Below, piece by piece: positions 1-64,000 of a stretch of 64,000 nucleotides of DNA. The translations under genes were made by a program, and so were the position numbers. This stretch comes from Nocardia sp. BMG51109 (lineage in GTDB: Bacteria; Actinomycetota; Actinomycetes; Mycobacteriales; Mycobacteriaceae). Under the pieces are notes generated by a model. The model was not told the DNA's origin. It worked only from the letters and a program-made list of their open reading frames with translations, and did not search any database. The stretch is taken from contig NZ_JAFQ01000004.1 in the NCBI RefSeq assembly GCF_000526215.1, positions 1,488,001 through 1,552,000 on the forward strand. The letters run 5' to 3'. Every line of letters starts with the position of its first letter. Position 1 is the stretch's first letter.

Positions 1-41
1 CCCGGGCTTCAATGGGGACGTCACCTGATGGAAGGCCCCGC

Positions 42-2600
42 ATGATCGACGACCGCGCCGACGCACCCACGGCGCCCCCACCCGACACCGCGCCGAATTC
101 GGTGGTCGCACTGGTGGATGCCACCTCGCCGACCGAGCGTGAACTGATCGGCGGCTGGCTGGCCGAGGGCGGTATCGCCGCGGAGTTCGGAGTCGACGCG
201 CCGGTGACGCAGATCGACCTGGATCCCGCCGCGGTAACCACGCGACTGGTGCACCGCCGCGACGATCCGCTGGTGGTTCCGGTCCGGGTGGTGTGGCTGC
301 CGCCGGAGCGAAACGGCGTGCGCCGCACCACCTTCGCCGACCTGGCCACGCTCTCCGATCCCCGCCGGCCGCACCGGCTGATGCAGCGCCGGCTGCTGGC
401 CAAGGCTCCGGACCGGCACCTCGTCCTGACCGGGCAGCCCGCCCGGCTCAGCGAGTTGCGCACGAACAATCCGGCCGTCGCCGGGACCGACGAACCGTTC
501 GCCCGGGCCGTCGTGCGCGCGGGAATCGTGGCACTGGAACGGGCCGAACGCGCCGTGATCGGCGACCGCTACAAGGTGCCGCGACTGGTCGCCGAGGAGA
601 TCCTGGATTCGCCGGAGTTCCTTCGCCGGCTCGACGCCATCGCCGAGCACACCGGGGTCTCCTCCCGCGAGGTGTACCGGCGCGCCGAGAAGTCGCTGCG
701 CGAGCTGGTCGCGGCGCAGAGCCGCCTGGTCTCCGACCTGTTCACCCAGGCGATGCGCCCGGTGCACGCCTCGACCTGGAAGGTCGACTGCGACTCGTCC
801 GGACTGGCCGAACTGCGCCGGCTCAACAGCCGCCATCCGCTGGTGTTCCTGCCCTCGCACCGTTCCTACGTGGACGCCTTCGTGCTCGGTGATGCGCTGG
901 CCCGGCACGACTTTCCGCCCAACCACGTGATCGGCGGCGCGAACCTGCGGTTCTGGCCGATGGGGCCGATCGCGCGGCGCACCGGAACCGTCTTCATCCG
1001 CCGGAGCTTCGGCGACGACGAGGTGTACAAGGCGGTGGTCGAGGAATACTTCGCCTACCTGCTGACGAAGCGGTTCAACATGGAGTGGTACTTCGAGGGC
1101 GGCCGCACCCGCACCGGCAAACTCCGCCCGCCGCGTTACGGACTGCTGAACTACCTGGCGGCGGCGGTCCGTTCGCGCCGCGTCGACGACGTCATGCTGG
1201 TGCCGGTCTCGATCACCTACGAGCGGCTCAACGAATTGGGCGCGATCGCCACCGAACAGTCCGGCGGCGCCAAGAAACCCGAGGGGCTGACCTGGCTGGC
1301 GCGTTACGTGCGCAACCAGCAGCATTCGGCGGGGCACGTGTACCTCCGGTTCGGCGCCGCGTTGTCGGCGCGCGAACGCCTTGCCGCGCACGGTGATCCG
1401 CTGACGCCCGATCCGGGCCCGGGCGTTACCGCCGAGCCAGAGACTCGCGAGCGGGAGCGAGCCGCGGTGCAGCGGTTGGCCTTCGAAGTCGCCGTCGGCA
1501 TCAACGCCGTCACGCCGATCGCCGCGAACGCGCTGGTCACCCTCGTGCTGCTGGGTGTGCACGAGCGTGCGCTGACCCTGAGCGAGGTGCGCGGGGTGCT
1601 GGCACCGGTGCGTGACTACATCCGCCGCCGCGGTCTGCCCAGTGGCGAACTCGACACCCTCGGCGACGATCACGGGCTGGCGGTGGTCCTCGAACAGCTG
1701 TCGCTGGCGCGCGTGGTGACGGTGTACCGCGGCGGACTGGAGCCGGTGTACTCGATCGAGCCGGGTGCGCATCTGGAGGCGGCGTTCTACCGCAACAGCG
1801 CGGTGCACTGGTTCGTCAACCGCGCCATTCTCGAACTGGCCATCCTGGCGGCCGTGGATGCCCCGGAGGGCGAGCAGCTGCAGGCCGGCTGGGATGCCGC
1901 CTTCCGGCTGCGCGATCTGCTCAAGTTCGAATTCTTCTTCCCCGAGCGCGCGGAATTCACCGCCCGGATGACCGCGGAAATGCGGCTGGTGGACGAGGAT
2001 TGGGACCGCCGCCCCGCTCTGTTCGATGCGGCGTACGCGGGACCCTCCGCGGTGACGCCGGCTGCCGCCACCGCGTCCGATGGTGACGCTGCCGGGGCCC
2101 TGCGTCGTGACGCTCCGCCTGCGGACCCGTCGCTCGCGTCGCGGCCCGCCGATCCCGCCGACGAAACCGTAGGCAGCGACATCCTGGCCGAGCTGACCGC
2201 ATCCGGATTCGTGATGGCGCACCGCGTGCTGCGCTCGTTCGTCGACGCCCAGCTGGTGGTGGCCGACCGATTGGCGGCCCGCGAGGACACGGCGCCCCTG
2301 GACCGCAAGCAGTTCATCACGGAATGTCTGGCCGTCGGGCGGCAGATGCTGCTGCAACGGCGGCTGCACAGCCCGGAGTCGGTGTCGTCGGAACTGTTCG
2401 ACACCGCGCTGAAACTCGCCGACAACCACGGGCTGCTCGATCCGCCGTCCGCCGATTCCCCGGCAGCACAGGATGTTTCGGGCGCGGCCGAGGAACTGCG
2501 GGAGCGTCGCCGGGCCTTCGCCGACGAACTGCGCACGATCGGCGCCCGCATCACCCGCGCCGCGACCCTGGATCCGTCCCACCGGCTGGAGGTCTCATGA
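42..2600 (+). CDS. plsB: Glycerol-3-phosphate 1-O-acyltransferase (PlsB-like)
   Basis: Predicted to transfer an acyl chain to sn-1 of glycerol-3-phosphate, the first step of phospholipid and triacylglycerol synthesis at the membrane. The protein is about 852 aa, which is PlsB size. The acyltransferase block shows the HX4D motif as HRSYVD (codons near 858-875) and the glycerol-phosphate-binding block FEGGRTRTGK (near 1095-1125), followed by a long alpha-helical C-terminal region typical of actinobacterial PlsB2. The ATG at 42 is preferred because GGAAGG lies 6-7 nt upstream; an in-frame ATG at 12 has no comparable site. The stop overlaps the next start as ATGA, so translation of the two acyltransferases is probably coupled. 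A low-complexity Ala/Asp-rich stretch near 2040-2160 interrupts the C-terminal region. Family assignment is firm; acyl preference is not readable. Confidence 0.93.
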   Translation: MIDDRADAPTAPPPDTAPNSVVALVDATSPTERELIGGWLAEGGIAAEFGVDAPVTQIDLDPAAVTTRLVHRRDDPLVVPVRVVWLPPERNGVRRTTFADLATLSDPRRPHRLMQRRLLAKAPDRHLVLTGQPARLSELRTNNPAVAGTDEPFARAVVRAGIVALERAERAVIGDRYKVPRLVAEEILDSPEFLRRLDAIAEHTGVSSREVYRRAEKSLRELVAAQSRLVSDLFTQAMRPVHASTWKVDCDSSGLAELRRLNSRHPLVFLPSHRSYVDAFVLGDALARHDFPPNHVIGGANLRFWPMGPIARRTGTVFIRRSFGDDEVYKAVVEEYFAYLLTKRFNMEWYFEGGRTRTGKLRPPRYGLLNYLAAAVRSRRVDDVMLVPVSITYERLNELGAIATEQSGGAKKPEGLTWLARYVRNQQHSAGHVYLRFGAALSARERLAAHGDPLTPDPGPGVTAEPETRERERAAVQRLAFEVAVGINAVTPIAANALVTLVLLGVHERALTLSEVRGVLAPVRDYIRRRGLPSGELDTLGDDHGLAVVLEQLSLARVVTVYRGGLEPVYSIEPGAHLEAAFYRNSAVHWFVNRAILELAILAAVDAPEGEQLQAGWDAAFRLRDLLKFEFFFPERAEFTARMTAEMRLVDEDWDRRPALFDAAYAGPSAVTPAAATASDGDAAGALRRDAPPADPSLASRPADPADETVGSDILAELTASGFVMAHRVLRSFVDAQLVVADRLAAREDTAPLDRKQFITECLAVGRQMLLQRRLHSPESVSSELFDTALKLADNHGLLDPPSADSPAAQDVSGAAEELRERRRAFADELRTIGARITRAATLDPSHRLEVS

Positions 2601-4063
2601 GCGCCATGACGATCGACGAGGCCGTCGCCGCGATCGGTACCGGCCCGCGGGGGCCGCGGATCGCCGCGATCTTCGACTTCGGCGGCACCGTCGTGCACGG
2701 CTTCGCACCGGCCTCCGCGGCACGGCGGCTGCTGCGCCGTCGCAGTTCGCGACGCGCGCTGGCCGACTCACTGCTGACCAGCATTCGCGGCGCGCGGGGC
2801 GAGGGCGAATACGAGCGTTTCCTGCAGCGCGTCATGCACCTCTGGGCCGGGCACGCGGACGCCGAACTGACCGATCTCGGCGAGCGGCTGTTCCACCGGG
2901 CCGGCTACGGCCACCTGTACCCGGAGGCGTGGCGGCTGATCCGGGCCCACGAGGCCGCCGGGCACACGATCGTGCTGGCGAGTTGCCTGACCCGCTACCA
3001 GGTGCTGCCCGTCGCCGCGGAGCTGGGCATCGAGCACGTCCTGTGCACGCGGATGGCGACCCGGGACGGCGTGCTGACCGGCCACGTGGACGACAAACCG
3101 CTGTGGCGCAACGGAAAGGCCGACGCGGTGCGCCGCTTCGCCGCCGCCCATCGCCTCGACCTCCCCGGCAGTTACGCCTACGCCGACACCGCCACCGATC
3201 TGCCGCTGCTGGAACTGACCGGACGTCCGCGAGCGGTGAATCCGGATCCGCACCTGACCCTCGAGTCCGGCGAGCGGGACTGGCCGGTGCTCGGCTTCCG
3301 TCCGCGGGAGGCGGCGCGGACGCGCGATATCGCCCGCACCGCAGCGGGTTTCGCGAGCCTGGTCGGCGGTGCGGCGTTCGGGATCGCCGTTCGGTCACCG
3401 TCGCGGGAGCGGCAGCGGATGGCCGATTCGATGATGAGTCACGCCGCCGACGCCACCCTGCGCGCGACCGGCGTGCGAGTGCGGATCACCGGCGCCGAGC
3501 ACGCCCGCACGCCCCGGCCCGCCGTATTCGTCTTCAATCACCAGAGCCAGTTCGACATGGTGGTGCTGGCCGCGGTGCTGCGGTCGGGCTTCACCGGAAT
3601 CGTGAAGAAGGAGATCACCCACAATCCGGTCTTCGGGCCACTGATGCGATTCGCGGGAGCCACGTTCATCGACCGTTCCGACACCGCCGGCGCGAAGGCC
3701 GCGCTGGGGCCCGTGGTGCGGACGCTGCGCGGCGGGCTGTCGGTCGTCGTCGCGCCGGAGGGCACCCGGTCGCTGACGCCGCGGGTGGGTCCGTTCAAGA
3801 AGGGCGCGTTCCACATCGCCATTCAGGCCGGGGTGCCGGTCATCCCGCTCGTGATCCGCAACGCGGGCGAAATCGCCTGGCGCGATTCGGCAATCGTGCG
3901 CAAGGGCACGGTCGACGTGGCGGTGCTGCCGGCGATCGATGTCGGCGGCTGGGATCCGGGCGATATGGACGCCGAGATCGAGCGGGTCCGGCGGCTTTTC
4001 GTCGACACTCTGGTCGATTGGCCGGCGCCCGAAGCCGATTCGGCGCAACCGCTGCGGAACTGA
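2597..4063 (+). CDS. plsC: HAD-IB hydrolase / 1-acylglycerol-3-phosphate acyltransferase fusion (PlsC)
   Basis: About 488 aa with two domains. Residues ~20-270 are a SerB-like HAD-IB fold; residues ~300-480 are a PlsC acyltransferase with HX4D as NHQSQFD and the EGTRS block, expected to acylate lysophosphatidic acid to phosphatidic acid. Position after plsB with a 4-nt ATGA overlap supports consecutive steps of glycerolipid synthesis. This two-domain architecture is standard in mycolata. Odd: HAD motif I reads DFGGT (residues 27-31), so the nucleophile Asp27 is present but the second Asp, normally the general acid/base, is Gly29 (GGC at 2681-2683, one base from GAC). The later motif YADTATDLP keeps acidic residues. 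The phosphatase half may therefore be weak or non-catalytic; the acyltransferase half looks intact. Confidence 0.9.
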   Translation: MSAMTIDEAVAAIGTGPRGPRIAAIFDFGGTVVHGFAPASAARRLLRRRSSRRALADSLLTSIRGARGEGEYERFLQRVMHLWAGHADAELTDLGERLFHRAGYGHLYPEAWRLIRAHEAAGHTIVLASCLTRYQVLPVAAELGIEHVLCTRMATRDGVLTGHVDDKPLWRNGKADAVRRFAAAHRLDLPGSYAYADTATDLPLLELTGRPRAVNPDPHLTLESGERDWPVLGFRPREAARTRDIARTAAGFASLVGGAAFGIAVRSPSRERQRMADSMMSHAADATLRATGVRVRITGAEHARTPRPAVFVFNHQSQFDMVVLAAVLRSGFTGIVKKEITHNPVFGPLMRFAGATFIDRSDTAGAKAALGPVVRTLRGGLSVVVAPEGTRSLTPRVGPFKKGAFHIAIQAGVPVIPLVIRNAGEIAWRDSAIVRKGTVDVAVLPAIDVGGWDPGDMDAEIERVRRLFVDTLVDWPAPEADSAQPLRN

Positions 4064-4100
4064 GTCCCGAAGCGCTCGGATGCTGGTGTTCCCGAAGCGC

Positions 4101-4838
4101 TCAGACGCTGCGGCCGAACAGCAGCTTCCACGGCATCAGCGCCGACTCCAGCTGCACCCGCAGGCTCATCTTGGAGGCGCCCTTGGTGCGCTCCTCGAAC
4201 CGGATCGGCACCTCGGCGATCGCGATGCCCCTCTTGATGGTCCGGTAGTTCATCTCGACCTGGAAGGAGTACCCGTTGCTGTGGATGGAGGCGACGTCGA
4301 TGGCGCGCAGGGTGTCGGCCTTCCACGCCTTGAATCCGGCGGTCGCGTCCTTCACGCCCAGCCGCAGGATCAGGTTCACGTAGAAGTTGGCCCACGCCGA
4401 GAGCGCCTTGCGGTACCACTTCCACTCCGTCGCGGTGGAGCCGCCCTCGACGTAGCGCGAGCCGAGCACCACGCCGACCGGCTTGCCCGCCTGTTCGCCG
4501 GAATTCTCCAGCTTGTCCAGCATGGCCGGAATGACATCGGCCGGATGCGACAGATCGGCGTCCATCTGGATGACGACGTCGGCGTCCTCGTCCAGCGCCC
4601 TGGTGATGCCGGCGATGTAGGCGCGGCCGAGGCCGTCCTTCTCGGTGCGATGCAGGACGCTCACCGCGGACGGCTGTTCGACGGCGAGCTTGTCCGCGAC
4701 CTCCCCGGTCCCGTCGGGCGAGTTGTCGTCGACGACCAGGACGTGCAGGTCGGCGACCGGTAGCGCGGTCAGCCGCGACACCGCTACCGGCAGGTTGTCC
4801 CGCTCGTTGTAGGTCGGCACCACCACGGTCACCTTCAC
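4101..4838 (-). CDS. ppm1: Polyprenol monophosphomannose synthase (GT2)
   Basis: Transfers mannose from GDP-mannose to polyprenol phosphate, supplying the lipid-linked donor for lipomannan, lipoarabinomannan and protein mannosylation. GT2 features appear in order: VPTYNERDNLP at the N-terminus, VVDDNSPDGT, the DXD-like QMDADLSHP, GSRYVEGG, ATAGFKAW and a C-terminal EVPIRFEER. Length is about 245 aa from the GTG at 4838, which follows the purine-rich GGAGGGCGAC; an upstream in-frame ATG at 4919 would add unconserved residues. It is the catalytic domain only. The N-terminal apolipoprotein N-acyltransferase-like domain fused to Ppm1 in M. tuberculosis is absent here and not adjacent in the window, so it may be a separate gene as in other mycolata. 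Convergent with plsC. Confidence 0.9.
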   Translation of the reverse strand: MKVTVVVPTYNERDNLPVAVSRLTALPVADLHVLVVDDNSPDGTGEVADKLAVEQPSAVSVLHRTEKDGLGRAYIAGITRALDEDADVVIQMDADLSHPADVIPAMLDKLENSGEQAGKPVGVVLGSRYVEGGSTATEWKWYRKALSAWANFYVNLILRLGVKDATAGFKAWKADTLRAIDVASIHSNGYSFQVEMNYRTIKRGIAIAEVPIRFEERTKGASKMSLRVQLESALMPWKLLFGRSV

Positions 4839-4966
4839 AAGTCGCCCTCCGCTCGATTCGACCCGGCCGCACGCCCGCCGCGGCGCGGGCACGATTCTGC
4901 TCATCGAACCGTAGCCCACCGGGCACGGCGGGTACGAGTTAGCTCGGGTGAACGCCGGCGCCGGGA

Positions 4967-5143
4967 TCAGTCGTCGTCGCGTGCGTCCGCGCGCGCATTG
5001 CGTTCACGGACGATATCGAGGGCCCGCTCGGCGGTGGCCCGGTCCGGATAGGGACCCATCCGATCGGCGAACCAGCACCGCTTGCCCTGCTCGGCGCGAT
5101 GGTGCTTCAGGCAGTAGTACCAGGGAGCGTCGGATTCACCCAT
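4967..5143 (-). CDS. Small conserved Trp/Cys-containing protein, 58 aa
   Basis: Short hypothetical protein beginning MGESDAPWYYCLKHHRAEQG and ending in a charged Arg/Asp tail. The core WYYCLKHH...CWFADRMGPYPDRATAERAL looks like a compact fold with two cysteines and a C-terminal helix; this pattern recurs in actinobacteria as an uncharacterised family, and from memory a similar small protein sits near ppm1 in mycobacteria (Rv2049c region). Start chosen at the ATG at 5143, where the conserved part begins; the open frame runs further upstream, but that part is low-complexity and reads like non-coding sequence. It lies 128 nt upstream of ppm1 on the same strand and may be co-transcribed with it. 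Function unknown. Confidence 0.7.
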   Translation of the reverse strand: MGESDAPWYYCLKHHRAEQGKRCWFADRMGPYPDRATAERALDIVRERNARADARDDD

Positions 5144-6114
5144 GAGACCAGCATCCCACTCGCCTCCGCTGCGCGTCGCCGATACGCGTGGCGCGGTCTC
5201 CGTGCGCGCCGCGGACCCTGCTGCCGAATCACCGCACGTGGAGCCCACCGAATCACTGCACGTGGAGCCCACGGTGGCCCGGGCCCACCCGGGGGTTGCT
5301 GCTGCTGGTCGTGTGGGTCGCAGCAAACCCCTATGCCGAGCGGTTCGGGCACCGCGATGTGGCCGGCCGATGTCGCCGCTTTCGCCCTCTCCTATTGGGA
5401 ATTCGATCGCGGCTCCCCGCGGCCCACGCCCGGCATCATGCCCATGCCCACTGGATCGAGACCACGACGATGATTCGGTCGGGATATCCCTGATCACCTT
5501 GTCTCCCGTGATAACCCGCGCAGTGAATGTTCTGAACTGAAAGGTTCACCAATACCCGCGCCGAATTAGACCAAACGCTTGCTACGGCAACGCCGAACGG
5601 CCGAAGAACAGGAACAAGAAGCACAATCCGGAAGTGATGCCGCATCAACCGCCGGCAACAGGCGGAACCCGATCCCCAAGGCTCCCTTATGAAACGACCC
5701 GAGCCGAAGCCGCCACTCGGGAACTTTGTTGCACCCATCACCGACGAAACCGCCGCCGGCGCATAGAACTACCGCCTGGACCGATCACTGCTTCGAGTTC
5801 ATGCGACCACCACGTCGTTGGAAAGCACCGCTGAAGCGAGTCAGTCCCTACTACACCCACCAACAGTGACTGTCCTCGGCACATGAGCCACGTCCTGGGG
5901 AGGATGCACCCACAGTGAGAAACCTCCGGCACCCATCAACAGCTGACCCGTCGTCGACAGAGGGGGTCACGCCCAGGATGCACCCCGTGGAAGGAGCCGC
6001 CGCTACACCCGCCGATAGTGAACCGCCTCAGGCGTGGAACTACTTCTCGAAGGGGGGTCGTGGGGCAAAGCCCCCCGGGCTGGGGTGTGGCGGCGCGACA
6101 CCCCTCGAACAAGA
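5144..6114. other. Gene-poor stretch of 0.97 kb with decayed repeats
   Basis: No convincing coding region on either strand; open frames here lack codon bias and recognisable motifs. It contains a tandem 24-bp duplication (5225-5272), an imperfect 27-bp direct repeat (5851-5877 and 6003-6029, beginning CTACACCC), repeated AGGATGCACCC segments, and two GC-rich hairpins at 6062-6104 (GGGGC-AAA-GCCCC and GGGGTGT...ACACCCC). Base composition falls below that of flanking genes between about 5480 and 5900. It borders the 3' side of a tRNA cluster. Confidence 0.6.
5225..5272. repeat. Tandem duplication, 2 x 24 bp
   Basis: Two adjacent 24-bp copies (5225-5248 and 5249-5272) beginning CGAATCAC and ending CACGTGGAGCCCAC differ at one position (C versus T). 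Each copy carries the palindrome CACGTG. Confidence 0.85.
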
Positions 6115-6142
6115 CAAAAACCCTCCGCGAACAGCGGAGGGT
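6115..6142 (-). terminator. Intrinsic terminator of the tRNA cluster
   Basis: Inverted repeat CCCTCCGC / GCGGAGGG (6121-6128 and 6134-6141) with a 5-nt loop. Read on the minus strand it is followed by a run of five T (6116-6120), about 10 nt after the 3' end of tRNA-Phe. A textbook rho-independent terminator. Confidence 0.9.
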
Positions 6143-6151
6143 TCCAGAGGG

Positions 6152-6225
6152 TGGCCAAGGCCGGGATCGAACCGGCGACCTTCCGCTTTTCAGGCGGACG
6201 CTCGTACCAACTGAGCTACCTGGCC
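6152..6225 (-). tRNA. tRNA-Phe (GAA)
   Basis: The 74-nt minus-strand cloverleaf has acceptor GGCCAGG/CTTGGCC, a D-arm with GCTCAGTTGGTA, anticodon stem TCCGC/GCGGA enclosing the loop CTGAAAA (anticodon GAA), and T-arm GGTTCGATCC. Discriminator A; CCA not encoded. Last gene of a Glu-Asp-Phe cluster and followed by a strong terminator. Confidence 0.95.
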
Positions 6226-6260
6226 GGGGCACCCGTTTCGAATGCCTGGACATTACTGTG

Positions 6261-6334
6261 CGACCCTGACGGGACTCGAACCCGCGACCTCCGCCGTGAC
6301 AGGGCGGCGCGCTAACCAACTGCGCCACAGGGCC
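6261..6334 (-). tRNA. tRNA-Asp (GTC)
   Basis: The 74-nt minus-strand cloverleaf has acceptor GGCCCTG/CAGGGTC, anticodon stem CCGCC/GGCGG around the loop CTGTCAC (anticodon GTC), and T-arm GGTTCGAGTCC. Discriminator G, the Asp identity base. Middle gene of the cluster. Confidence 0.95.
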
Positions 6335-6363
6335 TTGCTCTGCTTCCAACGGTGTCACCACCG

Positions 6364-6436
6364 TACCCCCTACGGGATTCGAACCCGCGCTACCGCCTTG
6401 AAAGGGCGGCGTCCTAGGCCGCTAGACGAAGGGGGC
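6364..6436 (-). tRNA. tRNA-Glu (TTC)
   Basis: The 73-nt minus-strand cloverleaf has acceptor GCCCCCT paired to AGGGGGT, D-arm GTCTAGCGGCCTAGGAC, anticodon stem CCGCC/GGCGG around the loop CTTTCAA (anticodon TTC), and T-arm GGTTCGAATCC. Discriminator A. First gene of the Glu-Asp-Phe cluster, an order common in actinobacteria. Confidence 0.95.
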
Positions 6437-6527
6437 CCGCCGGATCTCTCCGGTCCGTGTTCTACGGCTTCCGTGTGGGAGCCCGCATAGCTTATGACAG
6501 CTCGATCGTGAAACCCAAATCGGCTGG

Positions 6528-7193
6528 TCACGGGCCCAGGTTGAGATCCTCCATCCGTGCGGACGCGCGCCATCCGGTGCGGCGGAACTCATCGAGCCAC
6601 TCGGCGGTCGCCATCGACTCGATGATGACCTCCAGTGCCTCGGTGAACCGCGCCCGCAGGTCTATACCGCCACCGAGCAGGTCGATGATGTAGCGCTGGC
6701 CGGCCAGCGAGGCGGCGAGGGTGCGGGTGAACCGGTCCGGATCGGCATCCGGACGCAGTTGCTTCTGGTCGATCGCGCGCACCGCGAGCAGCCGGGTGGC
6801 CCGGCCGAGGATGCGCCCGCCGCCGGACTGGACGTCGCGGTAGAACTCGGGCTCGATGACGAGCCGGAACTCGGCCTGGATGATCAGGTCGTTCTCCAGC
6901 CGGAGCGCGATCTCGTCGATCATCCCGTGCAACATGTCCAGCGCACCGAGATCGGTTCGGGTGAGCCATCTTTCGGTGGTCGCGCGGTAACGTTCGACCG
7001 CGGCGTCCAGCACCGCCCGCGCGAGATCCTCCTTGGAGTCGAAGTGAAAGTACATGGCGCCCTTGGTGGCGCGCGATCCTTCCAATATCCGGTTGAGCGA
7101 TGCCGCGGCATAGCCGCTCTTCCCGAATTCAACGGCGGCGGACCTGATGATCGCCGCACGTGTCCGGCGGGCCCGCTCTTGCTGCCGTGCCAT
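6528..7193 (-). CDS. TetR-family regulator, gamma-butyrolactone-receptor-like
   Basis: About 221 aa. The N-terminal TetR helix-turn-helix is clear (residues ~10-55): RTRAAIIRSAAVEF, then ASLNRILEGSRATKGAMYFHF. The ATKGAMYFHFDSKEDLA segment resembles ScbR/ArpA-type gamma-butyrolactone receptors more than generic TetR proteins. The rest is a helical ligand-binding domain. Start at the ATG at 7193, with GGAGG about 10 nt upstream. It stands alone between the tRNA cluster and a 1-kb gap; no butyrolactone synthase (AfsA-like) gene is visible. The AT-rich upstream segment 7260-7370 contains CTCGCGAG and other palindromes that could be its own operator. Ligand and targets unknown. Confidence 0.85.
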   Translation of the reverse strand: MARQQERARRTRAAIIRSAAVEFGKSGYAAASLNRILEGSRATKGAMYFHFDSKEDLARAVLDAAVERYRATTERWLTRTDLGALDMLHGMIDEIALRLENDLIIQAEFRLVIEPEFYRDVQSGGGRILGRATRLLAVRAIDQKQLRPDADPDRFTRTLAASLAGQRYIIDLLGGGIDLRARFTEALEVIIESMATAEWLDEFRRTGWRASARMEDLNLGP

Positions 7194-8174
7194 GCTCGAA
7201 ACGCCTCCGAAGCTACTTGCCGCCGAAGGACTCCCGTTGTTCGGAACAGTCCTCGACGCGAAGGTTATGAGATTTTCAAGTACTTCAACTCGGGCTATTG
7301 CCCGGTTTTTCAAACTTTTGGTACGAAAACTCGCGAGAAAACCTGAAACACACTGGCTGGTATAGTTCTCGGCGCCCGAGGTGTGCCGCAGGGGGTGCGC
7401 ACCCGGGCGTTTTCTTCGTCTCGGATCTGCCTCCTGCGACGCAATCTCCAGGGCATCACGATCGGCCTGACCGGTCGCGACATCGTCGGGCACATCAACC
7501 ATAGGCCGAATCCCGTACCAACCGGGGTACTCCCGGTTCTTCCGGAATTCACCAAGCGGTCACCGTACCCCGAAACGACGGCCGTTGTAGGCCGTACCGG
7601 CAAGTCAGTTCGCCGAATCGCGTTTCCGGGACAATGGCAAATACACAGCTACCTAATGGGTGATTGGCACCATTCGCGAATTCCGGCGCGCCCCAGCGGC
7701 GTTCAACGCCGGGCGCATCGATCCCGGGCGGGCCACCACCCGCCGAACGCCTCGCCGCCCCGCCCCACAGTTCCCCCGCACGACCCACCGACACACTCAC
7801 CTCCGGTACCAATTGCGTTGTCACGCACCACGATTGGTTGATGTTTCCATACTTCCGCCGTCAAACAAATTGGGAACCAAGGTGATTGTCCCCAGTCGCG
7901 GGACACGTTCGGCCGTCCGGCAGCGGCCGGACAACCACCACCCGGGCGTATCGTCCGACTGCCCCAACATGTATCAGCCGGACCGCCGTCGCGAAACACG
8001 GTGCGTCGCCCGACCGCTGCCCGCGCACCGCCACCGCTCCGTCCACCCCGCCCCTCGGCCCGCCGGCTCCGCAAGCCTCATCGGCTCCGCCGACCAGCAC
8101 CGAGCCATCGCACCGGACGCCGCCCGGATACCGGTTACCGCTCACGCGCACGGCCCATTAGACTTGCGGACCGC
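7194..8174. other. Gene-poor stretch of 0.98 kb upstream of tRNA-Lys
   Basis: No credible gene on either strand. The first 180 bp (to about 7375) is markedly AT-rich for this genome and holds the TetR promoter region, the palindrome CTCGCGAG near 7332 and, read on the plus strand, a weak hairpin CGGGC-TATT-GCCCG followed by GTTTTT (7291-7310). The remainder is GC-rich with scattered proline/arginine-type reading frames that look like noise. A TAGACT box just before 8165 is the likely -10 of tRNA-Lys. Confidence 0.6.
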
Positions 8175-8250
8175 GCCCCTATAGCTCAGTTGGTAGAGCT
8201 ACGGACTTTTAATCCGCAGGTCCCAGGTTCGAGCCCTGGTGGGGGCACCA
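8175..8250 (+). tRNA. tRNA-Lys (TTT), CCA encoded
   Basis: Cloverleaf of 73 nt plus an encoded CCA at 8248-8250. Acceptor GCCCCTA/TGGGGGC, D-arm GCTCAGTTGGTAGAGC, anticodon loop CTTTTAA (anticodon TTT) on a CGGA/TCCG stem, T-arm GGTTCGAGCCC, discriminator A. The encoded CCA contrasts with the three tRNAs at 6.2-6.4 kb. Confidence 0.95.
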
Positions 8251-8253
8251 CAC

Positions 8254-8294
8254 GTCGGCGGGCGGGCCGCACCCGCCGACCACCGCCCGCCGAC
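8254..8294 (+). terminator. Hairpin after tRNA-Lys
   Basis: Perfect 12-bp inverted repeat GTCGGCGGGCGG / CCGCCCGCCGAC (8254-8265 and 8283-8294) starting 4 nt after the CCA end. It lacks a T-run, as many actinobacterial terminators do. Confidence 0.65.
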
Positions 8295-8465
8295 AGCCCT
8301 TGTGACGAGCGGGTTCGCGTCGGAGCTAACATCGTGCCGCCGCGAACGATAGTCAGCACAGTGTGGTCCACGCCCTTAGACTCGGAACCGTTGTACCCGC
8401 CCCGACGTCGTCATACGAGTTCCATCACCGACACTGTGAACTACCCCAGATGCGTTTCGTATCAC

Positions 8466-8484
8466 ACCTACGGTGCCGTAAGGT
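8466..8484 (+). promoter_or_regulatory. Operator-like palindrome in the desA1 promoter
   Basis: The segment ACCTACGGTGCCGTAAGGT contains TACGG-TG-CCGTA with nearly symmetric flanks and overlaps a TANNNT box (TAAGGT, 8479-8484) about 70 nt upstream of desA1. Mycobacterial desaturase genes are known to be controlled by a TetR-type repressor (MadR) at their promoters; matching this site to that regulator is an inference. Confidence 0.5.
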
Positions 8485-8553
8485 ATGGGCGGCGGCGACA
8501 CGGCCAAGGGGGACTGACGGACAAGAGCGCACGACACACCGAAGGGCACTTAT

Positions 8554-9528
8554 ATGGCAAGGGATCTGACTCAACTCGAACTGCTGACGGAGTTGGAGCC
8601 GGTTGCCGAACAGAACGTCAACCGCCACCTGTCGATGGCCAAGGAATGGCACCCGCACGACTACGTACCGTGGGACGACGGACGCAACTTCGCCGCCATG
8701 GGCGGTGTGGACTGGGACCCGTCTCAGTCGCAGCTCGGTGAGGTCGCCAAGGCGGCCATGATCACCAACCTCCTCACCGAGGACAATCTCCCCTCCTACC
8801 ACCGCGAGATCGCCGAGAACTTCTCCCAGGACGGTGCCTGGGGAACCTGGGTCGGCCGCTGGACCGCCGAGGAGAACCGGCACGGCATCGTCATGCGCGA
8901 CTACCTGGTGGTCACGCGCGGCGTGGATCCGGTCGCCCTGGAGGAGGCCCGGATGATCCACATGACCAACGGGTTCGCCTCACCGGCCGAGGCCGACGCC
9001 GGATTCCTGCACTCGGTCGCCTACGTGACCTTCCAGGAACTGGCCACCCGGGTCAGCCACCGCAACACCGGCAAGGTCTGCGACGACCCGATCGCCGACC
9101 GCATGCTGCAGCGCGTCGCCGCCGACGAGAACCTGCACATGATCTTCTACCGCAACATGTGTGGCGCAGCCCTGGACCTGGCCCCCGACCAGACATTGGA
9201 CGCGATCACGCTGATCCTGGAGAACTTCCAGATGCCCGGCGCGGGCATGCCGAACTTCCGCCGCAACGGCGTGCTGATGGCCAAGCACGGCATCTACGAC
9301 CTGCGCCAGCACCTGGAAGAAGTGGTCCAGCCGGTCCTGAAGAAGTGGAAGATCTTCGAGCGCGACGATCTCACCGCCCGCGGCGAGGAGGTCCGCGAGC
9401 GCCTGGGCCTGTTCCTGGAGAAGCTCGGCAAGGACGTCGAAAAGTTCGAGGAACAGCGCGACCGCATGCTGGCCCGCGAGGCCGCGAAGCGCGACCGCCA
9501 GCTCGCCTCCACCGCGGCCGGCGCCTGA
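8554..9528 (+). CDS. desA1: Acyl-[acyl-carrier-protein] desaturase DesA1
   Basis: Soluble di-iron desaturase of 324 aa that introduces a double bond into acyl-ACP; in mycolata DesA1 acts on mycolic-acid or long-chain fatty-acid precursors. The di-iron ligand motifs are visible as TAEENRHG (residues ~108-115) and ADENLHM (~190-196), each supplying Glu/Asp and His. Length matches the family and no membrane segments are present. The start at ATG 8554 begins the conserved N-terminus MARDLTQLELL. The upstream 300 bp holds a candidate operator/promoter (8466-8484) and no gene. Monocistronic: a strong terminator follows at 9569. Confidence 0.95.
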   Translation: MARDLTQLELLTELEPVAEQNVNRHLSMAKEWHPHDYVPWDDGRNFAAMGGVDWDPSQSQLGEVAKAAMITNLLTEDNLPSYHREIAENFSQDGAWGTWVGRWTAEENRHGIVMRDYLVVTRGVDPVALEEARMIHMTNGFASPAEADAGFLHSVAYVTFQELATRVSHRNTGKVCDDPIADRMLQRVAADENLHMIFYRNMCGAALDLAPDQTLDAITLILENFQMPGAGMPNFRRNGVLMAKHGIYDLRQHLEEVVQPVLKKWKIFERDDLTARGEEVRERLGLFLEKLGKDVEKFEEQRDRMLAREAAKRDRQLASTAAGA

Positions 9529-9568
9529 CGGCCGAAACGCGTCCGGCGAGATCTCTACCGGCACAACG

Positions 9569-9610
9569 ACAACGGCCGGATGAGGGTCGAAACCCTCATC
9601 CGGCCGTTGT
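9569..9610 (+). terminator. Strong hairpin terminator after desA1
   Basis: Perfect 19-bp inverted repeat (9569-9587 and 9592-9610) around a CGAA tetraloop, with core CGGCCGGATGAGGG. It starts about 40 nt after the desA1 stop. Confidence 0.9.
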
Positions 9611-9790
9611 TCGTGTCCGCGGCACCGGTGCGGCCGCGGCCCGATGCCGCTGCGGCGCACCGGGACCGGTCGCCGGGACGCTCCGGTGCGCGCGTCCGGG
9701 AGTGCTCGGCGGCCCGGTGACCGCCCCGGCCGCGCGTCCGGCGCGTGGGGTGGCCCGGGCCACTACCGGCGGTTTGCGACACTGGTTGTC

Positions 9791-10939
9791 ATGACTGCGG
9801 TTGTCGAGACCAAGCCGGGACTGCGGATCGGGCCCTATGCGGTCGATCCGCCGGTGGTGCTCGCGCCGATGGCCGGAATCACCAACGTCGCCTTCCGGAC
9901 GCTGTGCCGGGAGTTCGGCAGCAGCACCTCGCTCTACGTCTGCGAGATGATCACCGCCCGCGCGATCGTCGAGCGCGATCCGAAGACCATGCGGATGATG
10001 ACCTTCGGCGCCGGCGAGTACCCGCGTTCGCTCCAGCTCTACGGCGTCGACCCGGCCACCATGGCCGAGGCCGTCAAGATCATCGTCGGCGAGAACCTCG
10101 CCGACCATATCGACACGAACTACGGCTGCCCGGTACCGAAGGTGACCCGGCTGGGCGGCGGCGCCGCGCTGCCGTACAAGCGCCGGCTGTTCGGGGCGAT
10201 CGTGCGCAGCATGGTCGCCGCCGCCGAACCCGCGGGCGTGCCGGTCACGGTGAAGTTCCGCATCGGCATCGACGACGACCACACCACCTGCTTCGATGCC
10301 GGCCGCATCGCGGAGGCCGAGGGCGCCGCGGCCGTGGCGCTGCACGCGCGGACCGCGGCCCAGCGCTATTCCGGCGCCGCCGACTGGTCGGCGATCGCCC
10401 GGCTGAAGCAGGCGGTGACCACGATCCCCGTGCTCGGCAACGGCGACATCTTCAGCGCCGGAGACGCGCTGCGGATGATGGCCGACACCGGCTGCGACGG
10501 CGTCGTGATCGGGCGCGGCTGCCTGGGACGGCCGTGGCTGTTCGCCGAATTGCAGGCCGCCCTGCGCGGCGAGCCGGTGCCCCCGGGGCCGAACCTGGGC
10601 CGGGTCGGGGAGGTCCTGCACCGGCACGCCCAGCTCATGGTCGAACACGACGGCGAGAACAAGGCCATGCGTGACCTCCGCAAACACATGGCCTGGTACT
10701 TCCTGGGGTTCCCGGTGGGTTCCGAACTGCGCCGCCGTTTCGCCACCGTCGGCAGCCTCACCGAGTTGCGGGACCTGATCGGCGCGCTGGAACCCACAGC
10801 CCCGTTCCCCGCGGACGCCGAAGGCCCCCGCGGCCGGCAGGGCTCCCCCGGCAAGGTCAGCCTTCCGCACGGCTGGCTGGACGACCCGGCCGACGCCGCC
10901 GTCCCGACCGCCGCCGACGTCATGCACAGCGGCGGCTGA
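9791..10939 (+). CDS. dus: tRNA-dihydrouridine synthase (DusB/NifR3 family)
   Basis: FMN enzyme reducing specific uridines in the tRNA D-loop to dihydrouridine. About 382 aa: TIM-barrel N-terminus with VVLAPMAGITNVAFRTLC (FMN-binding), the catalytic-cysteine region DTNYGCPVPKVTRLGGGAAL, VTVKFRIGIDDDHTT, ALHARTAAQRYSGAADW, PVLGNGDIF and the phosphate-binding GVVIGRGCLGRPWLF, then a helical C-terminal RNA-binding region (HAQLMVEHDGENKAMRDLRKHMAWY). ATG 9791 begins the conserved part; an upstream in-frame start at 9644 would add Arg/Pro-rich sequence. The gene following desA1 is also Dus-like in M. tuberculosis (Rv0823c, from memory). Confidence 0.94.
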   Translation: MTAVVETKPGLRIGPYAVDPPVVLAPMAGITNVAFRTLCREFGSSTSLYVCEMITARAIVERDPKTMRMMTFGAGEYPRSLQLYGVDPATMAEAVKIIVGENLADHIDTNYGCPVPKVTRLGGGAALPYKRRLFGAIVRSMVAAAEPAGVPVTVKFRIGIDDDHTTCFDAGRIAEAEGAAAVALHARTAAQRYSGAADWSAIARLKQAVTTIPVLGNGDIFSAGDALRMMADTGCDGVVIGRGCLGRPWLFAELQAALRGEPVPPGPNLGRVGEVLHRHAQLMVEHDGENKAMRDLRKHMAWYFLGFPVGSELRRRFATVGSLTELRDLIGALEPTAPFPADAEGPRGRQGSPGKVSLPHGWLDDPADAAVPTAADVMHSGG

Positions 10940-11872
10940 CACCCCGCCCACAGCGACCCGAACACGGCCGCGGCGCCCACCCGCCAATACCCCATGACGC
11001 ACGAGTATCCGCGCGCGGCCCGACCTACGGGGTCAGCGAACAGGCACCGCCCACCCGGCAGCCGAGCATGCGACTGGTCAGCGGAAACACGACGACCGAG
11101 CACACGATCGGCCGGATACCTGCTCGGGCACCGGCAATGACGGCCGAGCACGCGACAGCACACCCGCAACACGCCAACCGAGCACGCGACGGTTGATCGA
11201 CGATGACGGCCCAGCTCACCGAATACGCCGGATACGCGCCGGCCGGGCAGGCGAAGAAGCGCCGACCGCCGAATACGCTGCGGGGCACCGGCAATGGCCG
11301 ACGCACCCCGGCATGATCATGATCGCCCACCCGGCAGCATCCGGACGGAACGTCCGCCGGGCACGCGACGGATCATCGCCTACTTCACGTCCGGGTACGC
11401 GCGGTGCACCGGTTCGACGGAAGCGGCGCCGAGCGCGAACGAGGGCGATCACGATCGGCGGGCGCCCGCGCCGCGACCGAGTCGCCGGCCGCGATACGCC
11501 GTCTCGGTTCGCGAAATCACCATGCTCTGCTTGCCGACCCGGGCGACCGCGGGGCGGACCGCCGCCGAGGCTGCCAGGCAGGTCTTCACACAATCGGAAA
11601 CTTCCCCGGGCGAAGACAGGGCAATCGATCCGGTCAGCGGCGGGAAAGTGGTCGAACGGTCGCACCCGGTGTTGCGGCCGGACATTCAGCACACGCCACA
11701 GAGATCAGCAAACACCCAGCATCAGCGACTGTGCAATCCCACCCTGCCGCCTTGTGGCTGAATCGTTACTATTGCTGGAACCGGTGATGCTGTGCGCCTC
11801 CGCGAGGTTCACCCACCCTTGGGTACACAGATCCGATCCGGGCATGGACGACGAGTAAAGCGAGGTTCCTTG
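10940..11872. other. Gene-poor stretch of 0.93 kb with degenerate repeats
   Basis: No credible gene. Open frames here are rich in Arg/Pro/Thr without recognisable motifs. Degenerate repeats recur: CCGAGCACGCGAC-like units near 11092, 11142, 11177 and 11357, and GGGCACCGGCAATG near 11126 and 11283. A TACTAT box at 11767-11772 may be the promoter of the LCP gene. The repeats suggest decayed or duplicated sequence. Confidence 0.55.
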
Positions 11873-14236
11873 GTGGGTGACGACGAACGGCACGGGCGTA
11901 CGTCCGGGCCCGGCGGTCGCGCCCCCTGGGAGCGCTACCGTGCCCCGGAATCCGGCGACGAGGAGCCGTCCGCGCGCCGCAGCAGGCACTCCGACGAGAC
12001 GTCCGGTCCGGTCACCGTGCACGACCTGGTGCAGCGTGTCGACAACGAGCGCGCCCCGCGCCGCCCCGGGTCCGCCCCCGACACCCCGGCCGCAAGCCCG
12101 CCCGCCGGTCGCCGCCGTCGCCCCGAACCTCCGCAAGGCCGCCCTGAACCTCCGCAGGGCCGGGGTGAGCCCCCGCAGGGGCGAGCCGCGCCGCCTCCGG
12201 GCCGCGGCGAACCGCCACCAGGCCGGGACGCGCCACCGCGGGGCCGCGCGGCACCGCCGCCAGGCCGCGCCGTACCACCGCCGGGCGGCGCCGAGCCCCC
12301 ACAGGGCCGCAACGCGCCACCGCCAGGCCGCGGCGAACCGCGCAACGCACCGCCACAAGGCCGTAGCGAACCCCCACCGGCCCGCAACGCACCCCCGCAG
12401 GGCCGGGGTGAGCCTCCGCAGGGCCGGCCAGGGGCGCGGCGGGGGCGCGCCGAACCTCCGCAAGGTAAAGCGCCACAAGGCAATCCCGTGCCCTCGGGCC
12501 CCGGTGCCGACGACCGGCCCACCGACGCCGTGGCTCCCGCGGCCGTCGCGGCGGGAGCGGCAGCGGCCGCCGGAGGACCGATACCGGGCCCCGGCGGCAG
12601 CGACGGCCGGCCACCCGTCGACCCCGCGACCGACAAGCTCCCCGTCCCGAAGGGCGAGACCGCCGCCGACGCGGAGACCGCGGCCGCGCGGCCGAAGAGC
12701 GTCGGCACCTCGACACAGTCCAGGCTGGCGCTGAGCAAGGAGCGCCAGCGCAGGCGGCTGCGCCTGGCGGCCCGCGGCTCGACCGCCTTCGTGGCCGTAC
12801 TCGCCCTGATTCTGACCGGCGTCGGCTGGAACTACCTGCGCGCCACCGACAACGGCTTCACCCAGGTCTCCGCGCTGGACCAGAAGTCCGACGACATCGT
12901 CGACGCGGGCGGTCAGCTCGGCGACGAGAACTTCCTGATCGTCGGCACCGACACCCGGGCCGGCGTGGACAGCCAGGTCGGCGCCGGCAGCACCGAGGAC
13001 GCCGAGGGCGCCCGCGCCGACACGGTCATGCTGGTGCACATCCCCGAGAACCGGCAGCGCGTCGTCGCGGTGTCGTTCCCCCGCGACCTGGACGTCACCC
13101 GGCCGTCCTGTGAGGGCTGGGACAACGAGAAGGCGACCTACAACCAGTCGACGTTCCCGCAGGCGGCCGGCGACAAGCTCAACGCCACCTACGCCCTCGG
13201 CGGCCCGAAATGCCTGACCAAGGTGATTCAGAAGCTTGTCGGGCTGCGGATCGGCCACTTCATCGGCATCGACTTCAACGGCTTCTCCTCGATGGTCGAC
13301 ACCATCGGCGGCGTCGAGGTGTGCACCGACAAGCCGCTGGTCGACGACGAGCTCGGCACCATCCTGCCGAATCCGGGGCGGCAGATGCTCAACGGACCGA
13401 CCGCGCTGGACTACGTCCGGGCGCGCCACGTCTACGGCGAGGAGCGCAGCGATTACGACCGCATCCACCGCCAGCAGCTGTTCCTGTCCTCCCTCCTGCG
13501 CGGCGCGCTGTCCAGCAAGGTGCTGTTCGACGTCGGCAAGCTGAACGGCTTCATCAACGCGTTCTCCGGCAGCGCCTTCATGGACGCGGTCAGCACCCGC
13601 GATCTGCTGATGCTGGGCCGGTCACTACAGAAGGTCGATGCCGGGGCCATCACGTTCGTGACGGTGCCGACCGCGGGCACCACGTCCTACGGCAACGAGA
13701 TCCCCCGGGAATCCGACATCAAGGAGATCTTCAAGGCGGTCATCGACGATCAGCCGCTGCCGGGTGAGAAGAAGGCACCGGAACCGGCCGCTCCGGCCGC
13801 GCCTCCGCCGCCGAAACAGCAGCTGACCGCCGTCGACCCCGGCACCGTCTCGGTGCAGGTCTCCAACGGCTCCGGCGCTTCCGGCGCCGCGGGAACCCTC
13901 GCCACGGAGCTGTCCAGCCAGGGCTTCCAGATCTACAACGTCGGCAACTTCGCCGGCGGAACGATCCCGGGCACCAAGGTCCGCTATTCGGAGGGGCAGG
14001 AGGCCGAGGCGGCCACCGTCGCCTCCTCGATTCCGGGTGCGACGCTGGAGAACGCCCCGGGGCTGGGCAGCATCGTCGAGGTGGCGCTGGGCTCCGATGC
14101 CGACGGATCGGTGCAGGCGCCGACCTCGTTCGGCACTACGCTGCCGGACATTCCGACCTCCTCGGCGGGCGAGGGTCCGGCCGCGCTGCCGTCCGATCTG
14201 GAGCACGTGAATGCCGCCGACGACACCTGCAAGTGA
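11873..14236 (+). CDS. LytR-CpsA-Psr (LCP) family cell-wall ligase with LytR_C domain and PPQGR repeats
   Basis: LCP enzymes attach arabinogalactan or other undecaprenyl-linked polymers to peptidoglycan outside the membrane. About 787 aa from the GTG at 11873, giving the usual N-terminus of this subgroup (VGDDERHGRTS...APWERY). Order: cytoplasmic tail ~1-290 containing about 17 heptad-like repeats of the type EPPQGRG (residues 85-204, nt 12125-12484); one membrane helix (FVAVLALILTGVGWNYL); LCP catalytic domain with FLIVGTDTRAG, the arginine-containing SFPRDLDV, HFIGIDFNGF and YVRARHVYGEERSDYDRIHRQQ; then a LytR_C domain near the C-terminus (VSVQVSNGSGASGAA). The expanded Pro/Arg repeat makes it longer than a typical LCP protein. 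Same position as Rv0822c in M. tuberculosis. Confidence 0.92.
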   Translation: MGDDERHGRTSGPGGRAPWERYRAPESGDEEPSARRSRHSDETSGPVTVHDLVQRVDNERAPRRPGSAPDTPAASPPAGRRRRPEPPQGRPEPPQGRGEPPQGRAAPPPGRGEPPPGRDAPPRGRAAPPPGRAVPPPGGAEPPQGRNAPPPGRGEPRNAPPQGRSEPPPARNAPPQGRGEPPQGRPGARRGRAEPPQGKAPQGNPVPSGPGADDRPTDAVAPAAVAAGAAAAAGGPIPGPGGSDGRPPVDPATDKLPVPKGETAADAETAAARPKSVGTSTQSRLALSKERQRRRLRLAARGSTAFVAVLALILTGVGWNYLRATDNGFTQVSALDQKSDDIVDAGGQLGDENFLIVGTDTRAGVDSQVGAGSTEDAEGARADTVMLVHIPENRQRVVAVSFPRDLDVTRPSCEGWDNEKATYNQSTFPQAAGDKLNATYALGGPKCLTKVIQKLVGLRIGHFIGIDFNGFSSMVDTIGGVEVCTDKPLVDDELGTILPNPGRQMLNGPTALDYVRARHVYGEERSDYDRIHRQQLFLSSLLRGALSSKVLFDVGKLNGFINAFSGSAFMDAVSTRDLLMLGRSLQKVDAGAITFVTVPTAGTTSYGNEIPRESDIKEIFKAVIDDQPLPGEKKAPEPAAPAAPPPPKQQLTAVDPGTVSVQVSNGSGASGAAGTLATELSSQGFQIYNVGNFAGGTIPGTKVRYSEGQEAEAATVASSIPGATLENAPGLGSIVEVALGSDADGSVQAPTSFGTTLPDIPTSSAGEGPAALPSDLEHVNAADDTCK

Positions 14237-14273
14237 ATCTCCGTTCGCTCGCTGATGTTCGGCGATACCGGTG

Positions 14274-14295
14274 GTTCACCCACAGTTCGTGACTT
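14274..14295 (+). promoter_or_regulatory. Possible weak PHO box upstream of phoU
   Basis: Two adjacent 11-nt units GTTCACCCACA and GTTCGTGACTT, 31 nt upstream of the phoU start. The first matches the actinobacterial PHO-box unit (GTTCACC-type) well; the second shares only GTTC and part of the rest. Its position before phoU supports it; the match alone would not. Confidence 0.4.
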
Positions 14296-14325
14296 GGTCA
14301 GCGCCGGGAACTAGTGTTCTGGACC

Positions 14326-14991
14326 ATGCGTGTCATCTACAACGAACAAATGGCCGATCTCGCCAACATGCTGGGCGAGATGGCCGGTCTCGCGGGCTCC
14401 GCGATGGACCGGGCGACGCAGTCGCTGCTGCAGGCCGATCTGACGCTCGCCGAGCAGGTGATCAGCGAGCACGATCGGATCGCCGAGATGATCACGCAGG
14501 CCGAGGAGAAGGCGTTCGCGCTGCTTGCCCTGCAGGCGCCGGTCGCCGGCGATCTGCGCCAGGTGGTGAGCGCGATCCAGATCGTGTCCGATGTCAATCG
14601 GATGGGGGTGCTGGCGCTGCACGTGGCCAAGGTGTCGCGTCGGCGGCACCCGGATCATGCCCTGCCCGAGCCCGTGAACGGCTACTTCGCCGAGATGGGC
14701 CGGATCGCGGTGAGCATGGGCAAGGCGGCCCAGGAGGTCCTGGAGACCCGCGACCCGGAGCGCGCCGCCCAGCTGAACCAGGACGACGAGGCGATGGACG
14801 ACCTGCACCGCCACCTGTTCACGCTGCTGATGGACCGCGACTGGAAGTACGGCGTCGCCGCCGCCGTCGATGTCACGCTGCTGGGCCGCTACTACGAGCG
14901 CTTCGCCGATCACGCCGTGGAGATCGGCCGCCGCGTGGTCTTCCTGGTCACCGGTGAGCTGCCGCCCGACCCGGAGGCCGAGGTCGGGTAA
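14326..14991 (+). CDS. phoU: Phosphate signalling protein PhoU
   Basis: Two three-helix bundles typical of PhoU, which links the Pst transporter to the SenX3/RegX3 (PhoR/PhoP) two-component system and represses the phosphate regulon when phosphate is plentiful. About 221 aa. The duplicated PhoU signature is visible: [11 protein letters not shown]...E followed by [35 protein letters not shown], and in the second half [37 protein letters not shown] 14326 is chosen because TAGTGT lies about 8 nt upstream, as in leaderless actinobacterial transcripts; an ATG at 14314 would add four residues. Convergent with pstB. Confidence 0.95.
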
Positions 14992-15151
14992 GTTCCGACT
15001 CGGCGGCCACGGGCTCCGAGTTCTGCCCGGCCACAGGCATATTCGACGATCGGCACCGCCCGTCGGAGATGGCCCGGAGCAATCCGGCGCGCCCGACAGC
15101 AGGTCCCGGTGGGCACGACCGGGGACCTCGGTGGACGGCCCCGAGGCGCAA

Positions 15152-15192
15152 CGCGACCCCGGCCCGCTCGGACCGGGGTCGCGAAAGTTTTT
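15152..15192. terminator. Terminator between phoU and pstB
   Basis: The 11-bp inverted repeat CGCGACCCCGG / CCGGGGTCGCG (15152-15162 and 15173-15183) is followed on the plus strand by a T-run (AAAGTTTTT). It serves phoU, and possibly pstB from the other side. Confidence 0.8.
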
Positions 15193-15214
15193 GCGGCCCA
15201 ACCGCTGCCGCGGA

Positions 15215-15991
15215 TCAGCCGAAACGGCCGGAGATGTAGTCCTCGGTCTCCTTGCGGGACGGGTTGGAGAAGATCTTCTCCGTCTCGTCGATCTCGATCA
15301 GCTTGCCCGGCTCGCCCTGGACCTCCAGGTTGAAGAACGCCGTCTGGTCGCTCACGCGCGCGGCCTGCTGCATATTGTGCGTGACGATGACGATCGTGTA
15401 TTCCTTCTTCAGCTCGGCGATCAGGTCCTCGATCGCCAGCGTGGAGATCGGGTCGAGTGCCGAACAAGGCTCGTCCATCAGCAGCACGTCCGGCGATACG
15501 GCGATCGCCCGGGCGATACACAGGCGCTGCTGCTGACCGCCGGACAGTCCGCCGCCCGGCTTGTCGAGGCGGTCCTTTACCTCGTTCCACAGGTTGGCGC
15601 CCTTGAGCGAGCGCTCCGCCACCTCGTCGAGCTCCTGCCGGTTGCGCACGCCCTGCAGCTTGAGCCCGGCCACCACGTTGTCGCGAATCGACATGGTGGG
15701 GAACGGGTTCGGGCGCTGGAACACCATACCGATGGTGCGGCGCACACCCACCGGATCCACCTGCGAGCCGTAGATGTCCTCGCCGTCGAGCAGCACCGCG
15801 CCCTCGACCCGCGCGTTCGGGGTCACCTCGTGCATGCGGTTGAGCGAACGCAGCACCGTGGACTTGCCGCAACCGGACGGACCGATGAAGGCGGTGACGC
15901 TGCGCGGCAGGACGGTCAGGTCCACCTCGGCGACCGCGTGGAACTTGCCGTAGTAGATGTTCAGATCTTTGACGTCGATCCGCTTGGCCAT
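15215..15991 (-). CDS. pstB: Phosphate ABC transporter ATP-binding protein PstB
   Basis: ATPase of the high-affinity phosphate importer, 258 aa. Walker A is GPSGCGKST (~36-44), followed by the PstB-typical [11 protein letters not shown]-loop [12 protein letters not shown], signature [14 protein letters not shown], Walker [15 protein letters not shown] and H-loop [17 protein letters not shown]. The C-terminal [22 protein letters not shown] is characteristic of PstB. Last gene of pstSCAB, 19 nt after pstA. Confidence 0.97.
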
Positions 15992-16010
15992 TATGGAATT
16001 CCGTTCGCTT

Positions 16011-16913
16011 CTATCGGTTTCGCGTGAGCAGCTTGTTGACGGCCGCCGCGGCGAGGTACAGCAGCGCGATGATCAGGATCAGGGTCAGCGCCGCGCCCCA
16101 GACCCGCCACCGGCCGGCCGGATCCGGGTTGGCCAGCTCCTGGTAGATCAGCAGCGGCAGCGAGGCCATGTTGCCGTCGAAGATGTTGAAGTTGATCGAC
16201 TTCGAATACCCCACCAGCACCAGCACGGGAGCGGTCTCACCCATGACCCGGGCCACGGCCAGCAGCATGCCGCTGATCATGCCGGGCGCCGCGGTGGGCA
16301 CCACGATCCGCAGAATGGTCTTCCACTTCGGAACGCCCAGGGCGTAGGACGCCTCGCGCAACTCGTCGGGCACCAGCTTGAGCATCTCCTCGGTGCTGCG
16401 CACCACCACCGGCAGCATCAGCAGCACCAGGGCCAGCGAGACCGCGAGCGAACTCTGCGGAGCGCCGAACGTGGCGATCCAGAGCGCGAAGATGAACAGC
16501 GCGGCGACGATCGAGGGCACACCGGCGAGAATGTCGACCATGAAGGTGGTGACGCGGGCGAGCAGGCCGCGCCCATACTCGACCAGGTAGACCGCGGCCA
16601 TGATGCCCAGCGGCACCGCGAGCACGGCGGCCACGAGCGACTGCACGATGGTGCCGTAGATGGCGTGGTACACACCGCCGCCGTACTGGTCGGGCAGGAT
16701 GCCCTTCTGCGACTTACCCCACCAGCCGCTGCTGATGACGGCGTCGAAGCCCTCGGTGATCACCAGGATCAGCACCCAGCACAGCGGCACCAGCGCGATC
16801 GCGAAGCACAGCCACATCACCGCGGTGGCGGCGTTGTTGCGCAGGCGGCGAGCCAGGCTGATGGTCCGGAAGGCGGGCGCCTTGATCGGGCGATCGAGAG
16901 TGGTGGTGGCCAT
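16011..16913 (-). CDS. pstA: Phosphate ABC transporter permease PstA
   Basis: Inner-membrane permease of about 300 aa with roughly six hydrophobic segments. After an N-terminal membrane segment ([20 protein letters not shown]) come the BPD_transp_1 block and the EAA-like loop [22 protein letters not shown], the contact site for PstB. The [15 protein letters not shown] segment is typical of PstA. Its start overlaps the pstC stop by 1 nt (TAATG), showing translational coupling. Confidence 0.95.
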
Positions 16914-17962
16914 TACCCGTTCACCTTCCCGCCGGCCGCGATCCGCGCCAGCGCGTTGACTACGAAGGTCAGCGCGAACAGCACGAAACCGGCGGCAATG
17001 TAGGCACCGGTGGGCAACGCCTGACTGAATTCCGAAGCGGCCGAAGCGATCTTGGAGGCGAAGGTGTACCCGCCGTCGAACAGCGACCAGTGGCCCGCCG
17101 TCGCCGCGGTGCGCAGCACCACCAGGACCGCGATCGTCTCACCGAGCGCGCGGCCCAGGCCGAGCATGGAGCCCGCGATCACACCGCTGCGTCCGTAGGG
17201 CAGCACGGTCATCCGCACCACCTCCCACTTGGTGGCGCCCAGCGCCTGCGCGGCCTCGATGTGCGCGCGCGGCGTCAGATTGAACACCTCGCGGCTGACC
17301 GAGGTGATGATCGGCAGGATCATCACCGCGAGCACCACACCGGCGGTGAAGATGGTGCCGCCGCCGCTGATCGACACGTTGCCGCTCTTGAACAGGAAGA
17401 ACCAGCCGAGGTTCTCGTTGAGGAATTCCTCGAACGGCGCCAGCCACTGGGCCAGCACCAGGAACCCCCACAGACCGAACACGATCGAAGGCACCGCCGC
17501 CAGTAGATCCACGATGGTGGCGAACGGCCGGGCCAGCATCTTCGGCGCGTACTGGGTCAGGAACAGCGCGATCCCGACGCCGAGCGGTACGGCGATCACC
17601 AGGGCCAGCAGCGAGCTCAGCACCGTGACCATGAGCAGGTCGCGGATGCCGAAATGCATATCGTCGGCATTGGTGACGTTGAATTCCGTACTGGTGAAGA
17701 AGTTGGCCTCGTTCGCCGCCACCGACGGCACCGCCCGGACCAGCAGGAACACAGCGATCAACGCGATGGCCGCGACTATGGTCACACCGGCGGCCGTGGC
17801 CACCGAGCGGAAGATGAACTCCGCTCGCGTGCTGTGGGCGCCGCGGATGCGTTGCGCCGGTTCGGGGTTGGCGTCACTCGGCATAGGGGAAGTATCTCCG
17901 CCCGTGCGCGGACCGGTCGATTCCGACCGGTCCGCAGCGGTGGCTTCGTCGTGCACGGTCAT
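16913..17962 (-). CDS. pstC: Phosphate ABC transporter permease PstC
   Basis: Permease partner of PstA, about 349 aa. After a polar tail of ~45 residues it has a first helix ([22 protein letters not shown]), the conserved [20 protein letters not shown], a [10 protein letters not shown] segment and the EAA loop [29 protein letters not shown]. It contains the PstC-type periplasmic region after the first helix. Eleven nt separate it from pstS, all on the minus strand, so pstSCAB is one operon. Confidence 0.95.
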
Positions 17963-17973
17963 GGGCTACGCAA

Positions 17974-19086
17974 TCAGGCGATGGCGTTGATGGCGGTGGT
18001 CAGCTTGGTCTTGAACGCGTCCGGGATCGGCACGTAGCCGGACTCTTCGAGGCCGTTCTGACCGTTGTTGATCGCCGAGGTCAGGAACGCCTTGACCGCC
18101 TTGGAGGTCTCGGGGTCGCTGTACTTCGAGCAGACGATCTCGTAGGTGGGCAGGATGATCGGGTACGCGGCCGGATCGGTCGGCTTGTAGAACGAGCTGG
18201 TGTCGATGACCAGGTCGTTGCCCTGACCCGTGATCTTGGCGGACGCGATGGTGGCACCGGCCGACTTCGAGGTCAGCTCGACCGGCTGGCCGCCCGGGGT
18301 GGCGATGATCTTCGCCACCGACAGGTTCTGCGACCGCGCGAACGACCACTCGTTGTACGTGATCGAGTTCTTGGTGTTCTTGATCGCGGCCGAGGTGCCC
18401 TCGTTGCCCTTCGCACCCTCGCCGATACCGCCGGCGAACGCCTTGCCGGCGCCCTTGCCCCACGCACCGTCGGAGGCGGAGTTCAGGTACTGCTGGAAGT
18501 TGTCGGTGGTGCCCGACTCGTCGCTGCGGAAGATCACGTGGATGTCCTGATCCGGCAGCTTGGCCGAGGCGTTCAGCTTCTGGATCTGGGGATCGTTCCA
18601 CTTGGTGATCTGGCCGCTGAAGATCTTGGCCGCGGTCGGGCCGTCCAGGACCAGGTCGGTGACGCCATCGATGTTGTAGGTGACGGCAATCGGCCCGAAC
18701 ACGGTCGGCAGGTCCCACGCCGGGCCGCCGCAGCGGGCAGCCGCCTTGTTGGGCTCGTCCTTCTTGGCATCCAGGGGGGAGTCCGAGCCGCCGAAATCGG
18801 TCTGGCCGCCGATGAATTCGTTCACACCGGCGCCCGAGCCGCTGGAGGTGTAGTTGAGCGTGTTGCCGTCGCAGTTCGACTCGTAGGCCGCGACGAAGCG
18901 ATCCATCGCGTTCTTCTGCGCCGATGAGCCGCTGGCCTTGAGAGCCTGCTTGCCGCCGCAGTCGACGTTGACGTTCGATGCGGTGCCGACATCGGACGTG
19001 TTCTCGTCACTACCACAGGCCGACAGGGTCAGTGCGCTTGCCGCGGCGACGACGCCGAGCAGAGCGCTGCTGCGCTTGAGATTCAC
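17974..19086 (-). CDS. pstS: Phosphate-binding lipoprotein PstS
   Basis: Extracytoplasmic phosphate receptor, 370 aa, with a lipoprotein signal peptide ([20 protein letters not shown], then lipobox LSAC, Cys24). Phosphate-contact motifs of PstS are visible: [55 protein letters not shown] disulfide pair is likely among the few mature-domain cysteines. First gene of pstSCAB; about 150 nt upstream lies a two-unit PHO box, so expression should rise under phosphate limitation. Confidence 0.96.
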
Positions 19087-19234
19087 CTATTCCTCCGGGA
19101 ATCGCTTAGTACACGTCCGGTCCCTCAACAACCGGACGAGTGCCGTATGGTGCCCGTTCGCACGGAACTTGCGCACCAGGCAGTGAATGCTGCCCACGAA
19201 TAACCTAGGTTCGGCCGGTAGACAGTTGGACCTG

Positions 19235-19256
19235 CGGAAGTGAACGGGAGGTGAAC
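19235..19256 (-). promoter_or_regulatory. PHO box upstream of pstS
   Basis: Reading the minus strand there are two directly adjacent 11-nt units, GTTCACCTCCC and GTTCACTTCCG, matching the direct-repeat PHO box bound by PhoP in Streptomyces and the related RegX3 sites in mycobacteria. It ends 149 nt before the pstS start codon and follows the mshD stop codon on the same strand. Confidence 0.85.
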
Positions 19257-19360
19257 AACCCGGCGCGATTCGCATATCCGGGTTGTGACATTTGCCGCAG
19301 TGTTACCCGCAGCGTCCGCCGATTACACCTCGGCGGCCGTGACAAATGTCCGAAGGCGGG

Positions 19361-20275
19361 TCAGGGCGCCGAGTAGGCCGCATCGACGTGTGCCGTCTCG
19401 AAGCCCAGCCGCGCGTAGGTGTGCACGGCCGCGGTGTTGTCGGCCTCGGTGTACAGCAATACCTCGCCGAGGCCGCGGTCGCGCAGGTGGTGCAGCCCGG
19501 CCAGGGTCAGCAGACGGCCCAGGCCACGGCCCTGTGCGGCCGGGTCGACGGCCACCACGTAAACCTCCCCGGCCGGGGGATCGTCCCGGGTGTGCACCTT
19601 GGTCCAGTGAAATCCGAGCATCCGCCCGGGATCCGCCGCGTCGGACGCGATGAACAGGCCCTTCGGATCGAACCAGGACGAGTCCCGGCGCACGGCGATA
19701 TCGCCGTCCGTCCACCCGCCCTGTTCGGGGTGCCAGTCGAAAGCGGCGTTGTTCACGCGTAACAGCTCGGCATCGTCGGCGGGGCCCGCGTAGGTGCGCA
19801 GCACGACGGTCTCGGGCACGCGCAGTTCAGGTAGCTCCGGTGTTGCCAGAGGTCTGCGCATCTGCCACAGCTCGCGGGCGACGGCCAGCCCGAGGCGACC
19901 CGCCACGGCACGCGCCGGGGCCAGATTCCCGTGCGCCCACACCCGGGCACCGGCCCCTCCGGAGGCCAGCGCCGTGGACACGAGCGTGGCGCCGATGCCG
20001 CGGCCACGATGCCGCGGGTCCACCACCGCCTCGGCCATCGCCGGGTGATCACCGTGCGCCGGAACGAGATTCGCGTAGCCGACCACCTCATCGTCCGAGG
20101 CGGCAACCAGATGCCGAGCCGGGCCCGGGGTGGTCAGGGACAAAACGGCCTGTTCCGAGACGGCCGCGACCCCGTCGGCGGCCGCGGCCCGCTCCAGCAC
20201 GCCGTGGATCCGCTCCGCCGTGTCGGCGGAGACCTCGTCGGCCCAGTCCGTCACGGGTTCGCCGGACCCGCTCAC
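19361..20275 (-). CDS. mshD: Mycothiol synthase MshD
   Basis: Acetyl-CoA:Cys-GlcN-Ins N-acetyltransferase, the last step of mycothiol synthesis. Tandem GNAT domains: the first carries AEAVVDPRHRGRGIGATLV (acetyl-CoA loop), the second VYVVAVDPAAQGRGLGRLLT followed by LLYTEADNTAAVHTYARLGFE. The signature NNAAFDWHPEQGGW of the MshD family is present. About 304 aa from the GTG at 20275, which has GAGGAGCT immediately upstream; the in-frame ATG at 20341 would add sequence encoded by a common intergenic repeat. Downstream of glnR on the same strand with 62 nt between, an order also found in M. tuberculosis. Confidence 0.95.
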   Translation of the reverse strand: MSGSGEPVTDWADEVSADTAERIHGVLERAAAADGVAAVSEQAVLSLTTPGPARHLVAASDDEVVGYANLVPAHGDHPAMAEAVVDPRHRGRGIGATLVSTALASGGAGARVWAHGNLAPARAVAGRLGLAVARELWQMRRPLATPELPELRVPETVVLRTYAGPADDAELLRVNNAAFDWHPEQGGWTDGDIAVRRDSSWFDPKGLFIASDAADPGRMLGFHWTKVHTRDDPPAGEVYVVAVDPAAQGRGLGRLLTLAGLHHLRDRGLGEVLLYTEADNTAAVHTYARLGFETAHVDAAYSAP

Positions 20276-20337
20276 AGCTCCTCGCCGGCGCTCGGCTCCG
20301 CCGTGCGCTGTGTCGACGGTTCGCTCGCTGCGCTCAC

Positions 20338-21093
20338 TCACGGGACTCCATTGGACGTGCTCGGCTCTTCGCCCGGGCCGTCGGTGTCGTCGGGGAAGTT
20401 GGTCGGCTCACCCTTGCCGCTGGAACGGGCCGGGCGCACGGCCTTGTAGCCGACATTGCGCACCGTGCCGATCAGCGACTCGTACTCGCTGCCGAGCTTG
20501 GCGCGCAGCCGGCGCACGTGCACGTCGACCGTGCGGGTACCACCGAAGAAGTCGTAACCCCACACCTCCTGCAGCAGCTGCGCACGGGTGAACACCCGCC
20601 CGGCATGCTGAGCGAGATATTTGAGGAGCTCGAATTCCTTGTAGGTGAGATCGAGCGGGCGGCCGCGCAGCCGCGCGGTGTACGTGCCCTCATCGATCAC
20701 CAGCTCGCCGAGGGTGATCTTGCCGGTGTTCTCCGGGCTGGCCGCGCCGCCGTTGCGGGCCACCAGCAACCGCAGGCGCGCGTCGAGTTCGGCCGGCCCG
20801 GTGCCGGGTAACAGGATGTCGTCCAGACCCCAGTCGGCGTTCACCGCCACCAGACCACCCTCGGTGAGCACCGCCACGACCGGCACCGAGGATCCGGTGC
20901 TGCCGAGCAGGCGGCACAGCCCGCGGGCCGCGGCCAGATCGGATCTCGCATCCACCAACGCCACATCCGCAGTACCCGCCTCGAGCAGCGAGGCAACTTC
21001 GGTGGGTGCCGGCCGGACGTTGTGCGGCAACAGCGACAACGACGGCAGCACCGACTCCGGATTCGGGTCGGAGGTCAGCAGGAGCAGCTCCAC
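20338..21093 (-). CDS. glnR: GlnR-type orphan response regulator
   Basis: OmpR/GlnR-family transcription factor controlling nitrogen assimilation genes in actinomycetes. About 251 aa. The receiver-like N-terminus [20 protein letters not shown]...[20 protein letters not shown] keeps one Asp at the phospho-site position but lacks the full acidic pocket, as known for GlnR. The C-terminal winged helix is clear: [59 protein letters not shown] Pro/Asp-rich tail of ~25 aa follows. The GTG at 21093 is preferred because GGAGGAG sits 6 nt upstream and the conserved sequence begins there. No sensor kinase neighbour, as expected for this orphan regulator. Confidence 0.93.
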
Positions 21094-21315
21094 CAGCTCT
21101 CCTCCCAATCTGGCATGTTCGCGGCAACCCCGATGTCATTCGCGAATTCATGCTCGTCCGCACAGGTAATTCGTGCCTACATTAGCGCGTCGAGTCCGAT
21201 GACCACGCATTCCAGCCAACCTTCGCAGGCCGCGGGCGATCGGACGGGCGCCGGGAACCCGATCGGCGTCGGCACACCGTGCGACCGTCCGGCCGCCAAC
21301 AGATATCGTGCGTAC

Positions 21316-22254
21316 ATGCGGAACTCACCGGGTACGACCGGGGCTCGGGGAGCCGGAGACCGGCCCGGCGAGCAGCCCACCGACGATCCGGCGGCCGGCG
21401 TCGGCGCGCGGGTCGGCGGGGGCACCGCGCGCAAGGTCGTCATCGGTCTGCTGCTGGTGGTCGCGATCGCGGTAGTGGTCGATTTCACGGCGGCGGCCTA
21501 TTCGGAGTATCGCGTCTCGCGCTCGCTGCGCGCCGGAAGCGAGCTCAGCGCCGACCCCGAGGTCACCATTCACGGCTTTCCGTATCTTTTGCAGGCCCTG
21601 CGCAACAACTACCGCAATGTCGAGATCCGCGCCCGCGCCGATCGTCGCGACGCCCCCGGCGAGCTGCGGGTCGAGTCGACCCTCAACGGCGTGCACCTGC
21701 CGATGGGCGACCTGATCGACGGGAAGATGCGCTCGGTGCCGGTGGACCGGGTGACCGCCCGGATGCGCATCGAGCCGGTGGAGCTCGGGCGGCTGTTCCA
21801 GATTCCCGACCTGCAGTTGACCGGTCCCCCGGCGGACAAATCCGACGGCACCGGCGGTTCCGGCGGCACCGGCTCGACCACGCGGGGCGCCTACATCCTC
21901 ACCGGAACCATTCCGCTCGGCCCCGAGTCGAGCGTGACCGACAGCGCCGAGACCGACAACACCAAGATGAGCGTCAGCGTGAAGGTGAATCTCCTGCTCG
22001 ACGGGGACCAGGTGCGCATCGTCGCCACCGATCTCTATCGTGAGAAGACACCGGATACTGCCATCACCTCGGCCACCGAGCGGCCGGAACCGGACAAGGC
22101 CACGGTCCTCGACCGGTTCACCCGCACCATCGACACCAAGGATCTGCCGTTCGGCGTGCATCCGACGAAGGTCGAGGCCATCGGCGGCAACATCATCATC
22201 GAAGGCGAGGGCAAGGACATGACCATCGATATGGACAGATTCGCCCGCCCATGA
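21316..22254 (+). CDS. lmeA: LmeA-like phospholipid-binding protein (DUF2993)
   Basis: About 312 aa: a polar cytoplasmic stretch of ~40 residues, one membrane anchor (KVVIGLLLVVAIAVVVDFTAAAY), then a DUF2993 extracytoplasmic domain beginning at the conserved DPEVTIHGFPYLLQAL and ending IIIEGEGKDMTIDM. In mycobacteria LmeA (Rv0817c) is a lipid-binding periplasmic protein needed for mannan elongation of lipomannan. A Gly/Ser/Thr-rich loop (residues ~174-186) interrupts the domain. Divergent from glnR; its stop overlaps the next gene's start by 4 nt. Confidence 0.88.
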   Translation: MRNSPGTTGARGAGDRPGEQPTDDPAAGVGARVGGGTARKVVIGLLLVVAIAVVVDFTAAAYSEYRVSRSLRAGSELSADPEVTIHGFPYLLQALRNNYRNVEIRARADRRDAPGELRVESTLNGVHLPMGDLIDGKMRSVPVDRVTARMRIEPVELGRLFQIPDLQLTGPPADKSDGTGGSGGTGSTTRGAYILTGTIPLGPESSVTDSAETDNTKMSVSVKVNLLLDGDQVRIVATDLYREKTPDTAITSATERPEPDKATVLDRFTRTIDTKDLPFGVHPTKVEAIGGNIIIEGEGKDMTIDMDRFARP

Positions 22255-22709
22255 CCGGGATCGTGATCCTGCTGCTGGTGCTGGCGGCCGCGCTGGTCGT
22301 CGGCCTGCTGCTGCGCTATCGCTCGGGCCGGGTGCGCGCCACCGCGGCCGAGCCGGCCGACGCCGGTGCGGCCCGCGGCGAGCTGCTGGCCGCCGTCGGG
22401 TTCACCGGGGCGGCACCCGCGGTGCTGCATTTCTCCGCCGAGTGGTGCGGCCCCTGCGCTGCGGTGCGCCGGGTCGTCGCCGGGGTGGTGGCCGACCTGG
22501 CCGAGGCGCCGCAACCGCCGCTGGACATCGAGGTCGACATCGACGAACGGCCCGCGCTGGCCAAGGAACTGAACGTGCTGTCGCTGCCGACCACGTTCAT
22601 CTTCGACGCCGAGGGCCGGGAGCGCTTCCGGATCTCCGGCGTCCCGAAGCCCTCCGACCTGCACAGCGCCGTCACACCCCTGACCGTGCCGGTATCCAAC
22701 GACGCGTGA
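22251..22709 (+). CDS. Membrane-anchored thioredoxin (ThiX-like)
   Basis: A 152-aa protein with an N-terminal membrane helix (IVILLLVLAAALVVGLLL) and a thioredoxin fold: AVLHFSAEWCGPCAAV with the CGPC active site, cis-Pro motif LSLPTTFIF. Likely a cell-envelope disulfide reductase or redox carrier. The ATGA overlap with lmeA means co-translation; in M. tuberculosis the equivalent gene (Rv0816c, thiX) is also between lmeA and the cysA2 operon. The next operon, just downstream, is about sulfur transfer. Confidence 0.9.
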   Translation: MTGIVILLLVLAAALVVGLLLRYRSGRVRATAAEPADAGAARGELLAAVGFTGAAPAVLHFSAEWCGPCAAVRRVVAGVVADLAEAPQPPLDIEVDIDERPALAKELNVLSLPTTFIFDAEGRERFRISGVPKPSDLHSAVTPLTVPVSNDA

Positions 22710-22786
22710 GTGGCCCGGCCACCTGCGTCGTGCCGCTCGCCGACCCGAATTTCCGACCCCGGGTCCAATTCCTCCGCCGAAGCAGG

Positions 22787-22792
22787 TAAACT
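22787..22792 (+). promoter_or_regulatory. -10 box for a leaderless cysteine leader
   Basis: TAAACT (TANNNT) lies exactly 7 nt upstream of the GTG at 22800, the spacing that places transcription start on the first base of the start codon. No convincing -35 element is seen. Confidence 0.6.
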
Positions 22793-22799
22793 GCTAGTC

Positions 22800-22886
22800 G
22801 TGCAAACCCGCCGCGAGCTGATGCTCACCCGTCGCCGCACAGTCGATCTGTGCCGCCTCGGCGGTTGTTGCTGCCTGTGCGTGTAG
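22800..22886 (+). CDS. Poly-cysteine leader peptide, 28 aa (cysteine attenuator)
   Basis: Short ORF GTG...TAG whose C-terminal end reads DLCRLGGCCCLCV: five cysteines in the last eleven codons (codons 18, 23, 24, 25 and 27). It probably starts leaderless (TAAACT 7 nt upstream). An intrinsic terminator begins immediately at the stop codon, and the genes downstream are DUF4395, a thiosulfate sulfurtransferase and SseC. In mycobacteria, polycysteine leaderless short ORFs act as cysteine-responsive attenuators of sulfur operons, so this ORF probably senses charged tRNA-Cys: stalling at the Cys codons would favour read-through. The layout is seen in the sequence; the mechanism is inferred by family. 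Confidence 0.88.
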   Translation: MQTRRELMLTRRRTVDLCRLGGCCCLCV

Positions 22887-22926
22887 CCGGTCGGCCTTTC
22901 GTTTCCCCCTGACGCCGACCGGTTTT
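22887..22926 (+). terminator. Attenuator terminator of the cysA2 operon
   Basis: Perfect 9-bp stem CCGGTCGGC / GCCGACCGG (22887-22895 and 22914-22922) followed by TTTT. It starts directly after the leader stop codon and ends 83 nt before the DUF4395 start, so transcription must pass it to express the operon. Confidence 0.85.
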
Positions 22927-23009
22927 CCCACCGTGTGTTGATCTCGTGATCCCCCCGGTGATCTGACAATCCCTGACAGATAGCCATTCGCAGCGCAGGA
23001 GCTCGTCCG

Positions 23010-23516
23010 ATGCCCCACAACAACCCCGCGACCGGCACCGTGCCCGCCCCGGATCGGGTGGACGTGCGCGGTCCCCGCGTCGCCGCCTGGATCACCACCG
23101 GCGTCCTCGTGCTGGTGCTGATCACCGCGTCCTTCGCCACTCCGGTGGCGGCCGTGCTGATCGCCCTGCAGGCGGTCGTCTTCGCCCTGGGCGCGCTCTA
23201 CGGTCCGCGGCGCAGCCCGTACGGCCGGGTGTACGCCCGGTTCGTCGCCCCGCGTCTCGGCTCCGCCCCCGACACCGAGCCCGTCCCGCCGCTGCGGTTC
23301 GCACAGTTGGTGGGCGGGGTGTTCGCCGTGCTGAGCTTTCTCGGGTTCGTCGCCGGCAGTACCGTCGCCGGCGCGATCTTCGCCGGCTTCGCGCTGTTCG
23401 CGGCGTTCCTCAACGCGGCCTTCGGCATCTGCCTGGGCTGCCTGCTGTACCCATTCGTCCAGCGGCTGATCCACCGGTCGGCCGCATCCTCCGACGCCCC
23501 CGCCCCATCCCGGTAA
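23010..23516 (+). CDS. DUF4395 membrane protein
   Basis: A 168-aa integral membrane protein with about four hydrophobic segments (AAWITTGVLVLVLITASFA; AAVLIALQAVVFALGALYG; VGGVFAVLSFLGFVAG; AIFAGFALFAAFLNAAFGICLGCLL). The sequence GICLGCLLYP in the last helix carries a CXXC pair that is a hallmark of DUF4395. Start at ATG 23010 with CAGGAGCT upstream. First structural gene after the cysteine attenuator and 20 nt before cysA2; an envelope sulfur or thiol role is suggested by context only. Confidence 0.85.
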   Translation: MPHNNPATGTVPAPDRVDVRGPRVAAWITTGVLVLVLITASFATPVAAVLIALQAVVFALGALYGPRRSPYGRVYARFVAPRLGSAPDTEPVPPLRFAQLVGGVFAVLSFLGFVAGSTVAGAIFAGFALFAAFLNAAFGICLGCLLYPFVQRLIHRSAASSDAPAPSR

Positions 23517-23536
23517 GTCACATCGAAAGGAACAAC

Positions 23537-24370
23537 ATGGCTCGCTCCGATGTCCTGGTCTCCGCAGACTGGGTCGAAGAGAACCTCAACACCCCCGGCG
23601 TCGTCATCGTCGAGGTCGACGAGGACACCTCCGCCTACGACACGGGCCACATCGAGGGTGCCGTGAAGCTCGACTGGAAGAAGGATCTGCAGGATCCGGT
23701 GCGGCGTGACTTCGTCAACCGGGAGCAGTTCTCCGACCTGCTGTCGGCGCGCGGTATCGGCAACGACGACACCGTGGTCCTCTACGGCGGCAACAACAAC
23801 TGGTTCGCGGCCTACGCGTACTGGTACTTCAAGCTGTACGGCCACCAGAACGTCAAGCTGCTCGACGGCGGCCGCAAGAAGTGGGAGCTCGACGGCCGCC
23901 CGCTGTCGACCGAGGCCGTGTCCCGCCCGGGCACCTCCTACAAGGCCGGCGAGCAGGACCTGTCCATCCGCGCCTTCCGCGACGACGCCATCCAGGCCAT
24001 CGGCACCAAGAACCTGGTCGACGTGCGCTCGCCCGACGAGTTCTCCGGCAAGATCCTGGCGCCGGCGCACCTGCCGCAGGAGCAGAGCCAGAAGCCCGGC
24101 CACATCCCCGGCGCCATCAACGTCCCGTGGTCCAAGGCCGCGAACGAGGACGGCACCTTCAAGTCGAACGAAGAGCTGGCGGCCCTGTACAAGGATGCCG
24201 GCCTGGACGGCGAGAAGGAGACCATCGCCTACTGCCGCATCGGCGAGCGTTCCTCGCACACCTGGTTCGTGCTGAAGGAACTGCTGGGCCACCAGAACGT
24301 CAAGAACTACGACGGGAGCTGGACCGAATACGGCTCCCTCGTCGGTGCACCGATCGAGTTGGGAGCATAG
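23537..24370 (+). CDS. cysA2: Thiosulfate sulfurtransferase (rhodanese, CysA2/SseA type)
   Basis: Two rhodanese domains, 277 aa. The N-terminal inactive domain begins RSDVLVSADWVEENL and contains GHIEGAVKLDWKKDLQDPV. The C-terminal active domain carries LVDVRSPDEFSGKI, GHIPGAINVPWSKA and the catalytic loop YCRIGERSSHTWFVL, where Cys is the persulfide-forming residue. It transfers sulfane sulfur from thiosulfate to an acceptor thiol. GAAAGGA precedes the start. Followed 4 nt later by sseC, the invariant partner in mycolata; the whole unit lies behind the poly-Cys leader. Confidence 0.96.
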   Translation: MARSDVLVSADWVEENLNTPGVVIVEVDEDTSAYDTGHIEGAVKLDWKKDLQDPVRRDFVNREQFSDLLSARGIGNDDTVVLYGGNNNWFAAYAYWYFKLYGHQNVKLLDGGRKKWELDGRPLSTEAVSRPGTSYKAGEQDLSIRAFRDDAIQAIGTKNLVDVRSPDEFSGKILAPAHLPQEQSQKPGHIPGAINVPWSKAANEDGTFKSNEELAALYKDAGLDGEKETIAYCRIGERSSHTWFVLKELLGHQNVKNYDGSWTEYGSLVGAPIELGA

Positions 24371-24374
24371 AACC

Positions 24375-24680
24375 ATGTGCGCAGCACCTACCCAGGGTCA
24401 GGCCATACCGGCCAACGTCGATACCGAGAAGGAAACCGTCCTGACCGGACGCGTGCTGGACGCCGACGGCAATCCCGTCGGTGGCGCGTTCGTCCGGCTG
24501 CTGGATTCCGGTGACGAGTTCACCGCCGAGGTGGTGGCCTCCGGCACCGGCGATTTCCGCTTCTTCGCCGCGCCGGGCGACTGGACCATCCGCGCGCTGT
24601 CGTCGGCCGGCAACGGCTCGGCGCCGGTGCGGCCGGAGGGCGCCGGCATCCACAACGTGGATGTCCAGGTCGCCAAGTAG
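24375..24680 (+). CDS. sseC: SseC-like protein (DUF1416)
   Basis: A 101-aa beta-rich protein beginning MCAAPTQGQAIPANVDTEKE, with the Greek-key-like TVLTGRVLDADGNPVGGAFVRLLDSGDEFTAEV and DFRFFAAPGDWTIRAL. DUF1416 proteins almost always follow CysA2-type rhodaneses and are assumed to be sulfur-transfer partners; Cys2 could be a persulfide acceptor but this is inference. Start codon 4 nt after the cysA2 stop. Ends the operon before a strong terminator. Confidence 0.92.
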   Translation: MCAAPTQGQAIPANVDTEKETVLTGRVLDADGNPVGGAFVRLLDSGDEFTAEVVASGTGDFRFFAAPGDWTIRALSSAGNGSAPVRPEGAGIHNVDVQVAK

Positions 24681-24722
24681 ACCGTCGCCGAGTAAGACCG
24701 ACGCCGAGTAAGACCGCAGCCG

Positions 24723-24758
24723 AAACGGCCCCGGGATCCGTTCCCGGGGCCGTTTTCG
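24723..24758 (+). terminator. Terminator after sseC
   Basis: The 14-bp inverted repeat AAACGGCCCCGGGA / TCCCGGGGCCGTTT (24723-24736 and 24742-24755) around TCCGT ends in a short T-tract. Confidence 0.88.
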
Positions 24759-24790
24759 TGTCCGCGATCCAGGTCGTTAGACTGCGAATT

Positions 24791-24886
24791 GTGGTTCTTG
24801 CCTTCGAGATTCTGCTGGTTCTCGTATCCGTGCTGATCGCGTGGTTCGGTCTGTACGTCCTCTACCGGCTGTTCACCGAGTCGTGA
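24791..24886 (+). CDS. Small single-pass membrane protein, 31 aa
   Basis: GTG at 24791 encodes [20 protein letters not shown] followed by [11 protein letters not shown]: a single membrane helix with a short polar end. TAGACT lies 7 nt before the GTG, as in leaderless transcripts, and the stop overlaps the next start as GTGA (24883-24886), so it is translationally coupled to the nitrobindin-like gene. The tight coupling and clean helix make it a likely real gene; function unknown. Confidence 0.7.
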
Positions 24887-25707
24887 CGGAGTCGGCGCAC
24901 GAGAACGTCGACAAAACGACAGCGAACGGGGCGGCGCCGCAGGCGTCCACCGCTCGCCCGTCCGGTGCTGCCCGCCGCGGCAACGGTACGGCGCGCGGTA
25001 CCGAGGAGGCGACTCCCCACAGCACCGACGAGGCGACTCGCCGCAGTGGCGAGAATGCACCCCGCCGCAGTACCGACGAGGCGGCCCGCCGCAGTGGCGA
25101 CGAGGCGATCGCCGATGCCGCCGAGCGCGCGAAATCGACCGGCGACCGGAACATTCCGCAGCTCGCCGGGCTTCCGCTGCCCGGGGACACCGCCAATCTG
25201 CGCGAAGGTCCCGATCTGAGTTCGTCCATGCTGGCGCTGCTGCCGCTGGTGGGCGTCTGGCGCGGAGAGGGCGAGGGCAACGACCCCGAACGCGGCGACT
25301 ACCACTTCGGCCAGCAGATCATCGTCTCGCACGACGGCGGCGACTACCTGGCCTGGGATTCGCGCTCCTGGGTGCTCGACGGCGACGGCAAGTACGTCGG
25401 GCCCGATCTGCGTGAGAACGGCTTCTGGCGGGTCGGTATCGACGGCGACGACGAGGTCATCGAGCTGCTGCTGACGCACAGCTCCGGCGTCGTCGAACTG
25501 TTCTACGGCCAGGCCCTCACCCAGTCGTCCTGGGAGCTGGCCACCGATGTGGTGATCCGCAGCCAGTCCGGCGCGGTCGTCGGCGGCGCCAAGCGCCTCT
25601 ACGGCATTGTCGAGGGCGGCGACCTCGGCTACGTCGAGGAGCGGGTGGAAGCCGACGGCGCCCTCCAGCCTCGCCTCTCCGCCCGCCTACAGCGCCACAT
25701 CGGCTGA
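24883..25707 (+). CDS. Ferric nitrobindin-like / FABP-family protein (Rv0813c type)
   Basis: A ten-stranded beta-barrel of the THAP4/nitrobindin family. The domain runs from residue ~110: [28 protein letters not shown] carries the GxWxGxG motif, followed by [17 protein letters not shown] and [18 protein letters not shown]. The C-terminus reads [14 protein letters not shown]; in true nitrobindins a heme-ligating His sits in a (H)HLAADL-like segment here, and Arg occupies that place, so heme binding is doubtful, as for Rv0813c. The first ~90 residues are low-complexity with a repeated [10 protein letters not shown] unit. Start GTG 24883 overlaps the 31-aa gene. Confidence 0.85.
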
Positions 25708-25731
25708 GCGAGCCGCACAAGGGCCCGACGT

Positions 25732-25769
25732 CGCCCCTCGAAAACGAAACCGCCCCTCGAAAACGGAAC
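25732..25769. repeat. Tandem duplication, 2 x 19 bp
   Basis: Copies at 25732-25750 and 25751-25769, CGCCCCTCGAAAACG(A/G)AAC, with one mismatch, just downstream of the nitrobindin-like gene. Read on the minus strand they give T-tracts after the hairpin at 25771-25839. Confidence 0.85.
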
Positions 25770-25770
25770 G

Positions 25771-25839
25771 ACCCCCGAGCCGTATCGCGGAGGTGGAGTC
25801 CTCACGCGATCCCGGTCGGACAAACCGGGGGCTCGGGGG
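25771..25839 (-). terminator. Long-loop hairpin ending the minus-strand small RNA/ORF
   Basis: CCCCCGAGCC (25772-25781) pairs with GGCTCGGGGG (25830-25839); on the minus strand the second arm is followed by CGTTCCGTTTTCG. It may also serve the plus-strand gene ending at 25707. The loop of 48 nt contains CCACCTCC on the minus strand, complementary to the Shine-Dalgarno of the ORF at 25941. Confidence 0.5.
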
Positions 25840-25902
25840 CCGGGTGACTGCCTGGGATTAGCTCGGCGCTCGCGCGAACGAGAATCCGTTGCAGCGGTGG
25901 CG

Positions 25903-25941
25903 CTAGCCGGCAGCCACCTCACGTGTCCACTGAATACTCAT
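25903..25941 (-). CDS. 12-codon ORF with very strong SD and promoter; possible leader or sRNA
   Basis: Minus-strand ATG at 25941 encodes MSIQWTREVAAG then TAG. The upstream AAAGGAGGTGG (25950-25960) is nearly a perfect complement of the 16S 3' end, and a well-spaced sigma-A-type promoter lies at 25975-26003. Just past the start, GGTGGC and GCCACC can pair across the stop codon. No longer ORF follows before the hairpin at 25771-25839. It could be a short peptide gene, or a small RNA whose SD is occluded by the downstream CCACCTCC. I do not recognise the family. Confidence 0.5.
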   Translation of the reverse strand: MSIQWTREVAAG

Positions 25942-25974
25942 TCTTCGAACCACCTCCTTTCCCGTGTACGAACG

Positions 25975-26003
25975 AATCTAGCCGTCGGCGGATCGGGCGG
26001 CAA
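25975..26003 (-). promoter_or_regulatory. Consensus-like promoter for the 12-codon ORF/RNA
   Basis: On the minus strand TTGCCG (25998-26003), a 17-nt spacer, and TAGATT (25975-25980). Predicted start near 25967, giving a short leader with AAAGGAGG. Confidence 0.65.
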
Positions 26004-26264
26004 CGGAATTTCGCGGGCCGCAGAAGCGCAGGTCGGTGGGAATATTTCCGGGTATCGGAGGGTTGCCCGGGCGCCGATTCGGACCGGCGGCGGCGAACGC
26101 CGGGCCTGGCGAAACCCCGGATCGTTCACATCCGCATCTCCGAACTACGTTGTCGCACCTGGAGCGTGGGGTCCGGATGATGCGGATCGGTCCGGTCGAC
26201 AGACCCGGTTCCGTTCCGGTCGGCGCCGTGCCCGTCGGACCGGCTCCGGGCCGCGTGGGCCGGA

Positions 26265-27950
26265 TCAGTTCGGTGCAGAGCCGGCCGTTGTCCGAATCGA
26301 CACTCGGCCGTCCGGATCGACCTCTACGACGGTGTCGGCACGGTGATCCGACGGCAGCTGATGGGTGACGACCACGACGGTGCGGTCGGGCGCCACCAGC
26401 CCGCTGCGCTCATCGAGCAGGGCCCGCAGCAGGTCGGCGCCCGCATCCGCCTCCAGGTGCTCGGTGGGCTCGTCGAGCAGCAGCACGCGCGCCGGGGAGA
26501 CCAGCGCGCGAGCGAGCAGGATCCGGCGACGCTGACCGCCCGACACCGACGCCGCGCCACCGACCAGATCGGTCTGCGGGCCGTCCGGCAGGCCGGCCAA
26601 CCAGTCGCCCAGACCGGCCGTGCGCAGGGCGGTTTCGGCCGCTTCGGCGGTGAGGTCCCCGCGAGCCACGCGCAGGTTCTCCAGCACGGTCGTACCGAAC
26701 AGGTGCGCGTCCTCGGCGAAGAACGTGATCCCGGGGCGAGGCGTGTCGAACAGCCCCGCCCAGCGCATCAGCAGGGTGGTCTTACCGGCGCCGCTGGGAC
26801 CGACGACCGCGATTCGCCGTCCCTGCGGCAACGAGGGCGCCGCAAGAGACACCCGGTCCGAGTTCGAGATCGTGGTTGCGGTTGCGGCGCCGGCTCGGCG
26901 ATCCGGCTCGGCCGCGGTGATGCGGCGCAGCGCCGCGCGGCCGTTGCTCAGCGCCTGGAATGCCGCCGGGAGAACGCCCACGGCCTCGAACGCCGACAGC
27001 GGCAGCAGCACGAGGACGGCCAGCGCCATCGGCGTGATGCCGCCGGGCGGCGCGGGTTGCAGTGGTCCGGCCGGTGCGCCGGTTCCGCTGCCGTACAGGA
27101 CGATTCCGATGAGCAGCGCACCGAGGACGCTGACACCGATCGACAGCGGCGTGGCCGCCGCCGCCCAGGCGCTGCGCGCGGCCGCCCGATCCTCCGCCGC
27201 CACGGCCCGCTGCGCCGCGCGGTCCGCCCGGGTGAGCGCCTCGTCGAGGCGGCCGGCGACCCGGAGTTCGGCGGCGTGATCGAGCACGGTGAGCGCGGCC
27301 GCGGTGAACTCCCGGCGGTCGTCCCGCACCGCCAGTTCGGCCTCCCGCGCGGCCCGCACCGACAACCAGGGGGCGACGACCCCGGAGACCGCCAGCGCGG
27401 ACGCCAGCACGGCGGCCGCGGCCGGAGAGACGGTGGCGAGCAGGCCGATCGCGGCGATCGACAGCAGCAGCGCGACCGCGATCGGCACGAACGCCCGCAC
27501 CACCACCGCGCCCACATCGTCCATGTCGCTACCGATCCGGGTCAGCAGATCCCCGCGCCGCAGCCGCGTCGGGTCCCGCTCGTCGCGACCGCCGCGCCGC
27601 AGCGACCAGATATCGGCGCTCGCCAGCGCCGAATACACACCGGTCCGCGCGGTGGTCATCGCCCGCAGCGCCACATCGTGGGTGGCCAGCCGCTCGAGAT
27701 ACCGGCACAGCCCGCGCGAAATCCCCAGCGCCCGAACGGCGACCACGGCCACGCTCAGATCGAGCACCGGCGGCATCTGCCAGGCCCGAGCGATCAGCCA
27801 CGCCGCCAAGGCCGCCAGCCCCAGCCCACTCCCCAGCGCGAGAGTCCCCCACCCCACCGACACCGCGATCCGCCACCGCGACAATTCGAGCAGCTCCACC
27901 AACCGCCGCAAGTCGCCGCACGCTCCCCGCACCCCCGAATCCCGTATCAC
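26265..27950 (-). CDS. cydC: Thiol reductant ABC exporter subunit CydC
   Basis: Half-transporter of 561 aa pairing with CydD to export glutathione/cysteine-type thiols needed for cytochrome bd assembly and envelope redox balance. Six-helix membrane domain (~25-310) with LGISRGLCRYLERLATHDVALR typical of CydC; NBD with Walker A GPSGAGKTTL, signature VSGGQRRRILLARAL, Walker B VLLLDEPTEHLE and H-loop VVVVTHQ. The NBD Q-loop region (TVLENLRVARGDL) is compact. GTG start at 27950 overlaps the cydD stop as GTGA. Last gene of cydABDC. Confidence 0.93.
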   Translation of the reverse strand: MIRDSGVRGACGDLRRLVELLELSRWRIAVSVGWGTLALGSGLGLAALAAWLIARAWQMPPVLDLSVAVVAVRALGISRGLCRYLERLATHDVALRAMTTARTGVYSALASADIWSLRRGGRDERDPTRLRRGDLLTRIGSDMDDVGAVVVRAFVPIAVALLLSIAAIGLLATVSPAAAAVLASALAVSGVVAPWLSVRAAREAELAVRDDRREFTAAALTVLDHAAELRVAGRLDEALTRADRAAQRAVAAEDRAAARSAWAAAATPLSIGVSVLGALLIGIVLYGSGTGAPAGPLQPAPPGGITPMALAVLVLLPLSAFEAVGVLPAAFQALSNGRAALRRITAAEPDRRAGAATATTISNSDRVSLAAPSLPQGRRIAVVGPSGAGKTTLLMRWAGLFDTPRPGITFFAEDAHLFGTTVLENLRVARGDLTAEAAETALRTAGLGDWLAGLPDGPQTDLVGGAASVSGGQRRRILLARALVSPARVLLLDEPTEHLEADAGADLLRALLDERSGLVAPDRTVVVVTHQLPSDHRADTVVEVDPDGRVSIRTTAGSAPN

Positions 27951-30307
27951 CGCAGCACCTCTCGCGCATCCCGAACGGCACGCTCCGAGTCGTGCGCCGC
28001 CCTCCCTCGCTCTTCGAACGAACTGGGCCCACCCTCGACGGAACCATCCACAGCCGCACTCGGAGTCGCCCCCGAATCGTCTCCGACCGCATCCGCACCA
28101 CGGAAAGCACGGCCCCCCAACCGGAACCGAGGACCGCCTGAGGCACCCCGGCCGCCCTCATCGGCCCCTCGGCCCTCGGCGGTTCGAGGGGCTGCGGAGG
28201 CGTCGTCGACGGACGTTGCGACCGGAGCGCTGTGCCGCACAAGGTGTTCGGTGTGCGGCGGCGGTGAGCCATTTCGGGCGGCGGTGGCGCGGACCTCGAC
28301 CACGTGGTCGGCGATGGCGAGGACGGTGGGGCGGTGGGCCACCACGATCACCGTGGCACCCGCGCGGGCTCGGGCCGACAGGGCCGCGAGCACGCGGGCC
28401 TCGGCCTCCTCGTCCAGGTGGGCAGTGGGCTCGTCGAACAGGAGCACCGGGCGGTCGGCGGCGAGGACCCGGGTGAGGGCCAGGCGCTGGCGCTGGCCCA
28501 GGGACAGGCCGATGCCGCCGGTGCCGACCACGGTGTCCCAGCGGTCGGGGAGTTCGTCGAGCACCACGTCGAATCCGGTTGCGGTGCAGGCGGATTCCAG
28601 ATCGCTCACGATGCGGGCGGGCCCGGCCGCCGGCTCCTCGGCGCGAGCCCCGAACAGCTCGAGGTTCTCGCGCAGGGTCCCCGGCAGCACCACGGGACGC
28701 TGCGGCAACCAGGCCAGCCGCGCCCACCAGCGTTCGGGTTCGAGATCGGGCACCGCGACCCCGTCGACGGCAACCTCACCGCGGTCGGGCGTGATCAGCC
28801 CCAGAATCGCCTGCAGGACCGTGGATTTACCGCATCCGTTGGGCCCGGCGAGGACCGTGACCCGCCCCGCCTCCAACACCGCCGACAGCCCGTCGGGCGC
28901 GGTGGCGCCCCTCCCATGCACGGTGAGATCACGCAGTTCGACGACGCCCCGGAACGCCCCGGCCGCTCCGTGCCCGGCCCCACCGTCTCGATCCCCCACG
29001 GCAGACAACCGCTCCGCCACACTCTCACTCTTTCCGACGACACCGCGTCCGTCCACGGCACCGTTCCGACCTTCCGCACTGCGCACACCGACGACACCGT
29101 TCTCACCCGCGCCACCACGTCCCTCCACGGCATCCTCCGCACCGGCACCGACTCGTTCTCCCCTGACAGGGAACGGCTCCGCCACGCTCTCGCTGTCTCC
29201 GACGACAGCGCGTCCGCGCACGGCACTGTTCTCATCGCCGTCGCGCGCACCTACGCCGCTCTCGTCGACGGCCGCGCTCTCGCGCGGGACACGGCGGCCC
29301 ACTGCCGCCCTCTTCCGCTCCCGCGCCGGCTCCAGCACCGCGAATGCCTTTGCGGCCGCCGCCATCCCGTCCTGGGCGTCGTGGAAACGCTCGCCCACCG
29401 CGCGCAGCGGAAGGTACACCTCGGGCGCCAGAATCAGGCCCAGCAGCCCGGCGTACAGGCCCATGTTCCCGAAAACCAGCCGCATGCCGATCGACACCGC
29501 GACCAGCGCGACACACAGCGTCGCCAGCAGCTCCAGCACCATCGAGGACAGGAACGCCACCCGCAGCGCGGACATCGTCCGGGCGTGCAGCTGCTCCCCC
29601 AGCTCTCGTACCCGCCCCCGCATCGTCGTCGTATCGTCGCCCGCCGCAGCGGATTCGCGCCCCAGCGCACGCAGCGTCGGCATGCCGGCGAACAGGTCCA
29701 GCAGCTGGTCGGACAGCCGCGTGGTCGCCGTCAGGGTGGCCGCCGCCCGCCCCTGCGTCATCAGACCGATCAGCACCATGAACACCGGAATCAGCGGCAG
29801 TGTCACGAGGATGATCGCACCCGCGGTGAGATCGTGGAATGCGATGACCGCCAGCACGATCGGCGGCACCAGCACCGCCAGCAACAGGGCCGGTAGGTAT
29901 CCCGTCAGATAGGCGCGCAGTCCACTCAGCCCATTGCCGACCACGACCGCCAGCTCCGTGCGGCGCGAATCCAGTTCGCGCGGCTCGAGTTCGGCGCCCG
30001 CGATCAGCACCGCCTGTTCCAGCTCGGTCACCACCCGGGCGCCGGCCCGGTGCGCCAGCCGGGCCTGCCACCAGGTCGCCGCTCCGCGGCAACCGACCGC
30101 CACCGCGAACACCACCAACTCGGCGCCCCAGGACCCGAGCGTGCGGCGTCCCGGATCGGTGATCACGCCGGCGAGGACCCGCGCCAGCGCCAGTGCCACC
30201 ACCACGATGCAGCCGGTGGTGATCAGCGAGAGCGCAACGCTGACGAGCAGATACGGCCGAGCCGAGCGGGCGTACCGCCACAGGCGCGGGTCCACGGGCC
30301 GAGCCAC
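27947..30307 (-). CDS. cydD: Thiol reductant ABC exporter subunit CydD, with long insert and tail
   Basis: CydD partner of CydC, 786 aa, clearly longer than the ~550 aa usual for the family. Membrane domain residues ~1-325 (including DLFAGMPTLRALGRE and LAPEVYLPLRAVGERFH, typical of CydD); NBD with Walker A GPNGCGKST (488-496), signature LSLGQRQRLALTR (601-613), Walker B VLLFDEPTAHLDEEAE. Two low-complexity additions: residues ~331-452 between the domains (nt 28952-29317), rich in Gly/Val/Arg/Glu with an internal repeat VVGDSESVAE / VVGKSESVAE, and a C-terminal tail ~675-786. Both read without stops and both core domains are intact, so the protein is probably functional. Starts 3 nt after the cydB stop. 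Confidence 0.92.
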   Translation of the reverse strand: MARPVDPRLWRYARSARPYLLVSVALSLITTGCIVVVALALARVLAGVITDPGRRTLGSWGAELVVFAVAVGCRGAATWWQARLAHRAGARVVTELEQAVLIAGAELEPRELDSRRTELAVVVGNGLSGLRAYLTGYLPALLLAVLVPPIVLAVIAFHDLTAGAIILVTLPLIPVFMVLIGLMTQGRAAATLTATTRLSDQLLDLFAGMPTLRALGRESAAAGDDTTTMRGRVRELGEQLHARTMSALRVAFLSSMVLELLATLCVALVAVSIGMRLVFGNMGLYAGLLGLILAPEVYLPLRAVGERFHDAQDGMAAAAKAFAVLEPARERKRAAVGRRVPRESAAVDESGVGARDGDENSAVRGRAVVGDSESVAEPFPVRGERVGAGAEDAVEGRGGAGENGVVGVRSAEGRNGAVDGRGVVGKSESVAERLSAVGDRDGGAGHGAAGAFRGVVELRDLTVHGRGATAPDGLSAVLEAGRVTVLAGPNGCGKSTVLQAILGLITPDRGEVAVDGVAVPDLEPERWWARLAWLPQRPVVLPGTLRENLELFGARAEEPAAGPARIVSDLESACTATGFDVVLDELPDRWDTVVGTGGIGLSLGQRQRLALTRVLAADRPVLLFDEPTAHLDEEAEARVLAALSARARAGATVIVVAHRPTVLAIADHVVEVRATAARNGSPPPHTEHLVRHSAPVATSVDDASAAPRTAEGRGADEGGRGASGGPRFRLGGRAFRGADAVGDDSGATPSAAVDGSVEGGPSSFEERGRAAHDSERAVRDAREVLR

Positions 30308-30310
30308 GGC

Positions 30311-31378
30311 TCAGCTCCTCGCCGCACCCGGCGACCGGGTCTCCACCGGCAGGCCGATCGCCGGCGGGATCTGATCGGTGGTGAGCCGCTTGCGGAACAC
30401 CCAGTACGTCCAGCCCTGGTAGACCAGCACGATCGGCGTCAGGATCACCGCGCACCAGCTCATGATCTTCAGGGTGTAGTGCGTCGAGGAGGCATTGTCG
30501 ATGGTCAGGCTGTAGGCCGGATCGATGCTCGACGGCAGCACGTCCGGGTACAGCGAGCCGAACAGCAGCACCACCGCGCCGATGATGGTCACCGCGGTGC
30601 CGAAGAACGCCCACCCGTCGGCCCGGGTGCTGTGCGCCTTTCCGCCCGGGAACAGCACCGCGCCGACCAGCACCAGGCCGGCCACGGCGAGCCCCACCAT
30701 CGCCCACGTCCATCCCGTGCCGTGCGCCAGCTGGGTCCACAGCCCGAACGCGGCGACCGCGACAACGGTCGGAATCCACAGCAGCCGTTCGAGTTTCACG
30801 GCGTCGGCACGCACGGTGCCACCGGTCTTGAGGCTCACGAACACCGTGCCGTGCAACAGGAACAGCAGCGTGGTGGTCAGGCCGCCGAGCAGGCCGTACC
30901 CGGTGAGCAGGTGGATCAGGCCGCCCTCGATCTGCTTGTCGGCGTTCAGCCGGACGCCGTGCACGATATTGGCGAATGCCAGACCCCAGGCGAAAGCCGG
31001 TATCCACGAACCCAATCCGATGCCGACGTCGGCCCACCGCCGCCAGCGCGGATCATCGATCTTGCCCCGCCATTCGATGGCGCAGGCCCGCGTGATCAGG
31101 CCCACCAGGATCAGCAGCAACGCCAGGTAGAACCCGGAGAACAGGCTGGCATACCACTCGGGGAAGGCCGCGAACATCGCGCCGCCGCCGACCAGCAGCC
31201 ATACCTCGTTGCCGTCCCAGACCGGCCCGATCGTATTGAGCAGCACGCGCTTTCGCGTCTCGTCACCGCGGCCGAGGATCGGCATCAGCATGCCGACGCC
31301 GAAGTCGAAGCCCTCCAGCACGAAGTAGCCGGTGAACAGCACGCCGATCAGCAAGAACCAGAATTCGGGCAGACTCAT
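30311..31378 (-). CDS. cydB: Cytochrome bd ubiquinol/menaquinol oxidase subunit II
   Basis: About 355 aa, eight or nine membrane helices. N-terminus MSLPEFWFLLIGVLFTGYFV and EGFDFGVGMLMPILGR are diagnostic of CydB; NEVWLLVGGGAMFAAFPEWYA also matches. With CydA it forms the high-affinity oxygen reductase used at low oxygen. Two ATGs are adjacent (31381 and 31378); the second has better spacing from AGGAG. Lies 9 nt after cydA, all on the minus strand. Confidence 0.95.
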   Translation of the reverse strand: MSLPEFWFLLIGVLFTGYFVLEGFDFGVGMLMPILGRGDETRKRVLLNTIGPVWDGNEVWLLVGGGAMFAAFPEWYASLFSGFYLALLLILVGLITRACAIEWRGKIDDPRWRRWADVGIGLGSWIPAFAWGLAFANIVHGVRLNADKQIEGGLIHLLTGYGLLGGLTTTLLFLLHGTVFVSLKTGGTVRADAVKLERLLWIPTVVAVAAFGLWTQLAHGTGWTWAMVGLAVAGLVLVGAVLFPGGKAHSTRADGWAFFGTAVTIIGAVVLLFGSLYPDVLPSSIDPAYSLTIDNASSTHYTLKIMSWCAVILTPIVLVYQGWTYWVFRKRLTTDQIPPAIGLPVETRSPGAARS

Positions 31379-31387
31379 CATCGGCTC

Positions 31388-32851
31388 CTAGTAGGCGAAC
31401 GACAGCTTCTCGACGGGTTCGGCACCACCCGCATCGGCGGGTTCGGCGGCGTGCGCCTCCTCGGGCCCGGTGACCACGTAGCGGCGCATCAGGTAGAACC
31501 ACGCCACCGCCAGCCCGCCGTACAGCACGGTGAACACGATCAGCGAGAACAGCACGGTGCCGGCGGCATTGCCGGAGACGCCCTCCTGCACGATCATCCG
31601 CAGGTCCGGATCGCCCGTCGGGTTGGGCGCGACCACCCAGGGCTGGCGTCCCATCTCGGTGAACACCCAGCCGGAACTGTTGGCCAGGAACGGGGTCGGG
31701 ATGACGATCAGGCTCAGCCAGGAGAACCAGCGCTGATGCGGGACGCGCCCGCGCCGGGTCATCCAGAATCCGACCAGCGCGATGGCGGCGGAGCCGATCA
31801 CCCAGCCGATCATGGCGCGGAACGACCAGTAGGTGACGAACAGGTTCGGCCGGTAGTCGCCGGGACCGTACTTCTCGCTGTAACTGGCCTGTAGGTCCTT
31901 GACGCCCTCCAGCGTCACACCGCTCAGCTTGCCCTCGGCCAGCAGCGGCAGCACGGTCGGCACCTCGATGGCGTGCGTGACACTGTCGCAGTTGTTGTGC
32001 GTGCCGACGGTGAGGATCGAGAAGTCCGGATCGGTTTCGGTGTGGCACAACGACTCCGCCGACGCCATCTTCATCGGCTGCTGCTTGAACATCAGCTTGC
32101 CCTGGGTGTCGCCGGTGATCACCAGCGCCACCCCCGCGACGATGATCACCCACATGCCGACCAGCGCCGCCGGCCGCCACAGCGAGCGCGCCTCGGCCAG
32201 CTTGTGCTCGTCGCCCGAGCGCGCGTTGCGCACCATCCACCACCCGGCGATACCGGCCATGAACGTGCCCGCGGTGATGAACGCCCCGGCGACCACGTGC
32301 GGGAACGCCGCCACCGTTGTGTTGTTCGTCAGCACCGCCATGATGCTGTTCAGCTCGGCGCGACCGGTTTCCGGGTTGTAGCGGGCGCCGACCGGATGCT
32401 GCATGAACGAGTTGGCGGCGACGATGAAATACGCGGAGGCGTTGACCCCGATCGCCACCATCCAGATGGTCCCCAGGTGCAGCCATTTCGGCAGCCGGGT
32501 CCAGCCGAAGATCCACAGGCCGAGGAACGTCGACTCCATGAAGAAGGCGACCAGCCCCTCGAGAGCCAGTGGCGCGCCGAAGATGTCACCGACATAGCGG
32601 GAGTACTCGCTCCAGTTCATGCCGAACTGGAACTCCTGCACGATGCCGGTGGCCACGCCGAGAGCGAAGTTGATCAGGAACAGCTTGCCGAAGAACTTCG
32701 TCAGCCGGTACCAGCGGTCCTGGCCGGTGATCACCCAGGCCGTTTGCAGGCCGGCAACCAGAGGCGCCAGGCCGATCGTGAGCGGCACGAAGATGAAGTG
32801 ATAGACGGTGGTGATGCCGAACTGCCAGCGCGATACGTCGACGACGTTCAT
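31388..32851 (-). CDS. cydA: Cytochrome bd oxidase subunit I
   Basis: 487 aa, nine predicted helices. MNVVDVSRWQFGITTVYHFI provides the heme-b595/d His ligand (TTVYHF), GVATGIVQEFQFGMNW and the GRQPWVV segment are standard CydA motifs, and QHPVGA lies before the Q-loop. The Q-loop is of the short actinobacterial type. The start ATG overlaps the stop of a 25-codon leader ORF by 4 nt, so its translation probably depends on that leader. First structural gene of cydABDC. Confidence 0.95.
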   Translation of the reverse strand: MNVVDVSRWQFGITTVYHFIFVPLTIGLAPLVAGLQTAWVITGQDRWYRLTKFFGKLFLINFALGVATGIVQEFQFGMNWSEYSRYVGDIFGAPLALEGLVAFFMESTFLGLWIFGWTRLPKWLHLGTIWMVAIGVNASAYFIVAANSFMQHPVGARYNPETGRAELNSIMAVLTNNTTVAAFPHVVAGAFITAGTFMAGIAGWWMVRNARSGDEHKLAEARSLWRPAALVGMWVIIVAGVALVITGDTQGKLMFKQQPMKMASAESLCHTETDPDFSILTVGTHNNCDSVTHAIEVPTVLPLLAEGKLSGVTLEGVKDLQASYSEKYGPGDYRPNLFVTYWSFRAMIGWVIGSAAIALVGFWMTRRGRVPHQRWFSWLSLIVIPTPFLANSSGWVFTEMGRQPWVVAPNPTGDPDLRMIVQEGVSGNAAGTVLFSLIVFTVLYGGLAVAWFYLMRRYVVTGPEEAHAAEPADAGGAEPVEKLSFAY

Positions 32852-32925
32852 GATCGCGCCCCGCCGGGCTCGGACGCGATCACGCAGGTCGGATGTGCCC
32901 GGAACCCCTTGCTGCCCCTGCTCAT
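32848..32925 (-). CDS. 25-aa leader ORF translationally coupled to cydA
   Basis: ATG at 32925, preceded by AGGAGGTCCT, encodes 25 residues (begins MSRGSKGFRAHPTCV, ends GGARS). Its stop overlaps the cydA start as ATGA. The cydA ATG itself has no good Shine-Dalgarno, only GC-rich leader codons, so ribosomes probably reach cydA by re-initiation. It contains one Cys and one His and no membrane segment. Function may be regulatory (coupling) rather than as a protein. Confidence 0.65.
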   Translation of the reverse strand: MSRGSKGFRAHPTCVIASEPGGARS

Positions 32926-32939
32926 AGGACCTCCTGCCC

Positions 32940-32959
32940 TACTACGACATGTTGTAGTA
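32940..32959 (-). promoter_or_regulatory. BlaI/CopY-like palindrome upstream of cydABDC
   Basis: TACTACGACATGTTGTAGTA is a 20-bp palindrome with one mismatched base pair, located 14 nt upstream of the leader ATG. Its TACTAC...GTAGTA halves resemble operators of BlaI/MecI/CopY winged-helix repressors (BlaI in M. tuberculosis recognises a similar site). It is placed to block transcription of cyd; the regulator is not encoded in the window. Confidence 0.6.
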
Positions 32960-33100
32960 AAGGCTACGCCGAGTCCTCGGCGGATCAATGAGGTCTACGC
33001 CACGACACTCCGAGTGTTTTGCTGTGCGGTAACGACTTCCGACCCTGTTCCCGGTTGGCCCGCCGAATCGGACCGTCGTCCGGGAACAGTCCCCCGTTTC

Positions 33101-34018
33101 CTACGACCAGTCGGCCTGGCTCCACGTCCGGGAAATGCCGCGATCGACCAGCTCCGCGATCTCGTCGGCGCACTCCGGCGGCGACATCCGCAGGCCGTCC
33201 AGCACGGCCACCCGCGCGGCGGTGGTAACGCTGCCCAAGAGCCAAATACTGTCCGCGGTAATGAGATCGGCGGTGAAGAACGACTCGTAGCGGCAGTCCC
33301 AGCCGGCCTGCTCCGCCTCGGCGAACAGTGCCCGCTGGGTGATTCCGGGCAATACCCCGTGCCGGGCCGGCGGCGTGAGAAGCTGCTTGTCGCGCTGCAG
33401 GACGACGGTCGACCGCGGCCCCTCCAGGACGCGATGCTCGGTACTGGTGAAGATGACGTCGTCGGCATCCATGCGCGCGGCGAACCGCAGCGCCGCCATG
33501 TTGGTGGCATACGACAGCGTCTTGGCGCCCAGCAACAGCCACGGCGCGTTCGGGGCCAGCTCGACCGAGATGCCGCGGGACAGGGTGATGACCGAGATTC
33601 CTTCGTTGCGAGCCTTGTTCACCCGCTCTCCCACCGGCACCACGAGCACGTAAGCGGTGGGCACCGGCGCCGCCGCTTCCGGTGTGCGGGAGGCGGCCCG
33701 GGTGGTGGACTCGAGGATGTCCCGACCGCGGGTCAGCACCATGCGTAACATGCCCTCGCGCTCGCTACCCCACTCCTTGGCCGCGGCCTCGACCGCCGTG
33801 CGCCACTGCCCCACATCGGGCTCGGGCAGGTCCAGCGCCTCCGCCGAACGCTGCAACCGGGCCAGATGTAACTCGATCGCGCATGCCTTGCCATCCCGTA
33901 CCAGCACCGTTTCGAAGACACCGTCGCCGCGGAGCGCACCGATGTCGTCCGCGTAGAGCAACGGTTCGCCCGGATCCCGGACGGTGCCGTCCAGGGTCAC
34001 CAGAACTCGATCCACCAT
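33101..34018 (-). CDS. pabC: Class IV aminotransferase, probable 4-amino-4-deoxychorismate lyase
   Basis: Fold-type IV PLP enzyme of about 305 aa (Rv0812 type). PLP lysine lies in LLLGAKTLSYATNMAALR; DGVFETVLVRDGK and the C-terminal phosphate-binding VLPGITQRALF and GSVTTAARVAVLDG are typical. The family includes ADC lyase (folate) and branched-chain or D-amino acid aminotransferases; the M. tuberculosis equivalent has been linked to ADC lyase and D-amino-acid transaminase activity, so substrate is uncertain. Divergent from ygfZ, a folate-dependent protein, which supports the folate connection. Confidence 0.85.
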   Translation of the reverse strand: MVDRVLVTLDGTVRDPGEPLLYADDIGALRGDGVFETVLVRDGKACAIELHLARLQRSAEALDLPEPDVGQWRTAVEAAAKEWGSEREGMLRMVLTRGRDILESTTRAASRTPEAAAPVPTAYVLVVPVGERVNKARNEGISVITLSRGISVELAPNAPWLLLGAKTLSYATNMAALRFAARMDADDVIFTSTEHRVLEGPRSTVVLQRDKQLLTPPARHGVLPGITQRALFAEAEQAGWDCRYESFFTADLITADSIWLLGSVTTAARVAVLDGLRMSPPECADEIAELVDRGISRTWSQADWS

Positions 34019-34234
34019 GCGGAGCAGCCTAGGCGAACCCGCGGTTCTACGAGGGGGTACCGAACCCGCGGTAGGTAACGGCGCGCCGTTTGATGGCCGC
34101 GCTCCACAACCCGTACGTGCATCGAGTGAGGACCATCACATTTCGGGCGGTTCCGACCGGTCCGGAGGACCAGGTTGTGGACGGCGCCGGATCCGATCCG
34201 ACCGTCCTCGTCTTCGTCCGCCTAGAGTGGACCT

Positions 34235-35350
34235 GTGTCCGTGGTAGCTCCGCCCAGCCCACTGCTCGCCGCACCCGGGGCCGTCCCGGGCCCGCCGGAG
34301 GGTCCCGATGCCGCAGTGGCGTGGCATTACGGCGATCCGTTCGGCGAACAACGAGCCGCCGCCCGGGGCGCGGCGGTCGTCGACCGCTCCCATCGGTACG
34401 TCCTCACCATCACCGGCGCCGAGCGGCTGACCTGGTTGCACACCATCTCCAGCCAGCACATCGCCGAGCTGGGCGATCGCCGGTCGGCGGAGAACCTCGA
34501 CCTCGATCTGAACGGCCGGGTGCTGCAGCATTTCGTACTCACCGATGTCGACGGCACGCTGTGGATCGACACCGAGGGCGAGCGCGGACCGGACCTGCTG
34601 GGCTTCCTGCAGAAGATGGTGTTCTGGGCCGACGCCAAGCCGGAGGCCACGCCCGGCTACGCGGTGCTGAGCCTGCTGGGGCCGAAGATCCCGCAGGTGA
34701 CCGAGGCCCTCGGCATCGGCGAGCTGCCGCCGGCCTACGCCGCGATCTCCCTGCCCGGCGGCGGCTTCCTGCGCCGGATGCCCTGGCCCACGAGCGATTC
34801 CTTCGATCTGATCGTCCCGCGCGAGCACCTGGCCGAGTGGTGGGCGAGGCTCACCGAGGCGGGTGCGGAACCCGCGGGGATGTGGGCCTTCGAGGCGCTG
34901 CGCGTAGCGGCCCTGCGCCCGCGGATCGGCCTGGACACCGACGATCGGACGATCCCGCACGAGGCGCGCTGGATCGGCGGTGTCACCGAGCACGGCGCCG
35001 TCCATCTCGACAAGGGCTGCTACCGCGGCCAGGAGACGGTGGCGCGGGTGCACAACCTGGGCAAGCCGCCCCGGAATCTGGTGCTGCTGCATCTCGACGG
35101 CTCCGCCGACACCCGTCCGGCCACGGGCGACGCGGTCACCGCGGGCGGTCGCTCGGTCGGCCGGCTCGGAACGATCGTCGACCATTACGAACTCGGCCCG
35201 ATCGCGCTGGCGCTGCTCAAGCGCGCGGTGCCCGCCGACGCCGCCCTGGCGGCGGGCCCGATGGCGGCGGCCATGGATCCGGATTCGGTGCCGTCCGACG
35301 ACGAACCGCAGGCGGGCCGCCGGGCCGTCGAACGACTGCGCGGACGATGA
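34235..35350 (+). CDS. ygfZ: Folate-binding protein YgfZ (GcvT-like)
   Basis: About 371 aa with the aminomethyltransferase-like fold. The diagnostic YgfZ motif KGCYRGQE is present (near nt 35011-35034). YgfZ proteins use tetrahydrofolate to help maintain Fe-S enzymes such as MiaB. GTG at 34235 is preferred: TAGAGT lies 7 nt upstream (34223-34228), the leaderless spacing. Its stop overlaps the next gene as ATGA. Confidence 0.9.
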   Translation: MSVVAPPSPLLAAPGAVPGPPEGPDAAVAWHYGDPFGEQRAAARGAAVVDRSHRYVLTITGAERLTWLHTISSQHIAELGDRRSAENLDLDLNGRVLQHFVLTDVDGTLWIDTEGERGPDLLGFLQKMVFWADAKPEATPGYAVLSLLGPKIPQVTEALGIGELPPAYAAISLPGGGFLRRMPWPTSDSFDLIVPREHLAEWWARLTEAGAEPAGMWAFEALRVAALRPRIGLDTDDRTIPHEARWIGGVTEHGAVHLDKGCYRGQETVARVHNLGKPPRNLVLLHLDGSADTRPATGDAVTAGGRSVGRLGTIVDHYELGPIALALLKRAVPADAALAAGPMAAAMDPDSVPSDDEPQAGRRAVERLRGR

Positions 35351-36036
35351 GCGACCGGCCCGCGGGCCCGTCGAACCGCTCCACCACCGGCACCGTGCTG
35401 GCCGTGTGCGTCCTGCACGCCGAACTCGAACTGCCGCCGACGGTGAGCCGGGTAGGCCGGACGGCCATCGACAAGCGCCCTGCCTCGCATCGGGTGCCGG
35501 TGGGGCCGCTCGGTCTCGCCGGCGACCACGTGTGCGACACCACCCATCACGGCGGCGTGCATCAGGCCGTCTACGCCTACGCCGAGGAGGACGCCCGGCG
35601 TTGGGGCGCGGAGTTGAACCGCCACCTGCCCGCGGGCTGGTTCGGCGAGAACCTGCGGATCAGCGGGCTGCCGGTGAGCGATGCCGTGATCGGCGAGCGC
35701 TGGTCGGTGGGCGAAACCCTGCTCGAGGTGACCGCACCGCGCGTGCCGTGCGCGACCTTCCAGCACTGGTCCGGCGAGCGGCACTGGGTGAAACGGTTCA
35801 CCCTGCAATCGGATACGGGCGCCTACCTGCGGATGCTGACCGAGGGCACCGTCGGCGCCGGCGACCGGGTGCGCGTGGAGTACGTGCCCGAGCACGGCGT
35901 GACGGTCCGCGACCTGTTCACCGGCGCCGATCCGGATCGGCTGGAATTGCTGCTGGCGGCCGAGCCCACCGTGTCCGAAGATGTCCGCAGGCAGGTGGCC
36001 AGGCATGCCCGCCGGGCCGGGCGGGCCGTCCGGTGA
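35347..36036 (+). CDS. MOSC domain protein (YiiM-like)
   Basis: About 229 aa. MOSC features: GDHVCDTTHHGGVHQAVYAYAEEDARRW and GENLRISGL followed by EVTAPRVPCATFQHW, whose Cys is the conserved MOSC cysteine that may bind sulfur or molybdopterin-related ligands. The start overlaps ygfZ as ATGA, pointing to co-translation, so a sulfur or Fe-S-related task with YgfZ is plausible. Extra residues follow the MOSC core, as in YiiM proteins. Confidence 0.85.
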   Translation: MSDRPAGPSNRSTTGTVLAVCVLHAELELPPTVSRVGRTAIDKRPASHRVPVGPLGLAGDHVCDTTHHGGVHQAVYAYAEEDARRWGAELNRHLPAGWFGENLRISGLPVSDAVIGERWSVGETLLEVTAPRVPCATFQHWSGERHWVKRFTLQSDTGAYLRMLTEGTVGAGDRVRVEYVPEHGVTVRDLFTGADPDRLELLLAAEPTVSEDVRRQVARHARRAGRAVR

Positions 36037-36079
36037 CCCGGCGGATGCGTGCCCGGCCGAGGCGAAGCGAGGTGTGGCG

Positions 36080-37042
36080 ATGAGTGTCGAACTGGTGGAA
36101 GTGGTGCGCTCGGGTTTCCGCGAGTGCGTGCATCGCGGCTCGCTGGTGATCCTCGATCCCGACGGCGAGCCGGCGGTGGCGCTCGGCGAGGTGCACCTGC
36201 CGGTCTTCCCGCGCTCCACGAACAAGCCGATGCAGGCGGTCACGCTGCTGCGCAACGGTTTCGAACCGATCGACGAGGCCGAGCTGGCGATCGCCACGGC
36301 CTCGCACTACGGCGAGCCCGACCACGTCGCACTCGTGCGGCGCCTGCTGGACCGCTTCGATCTCACGGAGAAGCACCTCGAATGCCCGCCCGATCTGCCC
36401 GTCGACGAGGCGGCCCGCGCGGCCGCGCTGGCCGGGCGCGATCGTGCCGAGGCCGCGCGCCGCATCTACATGAACTGCTCGGGTAAACACGCCGCGATGC
36501 TGGCCACCTGCCTGCTCAACGGCTGGCCCACGGAGGGGTACCCGGATGCGGCCCATCCGCTGCAGCAGGCCGTGACGGCGACCATCGCCGACATCACCGG
36601 GGAACCGGAGACCGATCTGGGGATCGACGGCTGCGGGTTGCCGATCGTTCCGGTGTCGCTGGTGAATCTCGCCCGCGCCTACGCGACCTTCGCGACCGCC
36701 GCACCGGGCTCGCCGGAGCGGCGGGTCGCCGACGCGATCCGCGCCCATCCCCGAGTGATTTCGGGCACGGACGGACCGGACCTGCTGACGATGCGGGCAA
36801 CTCCGGGCCTGGTCTGCAAAATGGGCGCCGACGGGCTGCACGCCGGTGCGCTCCCCGACGGCCGGGCCTTCGCCTACAAGATCGATGACGGCCACGATCG
36901 CGCCCGAATGCCGTTGACGCAGGCAATTCTGCAGCGGATGGGGGTGCGGTGGACCGACCGGCACGCGGCGCTGGCGGCGCCCGCCGTACTGGGCGGCGGC
37001 GCCCGCGTCGGTATCGTGCGGGCAATCCCCGGGGTGCTCTGA
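36080..37042 (+). CDS. L-asparaginase II-type protein
   Basis: About 320 aa, PF06089-type asparaginase. Motifs: VVRSGFRECVHRGSLVILDPDG, FPRSTNKPMQAV, IATASHYGEPDHV, YMNCSGKHAAMLATC and GLPIVPVSL, arranged as in serine-hydrolase-like asparaginases. Cytoplasmic: no signal peptide. ATG at 36080 begins the conserved part. It follows the MOSC gene by 43 nt; an intergenic GAGGCGAAGCGAGG motif precedes the start. Would hydrolyse asparagine to aspartate and ammonia. Confidence 0.85.
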   Translation: MSVELVEVVRSGFRECVHRGSLVILDPDGEPAVALGEVHLPVFPRSTNKPMQAVTLLRNGFEPIDEAELAIATASHYGEPDHVALVRRLLDRFDLTEKHLECPPDLPVDEAARAAALAGRDRAEAARRIYMNCSGKHAAMLATCLLNGWPTEGYPDAAHPLQQAVTATIADITGEPETDLGIDGCGLPIVPVSLVNLARAYATFATAAPGSPERRVADAIRAHPRVISGTDGPDLLTMRATPGLVCKMGADGLHAGALPDGRAFAYKIDDGHDRARMPLTQAILQRMGVRWTDRHAALAAPAVLGGGARVGIVRAIPGVL

Positions 37043-37217
37043 CCGCAGCCGGATCGGCGCGACAACCCGGCAAACCCGGCCGGATCCGGAGTCATCCCCG
37101 ACTCCTGGAAGCGCGACCGCCACACACACGCTAAAGTGTCTGTCAGGAAGAGTATTAATTCGAACGGGGCCGCCAAACCACCCCAGGCCGCCCCGCAGTG
37201 ACGCGAGGGGGTCAGCC

Positions 37218-37433
37218 ATGGGCCGTGGCCGGGCTAAGGCAAAGCAGACCAAGGTCGCGCGCGAGCTCAAGTACAGCTCGCCGTCGACCGACTTCGCGAG
37301 CCTTCAGCGTGAGCTCTCGGGACATTCCCGTGACTCGCAGCGAAGCGGTGTTCTCTCCGACGAGCACGACACGGACGAGTCGCTGTCGCGCTGGGAGGAA
37401 GACGACGACTACAAAGACGACTGGCGCCGCTGA
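37218..37433 (+). CDS. DUF3073 small charged protein
   Basis: A 71-aa protein starting MGRGRAKAKQTKVARELKYS and ending in an acidic/aromatic tail (WEEDDDYKDDWRR). The lysine/arginine N-terminus plus acidic C-terminus is the DUF3073 pattern, universal in actinobacteria and located next to purM in M. tuberculosis (Rv0810c). Function unknown; nucleic-acid binding is a guess from charge. Followed 7 nt later by a terminator. Confidence 0.93.
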   Translation: MGRGRAKAKQTKVARELKYSSPSTDFASLQRELSGHSRDSQRSGVLSDEHDTDESLSRWEEDDDYKDDWRR

Positions 37434-37440
37434 CTCGGAT

Positions 37441-37487
37441 CGACGTGCTAAGGGGGAGGCCTGACGGGCCTCCCCCTTAGCACGTCG
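37441..37487. terminator. 21-bp hairpin terminator after DUF3073
   Basis: Perfect inverted repeat of 21 bp (37441-37461 and 37467-37487) with a 5-nt TGACG loop; inner stem AAGGGGGAGGCC. Very stable, and may stop transcription from both sides (purM ends at 37615 on the opposite strand). Confidence 0.92.
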
Positions 37488-37614
37488 CCACCGCGTCCGG
37501 TGCCGCTCGTCGGCCGGTCCCGCACCGCTCACCGAGACTCGCGGCGACACCGCTGTCCGCGATCGAACGATCCGGACACCGGTGTGGTCGGGGCCTGTCG
37601 TGAGCGCCGCCGTA

Positions 37615-38715
37615 TCAGAACCGCTGGTGTTCACCCACCAGCGCGACGCGCTCGGCGTCGGACTCCTTGGCCTTCTTGACGGTGCCCAGCGTCCAGCACG
37701 CGATATGCCGGGCGGTGAGCACGGCCAGGGCGCGCTCGGCGTCCTCGGGCGCGACGACGGCGACCATGCCGACACCCATGTTGAAGGTCTTCTCCATCTC
37801 CGCCCGCTCCACGCGACCGCGCTGGGCGATCATCTTGAACACCGGCGCCGGATTCCAAGTACCGCGGTCGATCTCGGCGACCAGGCCGGCGGGCAGCACC
37901 CGGGCCAGGTTCGCGGCCAGCCCGCCGCCGGTGACATGCGCGAAGGTGCGCACGTCGGTCTCCGCGACCAGGGCCAGGCAGTCCTTGGCGTAGATCTTGG
38001 TCGGCTCGAGCAGTTCCTCGCCCAGGGTGCGGCCGAACTCCTCGACGTGCCCGGTCAGTGACATCCGGTCGATCTCCAGCAGCACGTGCCGGGCCAGGCT
38101 GTAGCCGTTGGAATGCAGCCCGGACGAGCCCATCGCGATCACCACGTCGCCGGGGCGCACCCGGTCGGGCCCCAGAACGGCATCGGCCTCCACCACGCCG
38201 ATGCCGGTGGCCGAGAGGTCGTAGTCGTCGGCGCCCATCAGCCCCGGATGTTCGGCCGTCTCCCCGCCCAGCAGCGCGCAGCCGGCCTGCACGCACCCCT
38301 CGGCGATGCCGGAGACGATCTGCGCCAGCCGTTCCGGCTCGACCTTCCCGACAGCGATGTAGTCCTGCAGGAACAGCGGTTCCGCGCCGCACACCACCAG
38401 GTCGTCCACGACCATGGCGACCAGATCCAGACCCACCGTGTCGTGCTTGTCCAGCGCCTGCGCGACCGCGATCTTGGTGCCGACCCCGTCGGTCGAGGAC
38501 GCGAGCAGCGGCTCGCGGTAATCGCCCTTCAGCGCGAACAGTCCGGCGAAGCCACCCAATCCGCCTTGCACCTCGGGCCTGGTGGCCTTCTTGGCCAGGG
38601 GCGCATAGAGCTCTACCGCCCGATCTCCGGCCTCGATATCCACACCGGCCGCGGCATACGAGGCACCGGCGCCAAGGCCGTCCACACCGGCACCAGTCGG
38701 GGTCTGCTCAGTCAT
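37615..38715 (-). CDS. purM: Phosphoribosylformylglycinamidine cyclo-ligase
   Basis: AIR synthetase, fifth step of purine synthesis. About 366 aa. Motifs: SYAAAGVDIEAGDRAVEL, ASSTDGVGTKIAVAQ, GLDLVAMVVDDLVVCGAEPLFLQDYIA, ALLGGETAEHPGLM, GSSGLHSNGYSLAR, HVTGGGLAANLARVLP and EMEKTFNMGVGMV, all typical PurM. The ATG at 38715 with GGAG upstream is preferred to 38733. In M. tuberculosis purF precedes purM directly; here the two are separated by accessory genes (38.8-46.5 kb). Confidence 0.96.
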   Translation of the reverse strand: MTEQTPTGAGVDGLGAGASYAAAGVDIEAGDRAVELYAPLAKKATRPEVQGGLGGFAGLFALKGDYREPLLASSTDGVGTKIAVAQALDKHDTVGLDLVAMVVDDLVVCGAEPLFLQDYIAVGKVEPERLAQIVSGIAEGCVQAGCALLGGETAEHPGLMGADDYDLSATGIGVVEADAVLGPDRVRPGDVVIAMGSSGLHSNGYSLARHVLLEIDRMSLTGHVEEFGRTLGEELLEPTKIYAKDCLALVAETDVRTFAHVTGGGLAANLARVLPAGLVAEIDRGTWNPAPVFKMIAQRGRVERAEMEKTFNMGVGMVAVVAPEDAERALAVLTARHIACWTLGTVKKAKESDAERVALVGEHQRF

Positions 38716-38844
38716 TTTCGGGGAAAGCTCCAAACCGAATCGGCGGATAGATGCCTGCTCACGCTACCGGAGTCGGATAACGAGACCGCACCGGTATTGG
38801 CTTCGGCTATTGACAAATCGGACGAGTTTCGGCGGCCTTCATTG

Positions 38845-38865
38845 ACATACATACGGTATGTATGT
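38845..38865 (+). promoter_or_regulatory. Perfect palindromic operator over the hydrolase-TetR promoter
   Basis: Two 10-bp arms ACATACATAC and GTATGTATGT separated by one G. A -35 box TTGACA (38842-38847) overlaps the left arm, and the -10 region (TGAATC, 17-nt spacing) abuts the right arm. Such 21-bp palindromes are typical TetR operators; the TetR gene ending this operon (39766-40374) is the obvious candidate, making it autoregulated. Confidence 0.8.
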
Positions 38866-38909
38866 GAATCTGAACGCACTTCGATACTTCGTCCTCCGGG
38901 AGGAACGAC

Positions 38910-39779
38910 ATGGGAACCAGCAGCGCACTCGGCCCGATCCACGAGGTGGACCTGTTGGGGCGGCACCGGATCCGCTATCACGACACCGGTTCCGGCCCGC
39001 CGGTCGTCTTCGTGCACGGCCTGTTGGTCAACGCAGACCTGTGGCGCAATGTGGTGCCGGGTGTGGCCGCGGCCGGCCACCGCTGCCTGACCCCCGACCT
39101 GCCGTTCGGCGCGCATTCGATTCCGGTGCCCGAGGCGGACCTGTCCCCCACCGGCGCCGCCGACCTGCTCGCCGACTTCCTGGAACGGCTGGATCTGCGG
39201 GACGTGACGCTGGTGGCCAACGACACCGGCGGCGCGATCACGCAGATCATGCTGACCCGCGACCGGTCCCGCGTCGGCCGGGTCGTGCTCACCAACTGCG
39301 ACGCCTACGACAAGTTCTTCCCGCAGCCGTTCACGCCGCTACCCCGGCTCGCACCGATTCCCGGACTGCTGCGAACCCTGTTGGAGCTCATGCGGTTCCG
39401 GCCCGCGCAGCGGTTGCCGATCGCGTTCGGCCTGGTGACCAAGCGCCCGGTGCCGCCGGAGATCGCCGACTCCTATCTGCTGCCCACCCGGCGGTCGGCG
39501 GCGATCCGGGCGGACCTGGTGCGCTTCCTGCGCGGTGTGCACAAGCGCTACACGCTGGCGGCCGCGGAGCATTTCCCGGCCCTCGACCTGCCGGTGCTGC
39601 TGGCGTGGGCGCAGGAGGACAAGGCGTTCAAGGTGTCGTTCGCCGAACGGCTGGCCCGCGATCTGCCGGATGCCACCCTGCGGCTGATCGACGACTCCTA
39701 CACCTTCAGCGCCGAGGACCGCCCGGAGTTGCTCACCGAGTTGATCGTGGAGTTCACTCGGCTGCATGCCGCGCCGTAG
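38910..39779 (+). CDS. Alpha/beta hydrolase, haloalkane-dehalogenase-like, with altered catalytic residues
   Basis: A 289-aa alpha/beta-hydrolase. The oxyanion region is VVFVHGLLVNADLW; the nucleophile elbow reads VANDTGGAITQ, giving Asp105 rather than Ser, as in haloalkane dehalogenases and epoxide hydrolases. The C-terminal segment that normally carries the catalytic His reads DSYTFSAEDRPE, with Thr265 at the expected His position, so activity is uncertain. Overlaps the TetR gene by 14 nt and is under the palindrome at 38845-38865. Substrate unknown. Confidence 0.85.
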   Translation: MGTSSALGPIHEVDLLGRHRIRYHDTGSGPPVVFVHGLLVNADLWRNVVPGVAAAGHRCLTPDLPFGAHSIPVPEADLSPTGAADLLADFLERLDLRDVTLVANDTGGAITQIMLTRDRSRVGRVVLTNCDAYDKFFPQPFTPLPRLAPIPGLLRTLLELMRFRPAQRLPIAFGLVTKRPVPPEIADSYLLPTRRSAAIRADLVRFLRGVHKRYTLAAAEHFPALDLPVLLAWAQEDKAFKVSFAERLARDLPDATLRLIDDSYTFSAEDRPELLTELIVEFTRLHAAP

Positions 39780-40374
39780 TCAGGAGGATCGCTCTCGCAC
39801 CACCCGAGCCGCGCTCGAGGACGCCGGTCGCCGGCTGTTCGCCGAGCGCGGCTACGCGGGTGTCTCGGCCGAGGAGATCGTCTCCGCGGCCGGGGTCACC
39901 CGCGGCGCCCTGCACCATCACTACGGCGACAAGCGCGGCCTGTTCCTGGCCGTCCTCGAACGCCTGGAGGCCGACAACACCGCCGAGGTCGCGCGCGCCA
40001 TCGCCGAGTTACCCGATCCCGCCGACCTGCTCGCGGCCATGGCCGTCGGGCTGCGCAGCTTTCTGGACATCAGTGGGCGCCCGGAGACGGTCCGGATCGT
40101 CATGGCCGACGGTCCGGCCGTACTGGGCTGGGAAGGCTGGCGCGAGATGGAGGCCCGGCACGGCCTCGGGCTGATCACCGACCAGCTGCACCGGGCCGTC
40201 GACGCCGGCCTGGCCGCCCCCGCCCCGGTGCCGGTGCTCAGCCAGCTCATCCTCAGCGCGATCACGGAGGCGGGGATGATCGTGGCGCACGCCGACGATC
40301 CGGATACCGCACGGCTGGAGGCGGAACAATGCCTGCTGCTGCTGATCTCCGGCATTCTCCGACAGCCCGGCTGA
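39766..40374 (+). CDS. TetR-family regulator
   Basis: 202 aa. N-terminal HTH: RTTRAALEDAGRRLFAERGYAGVSAEEIVSAAGVTRGALHHHYGDKRGLFLAV, a classic TetR pattern, followed by a helical ligand domain. Its start lies inside the hydrolase gene (14-nt overlap), so the pair is co-transcribed and the regulator probably represses its own operon through the 21-bp palindrome upstream. The ligand is likely a substrate or product of the hydrolase (inference). Confidence 0.9.
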   Translation: MPRRSQEDRSRTTRAALEDAGRRLFAERGYAGVSAEEIVSAAGVTRGALHHHYGDKRGLFLAVLERLEADNTAEVARAIAELPDPADLLAAMAVGLRSFLDISGRPETVRIVMADGPAVLGWEGWREMEARHGLGLITDQLHRAVDAGLAAPAPVPVLSQLILSAITEAGMIVAHADDPDTARLEAEQCLLLLISGILRQPG

Positions 40375-40724
40375 CCACTCCGGCGGTAGCGCACTCGCCG
40401 CATCGGAAGCCATGCGAACCGGGCGGATTCGGGTCGAGACCCGATCGGGCGGAACTCGCCTGTTCCGCAGCGAAGCCGGGTTGCCCCGGCCCGTCGTCTC
40501 CCGCGAGGCCCGAGTCACCGGGCGTCGGCAGTGCGGCACGGCCGGGCAAATCGGTGCGCGTCGGCGACCGCGGATGAACCGTGCCCGGCCGCGAGACGTG
40601 TTGGTACCGCGATGGATCGGCGGGCACCCGGTCGACGTCCGGCACCGACCGGCCGGGTGCCCGCCTCGGAGTCGTGCCGCCGTGTCGTCGGAGAGACGGT
40701 GTGGCGGCACGACCCAGCTCCCGG
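40375..40724. other. Convergent intergenic region with two hairpins
   Basis: No gene is seen. It contains a pair of inverted repeats at 40619-40713 that terminate transcription from the TetR gene and the dpp operon. The rest is GC-rich without motifs. Confidence 0.6.
40619..40713. terminator. Two tandem hairpins between tetR and dppDF
   Basis: First hairpin: GGCGGGCACCCGG / CCGGGTGCCCGCC (40619-40631, 40653-40665). Second: GTCGTGCCGCC / GGCGGCACGAC (40671-40681, 40703-40713). Both are perfect and sit between convergent genes. Confidence 0.75.
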
Positions 40725-42656
40725 TTACCCCCCGTGGTCCGTGGCGAAAAGTGCCGCCGAGGCGGCGCGGCGACGACGCTGCTCGACCGGGTCCGGCACC
40801 GGGACCGCGGCAACGAGCCGCCGGGTGTACTCCTCGGCCGGATGCCGCAGGATCTCGTCGCGGGAGCCCTGTTCGACCACGGAGCCGTTGCGCAGCACCA
40901 CGATCCGGTCGGCGAGCTGATCCACCACCGCGAGGTCGTGGCTGACGAACAGGCAGGCCCAGCCGAATTCGCGTTGCAGCCCGGCGAACAGTTCCAGTAC
41001 CCGCGCCTGCACCGAGACGTCCAGTGCGCTGGTCGGCTCGTCGGCGATCAGCAGATCGGGGTTGAGCACCAGCGCGCGGGCCAGGCTGGCCCGCTGCCGC
41101 TGCCCGCCCGACAGCTCGTGCGGATAGCGATCCTCGGCGCCCGCGGGCAGTTGCACCTCGTCCAGCAGTGCGCGCACCCGCGACCGCAGCGCCTCGCCGC
41201 CGGCGGCACGATGCACCACCAGAGGCTCGGCCACGCACTGCCCGACCGTCAGCCGCGGGTTCAACGAGGTCGCCGGATCCTGGAAGACGAACCCCAGCCG
41301 CTTGCGCAGCGGTCGCAGCCGTCGTTCCGACAGGCCTGTCACCTGTGTGCCGAGCATCGCGATCGTCCCCGACGTCGGCCGCTGCAACGCCGCCACGCAT
41401 CGCCCGATCGTGGTCTTACCCGAGCCGGATTCGCCCACCAGCCCCAGGGTTTCGCCGCGCCCGATGGACAGACTCACCCCGTCCACCGCCCGGAAAGCCG
41501 AGCGACCCAGGGCCCCGGGGAATTCCACCACCAGATCGGTCACCTCGAGCACCGGCTCGACGGACGCTCCAGGCTCTACCGAATCCTCGTGCCCCGCCGG
41601 AAAACCCGGCTCCGTTACGGCCCGAGTCTCCGTGCTCGCCGCTGACTCCGCTCCGGCCTCGGACTCTCCCGGCAACTCGGGCCCGGTCGAAATATCAGGC
41701 CCCGCCGAGGATCCGGGCTCCGTGGAAGTCCCTCGTTCCGCTGCGGTTGCGGGTTCCGCCGGGGTGCCGGCCCGCGGCGGCTCGTCCGCGCCGCGGGTGC
41801 CCGAATCCTGTTGCGCGGCTGGGGGGACCGAATCGGGCAACGGGCGCGGCCCGGCACCCAGGTTCGGGACCGCGGCCAGCAGGTCTCGGGTGTACTGCTC
41901 CCGGGGGTTGGCGAAAAGCTCGTCGACCGGGGCGGTTTCGACGACCTTCCCCTCGCGCATCACCACCACGCGGTCGGCAAGGTCGGCGACCACGCCCATG
42001 TTGTGCGTGATGAGCACGACGGCGCTGCCCAGGCGATCGCGCAGATCCCGCAGCAGCTCCAGGATTTCGGCCTGCACCGTGACGTCCAGCGCGGTGGTCG
42101 GCTCGTCGGCAATGATCACCTTCGGCTCGCAGGCGATGGCGATCGCGATCATGACACGCTGCTTCTGCCCGCCGGACAGCTGATGTGGATAGAACTCGAC
42201 GCGGTGCTCCGGGTCGGGCAGCCCGACCGTGCGGAGCAGGTCGACCGCGCGCGCCTTCGCCTCCTTGCGGCCCAGACTGCGATGTGCGCGAAGCGCTTCG
42301 GCGATCTGGAAGCCGACGGTGAACAGCGGGTCCAGGGCCGCACCGGGTTCCTGGAAGACCATCGCGATCTCGCCGCCGCGCAGCGCGGTCAGCTGCTTGT
42401 CGCTCATCGCGGTGATGGTGTGGCTGCCCACCGTGGCGGTGCCCTCGACCCGGGCGGTCTGCGGCAGCAGTCCGATCGCGGTGCGCGAGCTCACCGACTT
42501 GCCCGACCCGGACTCTCCGACGATGGCCAGCACCTCGCCCGGATACACCGCGTAGGACACGTCGCTCACCGCGTTCACCGGCCCGGCATCGGTGGCGAAG
42601 GTGACCGACAGCGACTCGACGGCCAGCGCCGTCGGGCGGTGCGCGGTATCAGTCAT
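40725..42656 (-). CDS. Dipeptide/oligopeptide ABC transporter, fused double ATPase (DppD-DppF)
   Basis: A 643-aa protein with two complete ATPase domains: NBD1 residues ~10-265 (Walker A GESGSGKS 47-54, signature LSGGQKQRV ~160-168, Walker [13 protein letters not shown]) and NBD2 ~368-630 (Walker A GESGSGKT 408-415, signature [15 protein letters not shown], Walker [13 protein letters not shown]). A Glu/Pro/Gly/Ser-rich linker of about 100 residues (~270-368) with repeated TEPG/AEPG-like units joins them. The C-terminal peptides [12 protein letters not shown] and [11 protein letters not shown] after each NBD are typical of Opp/Dpp ATPases. Overlaps dppC by 8 nt. Confidence 0.93.
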
Positions 42657-43629
42657 CCTCGGCCTCCTTCGATGCGGCGGCGGCCCGGCGGGTGCGCAGC
42701 AGCGGGTTGAGCACCTCGTTCAGGCTCTCCCCGACCAGCGTCATGCCGAGCACCACCAGCACGATGGCGACACCGGGGAAGACACCGGTCCACCAGATCC
42801 CGTTGGAGACGTCGGCGAGGGCCTTGTTCAGGTCGTAGCCCCATTCGGCGGCCTGGGTGGGCTCGATGCCGTAGCCCAGGAAGCCCAGTGCGGCGAGGGT
42901 CAGGATCGCCTCGGAGCCGTTCAGCGTGATGATCACCGGCAGCGACTGGGTGACGTTGGGAAAGACGTGCCGGAACAGGATTCGCCCGACCGGTGCGCCG
43001 GTCACCCGGGCGGCGTCGACGTACGGCTCGGTCTTCACCGCCACCGTCGCGTTGCGCACCACCCGGAAGTACTGCGGCACGAAGATCACCGTGATCGCCA
43101 CCGCCGCCGACAGCACACCGCCGAAACTCGACGAGTTGCCGCCCGCCACCACGATCGACACCACGATGGCCAGCAGCAGCGTCGGGAAGGCGTACATGGC
43201 ATCCATGAACAACACCAGCACCCGGTCCACCCAGCGCCCGACATAGCCGGACAGCAAACCCAGTGGCACGCCGACGATCAGCGACAGCACCAGCGATATC
43301 GCGATGACCCACAACGCCGTTCGCGCACCGAAGATCACCCGGGAGAACACGTCCTCGCCGCGCACCGAGGTGCCGAACCAGTGCTGCGCCGACGGTGCCT
43401 GCTGCCGCGCGAAATCGGTTCCGTCGGCGGATATCTGGGCGAAGTCGTAGGGCGCGATGAGCGGTGCGAACAGCGCCACGATCAGGAACAGCGCGATCAG
43501 CCCGAGGCCGAAGACCAACGTCACGCGCTGCAGGCCCGAGGTCATCGAGAACAGCCGCAGGCCCGGGACACCGCGCCGCGACGGCGGCGGAACCACCGCG
43601 GGTTCGGCCATCAGTTCAGGTGCAGTCAT
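42649..43629 (-). CDS. Peptide ABC transporter permease (DppC-like)
   Basis: 326 aa. N-terminal OppC_N segment, a first helix (VTLVFGLGLIALFLIVALFAPLIAPYDF), and an externally exposed ASAQHWFGTSVRGEDVFSRVIFGART that is diagnostic for DppC/OppC. The EAA loop is EPYVDAARVTGAPVGRILFRHVFPNV. Abuts dppB (its start codon immediately follows the dppB stop) and overlaps the ATPase gene by 8 nt. Confidence 0.92.
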   Translation of the reverse strand: MTAPELMAEPAVVPPPSRRGVPGLRLFSMTSGLQRVTLVFGLGLIALFLIVALFAPLIAPYDFAQISADGTDFARQQAPSAQHWFGTSVRGEDVFSRVIFGARTALWVIAISLVLSLIVGVPLGLLSGYVGRWVDRVLVLFMDAMYAFPTLLLAIVVSIVVAGGNSSSFGGVLSAAVAITVIFVPQYFRVVRNATVAVKTEPYVDAARVTGAPVGRILFRHVFPNVTQSLPVIITLNGSEAILTLAALGFLGYGIEPTQAAEWGYDLNKALADVSNGIWWTGVFPGVAIVLVVLGMTLVGESLNEVLNPLLRTRRAAAASKEAEDD

Positions 43630-44730
43630 CTAGAACCTCACCCTCGGATCGATCAGCGCCACGACGACATCGACCAGGAAGCTCATCACCGCCACCACCA
43701 GCGCCAGGAAGGCCACGATCCCCTGCACCGCAACGAAATCGCGGGCCTGCAGGTACTGCGCGAGCTGATAGCCCAGACCCTTCCACTCGAAGGTGATCTC
43801 GGTGAGCACCGCCCCGCCGAGCATCATCGCGATCTGCATGCCCATCACGGTGACGATCGGGATCATGGCGTTGCGGAAGGCGTGCCGCCCCACCACGACC
43901 CGCTCGGACAATCCGCGTGCCCGCGCCGCGTCCACGAAATCGCTGCGCAGAGTCTGGATCAGATTGATCCGCACCAGGCGCAGGAAGATGCCCGCCGTCA
44001 GCAGGCCCAGCGCGATCGCCGGCAGCACCGCGTGTTTCAGGACGTCGAGCAGATAGCTGTTGTCGCCGTAGAGGATCGCGTCGATGGTGAGGATGTTCGT
44101 CTTCGGCGATACGTGCTGCAACGCCAGCTCGACGTTGGTGCTCGCCCGCCCCGCCACCGGCAGCCAGCCCAGCTTCACCGCGAAGATCAGCTTCAGCAGC
44201 AGGCCGACGAAGAACACCGGGGCCGCGTAGACGAGGATGCCGAACAACCGCAGTCCCACATCGGCGGCCTTGTCCCGGCGCCGGGCGGCGTAGCGGCCCA
44301 GCGGAACTCCCACCAGGAACGCCACCAGCAGCGCCCAGAACACCAGTTCCAGCGTGGCGGCGCCGTAGTTCGCGATGATGTCGCCGATGGCCTGGTTGTC
44401 CGTCGATCGGCCGAAGTCGCCGCGCACGAGCCCGGACAGGTAGTCCCAATACTGGCTCAGCACCGGGCGGTTGAGCCCGGCGGCCTCCTTGCGCGCCTCG
44501 ATCTGGTCGGGTGGCAGCCGCCCGCCGAGCGCGGCGCTGATCGGGTCGCCCACCACGCGCATCAGGAAGAACACGACCGTCACCAGGATCCATGCCGTCG
44601 GCACGATCAGCAGCAGCCGCACGGCCAGATACCGCAGCAGCACCCCGTATCGGGATCGGCTGCGGCCCGGCGTATTTCGCGGAGGGGGAGCCGGGGCGCC
44701 CGGCCCCGGCTCCGTGGTCACGGCGGTCAC
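43630..44730 (-). CDS. Peptide ABC transporter permease (DppB-like)
   Basis: 366 aa. N-terminal helix RYLAVRLLLIVPTAWILVTVVFFL followed by MRVVGDPISAALGG, typical of DppB; EAA loop DFVDAARARGLSERVVVGRHAFRNAMIPIVTVMG and LGGAVLTEITFEWKGLGYQL. GTG start at 44730 overlaps the dppA stop as GTGA. Confidence 0.92.
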   Translation of the reverse strand: MTAVTTEPGPGAPAPPPRNTPGRSRSRYGVLLRYLAVRLLLIVPTAWILVTVVFFLMRVVGDPISAALGGRLPPDQIEARKEAAGLNRPVLSQYWDYLSGLVRGDFGRSTDNQAIGDIIANYGAATLELVFWALLVAFLVGVPLGRYAARRRDKAADVGLRLFGILVYAAPVFFVGLLLKLIFAVKLGWLPVAGRASTNVELALQHVSPKTNILTIDAILYGDNSYLLDVLKHAVLPAIALGLLTAGIFLRLVRINLIQTLRSDFVDAARARGLSERVVVGRHAFRNAMIPIVTVMGMQIAMMLGGAVLTEITFEWKGLGYQLAQYLQARDFVAVQGIVAFLALVVAVMSFLVDVVVALIDPRVRF

Positions 44731-46349
44731 TTGCTCAGCACGCTGTAGCGGAACTTGGTCGACGGATCGAGCGTCGACTCCGTGCCCTGCACGCCCTTGG
44801 CCGTGATGGCGATCTGCTTACCCGACAGCAGCGGCACGATCGAGATGTGCTTGTCGGCCATCTCCCGCTGCACCTGTCGGATGATGGCCAGCCGCTTGTC
44901 CTTGTCGGGCTGGGTCACCTCGGCGGTCAGCTGGGCCGTGATGGCCGGATCCTCGAAGTGGTTCTGCAGGAAGTTGTTCGGGGCGAAGAACGGCGTCAGA
45001 TAGTCGTCCGGATCCGGATAGTCCGGGAACCAGCCCATCTGATACACGGGATAGCCGTCCCGCGCCCGCTCGCGCTGATAGGTCACCCACTCCGTGGACT
45101 GCAGGTTGACCCTGAACAGCCCGGTGGCCTCCAGCTGGCTCTTGATCGCCGCGTACTCCTCGGAGCTGGAGCCGCCGTAGTGGTCCGGGTTGTACTGCAG
45201 ATTGAGCTCGACCGGGGCGGCGACACCCGCGTCGGCGAGGAACTTGGCCGCCTGCTCCTTGTTCGGCTCGGCGCCGTAGAGGTCCTTGAACGGTTCCGTC
45301 GCCCCCGGGAAACCCTGCGGCACAGACGAGTACGCGGGCGTATAGGTGCCCTTGTAGACCTCGGTCGACAGCGCGTCGCGGTCGACGCTGGCGGCGACCG
45401 CCTTGCGCACGGCCAGCTTCTGTTCGGGGGTGCCGCCCGGCATGGTGTTGAGGTTGAACACGATGTAGCGCAGTTCGCCGCCGAGCCCCTCGTGCACGGT
45501 CACATTGTCGTTGCCGCGCAACGACTCCAGGTCGGTGGGGCTCAGGCTGCGGTAGGCGACGTCGACGGCGCCGTTCTGGATATCGAGCTTCAGGTTGTCG
45601 GGGCTGGCGTAGTACTTGGTCGACACCGATGCGGTCTTCGGCTTGCCGAGCAGCCCGGCGTAGTCCGGATTCTCCTGGTACTCGACGAGCTTGTTCTTGT
45701 CGTAGCTGGTGATCGTGTACGGACCCGAGAACGGCTTGCCCTCGGCCACCGCGTCGTCGTCGAGAACCCGATCGGCCGGGAAGACCTTCTCGTCGACGAT
45801 CGGGCCGGCCTGGGTCGCCAGGATCGCGGGGAAGGTCTGGTCGTTGCCGTTCTTCAGGGTGAACGCCACCGTGCGCTCGTCGACCGCGTCAGTGTGGTCC
45901 AGGTTGCCCAGCAGCGACGCCGGGCCGTTCGGGTCGTTGATCTTCAGCATCCGGTCGAAGGAGTATTTGACGCTCGTGGCCGACAACGGATTACCGTTGG
46001 CGAACTTCAATCCCGTCTTCAGCGTGCAGGTATAGACGGTGGGCGTGCCGAACCCGCACTTCTCCGCGGCGTCCGGTTCCGGTTCGGTCTTGCCCGGGCC
46101 GAAGTTCATCAGGTGCTGATAGACCTGCGTCTCGGGGACGTAGGAACCCTGATCGTAGGCCGCCGCCGGGTCGAGGGAGAAGATCTTGTCGGTAGTGCCG
46201 ATCACGAGGCCACCGTCACCCCCGCCGCCGGTCCGGCCGGATCCGCATCCGGCCACCGCGAGCAGGGCCAGGCCCGCCATACCCACCGCCGCAATACCTT
46301 TCACCCGACCTCGTCGAGCCGCCGACGCCTGTGTCGCCGAAAACCGCAT
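44727..46349 (-). CDS. Peptide ABC transporter substrate-binding lipoprotein (DppA-like)
   Basis: 540 aa, SBP_bac_5 family. Lipoprotein signal with lipobox LAVAGC (Cys34), followed by a Gly-rich linker. Body motifs: LDPAAAYDQGSYVPETQVYQHL, LKTGLKFANGNPLSATSVKYSFDRML and YIVFNLNTMPGG, TPAYSSVPQGFPG and GWFPDYPDPDDYLTPFF, the segment that contacts the peptide ligand. It recruits peptides for the DppBC-DF permease. First gene of the dpp operon; upstream at 46460-46476 is an AT-rich palindrome that may control it. Confidence 0.93.
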   Translation of the reverse strand: MRFSATQASAARRGRVKGIAAVGMAGLALLAVAGCGSGRTGGGGDGGLVIGTTDKIFSLDPAAAYDQGSYVPETQVYQHLMNFGPGKTEPEPDAAEKCGFGTPTVYTCTLKTGLKFANGNPLSATSVKYSFDRMLKINDPNGPASLLGNLDHTDAVDERTVAFTLKNGNDQTFPAILATQAGPIVDEKVFPADRVLDDDAVAEGKPFSGPYTITSYDKNKLVEYQENPDYAGLLGKPKTASVSTKYYASPDNLKLDIQNGAVDVAYRSLSPTDLESLRGNDNVTVHEGLGGELRYIVFNLNTMPGGTPEQKLAVRKAVAASVDRDALSTEVYKGTYTPAYSSVPQGFPGATEPFKDLYGAEPNKEQAAKFLADAGVAAPVELNLQYNPDHYGGSSSEEYAAIKSQLEATGLFRVNLQSTEWVTYQRERARDGYPVYQMGWFPDYPDPDDYLTPFFAPNNFLQNHFEDPAITAQLTAEVTQPDKDKRLAIIRQVQREMADKHISIVPLLSGKQIAITAKGVQGTESTLDPSTKFRYSVLSK

Positions 46350-46459
46350 GACTGTCCCTCATCTCGCAAAGCGGCGCACCCGGGCCTGGATCGCAGACCG
46401 GGTGCGTTCACGGTGTACTCCGGTATGGCGGGGACAGTACCGCCGACCGATTGCAAATA

Positions 46460-46476
46460 TGTTGCGTTTCGCAACA
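46460..46476. promoter_or_regulatory. Palindrome upstream of the dpp operon
   Basis: TGTTGCG-TTT-CGCAACA (7-bp arms, 3-nt spacer) in a locally AT-rich patch about 110 nt upstream of dppA. A further TTGC half-site occurs 11 nt upstream of the left arm (46451), one helical turn away, suggesting a higher-order repressor site. Confidence 0.5.
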
Positions 46477-46623
46477 ATCAGATTGTCCGGGCGAGAAATG
46501 CGCCGGTGCGGGCACTATGGAGCCGAAACTATTGCAGGAGCAACAGCACCGGTCGCAACGCGCCGGGGAACGCCTCCGGACAGCACGCAACTTTGTTTCG
46601 CGGACGGCCGACAGCCCGGCGCC

Positions 46624-48252
46624 TCACGGACGGCTCAGCGCACTCGCATTCGCGTTGTCGCCCAACAGCTCCGACTCGCTCTTGCCGCCGAGGATGCCCT
46701 CCAGCACATTCTTACCGATGGCCGCCTCGGTGGGCAACGGAATCGGGTACTTGCCGTCGAAGCACGCACAACACAGCCGGGTGCCGGGCTGCTCGGTGGC
46801 GGCGATCATGCCCTCGATCGAGATGTAGCCCAGAGAGTCGGCACCGATCGAACGACGCACGTTCTCCACCATCTCGTCCTGCAGTTCCTGGGACCGCTCG
46901 TCGAAGGGCGTGTTGTCGAGCCGCTTGGCCGGCTCGGCGCCCGCACCGTTGGCGATCAGCTCGGCGCGCGAGGCGAAGTCGATGCCGTAGAAGCAGGGCC
47001 ACCGCACCGGCGGCGACGCGATGCGGACGTGGATCTCCACCGCGCCGGCCTCGCGCAGCATCCGGATCAGCGCGCGCTGGGTGTTGCCGCGCACGATCGA
47101 ATCGTCGACGACGATCAGGCGCTTGCCGCGGATCACCTCGCGCAGCGGGTTGAGCTTCAGCCGGATGCCGAGCTGGCGGATGGTCTGGCTGGGCTGGATG
47201 AAGGTGCGGCCCACATAGGCGTTCTTCATCAGGCCCTGGCCGTACGGGACCTCCGAGCCCTGCGCGTACCCGACGGCGGCCGGAGTCCCCGACTCCGGCA
47301 CGGGGATCACCAGATCCGCGTCGACCGGATGCTCCTTGGCCAGGCGCCGGCCGATCTCCACCCGGGTGCCGTACACCGACCGGCCGGAGATGGTGCTGTC
47401 GGGCCGGGCGAGATAGACGTATTCGAAGACGCAGCCCTTGGGCTCCGGATTGGCGAAGCGCAGCGAGCGCACACCGTCGGCATCGATCGCCAGCAGTTCG
47501 CCCGGCTCGATTTCGCGGACGAACGAGGCGCCCACGATGTCGAGCGCGGCGGTCTCGCTCGCCACCACCCAGCCGCGATCGAGCCGGCCCAGGCACAGCG
47601 GGCGCACACCGTGCCGGTCGCGCGCGGCGTAGAGGGTGTGCTCGTCCATGAAGGTCAGGCAGAACGCGCCGCGCAAGGTGGGCAGCAGCTCCATCGCGGC
47701 CTGCTCGATGCTCTTGTCGGCGGCGGCGTGTGCCAGCAGCGCCGTCATCACATCGGAGTCGGAGGTGGCCGACATCGACCCGCCGGACAGGCGGCCGCTG
47801 GTCAATCCGAGCTCCCGCGACCGGGCGGCCAGCTCGGCGGTGTTGACCAGATTGCCGTTGTGCCCCAGCGCCAATCCGGTGCCGACCGCGGTGGTACGGA
47901 AGATCGGCTGGGCGTTCTCCCAGGTCACCGAGCCGGTGGTGGAATAGCGGCAGTGGCCGATGGCGACATGGCCGGGCATCGCGGCCAGCGTCTGCTCGTC
48001 GAAGACCTGACTCACCAGGCCCAGATCCTTGAACACCAGCACCTGCGCACCGTCGGCGACGGCGATGCCGGCGGCCTCCTGGCCGCGATGCTGCAGCGCG
48101 TACAGACCGTAGTAGGTGAGCTTGGACACGTCCTCGTCCGGAGCCCAGACCCCGAAGACGCCGCACTCCTCGCGGGGCTCGTTCTCGGGCTCATCCGGAG
48201 CGGACGTGTTCAGCAGATTGGGGCTGTCGACCGATAAGTCGGCGTTGGTCAC
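46624..48252 (-). CDS. purF: Amidophosphoribosyltransferase
   Basis: First committed enzyme of purine synthesis (PRPP + Gln). About 542 aa. Propeptide followed by the N-terminal nucleophile at EECGVFGVWAP (Cys after the propeptide), the glutaminase LQHRGQEAAGIAV, GHNGNLVN, and the PRPP loop LIVVDDSIVRGNTQRALI. Ligand cysteines for a [4Fe-4S] cluster are present (CVFEYVYLARPDS; CACFDGKYPIPLP), making it the B. subtilis-type enzyme. The GTG at 48252 follows GGGAG with good spacing and is preferred over the upstream ATG at 48306. Confidence 0.96.
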   Translation of the reverse strand: MTNADLSVDSPNLLNTSAPDEPENEPREECGVFGVWAPDEDVSKLTYYGLYALQHRGQEAAGIAVADGAQVLVFKDLGLVSQVFDEQTLAAMPGHVAIGHCRYSTTGSVTWENAQPIFRTTAVGTGLALGHNGNLVNTAELAARSRELGLTSGRLSGGSMSATSDSDVMTALLAHAAADKSIEQAAMELLPTLRGAFCLTFMDEHTLYAARDRHGVRPLCLGRLDRGWVVASETAALDIVGASFVREIEPGELLAIDADGVRSLRFANPEPKGCVFEYVYLARPDSTISGRSVYGTRVEIGRRLAKEHPVDADLVIPVPESGTPAAVGYAQGSEVPYGQGLMKNAYVGRTFIQPSQTIRQLGIRLKLNPLREVIRGKRLIVVDDSIVRGNTQRALIRMLREAGAVEIHVRIASPPVRWPCFYGIDFASRAELIANGAGAEPAKRLDNTPFDERSQELQDEMVENVRRSIGADSLGYISIEGMIAATEQPGTRLCCACFDGKYPIPLPTEAAIGKNVLEGILGGKSESELLGDNANASALSRP

Positions 48253-48303
48253 CGCATGCTCCCGGTTCGGCGGGTGGGGGGCAATGATCATTCTACGGGT
48301 CGG

Positions 48304-48343
48304 CACCGCGGAACCTCGCGTGGGACCACCGCGGAACCTCGCG
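48304..48343. repeat. 17-bp direct repeat in the purF promoter region
   Basis: CACCGCGGAACCTCGCG occurs twice, at 48304-48320 and 48327-48343 (23-nt period), with a third partial copy after it (AACCTCACA). It lies in the divergent region between purF and the YhgE/Pip-like gene. Confidence 0.75.
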
Positions 48344-48397
48344 AAACCTCACACGGGATCGCCCGGTTGGCGGGCCGTTTGCTGCTACCGTTCGACC

Positions 48398-49723
48398 GTG
48401 GCGACTACCGACACCGCGGCAGCAGGCCCCCCTCGCCGACACCTGAGCCCGGTGCGATGGGCGCTACCGATCGTCGTGATGACGCTACTGGGGTCGCTGC
48501 TCGGGGTGATGTACCTCGATTACGTCGTCGATCCGGAGAAGAACCTGCACGATTTCCCGATCGCTCTGGTGAATCAGGACGTCGGCGAGACGCTGGGGCC
48601 GCCCGGCCGGGAGCAGCGGGTGAACTTCGGCGAGCAGGTGGCCGACGGGCTGCGGCAGGCCGTGCCCGCCGACAAGATCGATCTGCGCGTGCTCGGCCCG
48701 AACGAGGCACGGCAGGCCATGCAGTCCGCGCAGGTGTACGGCACCATCTACATCCCCAGCGACTTCTCCAAACGGCTGGGCATCCTCGGCGTCGGCAGCG
48801 TCGTGCCCGGCGATATCGAGCGGCCGATCATCACCGTGCAGACCAATCCGCGCGCCGGTGCGTTCGGCACCTCCATCATGCAGCGATTCGGCGAGCAGGC
48901 GATGACCCAGGTGCAGCAGCAGGTCGGCAAGCAGCTGACCGAGCAGGTCCGGGCGCAGCTGACGCCGCAGCCCGGCGGCCCGCCCGCGCCCGAACTGTCC
49001 GGCGCCGCCCGGATCGCCCTGGACAGTCCGCTGAACATCGTGGTCGAGCAGTTCCGGCCGCTGCCGGGCGGGTCGGGCGAGGGGCTCACGGCATTCTTCT
49101 ACAGCCTGTTGCTCCTGCTGGTCGGCATGGTCGGCGCGATGATCGTGCATCAGCTGATCGATGCGGCGCTGGGATTCCTGCCGACCGAATGGGGGCCCTG
49201 GTATCTGCACTATCCGCGCGCGTCGATATCCCGGGTGCAGACGCTGCTGATCAAGTGGTCGGCCGTGGCGGCGATGGCCGTGGTCGTCTCCGCCGCGCTG
49301 CTCGGCATCGGGGCGGCGCTGGGGATGCCCCTCGATAAGCCGCTGGCGCTGTTCCTCTACGGCGCCTTCGTCATGATCGCGGTGGGTTTCACCTGCACCT
49401 CGGTGCTCGCGGCGATCGGCACCTCGGGTCTGATCGTGAACCTGATCGTGTTCGTGATCCTGGGCCTGCCGTCGTCCGGGGGCACGGTGCCGATCGAGGC
49501 GACCCCGAAGTATTTCCAGTGGCTGGCGAACTTCGAACCGATGCACCAGGTGTTCCTGGGTGTTCGGTCCATTCTGTACTTCAACGGCAGCGGCACGGCC
49601 GGCCTGACCCGCGGCATCTGGATGTCGGTGCTGGGCCTGGCCATCGGCGTCACACTCGGCCTGACGATCACCCGCTTCTACGACCGCAAGGGGCTGGAGC
49701 GCAAGCCGGTGAATCGCGCCTGA
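48398..49723 (+). CDS. YhgE/Pip-like (ABC-2 type) membrane protein
   Basis: About 441 aa. One N-terminal helix (LPIVVMTLLGSLLGVMYL) followed by a long extracytoplasmic domain starting with DYVVDPEKNLHDFPIALVNQDVG, then a C-terminal cluster of five or six helices (AFFYSLLLLLVGMVGAMIV, AAMAVVVSAALLGIGAALG, IVNLIVFVILGLPSSGGTVP and others). The NLxDxPIAxVNxDxG pattern and ABC-2-like C-terminus fit the YhgE/Pip or ABC-2 permease family, which in mycolata includes envelope-associated proteins. No ATPase neighbour. GTG at 48398 follows TACCGT at 7 nt (leaderless). Confidence 0.75.
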   Translation: MATTDTAAAGPPRRHLSPVRWALPIVVMTLLGSLLGVMYLDYVVDPEKNLHDFPIALVNQDVGETLGPPGREQRVNFGEQVADGLRQAVPADKIDLRVLGPNEARQAMQSAQVYGTIYIPSDFSKRLGILGVGSVVPGDIERPIITVQTNPRAGAFGTSIMQRFGEQAMTQVQQQVGKQLTEQVRAQLTPQPGGPPAPELSGAARIALDSPLNIVVEQFRPLPGGSGEGLTAFFYSLLLLLVGMVGAMIVHQLIDAALGFLPTEWGPWYLHYPRASISRVQTLLIKWSAVAAMAVVVSAALLGIGAALGMPLDKPLALFLYGAFVMIAVGFTCTSVLAAIGTSGLIVNLIVFVILGLPSSGGTVPIEATPKYFQWLANFEPMHQVFLGVRSILYFNGSGTAGLTRGIWMSVLGLAIGVTLGLTITRFYDRKGLERKPVNRA

Positions 49724-49730
49724 GCGGCCC

Positions 49731-49758
49731 CGGCCGTCCCGGTGCTCCGGGACGGCCG
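49731..49758. terminator. Hairpin after the YhgE/Pip-like gene
   Basis: Perfect 12-bp stem CGGCCGTCCCGG / CCGGGACGGCCG around TGCT, 8 nt after the stop codon and immediately before the end of a convergent small ORF. Confidence 0.8.
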
Positions 49759-49766
49759 CCGAGCAC

Positions 49767-49862
49767 TCAGCGGTGCCGGGGTCCTTGCCCGCCGAACCAC
49801 TGCGGCGCCTGATCCCAGATCGGGTGGAACCAGTCGACGATCGGCTGGAACAGGTGGAACAT
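49767..49862 (-). CDS. Candidate 31-aa aromatic small protein
   Basis: ATG at 49862, with GGAG about 7 nt upstream (preceded by another GGGAGG), encodes MFHLFQPIVDWFHPIWDQAP followed by QWFGGQGPRHR. Four Phe, three Trp and three His in 31 residues; the Phe/Trp/Ile spacing suggests an amphipathic helix broken by prolines. All third codon positions but four are G or C. No homologue recognised. The codon bias and RBS make it a credible gene, but the length prevents certainty. Confidence 0.5.
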   Translation of the reverse strand: MFHLFQPIVDWFHPIWDQAPQWFGGQGPRHR

Positions 49863-50058
49863 CGGTTACTCCGTCCTCCCGTGCGCGCACGGGGTGTCAT
49901 CCGGTGTGCGGCCGAATTGCCGTACGCCGACAACGTTATTGACGATTTCGCCGGATAACCGGGACCACACGGCCAGCCTGCCGGGGATCGACTGGGACCG
50001 GCCGTGAACACCGGCACCCGTTCTCACCGTATTCCAGGAAAGCGCCGGTGACCTGGCG

Positions 50059-50445
50059 TTATGCCTGCAGCAGCGGAAGCCAGCGCGCCAGCTCACCCGC
50101 GCGCAGCCCGGAGGCGGTCAGCGCACCCGAGTCCACCGCTTCGTCGAATGTCACCAACCCGGTCGCCAGCAGCAACCAGGTGCGCGGATCGGTCTCCACC
50201 ACATTCGGCGGCGTCCCCCGGGTATGCCGCGGCCCCTCGATGCACTGCACCGCCACGAACGGCGGCACCCGCAGTTCCACGGAATGCCCGGGCGCGTTCG
50301 CGGCCAGCGTGCGCGCGGTACCCCGCACCGCCGCCGCCAACTCGGCCCGCTCGGGGGCGGCCACCGACTCGTCGTGCAGCCAACCACGCACCGCCGCTAC
50401 GACTTCGCGCAGCTCCGCCGGTCCCATCGCCGATCCTCGTGCCAC
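50059..50445 (-). CDS. Sterol carrier family protein (Rv0807-like)
   Basis: A 128-aa protein in the family of actinobacterial 'sterol carrier' (SCP2-like/MDMPI-C) domains. Characteristic: HSVELRVPPFVAVQCIEGPRHTRGTPPNVVETDPRTWLLLATG and ALTASGLRAGELARWLPL. Proteins of this type bind small hydrophobic ligands, but this group is uncharacterised. Its position near purF matches Rv0807 in M. tuberculosis. Separated from the CPBP gene upstream by only 9 nt. Confidence 0.85.
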   Translation of the reverse strand: MARGSAMGPAELREVVAAVRGWLHDESVAAPERAELAAAVRGTARTLAANAPGHSVELRVPPFVAVQCIEGPRHTRGTPPNVVETDPRTWLLLATGLVTFDEAVDSGALTASGLRAGELARWLPLLQA

Positions 50446-50454
50446 CCACCGAGC

Positions 50455-51111
50455 TTACCCACCTGCGAAATCGTGCGGTTGGTCGAGAGTCCGGCGCTGC
50501 GCGCGAGCGGCGAGGGGGGCGAGGGAGCCGCCGACGTTGAGGGCCAGGTGCAGGAGGGCGGGGGCGGTCGCGCTGACGGTGCGGCGGCGCAGCCAGGACA
50601 GGATCAGGCCGCCGGCCGCCGTGGCGGCGACCGTTGCCGGAACGCTGTCGCCTGCCGAACGGGCGGGATGGACGTGCCACAGACCGAAAGCCGCTGCGGC
50701 AAACCACTTTCCGGAACCGCCGAAGGCGGCGTCCAGGAGCGGGTCGAGGGTGCCGCGGAAGATCAGCTCCTCGCAGTAGACGGTGCCCAGCGGGATGTGG
50801 ACGGCGGCCCACTCGGCGAGCGGGACCTCCGGCGCCCGGCCGGCGAAGCCCGCCAGTCGCCGCCGCAGCGGTGGAATCGCCAGGGCGGCACCGTAACCCG
50901 CGACCACGACCGTCCCGGCGGCGGCACCCCACCGCAGCCCGCGCCGCGAGCACCAGTTCGGACGCGCACCGAACGCGGCTCCGTAGACCGTCGCGAACGC
51001 GACATTGGCGGCCGTGCGGCCCCGTATGCCGAGGGCCGACCGGGGCAACAGCATGTTGCTCCACAGCAACGGAAGACCCACGGCGGCAATCGAAACAACG
51101 GAGCGGGTCAT
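50455..51111 (-). CDS. CPBP-family intramembrane metalloprotease
   Basis: About 218 aa, several membrane helices. Catalytic motifs of the CAAX protease/bacteriocin-processing (Abi) family: YCEELIFRG (EExxxR, first), FGLWHVHPA (His, second) and LLHLALNVGG (HxxxN, third). Start at the ATG at 51111 (MTRSVVS), where hydrophobic sequence begins; an upstream in-frame start would add unrelated residues. Substrate not predictable; might process a membrane protein or act in immunity-type functions. Confidence 0.85.
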   Translation of the reverse strand: MTRSVVSIAAVGLPLLWSNMLLPRSALGIRGRTAANVAFATVYGAAFGARPNWCSRRGLRWGAAAGTVVVAGYGAALAIPPLRRRLAGFAGRAPEVPLAEWAAVHIPLGTVYCEELIFRGTLDPLLDAAFGGSGKWFAAAAFGLWHVHPARSAGDSVPATVAATAAGGLILSWLRRRTVSATAPALLHLALNVGGSLAPLAARAQRRTLDQPHDFAGG

Positions 51112-51238
51112 CGCACCGACCGCGGCAGTGAGCGTTCGATGTGACAGCTGGCCGAGCGCAGCGCGGCACGGACCACCGACGGCAAGCCTGTCACCGGCCA
51201 CATACGCGCCACATCCCGGAAAACGGTCCCGCCCTCGC

Positions 51239-52990
51239 TCATTTCACCACCCGCTCGTACTTCGCGGCCGACTCCATCTCGAAGCGGACGCGCTCTTGGA
51301 GTTCCGGCGTCCAGTCCGGGGGTGGCAGCACCGCGGCCCAACCGTCCAGCACCAGGCTGCCGTAGTTGTGCCCGTGCCCGTCGCTGACGCCCTGGGCATT
51401 GGTCAGATCGGCGGCGACCTGCCAGAACGTGACGAACGGCCACCAGCGCATCTGGGTCGACACGTCCCCGCCGCGCGGTTCGGACAGCCAGGCCGGCTGC
51501 GAGACGATCAGATCCGGCGACCACCACACGATCGGATCCGAGGCATGCTGCAGGTAGGCGATGCGCGGGATCCGCCAGTCCGGCGACGGCTCGGTCAGAT
51601 CCGTTGCACCGGAGGCGAATCGGACGACCAGGCCGTCGGCATAGATCGGCTCCACCTCCCGGGTGCCCGGATCGCGCCGCTCGATGAACTGGCGCCACAG
51701 GCGATTCGAGTTCGGCGGGCCCACCCACAGCGCACCGTCCACTTCGCTGCGCAGATCCGCCAGGCCCTCGAACGCGGACTCCGAGCCCTGCGAGCCCAGG
51801 CTCTCGCCGTACACCAGCAGTTTCGGGCGCGCCTCGGCCGGCCGCGCCGACCAGGCCGCGTGCACGGCCTCGAACATCTTCTCCCCGGCGACCGCCACCT
51901 TCTGGCGGTCCGCCAGGAACGACAGCACGCTCGGCAGATACGAGTACTGCGAGGCGACGATCGCGGTGTCGCCGTGGTACATGTACTCGATCGCCTCGGC
52001 CGTCTCCGAGTTCACCCAGCCGGTACCGGTGGTGGTGACGACCACCAGCACCTTGCGATCGAACGCATGCGTGCGCTCCAGTTCCCGGACCGCCAGCTCC
52101 TCCTGCGTCACACCGTCTTTCGCCGATTCCAGGCCGGTATAGACCCGAATCGGTTCCCGCGCGGGAGCTCCGGTCACCGCGCCGATCCGAAACGCGTCCG
52201 GGCCGTGCGAGACGAACCAGCGCCCCTCGGAACCCAGCGTGTCCCATTCCGCCGCCGAGGCCGGACTGCCGGAACGTTCGGCCCGATCCGGTTGCACCGC
52301 ATACTCGGACATCTTGTCGTTGCGCACGCTGAACGCCGAATTGGCCACCGCGAAGAAGGCGCGCGTGGCCACGCCGTTGAACAGCGTCACCGCCAGCACG
52401 GTCAGCAGAATCCCGCCGACGGTCGGGGCGAACTGCGGTGGCACCCACCGGCTGAGCAGCCGCGCGAAGAACAACACGATCTCGCGCAGCGTGCGGTAAC
52501 CCGCCACCACGATGATGCCCACCGTCAGGCTCAGCCCGCCGGTACGCAGGTACGCGGCGCGGGTGGTGCCTTCCATATCCATCAGCGCGGTGATCTGACG
52601 CTGCCAGTCCGCCGACAGCACCAGCATCCACATCGCGACGAGCACGCACGCGGCCAGGACGACCAGCTTCACCGCATACTGCACCGGCAGCGGCACGGCA
52701 CCGATCGGAATCCTGGGGCGAATCCACTTGCGGAACAACCACTCGAACACGCAGCCGACGCCGTACCCGATCGCGGCGTTGAGACCGCTGATGAGCCCCT
52801 GGAACAGCCAGTCGCGCGGCAGCAGCGAGGGCGTCACCGACCAGGCGAAGAACACCGTGGCCACCACCAGGCCGACGTAGTTCAGGTCGATGATGTCGTT
52901 CTCGAGGCGGCGCAGCAGCCGAGTCCCCTGCCGGACCACCGCAACGCCGCGCGAACGCAGCGTTGTGAGAGTCTCGGCGGTATCGAGCAC
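51239..52990 (-). CDS. Membrane-anchored alpha/beta hydrolase (Abhydrolase_9 family)
   Basis: 583 aa. N-terminal half (~1-235) has five or six membrane helices beginning VGLVVATVFFAWSVTPSLLPRDW, the hallmark of the Abhydrolase_9 N-terminal domain; the C-terminal half is an alpha/beta hydrolase with LLVYGESLGSQGSESAF (GxSxG as GESLG) and DGHGHNYG near the C-terminus, where a catalytic His is expected. These proteins are conserved in mycolata but uncharacterised; an envelope ester as substrate is a plausible guess. Start GTG at 52990. Confidence 0.85.
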   Translation of the reverse strand: MLDTAETLTTLRSRGVAVVRQGTRLLRRLENDIIDLNYVGLVVATVFFAWSVTPSLLPRDWLFQGLISGLNAAIGYGVGCVFEWLFRKWIRPRIPIGAVPLPVQYAVKLVVLAACVLVAMWMLVLSADWQRQITALMDMEGTTRAAYLRTGGLSLTVGIIVVAGYRTLREIVLFFARLLSRWVPPQFAPTVGGILLTVLAVTLFNGVATRAFFAVANSAFSVRNDKMSEYAVQPDRAERSGSPASAAEWDTLGSEGRWFVSHGPDAFRIGAVTGAPAREPIRVYTGLESAKDGVTQEELAVRELERTHAFDRKVLVVVTTTGTGWVNSETAEAIEYMYHGDTAIVASQYSYLPSVLSFLADRQKVAVAGEKMFEAVHAAWSARPAEARPKLLVYGESLGSQGSESAFEGLADLRSEVDGALWVGPPNSNRLWRQFIERRDPGTREVEPIYADGLVVRFASGATDLTEPSPDWRIPRIAYLQHASDPIVWWSPDLIVSQPAWLSEPRGGDVSTQMRWWPFVTFWQVAADLTNAQGVSDGHGHNYGSLVLDGWAAVLPPPDWTPELQERVRFEMESAAKYERVVK

Positions 52991-53130
52991 CCGTCAAGTA
53001 TGGCCGCCGGGGCCCGGGAAACCGGGGATCTCATCGCGTGAGAACGGTTACCGAGTCATACGGGAATTACCCATGCCGCTCGAGTAGTTGCACCCGCGCT
53101 CACGCCCGCCCGGCCCGGCACGCTGTATCC

Positions 53131-53421
53131 ATGAGCAATCCGAACACGCAGCAGAAGAGCACTCCGGCTTTTCTCGCGCAGGCCGCGATCGCCTTCGGCG
53201 TCAGCTTCCTCGCGACCGGCGCGGGCATTCTCTACCTGCCCCTGGACATCTGGCAGCGCGGCTTCCTGATGATGGCCACGCTGTTCCTGGTCAGCAGCAC
53301 CTTCACGCTCGGCAAGGTGGTCCGCGACCAGGCCGAGACGGCCCGGGTCACACACCGGATCGACGAGGCCCGGATGGAAAAGCTGATGGCCGAACACGAT
53401 CCGTTCAAGATGGCGAGCTGA
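53131..53421 (+). CDS. YiaA/YiaB-like two-helix membrane protein
   Basis: A 96-aa protein beginning MSNPNTQQKSTPAFLAQA, with two membrane segments (AAIAFGVSFLATGAGILYLP; GFLMMATLFLVSSTFTLGKVVRD) and a charged C-terminal helix, matching the YiaAB domain. The FGVS...LPLDIWQRGFL pattern is a family marker. Function unknown. Convergent with purL at only 27 nt. Confidence 0.85.
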   Translation: MSNPNTQQKSTPAFLAQAAIAFGVSFLATGAGILYLPLDIWQRGFLMMATLFLVSSTFTLGKVVRDQAETARVTHRIDEARMEKLMAEHDPFKMAS

Positions 53422-53448
53422 GGCCCGCCCGGCGCGCCACCTGCCGAA

Positions 53449-55776
53449 TCAGCCGGTGTGCGCGCCGAACAGCTGCGGCAGTGTCCCCTCGAAGGTTTCC
53501 CGCAGTTCCGCCAGGGTCACCGAGAACTGCCCTTGCACCTCAACGGAATCCGAACCCTGATCGACGACACCGATACGCACCCACGGCAATCCGCGCGCGG
53601 TGCACATCTTGGTGAACCGGGTCTCCTCCGTGCGCGGCACCGCGACCAGCACGCGACCGGCCGACTCGGAGAACAGCACGACGAACGGGTCGGCATCCTC
53701 GGGCAGCAGCACCCGGCAGCCGGTTTCGCCGGCCAGCGCCGCCTCCACGACCGCCTGCATCAGGCCGCCCTCGCTGAGATCGTGGGCGGCGCTGATCATT
53801 CCGTCCCGGGATCCCGCGCCGAGCACCTGGGCCAGCAGTTGTTCGCGGGCGAAATCGACCCGCGGCGGCACGCCACCGAGGTGGTCGTGCTCGACCTGTG
53901 CCCAGATGGAACCGCCGAACTCGTCCCGGGTGTCGCCGAGCAGGATCAGTGTCTCCCCCGGCTCGGTCCCCAGGCCCGTCGGGATGCGCCGGTGCACGTC
54001 GTCCACGACGCCCAGCACGCCCACCACCGGGGTGGGCAGGATCGCGGTGCTGCCCGTCTGATTGTAGAAGCTGACGTTGCCGCCGGTGACCGGAATGCCC
54101 AGCGCCACACAGCCGTCCGCCAGCCCGCGCACGGCCTGCTGGAACTGCCACATCACGCCCGGATCCTCGGGGGAGCCGAAGTTGAGGCAGTTGGTGACGG
54201 CCTTCGGGGTGGCGCCGGTGGTGGCCACGTTGCGGAACGCCTCGGCCAGCGCCAGCTGCGCGCCGGTGTAGGGGTCGAGCTTGGTGTAGCGGCCGGAGGC
54301 GTCGGTGGCGAGCGCGATGCCGCGGCCGGACTCCTCGTCGATGCGGATCACGCCGGCGTCGGCGTGCTCGGCGAGCACGGTGTTGCCGCGCACGTAGCGG
54401 TCGTACTGCTCGACGATCCAGCGGCGGCTGCACAGCTGCGGGCTGGCGAGCATATTCAGAGCGGTGGTACGCAGCTCGTCACCGGTCTTGGGGCGCGGCA
54501 ACGAGTCCGGGGTGTCGGCGATCAGCGCGTCCTGCTCGTCGGGACGCCGCACCGGGCGCTCGTACACCGGGCCCTCGTGGGCGACGGTGCGCGGCGGAAC
54601 GTCCACCACGGTCTCGCCGTGCCAGCTCACCACCAGCCGGTCGCCGTCGGTGACCTCGCCGATCACCGTGGCCAGCACGTCCCACTTGCGGCAGACGGCA
54701 AGGAAGGCGTCGACGTTGCCGGGGGTCACGACCGCGCACATGCGCTCCTGCGATTCGCTCGACAGGACCTCGGCCGGGGTCATATTCGCCGCCCGCAGCG
54801 GCACCCGGTCCAGCTCGATGTGCATGCCGCCGTCGCCGGCGGCCGCCAACTCCGAGGTGGCACAGGACAATCCGGCGCCGCCGAGGTCCTGGATCCCGAC
54901 CACCAGCCCGGCGTGATACAGCTCGAGGCAGCACTCGATCAGGACCTTCTCCGCGAACGGGTCGCCCACCTGCACGCTCGGCAGCTTCTTCCGAGAAGCG
55001 CTTGCGCCCTCGAGCGTCGAACCGGCCTGCCGCTCCGTTTCCTCGCCGGAGAAGGTCTCCGAGGCCAGCACGGACACGCCGCCGATACCGTCCAGCCCGG
55101 TGCGCGCACCGAAAAGAATGATCTTGTTGCCCTGCCCGGAGGCGAAGGCCAGGTGTAGATCCTCGGCCCGCAGCACGCCCGCGCACAGCGCGTTGACCAG
55201 CGGATTGCCCTGGTAGGACGGGTCGAAGACGGTCTCGCCGCCGACATTAGGCAGGCCCAGCGAGTTCCCGTAGCCGCCGACGCCGCGCACCACACCGTCG
55301 ACGACGCGCCGGGTGTCGGGATGGTCGGCCGCGCCGAAGCGCAGCTGGTCCATCACCGCGATCGGCCGCGCGCCCATGGCCATGATGTCGCGCACGATCC
55401 CGCCGACGCCGGTGGCCGCGCCCTGATACGGCTCCACGTAGGACGGGTGATTATGGCTCTCCACCTTGAAGGTGACCGCCCAGCCGTCGCCGATGTCGAC
55501 CACGCCGGCGTTCTCGCCGATACCGGCCAGCATGGACGCGCGCATCGCGTCGGTCGTGGTCTGGCCGAAGTAGCGCAGGTGCACCTTGGACGACTTGTAG
55601 GAGCAGTGCTCGCTCCACATCACCGAATACATCGCCAGCTCGGCATCGGTCGGACGGCGGCCGAGAATCTCTCGGATGCGGGCGTATTCGTCGTCGCGGA
55701 GACCCAGCTCCCGGTAGGGCTGTGGGGTATCCGATGTGGCTGCGGCGGCGCTGACGGTGTCGACGTGGACAGTCAC
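53449..55776 (-). CDS. purL: Phosphoribosylformylglycinamidine synthase, large subunit
   Basis: FGAM synthetase ATPase subunit of the small (class II) type, about 775 aa, working with PurQ and PurS encoded at 60.7-61.6 kb. Motifs: [79 protein letters not shown] and [14 protein letters not shown] at 55776 is the first good start before the conserved region; a longer open frame upstream encodes unrelated residues. Confidence 0.96.
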
Positions 55777-55934
55777 TGTGGTTACAGGATCCTTTCGGCC
55801 GGGCATACGGTCGGCAAACGGTGCCGGAGCCGGGTGCCGCACGAACCTCGAACGGGCGGGAGACCCGCTCAGTCTAGTGTGTGGCAAACCCCACCGGACC
55901 AGGCAGCCGATCGGCTCCGGGATACTCTGATCAC

Positions 55935-57239
55935 GTGACAGATCGATCCAGGGTGGCGGATCGGGACAAGGTGCCCGCGACCGTCTCCGAGGGGCCCGCC
56001 GCGTTAGGTCTGACAACCCGCCAGTTACGCCTGTTCTCGATCGCTATTGCCTTGTTCGCGCTGTGCGCGATCCTCTCCTTCGTCTTCAAGCTATGGCATG
56101 GCTACATCGATCTGCAGGTGTACCGCAACGGCGCCCGGGTCTGGCTGGACGGCGGCGACCTCTACGGCCCGATGCCGAAGGTGGGCGACATCGGACTGCC
56201 GTTCACCTATCCCCCGCTGGCGGCGCTGTTGTTCACTCCGCTGGCGCTGCTACCGCTGGCCGCGGCCGAGTGGTTGGTGCTCGGCGTCTCCCTCGCGAGC
56301 CTGGGCGTCACGCTGTGGCTGGTGATCGACCGGCTGCGCCCCGAGATGGACCGCCCGACCCGGGTGGCGCTGGTGATCGGCGCGGTCTCGATCCTGAGCC
56401 TCACCGAACCGGTGCGCCAGACCTTCAACTTCGGCCAGATCAATCTGGTGCTGATGGCCGCGATCGCGCTGGACGTACTGGCCCGCCGGCCGTTCTGGCC
56501 GCGCGGCATGCTGATCGGGATCGCGGTGTCGGTGAAGCTGATTCCGGCCGCGTATCTGCTGTATTTCCTGCTGCGCCGGGACTGGCGGACGTCGATCACG
56601 CTGGTGGCGTCGGCGATCGGGGCGATCGGGCTGGGATTCGTGTTGTTCCCGGACGAATCGTCCCAGTACTGGCTGCACACCCTGTGGGACACCGACCGGA
56701 TCGGCCCGGCGGAATACGCCGGCAACCAGTCGCTCAAGGGCTTCGCCTTCCGGCTCGGCGTCTCCGACGGTACGGCGACGGTGATCTGGATCGTGTTGTC
56801 GCTCATCGTCGTCGGGCTCGCGGCGGTGTGGATGAAGCGGCTGCTCGACGCGCAGGCCGAAATCTCCGCGATGCTGGTCAATGCCGCCGCGGTACTGCTG
56901 GTTTCGCCGGTCTCGTGGTCGCACCACTGGGTCTGGGTGGCGCCTGCCCTGCTGATCGCCGTCGCCGCGTGGCCCGGGCGCGGCGCGAACGAGGAACCCG
57001 CGCAACATCGTCGGCGCCGCCTCACCCTCGGGATCCTGATCGCGATCACCGTGATGTTCTCCGTCGGCCCGCACTGGCTGCTGCCGCATCAGCGCGACCG
57101 GGAGGCCGGCTGGGCGCTCTGGCAACAGCTGATCGGCAGCAGCTACGTGCTGGTGACGTTCGCGATACTGGCGATCGGCGCGGTGCTCTACCGGCCGGCC
57201 GCGGCGGGCGTCAGGAAGGCCGTCAGCGCCGCCGAATAG
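55935..57239 (+). CDS. GT87-family polyprenol-phosphate mannosyltransferase
   Basis: About 434 aa with some ten membrane helices. [21 protein letters not shown] near the N-terminus contains the Asp of the GT87 (alpha-1,2-mannosyltransferase) active loop; [16 protein letters not shown] and [20 protein letters not shown] are typical of mycobacterial PimE/Rv2181-like enzymes that extend mannosides from polyprenol-P-mannose (the product of ppm1). GTG at 55935 follows TACTCT by 7 nt (leaderless). Its last 52 nt overlap the end of the convergent aminopeptidase gene. Confidence 0.88.
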
Positions 57240-58507
57240 GACGCCACGTCCGCCGCGCCCATCAGCTCCCGCGCCGAATGCATGGCCAGCTGCGGCGCGC
57301 CGACGTCGACCGTCGGCATCCCGGTGCGCGCCGCGGTCATCGGCCCGATGGTGGATCCGCACGGCAGATCGGCGCGGTGCACGTAACGCTGCAGCGGCAC
57401 CCCGGCCTGGGCGCACGCCAGCGCGAACGCGCCGGCCCCGACCGCGTCGGTGGCATAGCGCAGATTCTGGTTCACCTTCAGCACCGGACCGCCGTTGACC
57501 TCGATGCGATGTGCGGGCTCGTGCCGCTCGGGATAGTTGGGATGGGTCGCGTGCGCCATATCGCCCGAGGCGCAGACCGAACCCGCCAGCGCCGCAAGAT
57601 ATTCCGAACGTCCGCCGCCGCGGGCCAGCACGATCCGCTCCAGCACCGCCGGCAGCAGGTCCGACTGCGCGCCGCGGTCGGACTGGCTGCCGACCTCCTC
57701 GTGGTCGAACATCGCCAGCACCGGGGTGGCCGCGCCCGGGTCGTCCACGGCGGCCAGCAGGGCATGCAGTCCGGCGTAGCAAGTGCCCTGGTTGTCCAGC
57801 CGCGGCGCGCTGATCAGGTCCAGGTCGCGCCCGACCGGCCGGCTCGGCGACAGGTCGTGGGTCATCAGCTCCCAGCCGAGCACCGCGCCGGGGTCCACGC
57901 CGGCCCGCTCGGCCACGAATTCCGTGAACGAGTGCGGTTCGCCGCCCACGCCCCAGACGGCGTTGACGTGCCGCTGCGGATCCAGGCTCACCCCGCGCCG
58001 GTCCTCGGACAGGTGGATGGCCAGCTGCGGCACCCGCAGCAGTGGTTCGTCGACGCGAATCAGCTTCTCCCGCACCGTATTCCCGGCGCGCACGGTCAAC
58101 CGCCCGGAGATGCCGAGTTCGCGGTCCAGCCAGGAGTTCAGCCAGGCCCCGCCGTAGGGCTCCAACCCGACCAGCTGCCAGCCCGCCACCGCCAGATCCG
58201 GATGCTGTTTGACCCGCAGATTCGGGCTGTCGGTATGCGCGCCGACCACCCGGAAGGCGTGGCCGGGCGACACCTGCGCGGGCTCGGCCCACGCCACCAG
58301 CGAACCACCGCGCACCACGAAGTACCGATCGCCCGGGCGTACACCGGGTTCGGAATCCGCACCGCCCCACGGCCGCACCTCGGGCAGCTCGGTGAACCCC
58401 CGGGCCGCCAATTCGGTTGCGACGGTGCGGACGACGTGGAACGGGGACGGCGAGGCGTCGACGAAGGCGCACAACCCGGACGCCGTCGCGGTGGTCGAGA
58501 CGGGCAT
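57188..58507 (-). CDS. pepC: M18-family aspartyl aminopeptidase
   Basis: Zinc aminopeptidase of about 439 aa. M18 features: [13 protein letters not shown] near the start, [13 protein letters not shown] (zinc His/Asp), [34 protein letters not shown] (zinc/catalytic Glu), [25 protein letters not shown] (His), and [20 protein letters not shown]. The ATG at 58507 follows TAGGAT at 7 nt (leaderless). Same position as pepC (Rv0800) in M. tuberculosis. Tail-to-tail overlap of 52 nt with the GT87 gene. Confidence 0.93.
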
Positions 58508-58535
58508 ACCGGTGATCCTAGACACCGCGGGGAAT

Positions 58536-58595
58536 CCGGTGAGAACACACCCGATTGCGGCCGCGGTTCGAGCGGAAACTCCGTTTTCTCACCGG
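58536..58595. repeat. Inverted repeat upstream of pepC
   Basis: CCGGTGAGAA (58536-58545) and TTCTCACCGG (58586-58595) form a 10-bp palindrome with 40-nt spacing, 30-90 nt upstream of the pepC start. May be a pair of half-sites for a regulator or a weak hairpin. Confidence 0.4.
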
Positions 58596-58790
58596 GAATC
58601 CACGGTGCCGTGGAACTCGGTATGTTTTCACCCCCAACGGGTGTTCGAATATTTCGACAGCACAAATGGAACCGGTTCTCGGATCCAATTTTTTCGGGAC
58701 GCCGACGGGATCGGCTCCGCGATCCCGGCATAAACCCGCATTCACACCGCCCCCGCACGGTGAGCGAAGCCGAACCTGTTGCCCGCCGGA

Positions 58791-59228
58791 TCAATCGGCG
58801 ACCGGCACCTCGGCGACCAGTTCGAGCAGGCGCATCAGTTCGGCATGGTTGCGGGCGCCGATCCGCTTGCGCAATTCCTCCTCCACCCGCGCCTCCTCGG
58901 CCCGCACCGAATCGACCAGTTCCGCACCGCGCCGGGTCAGCCCGATGAGGATGCGCCGACGATCGTCCTCGGCCGCGATGCGGAAGATCAGGCCGCGTTC
59001 GGCCAGCGCATCGGCATGACGGGTGGCCGACGAGGGCGGCAGTTGCGAGCGTGCGGCCAGCTCGCTCATCGTCACACCGACCTGGTCGGACAATTTCGAC
59101 AGCATCGACCATTGGTCGGCCGAGAGCTGCCTGGCACACAATGCCGCATCCAGGTGACGTAACCAACTGCGTTCAGCGGCTCGCAGTGCCCCGTGGAGCG
59201 TGGCGAATCCGCTTACAATGGTCGACAT
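58791..59228 (-). CDS. MarR-family regulator
   Basis: 145 aa. Winged-helix with LSADQWSMLSKLSDQVGVTMSELAARSQLPPSSATRHADALAERGLIFRIAAEDDRRRILIGLTRRG, including the DDRRRI wing pattern of MarR proteins. Start ATG at 59228. Divergent from an AmiC-like gene with a 46-nt gap, an arrangement recalling M. smegmatis acetamidase control, where a MarR-type repressor (AmiA) and an AmiC sensor act together. It probably regulates that pair. Confidence 0.9.
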   Translation of the reverse strand: MSTIVSGFATLHGALRAAERSWLRHLDAALCARQLSADQWSMLSKLSDQVGVTMSELAARSQLPPSSATRHADALAERGLIFRIAAEDDRRRILIGLTRRGAELVDSVRAEEARVEEELRKRIGARNHAELMRLLELVAEVPVAD

Positions 59229-59274
59229 ATTTACCCGCCCATCATTTCGCTCGGACCAAGAAGAAGGGTACCGA

Positions 59275-60333
59275 ATGTTCGCCTCGCGCGAGAGTCCGGA
59301 CGATACGATCGAGGTCCTCAACATCGTCCCGCTGCAGGGTTCCGGTGGAATTGTGGCCCCATCGTGCGATGCCGCAATTTCGCTCGCCGTCGAGGAGATC
59401 AACGGTGGCGCGGGAATTCTCGGCCGCGAGGTGCGGGTGACGACGGTCGACGGCGGACGTCGGCCGCACGAGGTGGCGACGGAGGTCGCGGCCCTGCTGG
59501 CCACCGGGATGGTGCACGCGATCACGGGCTGGCACATCTCCGCGGTGCGCCGCGCCGTCGCCCGCGCGGCCGACGGCCGCGTCCCCTACTTCTACGCCAC
59601 CACGCACGAGGGCCTGGCGGACGAGATGCCGGGGGTGCTGATGATCGGCGAGAATCCCGAGGGCCATGCCCTCGCCGCCATGAGCTGGCTGCGCCGCGAA
59701 CTCGGCGCCCGCCGCTGGGCGATCATCGGCAACGACTACATCTGGCCGCGCGTGACGGCCGCGGTCATCCGGTCCGCGCTGGCCGGCCCCGAGTCGATCG
59801 AGCTGGCGCGGTTCGTCCCCCTCGGCACCGCCGACTTCGGCAGCTTCCTCGACGATCCCCGCCTCGATCGGGTCGACGGCATCATGATGCTGCTGGTCGG
59901 AACGGACGCCGCGCGGTTCAACCGGCAGTTCGCCCGCACCGGACGCGCCGGCCGACAGATCCGGGTGAGCCCGGCCGTGGACGAGACGGTGCTGCTCAGC
60001 GCCGGTGCCTCGGCCAACGAGAACCTCTACGTCAGTTCGTCGTTCTTTCCCGATCCGGACCGGCTGGAGCGGTACCGCGCCAAACACGGCGAATTCGCGC
60101 CGCAGCTCACCTACTTCGGCAACACCAGCTACGAGGCGATGCACACGTTGCGCGCCGTCGCGAAGACCGCCGGCAGCCTGGAGGTGCCGCGGATCCACGC
60201 CGCCCTGACGGCCGACACGGTGCTCGCCACGCCATCGGGCGAGCGCAGCTTCCGCGGCAACCAGGCCATCCAGTCCGCCCAGATCGCCCGCGCCGAGGGA
60301 GTCGACCTGCGAATCCTCGGCCGGATCGACTGA
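59275..60333 (+). CDS. AmiC/UrtA-like periplasmic-binding-type sensor without signal peptide
   Basis: About 352 aa, Leu/Ile/Val-binding-protein fold related to AmiC and FmdD: IVPLQGSGGIVAPSCDAAISLAVEEINGGAGILGREVRVTTVDGG, a typical N-terminal lobe, and FGNTSYEAMHTLRAVAKTAGSLEVPRI. There is no signal peptide or lipobox, so it is probably a cytoplasmic ligand sensor, as AmiC in amidase operons. ATG 59275 with AAGGG nearby; an in-frame ATG at 59218 would overlap the MarR gene start. No amidase gene adjoins it. Confidence 0.85.
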   Translation: MFASRESPDDTIEVLNIVPLQGSGGIVAPSCDAAISLAVEEINGGAGILGREVRVTTVDGGRRPHEVATEVAALLATGMVHAITGWHISAVRRAVARAADGRVPYFYATTHEGLADEMPGVLMIGENPEGHALAAMSWLRRELGARRWAIIGNDYIWPRVTAAVIRSALAGPESIELARFVPLGTADFGSFLDDPRLDRVDGIMMLLVGTDAARFNRQFARTGRAGRQIRVSPAVDETVLLSAGASANENLYVSSSFFPDPDRLERYRAKHGEFAPQLTYFGNTSYEAMHTLRAVAKTAGSLEVPRIHAALTADTVLATPSGERSFRGNQAIQSAQIARAEGVDLRILGRID

Positions 60334-60403
60334 TCCGGACCGCCGCCGGCTGGGACACGGGCGGCGAATTCGCCCGCCGCGGTAGGCGATTCGAGTGGCC
60401 GGT

Positions 60404-60589
60404 CTACGCAGGGTGCAGCACCCTGCGCAATTCGTCCGTGTGCTGGTCGGCGAGTTCGGGCCGTCCGTGGTACTGGGCCGGAGTGTTGTGGAACAGCGCC
60501 ACCTGCCATGTCCCGCAACGATGCTGGGCGACCAGCGACTGGACGGCGTTCGCGTCGGGATTCAGGTCGTCGCGGCCGGGCGGGACCAT
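60404..60589 (-). pseudogene. Remnant of an SgcJ/EcaC (DUF4440) family gene
   Basis: A minus-strand fragment reads VQSLVAQHRCGTWQVALFHN, then TPAQYHGRPELADQHTDELRRVLHP and a stop. This matches the C-terminal quarter of SgcJ/EcaC family proteins (SnoaL/NTF2-like, with the motif GTWRVALFQNTPAQFHGRP). The preceding DNA contains no N-terminal domain in any frame, only short tandem repeats, so the gene is truncated. It lies between purQ and the AmiC-like gene. Confidence 0.7.
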
Positions 60590-60662
60590 TCCGGCGAGGG
60601 CGCGGAGGACAACCCCGTCGCTCGACGACTGCTCCTCGCGAATCTGCCTGTCCCGAGACCCG

Positions 60663-60694
60663 CCCTGGACCGAGACCGCCCCTGGACCGAGACC
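60663..60694. repeat. 15-bp tandem repeats beside the gene remnant
   Basis: CCCTGGACCGAGACC occurs at 60663-60677 and 60680-60694 (17-nt period), followed by a related AGACCGTGACC that merges into the end of purQ. Likely replication slippage at the breakpoint of the remnant. Confidence 0.75.
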
Positions 60695-60697
60695 AGC

Positions 60698-61375
60698 CTA
60701 GACCGTGACCAGGGAGTCGATCACCGACAGGAAGATGCCGAGGCCGTCGTCGGTCGGACCCGTGAGCGGTTCGGTGGCGTGCTCGGGATGCGGCATCAGG
60801 CCGACGATGCGGCCGTCGGGCGAGGAGATTCCGGCGATGCCGCGCTGCGAGCCGTTCGGGTTGTCGCCGGCGTAGCGGAACACCACGCGGCCCTCGCCCT
60901 CCAGCTCGTCGAGCACCGGCTCCGCGGCCTGGTAACGGCCCTCGGCGTTCTTGATCGGGATCAGGATCTGCGCACCGGGCTCGTAGCGGGAGGTCCAGGC
61001 CGTGCCGGTCTGCTCCACCCGCAACCACTGATCGCGGCAGACGAAGTGCAGGCCCTCGTTGCGGGTCAGCGCGCCCGGCAGCAGGCCCGCCTCGCACAAC
61101 ACCTGGAATCCGTTGCAGATGCCCAGCACCGGCATGCCCCGCCCGGCCGCCGCGATCACTTCGCCCATCACCGGAGCGAATCGGGCGATGGCGCCCGCGC
61201 GCAGGTAGTCGCCGTAGGAGAAGCCGCCGGGGACGACGACCGCGTCCACGCCCTTCAGGTCGGCGTCGGCGTGCCAGAGGCTCACCGCCTCGGCGCCGGC
61301 CAGCCGCACCGCGCGGGCGGCATCGACGTCGTCGAGGGTGCCCGGAAATGTGATGACACCGATGCGCGCGCTCAC
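60698..61375 (-). CDS. purQ: Phosphoribosylformylglycinamidine synthase, glutaminase subunit
   Basis: Class I glutamine amidotransferase of about 225 aa. Motifs: [42 protein letters not shown] with the catalytic Cys (GICNGFQ), and GLMPHPEHA giving the His-Glu pair. GTG start at 61375 overlaps the purS stop by 4 nt. It supplies ammonia to PurL. Confidence 0.96.
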
Positions 61376-61608
61376 GACAGCCGCACCACCGTCCAGTCCT
61401 CGATCACCGTATTGGCCAGCAGCTGCTCGGCGATCTTCGCGAGCTCCGCATCGTCCACGGCGTCGTCCACGTCGAGTTCGAACCGCTTGCCCTGCCGCAC
61501 ACCCGAGACACCCGGAAAACCCAGACGCCCGAGCGCGCCGACGATCGCCTGACCCTGCGGATCCAGGATCTCGGCCTTCGGCATCACCTCGACCACGACT
61601 CGTGCCAC
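61372..61608 (-). CDS. purS: PurS subunit of FGAM synthetase
   Basis: 78 aa: [51 protein letters not shown]. PurS bridges PurL and PurQ in class II FGAM synthetase. Overlaps purQ as GTGA. Confidence 0.95.
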
Positions 61609-61703
61609 GCGCTGCTCCTCAAGCTGGTGGGGGATTACCTGAACAGCGTAATCGGGGTCGTCGGCGCCCGTCGCGCCGGGTGCTTCGGCGTTACGGTGAA
61701 GGT

Positions 61704-62348
61704 ATGCGCATAGCCCACTTCGGTCATTCCTGCGTCCTGGTCGAGATGAACGGCGCGACGATCCTGTTCGATCCCGGCACCTTCTCGCACGGCTTCGAGG
61801 GCATCACCGGACTCGACGCTATCGCGATCACCCACCAGCATCCCGACCACATCGACCCGAACCGGATCGAGGCGCTGCTGGAGAAGAACCCGCAGGCCCG
61901 GCTGCTCAGCGATCCGCAGACCGCGCTGCAGCGCGGCGAGCCCTGGGAGCCGGTGCGGGCCGGACAGCAACTGTCGATCGGCGACCTGCGGATCACCGGC
62001 GGCGGCGGGCGGCACGCGGTGATCCACCCCGAGCTCCCGGTCATCGACAACACGGTGTTCCAGCTCGGCACCCCGGACGATCCGGCCCAGTTCGTCCACC
62101 CCGGCGATTCGCTGTGGGTGCCGCCCGTCCGGGTCGGCGTTCTGGCCACCCCCGCGGTCGCGCCCTGGATGAAGATCAGCGAGGCCGTCGACTACCTGCG
62201 CGCGGTCGGCCCCCGCACCGCCTTCCCGATCCACTACGGCATCATCGCCCCCGAGGCGCAGGGCATCTACTTCGGCCGCCTCTCCGAAATGCGCGGCGCC
62301 GACACCGATTTCACGGTCATCCAGCCGGAAGACCACGCCGAACTGTAA
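61704..62348 (+). CDS. MBL-fold metal-dependent hydrolase (UPF0173-like)
   Basis: About 214 aa. Metallo-beta-lactamase motifs: GHSCVLVEMNGATILFDPG, THQHPDHID (HxHxDH), and the later FPIHYGIIAP His. It begins directly with the conserved FGHS segment, so the ATG at 61704 is used; TACGGT lies 7 nt upstream (leaderless spacing). Substrate unknown. Divergent from purS. Confidence 0.88.
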   Translation: MRIAHFGHSCVLVEMNGATILFDPGTFSHGFEGITGLDAIAITHQHPDHIDPNRIEALLEKNPQARLLSDPQTALQRGEPWEPVRAGQQLSIGDLRITGGGGRHAVIHPELPVIDNTVFQLGTPDDPAQFVHPGDSLWVPPVRVGVLATPAVAPWMKISEAVDYLRAVGPRTAFPIHYGIIAPEAQGIYFGRLSEMRGADTDFTVIQPEDHAEL

Positions 62349-62356
62349 TCACGCGC

Positions 62357-63769
62357 TCAGTCGATCCCGGCCGCGCGCCGCACCTGAGCGGTAGCGACCG
62401 CCGGGGTCGCGCTGTGGGTGAAGCCGCCGGCCTCCTGCCGGGTGAGCGAAACGCTCGGCGGGTGCCGGTCGATCTGGTCCATCGCCCGCCGCAGATCGGC
62501 CAGCAGCAGATCGGCCATGTCGTGGCTGAAGCCGTGCCGGACCAGCACGCGCATGACGGTCTCGTCCTGCCGATCGGCGGGCAGCGGATAGGCCGCGACC
62601 AGCCAGCCGCGAGTGCGCAGCCGGTCGGACAGATCGTAGAGGTTGAAGGTCGCGCCCGCGCGCAGCGTCCACGACACCGCCGCGATGCCGTGCAGCGGAT
62701 CGCCGTCGTGCATCAGCTCGAACGGGCCGAGTTCGGCGATACCGGCCGCGAGGCGCCGCGCCGCCGCGTAGGCGGCCGACTGCACCCGGGCGTAGCCGAC
62801 CCGGCCGAGCCGGATGAACTCGTAGTAGGAGGTGACCACCTGCCCGCCGGGCCGGGAGAAGTTGAGGTTGAAGGTGGCCATGTCGCCGCCGAGATAGTCG
62901 ACGTCGAACACCAGTTCCGCCGGCAGATCGGCGGCCTCGCGCCAGATCGCCCAGCCCACCCCGAGCGGTGCCAGACCGGTCTTGTGGCCGGAGGCGTTGA
63001 TCGACCTCACCCGCGGTAATCGGAAGTCCCACACCAGGTCCGGCGCGGTGAACGGCGCGAGGAAGCCGCCGCTGGCGGCGTCGACGTGCAGCGGGATGTC
63101 CAGCCCGGTCCGCGCCTGAAGCTCGTCCAGCGCCCGGCTGACCCCCGCGACGTCCTCGAACAGGCCGGTGAAGGTCTGCCCGAAGGTCGGCACCACCATG
63201 ATGGTGTTCTCGTCGCAGTGCGCGGCGACATCGTCCGGATGCATCGTGAGCCGGTCGCCACGCAGGGGAATCTGCCGGATGTCCACGTCGAAATACCGCG
63301 CGAACTTCTCCCAGCAGACCTGGACCGGACCGCAGACGAAATTCGGAATGCCCCGGCCGCCGCCCTTGCGCCAGCGGAACTTCGCGGCCAGCCCGCCGAG
63401 CATCGCCGCCTCGCTGGAACCGGTGGTCGAGGTGCCCATCGCACCGGCGGGGCCGGGCGCGTGCCACAGATCGGCGAGCATCCGCACGCAGCGCCGCTCC
63501 AGCTCGGCGGTCTGCGGATACTCGTCCTTGTCGACGATGTTCTTGTCGAGGGACTCGTTCATCAACCGGCGCGCCTCGTCGTCGACCCAGGTGGTGCAGA
63601 AGGTCGCCAGGTTCATCCGGGAGACGCCGTCGATCAGCAGTTCGTCGTGGACGATCTGGTAGGCGGCCTGCGGGAACATCTCCGATTCGGGGAAGGTGGT
63701 CTTCGGCGCGCCCGACTCCAGCGGGGGCTGCGCGAACAGGTCGTCGGATTCGGTAGGACGGTCGGGCAT
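62357..63769 (-). CDS. gadB: Glutamate decarboxylase
   Basis: PLP-dependent decarboxylase, 470 aa, converting glutamate to GABA, consuming a proton; part of acid resistance or GABA shunt in other bacteria. Motifs: GTSTTGSSEAAMLGGLA, PLHVDAASGGFLAPF, and the PLP lysine in SINASGHKTGLAPLGVGW. C-terminal QEAGGFTHSATPAV may be the counterpart of the His-containing tail that closes the E. coli enzyme at neutral pH. AGGAGGCGAGG precedes the ATG. No GadC antiporter in view. Convergent with the MBL gene at 8 nt. Confidence 0.94.
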   Translation of the reverse strand: MPDRPTESDDLFAQPPLESGAPKTTFPESEMFPQAAYQIVHDELLIDGVSRMNLATFCTTWVDDEARRLMNESLDKNIVDKDEYPQTAELERRCVRMLADLWHAPGPAGAMGTSTTGSSEAAMLGGLAAKFRWRKGGGRGIPNFVCGPVQVCWEKFARYFDVDIRQIPLRGDRLTMHPDDVAAHCDENTIMVVPTFGQTFTGLFEDVAGVSRALDELQARTGLDIPLHVDAASGGFLAPFTAPDLVWDFRLPRVRSINASGHKTGLAPLGVGWAIWREAADLPAELVFDVDYLGGDMATFNLNFSRPGGQVVTSYYEFIRLGRVGYARVQSAAYAAARRLAAGIAELGPFELMHDGDPLHGIAAVSWTLRAGATFNLYDLSDRLRTRGWLVAAYPLPADRQDETVMRVLVRHGFSHDMADLLLADLRRAMDQIDRHPPSVSLTRQEAGGFTHSATPAVATAQVRRAAGID

Positions 63770-63971
63770 CCTCGCCTCCTGGGCGTGTGGGTCTATCCGA
63801 TTGCCACACCATCGAGGCTACCTGCCATCAAACCCGAAAACTTCCCCCTACGACAAGGTTTGTCATCCGATACGTCGATTGCGAACAGTTAACCAACCAT
63901 TGCGGAACGAGCAGTTCAGCCCGGACCCGTGCTGTTCCTCGCGAGCTGTGCCGGGTAGCGCCGCCGAGGGT

Positions 63972-64000
63972 CAGGCGGCCCGCGCGGCGGCGAACGGCTC
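63972..64000 (-). CDS. Possible C-terminal end of a minus-strand gene (cut by the window)
   Basis: Nine codons ending EPFAAARAA then TGA, all with G or C third bases, run off the right edge. Too little is visible to identify it; the 200 bp between it and gadB contain no other gene. Confidence 0.25.

Follow-up and report, generated by a model that had tools for sequence, protein, structure and literature searches.

Which kind of control might be exerted by a cysteine-rich leader ORF placed in front of a sulfurtransferase operon? The question is raised by a locus of Nocardia sp. BMG51109 that lies in the window, i.e., the whole 64-kb stretch of DNA analysed here. The reading that we favour, with a probability of about 0.7, is that of a cysteine-responsive, ribosome-mediated translation attenuator, whose counterpart, judged by peptide and position, is the Ms5788A-type leader in front of DUF4395-cysA2 in mycobacteria.

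Layout and conservation of the leader

All features described here lie on the plus strand. A -10 element, TAAACT (TANNNT; 22787..22792), is followed after 7 nt by a GTG (22800-22802), at which a leaderless transcript is predicted to start. This GTG opens an ORF of 28 codons plus TAG (VQTRRELMLTRRRTVDLCRLGGCCCLCV; 22800..22886, stop at 22884-22886), which is matched by NCBIfam profiles and whose five cysteines (C18, C23, C24, C25, and C27) fall within the last 11 codons, the C-terminal end being CCCLCV. The frame is also open further 5', up to a GTG at 22710 (58 codons); the leader start in relatives coincides with 22800 and not with 22710. The first full gene of the operon begins 123 nt after the leader stop and encodes a DUF4395 membrane protein of 168 aa (23010..23516; PF14340, 145.9 bits). 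It is followed by a rhodanese of 277 aa matching PF00581 in two stretches (23537..24370), which we take to be a CysA2-type sulfurtransferase, and by a DUF1416 protein of 101 aa (24375..24680; PF07210), presumably SseC-like. We infer that the genes are co-transcribed, that they respond to cysteine, and that sulfur transfer benefits. The -10 element, the ORF with its cysteines, a perfect 9-bp hairpin plus TTTT from the stop onwards, and the gene order had been described in an earlier, sequence-only reading, and all of them stand. The window holds two candidates for a pattern of TANNNT, 6-7 nt, ATG or GTG, and an ORF of 10-45 codons; the one with at least four Cys in its last 11 codons is the leader. 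Sixty first-order Markov windows gave 346 such candidates, none with at least four Cys in the last 11 codons.

The same layout was searched for in Nocardia, and the leader precedes DUF4395-cysA2-sseC in 110/110 of the genomes read, which may overlap (118 found; G007, G015, G029, G032, G060, G085, G104, and G116 left out). At 135/135 Nocardia loci, 28 codons separate start from stop, and TANNNT stands 7 nt before the start at 107 of them and 6 nt before it at the other 28. Likewise, the leader occurs at Mycobacterium, Gordonia (3), Williamsia (1), and Rhodococcus (1) loci with upstream DNA, with TANNNT 6-7 nt 5' of the start; an in-frame ATG or GTG so preceded is present at 51/51 non-Nocardia loci. 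Overall, 189/190 loci carry the leader, the exception (L073) being without DNA upstream of cysA2. A pattern search matched 186/190 and missed L033, L141, and L147, which nevertheless carry the leader, with TANNNT at 6-7 nt as well. The suggested likeness to mycobacterial polycysteine leaderless ORFs is borne out by the leader at mycobacterial cysA2 loci with upstream DNA. DUF4395 had been singled out as a peculiarity of the target operon; this novelty is ruled out, as PF14340 is encoded at all five comparison loci scanned (two mycobacterial, one Rhodococcus, one Geodermatophilus, and one Actinokineospora).

Against NF042934 (cis_reg_atten, 'putative leader peptide'), the 28-aa peptide scores 28.0 bits, above the cut-off of 27; with the 58-codon frame or in a genome search, the scores are 24.7 and 25.9 bits, below it. 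Against NF042933 (leader_Ms5788A), it reaches 35.2 bits (33.5 in the genome search) and is not filed as an equivalog because the cut-off is 45. Its correspondence to the Ms5788A type would thus be one of peptide and of position, the Nocardia leader being the first ORF before DUF4395-cysA2. A second leader of the same genome, before nirA-cysH, scores 48.9 bits against NF042936 (Ms4527A; cut-off 45), and a third has one Cys. Across the class, NF042934 found matches in 50/60 genomes at E ≤0.001, counted whatever their position relative to cysA2. Some order-wide NF042933 matches, counted in the same way, contain an in-frame TGA, which probably reflects the model extending beyond an earlier stop. 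Rfam has no family for the leader and gave a single chance match (E 0.84). In the portions of the sources accessible, the literature search did not bring up a cysteine leader from Nocardia, and nothing was found on DUF4395 with cysteine, Streptomyces sulfate-assimilation leaders, or 'Ms5788A'.

Predicted fold and ribosome position

In the favoured translation attenuation, transcription would begin at the GTG, judging from the -10 spacing. With ample Cys-tRNA, the ribosome would clear the leader ORF and the Cys24-Cys25-Leu26-Cys27 codons would pair with GCGCAGGAG, masking the DUF4395 Shine-Dalgarno, with H1 and H2 between the strands in a predicted three-way junction. With scarce Cys-tRNA, the ribosome would wait on the Cys codons and cover the anti-Shine-Dalgarno strand, so that DUF4395-cysA2-sseC would be translated. 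The Cys-codon stretch would pair with the Shine-Dalgarno and stall the ribosome, and would therefore be both sensor and switch.

The RNAalifold consensus, built on 114 unique Nocardia leaders, places the Cys codons in a helix with the DUF4395 Shine-Dalgarno. These leaders derive from 135 loci; L153 was discarded for want of a start, and L141 and L147 are not part of the set. The predicted sensor spans Cys23-Cys24-Cys25-Leu26-Cys27 (22866..22880), and its 3' part, GCUGCCUGUGC (22870-22880), would be the anti-Shine-Dalgarno strand, the predicted partner being GCGC plus AGGAG (22993..23001, AGGAG at 22997-23001). Within the ORF, a hairpin of GCACAG with CUGUGC (codons 13-18; 22837..22853) belongs to a helix of 7 pairs, with 99.8% of cells paired and no double change. 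The stop-proximal stem-loop H1 (22887..22922) has arms CCGGTCGGC (22887-22895) and GCCGACCGG (22914-22922), which form a perfect 9 bp in this strain, followed by TTTT (22923-22926); it is conserved, and three of its pairs show compensated double changes. H2 (22929..22960) is a second stem-loop, pairing CACCG (22929-22933) with CGGTG (22956-22960); its most variable pair is GC in 48, AU in 14, GU in 6, and unpaired in 4 of 72 leaders. The leader of the window folds with z = -3.75.

The complementarity is conserved. In the pairing-count alignment (72 of the 114 leaders), all 39 predicted pairs together have 98.5% of cells paired vs 30-47% in slid versions, and the Shine-Dalgarno helix alone 99.0% vs 24-66%, comparisons biased towards the predicted structures because these derive from the same sequences. 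Double changes occur in 9 of the 39 pairs vs 3.2 in shuffles (reached by 0/500). They sit in H1, H2, and the 5' domain; the Nocardia Shine-Dalgarno helix has none, nor any measure above its shuffles, and covariation gives it no support because it is nearly invariant within the genus. A separate fold of 41 mycobacterial leaders (of 42, L056 dropped; two labelled actinomycete MAGs) has the same topology in other sequence, with GCAACAGGAG opposite CUGUUGU. In 39 of these (L040 and L058 left out), the Shine-Dalgarno helix has 90.7% of cells paired vs 36-70% slid; its covariation score is reached by 4/500 shuffles, only 2 cells are changed on both sides, and shuffles do as well in 136/500. When Nocardia and mycobacteria are aligned by distance from the Shine-Dalgarno core, a correspondence of our own, two pairs differ on both sides (G-C vs U-A, C-G vs G-C). 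Four mycobacterial loci (L041, L053, L062, and L069) keep GCAACAGG, though the start-adjacent AGGAG sits 8-10 nt further on, and in several mycobacteria (e.g., L060, L067, and L075) the complementary block is no longer complete.

The codons of the tract are nearly fixed in the 114 leaders (Cys23 TGT 113, Cys24 TGC 114, Cys25 TGC 111, Leu26 CTG 113, and Cys27 TGC 110); those of Cys18 are mixed (TGC 63, TGT 51). Codons outside the Shine-Dalgarno helix are near-fixed too, for example Gly22 GGT 111, Leu20 CTC 112, Leu17 CTG 114, and Arg13 CGC 113 of 114. The pairing energy with the Shine-Dalgarno averages -16.3 kcal/mol for real leaders, -16.5 after synonymous recoding at 85% GC3, and -12.8 with uniform codons. 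Synonymous recoding was hence set aside as proof of a selected helix; the control is neutral, as random leaders at 85% GC3 pair equally strongly. Mycobacterial tracts pair more weakly than both recoded sets. On exchange of tracts between the genera, Nocardia tracts lose 2.8 kcal/mol of pairing and mycobacterial tracts only 0.7.

In the model, a ribosome waiting at Cys23, Cys25, and Cys27 raises the mean accessibility of the Shine-Dalgarno in the 114 leaders from 0.17 to 0.34, 0.36, and 0.26, respectively, about twofold at best; a ribosome placed more 5' gives 0.12 and 0.20, and one at the stop 0.21. The mycobacterial gain is smaller (0.26 to 0.31-0.33, the stop also giving 0.31). The modelled probability of pairing between Shine-Dalgarno and Cys tract is 0.45 in the window vs a genus mean of 0.59.

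Competing explanations

Transcription attenuation, with H1 and TTTT as an intrinsic terminator kept from forming by a stalled ribosome, appears unlikely. This strain does have a GC-rich stem followed by UUUU, the structure is conserved in Nocardia, and with a ribosome on the final Cys codon or at the stop, the 5' arm would be covered (modelled H1 0.46 and 0.00). However, the search located the 3' arm in 111/114 leaders (not in L160, L177, and L199), and only 6 of these, this strain among them, have a U-run of at least 4 within 8 nt 3' of it. In the model, H1 also persists with the ribosome at Cys23 or Cys25 (0.91 and 0.98, against 0.94 without ribosome; means of the 83/114 leaders scorable by arm search), and the position from which a ribosome blocks it fully is the stop, opposite in sign to what induction by starvation would need. 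The sequence-only reading had opposed this terminator to an antiterminator competing with 22887-22895; a non-exhaustive look at the consensus folds gave no second partner for that arm. Hence, neither the conserved U-run terminator nor the stall-dependent antiterminator of a trp-type attenuator was found, and the evidence on this neat stop-proximal hairpin argues against a genus-wide terminator. A terminator scan, which allows loops of up to 8 only and is therefore blind to H1, gave one weak site of 5 bp within the ORF (22851-22863; 0.2 expected).

Rho could act instead, or jointly with translation attenuation, if a finishing ribosome exposed the 123-nt spacer and a stalled one did not. Untranslated RNA behind a masked Shine-Dalgarno would be a plausible Rho target, and the mechanism was proposed in 2005 for mycobacterial cys leaders, the available part of that paper showing its authors to call the prediction weak (PMC1262725). 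Conserved Shine-Dalgarno pairing would not be required by Rho, and this reading is regarded as quite improbable. It is highly improbable that the leader, rather than sensing cysteine, chiefly makes a small peptide with a function of its own or passes ribosomes on by coupling. Conservation of the peptide does extend beyond the Cys run: in 114 leaders, neither Val15, encoded by all four codons, nor Asp16, encoded by both, is ever replaced. However, the DUF4395 start lies rather far from the leader stop for coupling, the Cys codons are bunched near that stop, and M. smegmatis leaders of this kind are reported as cysteine-responsive in the accessible parts of citing papers (PMC13236596 among them). 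There is a small chance that the peptide is itself part of the sensor, modulating arrest on the next codons from within the ribosome tunnel and reading something besides Cys-tRNA supply. The RRxVDLCR core keeps its amino acids while some codons drift, and the wider motif turns up repeatedly in the class, at least partly in leaders with few Cys.

Comparison with known systems

Transcription attenuators of the trp/ilvB type have leader peptides rich in the regulating amino acid. The Nocardia leader is likewise rich in the presumed one; unlike them, it has no conserved terminator U-run and no antiterminator was seen in its consensus folds. An example of the ilvB type, in the part of the source available, is ilvB1 of M. 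tuberculosis (PMC13236596). The Ms4527A type (NF042936), which the consulted portion of Shell 2015 places before nirA (PMC4633059), differs in operon and tail. With NF042934 leaders, the Nocardia peptide shares the core RRxVDLxR and a short tail, whereas some NF042934 carriers have few Cys, such as the third leader of this genome.

Ms5788A is reportedly among the leaders tested by Canestrari in 2020. The control proposed here is not new in kind, since the mycobacterial cysA2 leader was published in 2015 and an NCBIfam model exists. Shell 2015 (PMC4633059) describes, for M. tuberculosis and M. smegmatis, a Cys-rich leaderless ORF that precedes cysA2/Msmeg_5788, and the M. smegmatis cysteine leaders are termed translation attenuation (PMC13236596). 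The Nocardia leader resembles that of cysA2/Msmeg_5788 (NF042933) in being a Cys-rich ORF, putatively leaderless, directly 5' of DUF4395-cysA2 (DUF4395 for this comparison shown in other mycobacteria), in its conserved peptide, where a Cys run comes after L..RRxVDLCR, and in that the Cys codons are predicted to mask the Shine-Dalgarno downstream. It differs in the tract, CCCLC against a longer mycobacterial Cys run, in the pairing sequence, in the regular stop-proximal H1, and in its score under the NF042933 cut-off. The published mycobacterial cysteine leaders thereby gain a counterpart in the genus Nocardia, for which a concrete structure is predicted. In it, the Cys codons would double as anti-Shine-Dalgarno and a Leu codon within the Cys run would supply the CCUG of that strand.

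Leader ORF and its conservation

On the forward strand, a -10 box TAAACT at 22787 is followed after 7 nt by the GTG start of a 28-codon leader ORF (22800-22886), which terminates in CRLGGCCCLCV and the stop codon TAG. Directly 3' of the stop lies H1 (22887-22922), a hairpin whose 9-bp stem is perfect and encloses an 18-nt loop; TTTT comes immediately after it, up to 22926. All of these elements were found on rereading exactly where the sequence-only reading had placed them. Downstream are DUF4395 (23010-23516), a rhodanese (23537-24370), which we take to be CysA2, and a DUF1416 protein (24375-24680), presumably SseC; a thioredoxin-fold protein is encoded just upstream. Two short ORFs in the window have this promoter spacing, and only this leader carries at least four Cys in its last 11 codons, a feature of none of 346 candidates from 60 simulated windows. 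A weak terminator-like site, a 5-bp stem followed by GTTGTTGCTG, occurs within the leader ORF (22851-22863, + strand; 0.2 expected by chance).

Loci were gathered via CysA2 from the best 80 named loci among the matches listed and from 118 genomes of the genus, 110 of which were read. The same layout recurs across Nocardia, the leader being present in all 110 genomes read. Counting every locus collected, 189 of 190 have it, and the single exception is a locus without upstream DNA. Among 135 Nocardia loci, the start lies 28 codons before the stop with TANNNT 6 or 7 nt ahead of it, and exactly five Cys fall within the last 11 codons in 134. The Nocardia peptide is almost constant (ELMLTRRRTVDLCRLGGCCCLC). 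Mycobacterial peptides contain LTKRRAVDLCRVAGCCCCCCSC, those of Gordonia and Williamsia contain LLTRRRAIDFCR and, further on, TCCCR, and Geodermatophilus, Actinokineospora and Saccharothrix have a version with fewer Cys. In 8 of 51 loci outside Nocardia (3 from Gordonia, 1 from Williamsia and 4 from mycobacteria or MAGs), no ORF of at least 120 codons separates leader and cysA2; hence the leader there precedes cysA2 without a full DUF4395. PF14340 (DUF4395) is present in five other non-Nocardia loci scanned. In two Gordonia loci (L027, L037), where the leader precedes cysA2 without DUF4395, a perfect palindrome GTCGCTGATCAGCGAC is located at the leader stop.

Codons 13-18 (22837-22853) form a predicted 6-bp hairpin, also predicted in mycobacteria. 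Thr14 is encoded only by ACA and ACG, in keeping with a U as pairing partner, and Val15 uses all four codons. The Val15 and Asp16 codons lie mostly in the loop, yet across 114 leaders they vary only synonymously, the peptide core RRxVDLCR being retained.

Predicted fold and probable mode of attenuation

RNAalifold, run on 114 unique Nocardia leaders and on an alignment of 72 of them, gave the same consensus of four elements: the in-ORF hairpin domain, H1, a second stem-loop H2 (22929-22960), and a long-range helix joining GCUGCCUGUGC (22870-22880, Cys24 to Cys27) to GCGCAGGAG (22993-23001), which includes the Shine-Dalgarno of DUF4395. In the 72-leader alignment, 98.5% of cells are paired over all predicted pairs, against 30-47% when the helices are slid along it. 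Nine pairs show double changes against 3.2 in shuffles (0 of 500 as high), a comparison in which related sequences can beat shuffles; H1, H2 and the 5' domain account for these changes. The Shine-Dalgarno helix itself (99.0% paired) is almost invariant and no better than its own shuffles, so covariation does not prove it.

When 41 mycobacterial leaders were folded separately, this topology recurred, built from another sequence. The mycobacterial helix, on 39 of the 41, is 90.7% paired versus 36-70% when slid; its covariation score is reached by 4 of 500 shuffles, and its double changes are no better than those of shuffles. The complementary block GCAACAGG is retained in the 40 nt that immediately precede DUF4395 or cysA2 in mycobacterial loci L041, L053, L062 and L069, with a start-adjacent AGGAG 8-10 nt downstream, and is partly lost in L043, L060, L067 and L075 of the same group. 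Codon choice inside the Cys tract is nearly fixed across the 114 leaders, whereas that of Cys18 is not; some positions beyond the helix, however, also show almost no codon variation. Mycobacterial topology, block retention and tract codon fixation thus favour the predicted Shine-Dalgarno helix, against which counts that random GC-rich recodings of the leader pair with the Shine-Dalgarno as strongly as real leaders.

A ribosome waiting on the Cys codons would make the Shine-Dalgarno of DUF4395 more accessible. Averaged over the 114 leaders, a partition-function model puts this accessibility at 0.17 for ribosome-free RNA and at 0.34, 0.36 and 0.26 for a ribosome waiting at Cys23, Cys25 and Cys27; a ribosome at the stop gives 0.21, and one at either of two positions further upstream 0.12 and 0.20. 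For the window leader, the same model gives 0.22 without a ribosome, 0.41, 0.44 and 0.38 at the three Cys codons, 0.17 at the stop, and 0.22 and 0.23 further upstream. This modelled shift is about twofold and goes the way that attenuation of translation would require.

The sequence-only reading had proposed a hairpin-plus-TTTT attenuator, and H1 with its U-run, acting as a terminator relieved by starvation, would be the corresponding transcriptional explanation. The structure is indeed present in this strain, but a U-run of at least 4 follows H1 in only 6 of 111 leaders, BMG51109 among them. Moreover, in 83 leaders scored, H1 persists with a ribosome at Cys23 (0.91) or Cys25 (0.98), and is partly blocked at Cys27 (0.46) and fully at the stop (0.00), which is the wrong sign for such a terminator. 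This explanation is therefore improbable, and a terminator effect of H1 may be specific to BMG51109. The likely mechanism is attenuation of translation, not transcription (probability roughly 0.7), a confidence slightly lowered by the near fixation of codons outside the helix.

Related leaders and known systems

The BMG51109 genome has two further leaders of this kind, both on the minus strand of contig 4. The leader MTGLGVRLVARRHVDFKRVCSASCLPECLR (about 4650340-4650430, near 4650358; L133) precedes nirA and cysH and matches NF042936 (Ms4527A leader) at 48.9 bits; no TANNNT was found 6-7 nt ahead of its ATG. The leader VNLFALVQRRHVDLQRVASAACL (about 5660310-5660385, near 5660315; L132), with one Cys, matches NF042934 at 37.5 bits, has TAGCGT, 7 nt and then GTG, and precedes an SCO4226-like gene. 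Beyond that gene come ABC-transporter and NMT1-like genes, with no Pfam match between the SCO4226-like and ABC genes for the coordinates used. In a class-wide search, genomes G301 and G318 gave 10 and 11 NF042934 motif matches (E <=0.001), and from these counts such leaders may form large regulons.

Such leaders are already modelled in NCBIfam by NF042933 (Ms5788A family Cys-rich leader peptide) and by the wider motif NF042934. The window peptide scores 35.2 bits against the former, below its cut-off of 45, and 28.0 against the latter, slightly over its cut-off of 27. Counted wherever they lie in a genome, NF042933 matches (E <=0.001) turn up in 128 of 150 genomes searched across the order (48 of 55 genera), exceeding the cut-off in 36 of the 128, and in none of 14 control genomes.

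Passages of a 2005 study describe runs of Cys codons in leaders of mycobacterial cys operons, with no conserved terminator and the mode of regulation left open; Nocardia farcinica is among its downloaded genomes, but is credited with no Cys leader in these passages (PMC1262725). The likeness to mycobacterial Cys leaders claimed in the sequence-only reading is borne out by the relevant sections of Shell 2015 (PMC4633059), where a Cys-clustered leaderless ORF ahead of cysA2/Msmeg_5788 is conserved in mycobacteria and cysteine attenuation is speculated upon. Statements in PMC9031893, PMC9094748 and PMC13236596 credit Canestrari 2020 with cysteine-dependent attenuation in M. smegmatis, which the last of these terms translational. 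The Nocardia leader is a known kind of element, now found in another genus.
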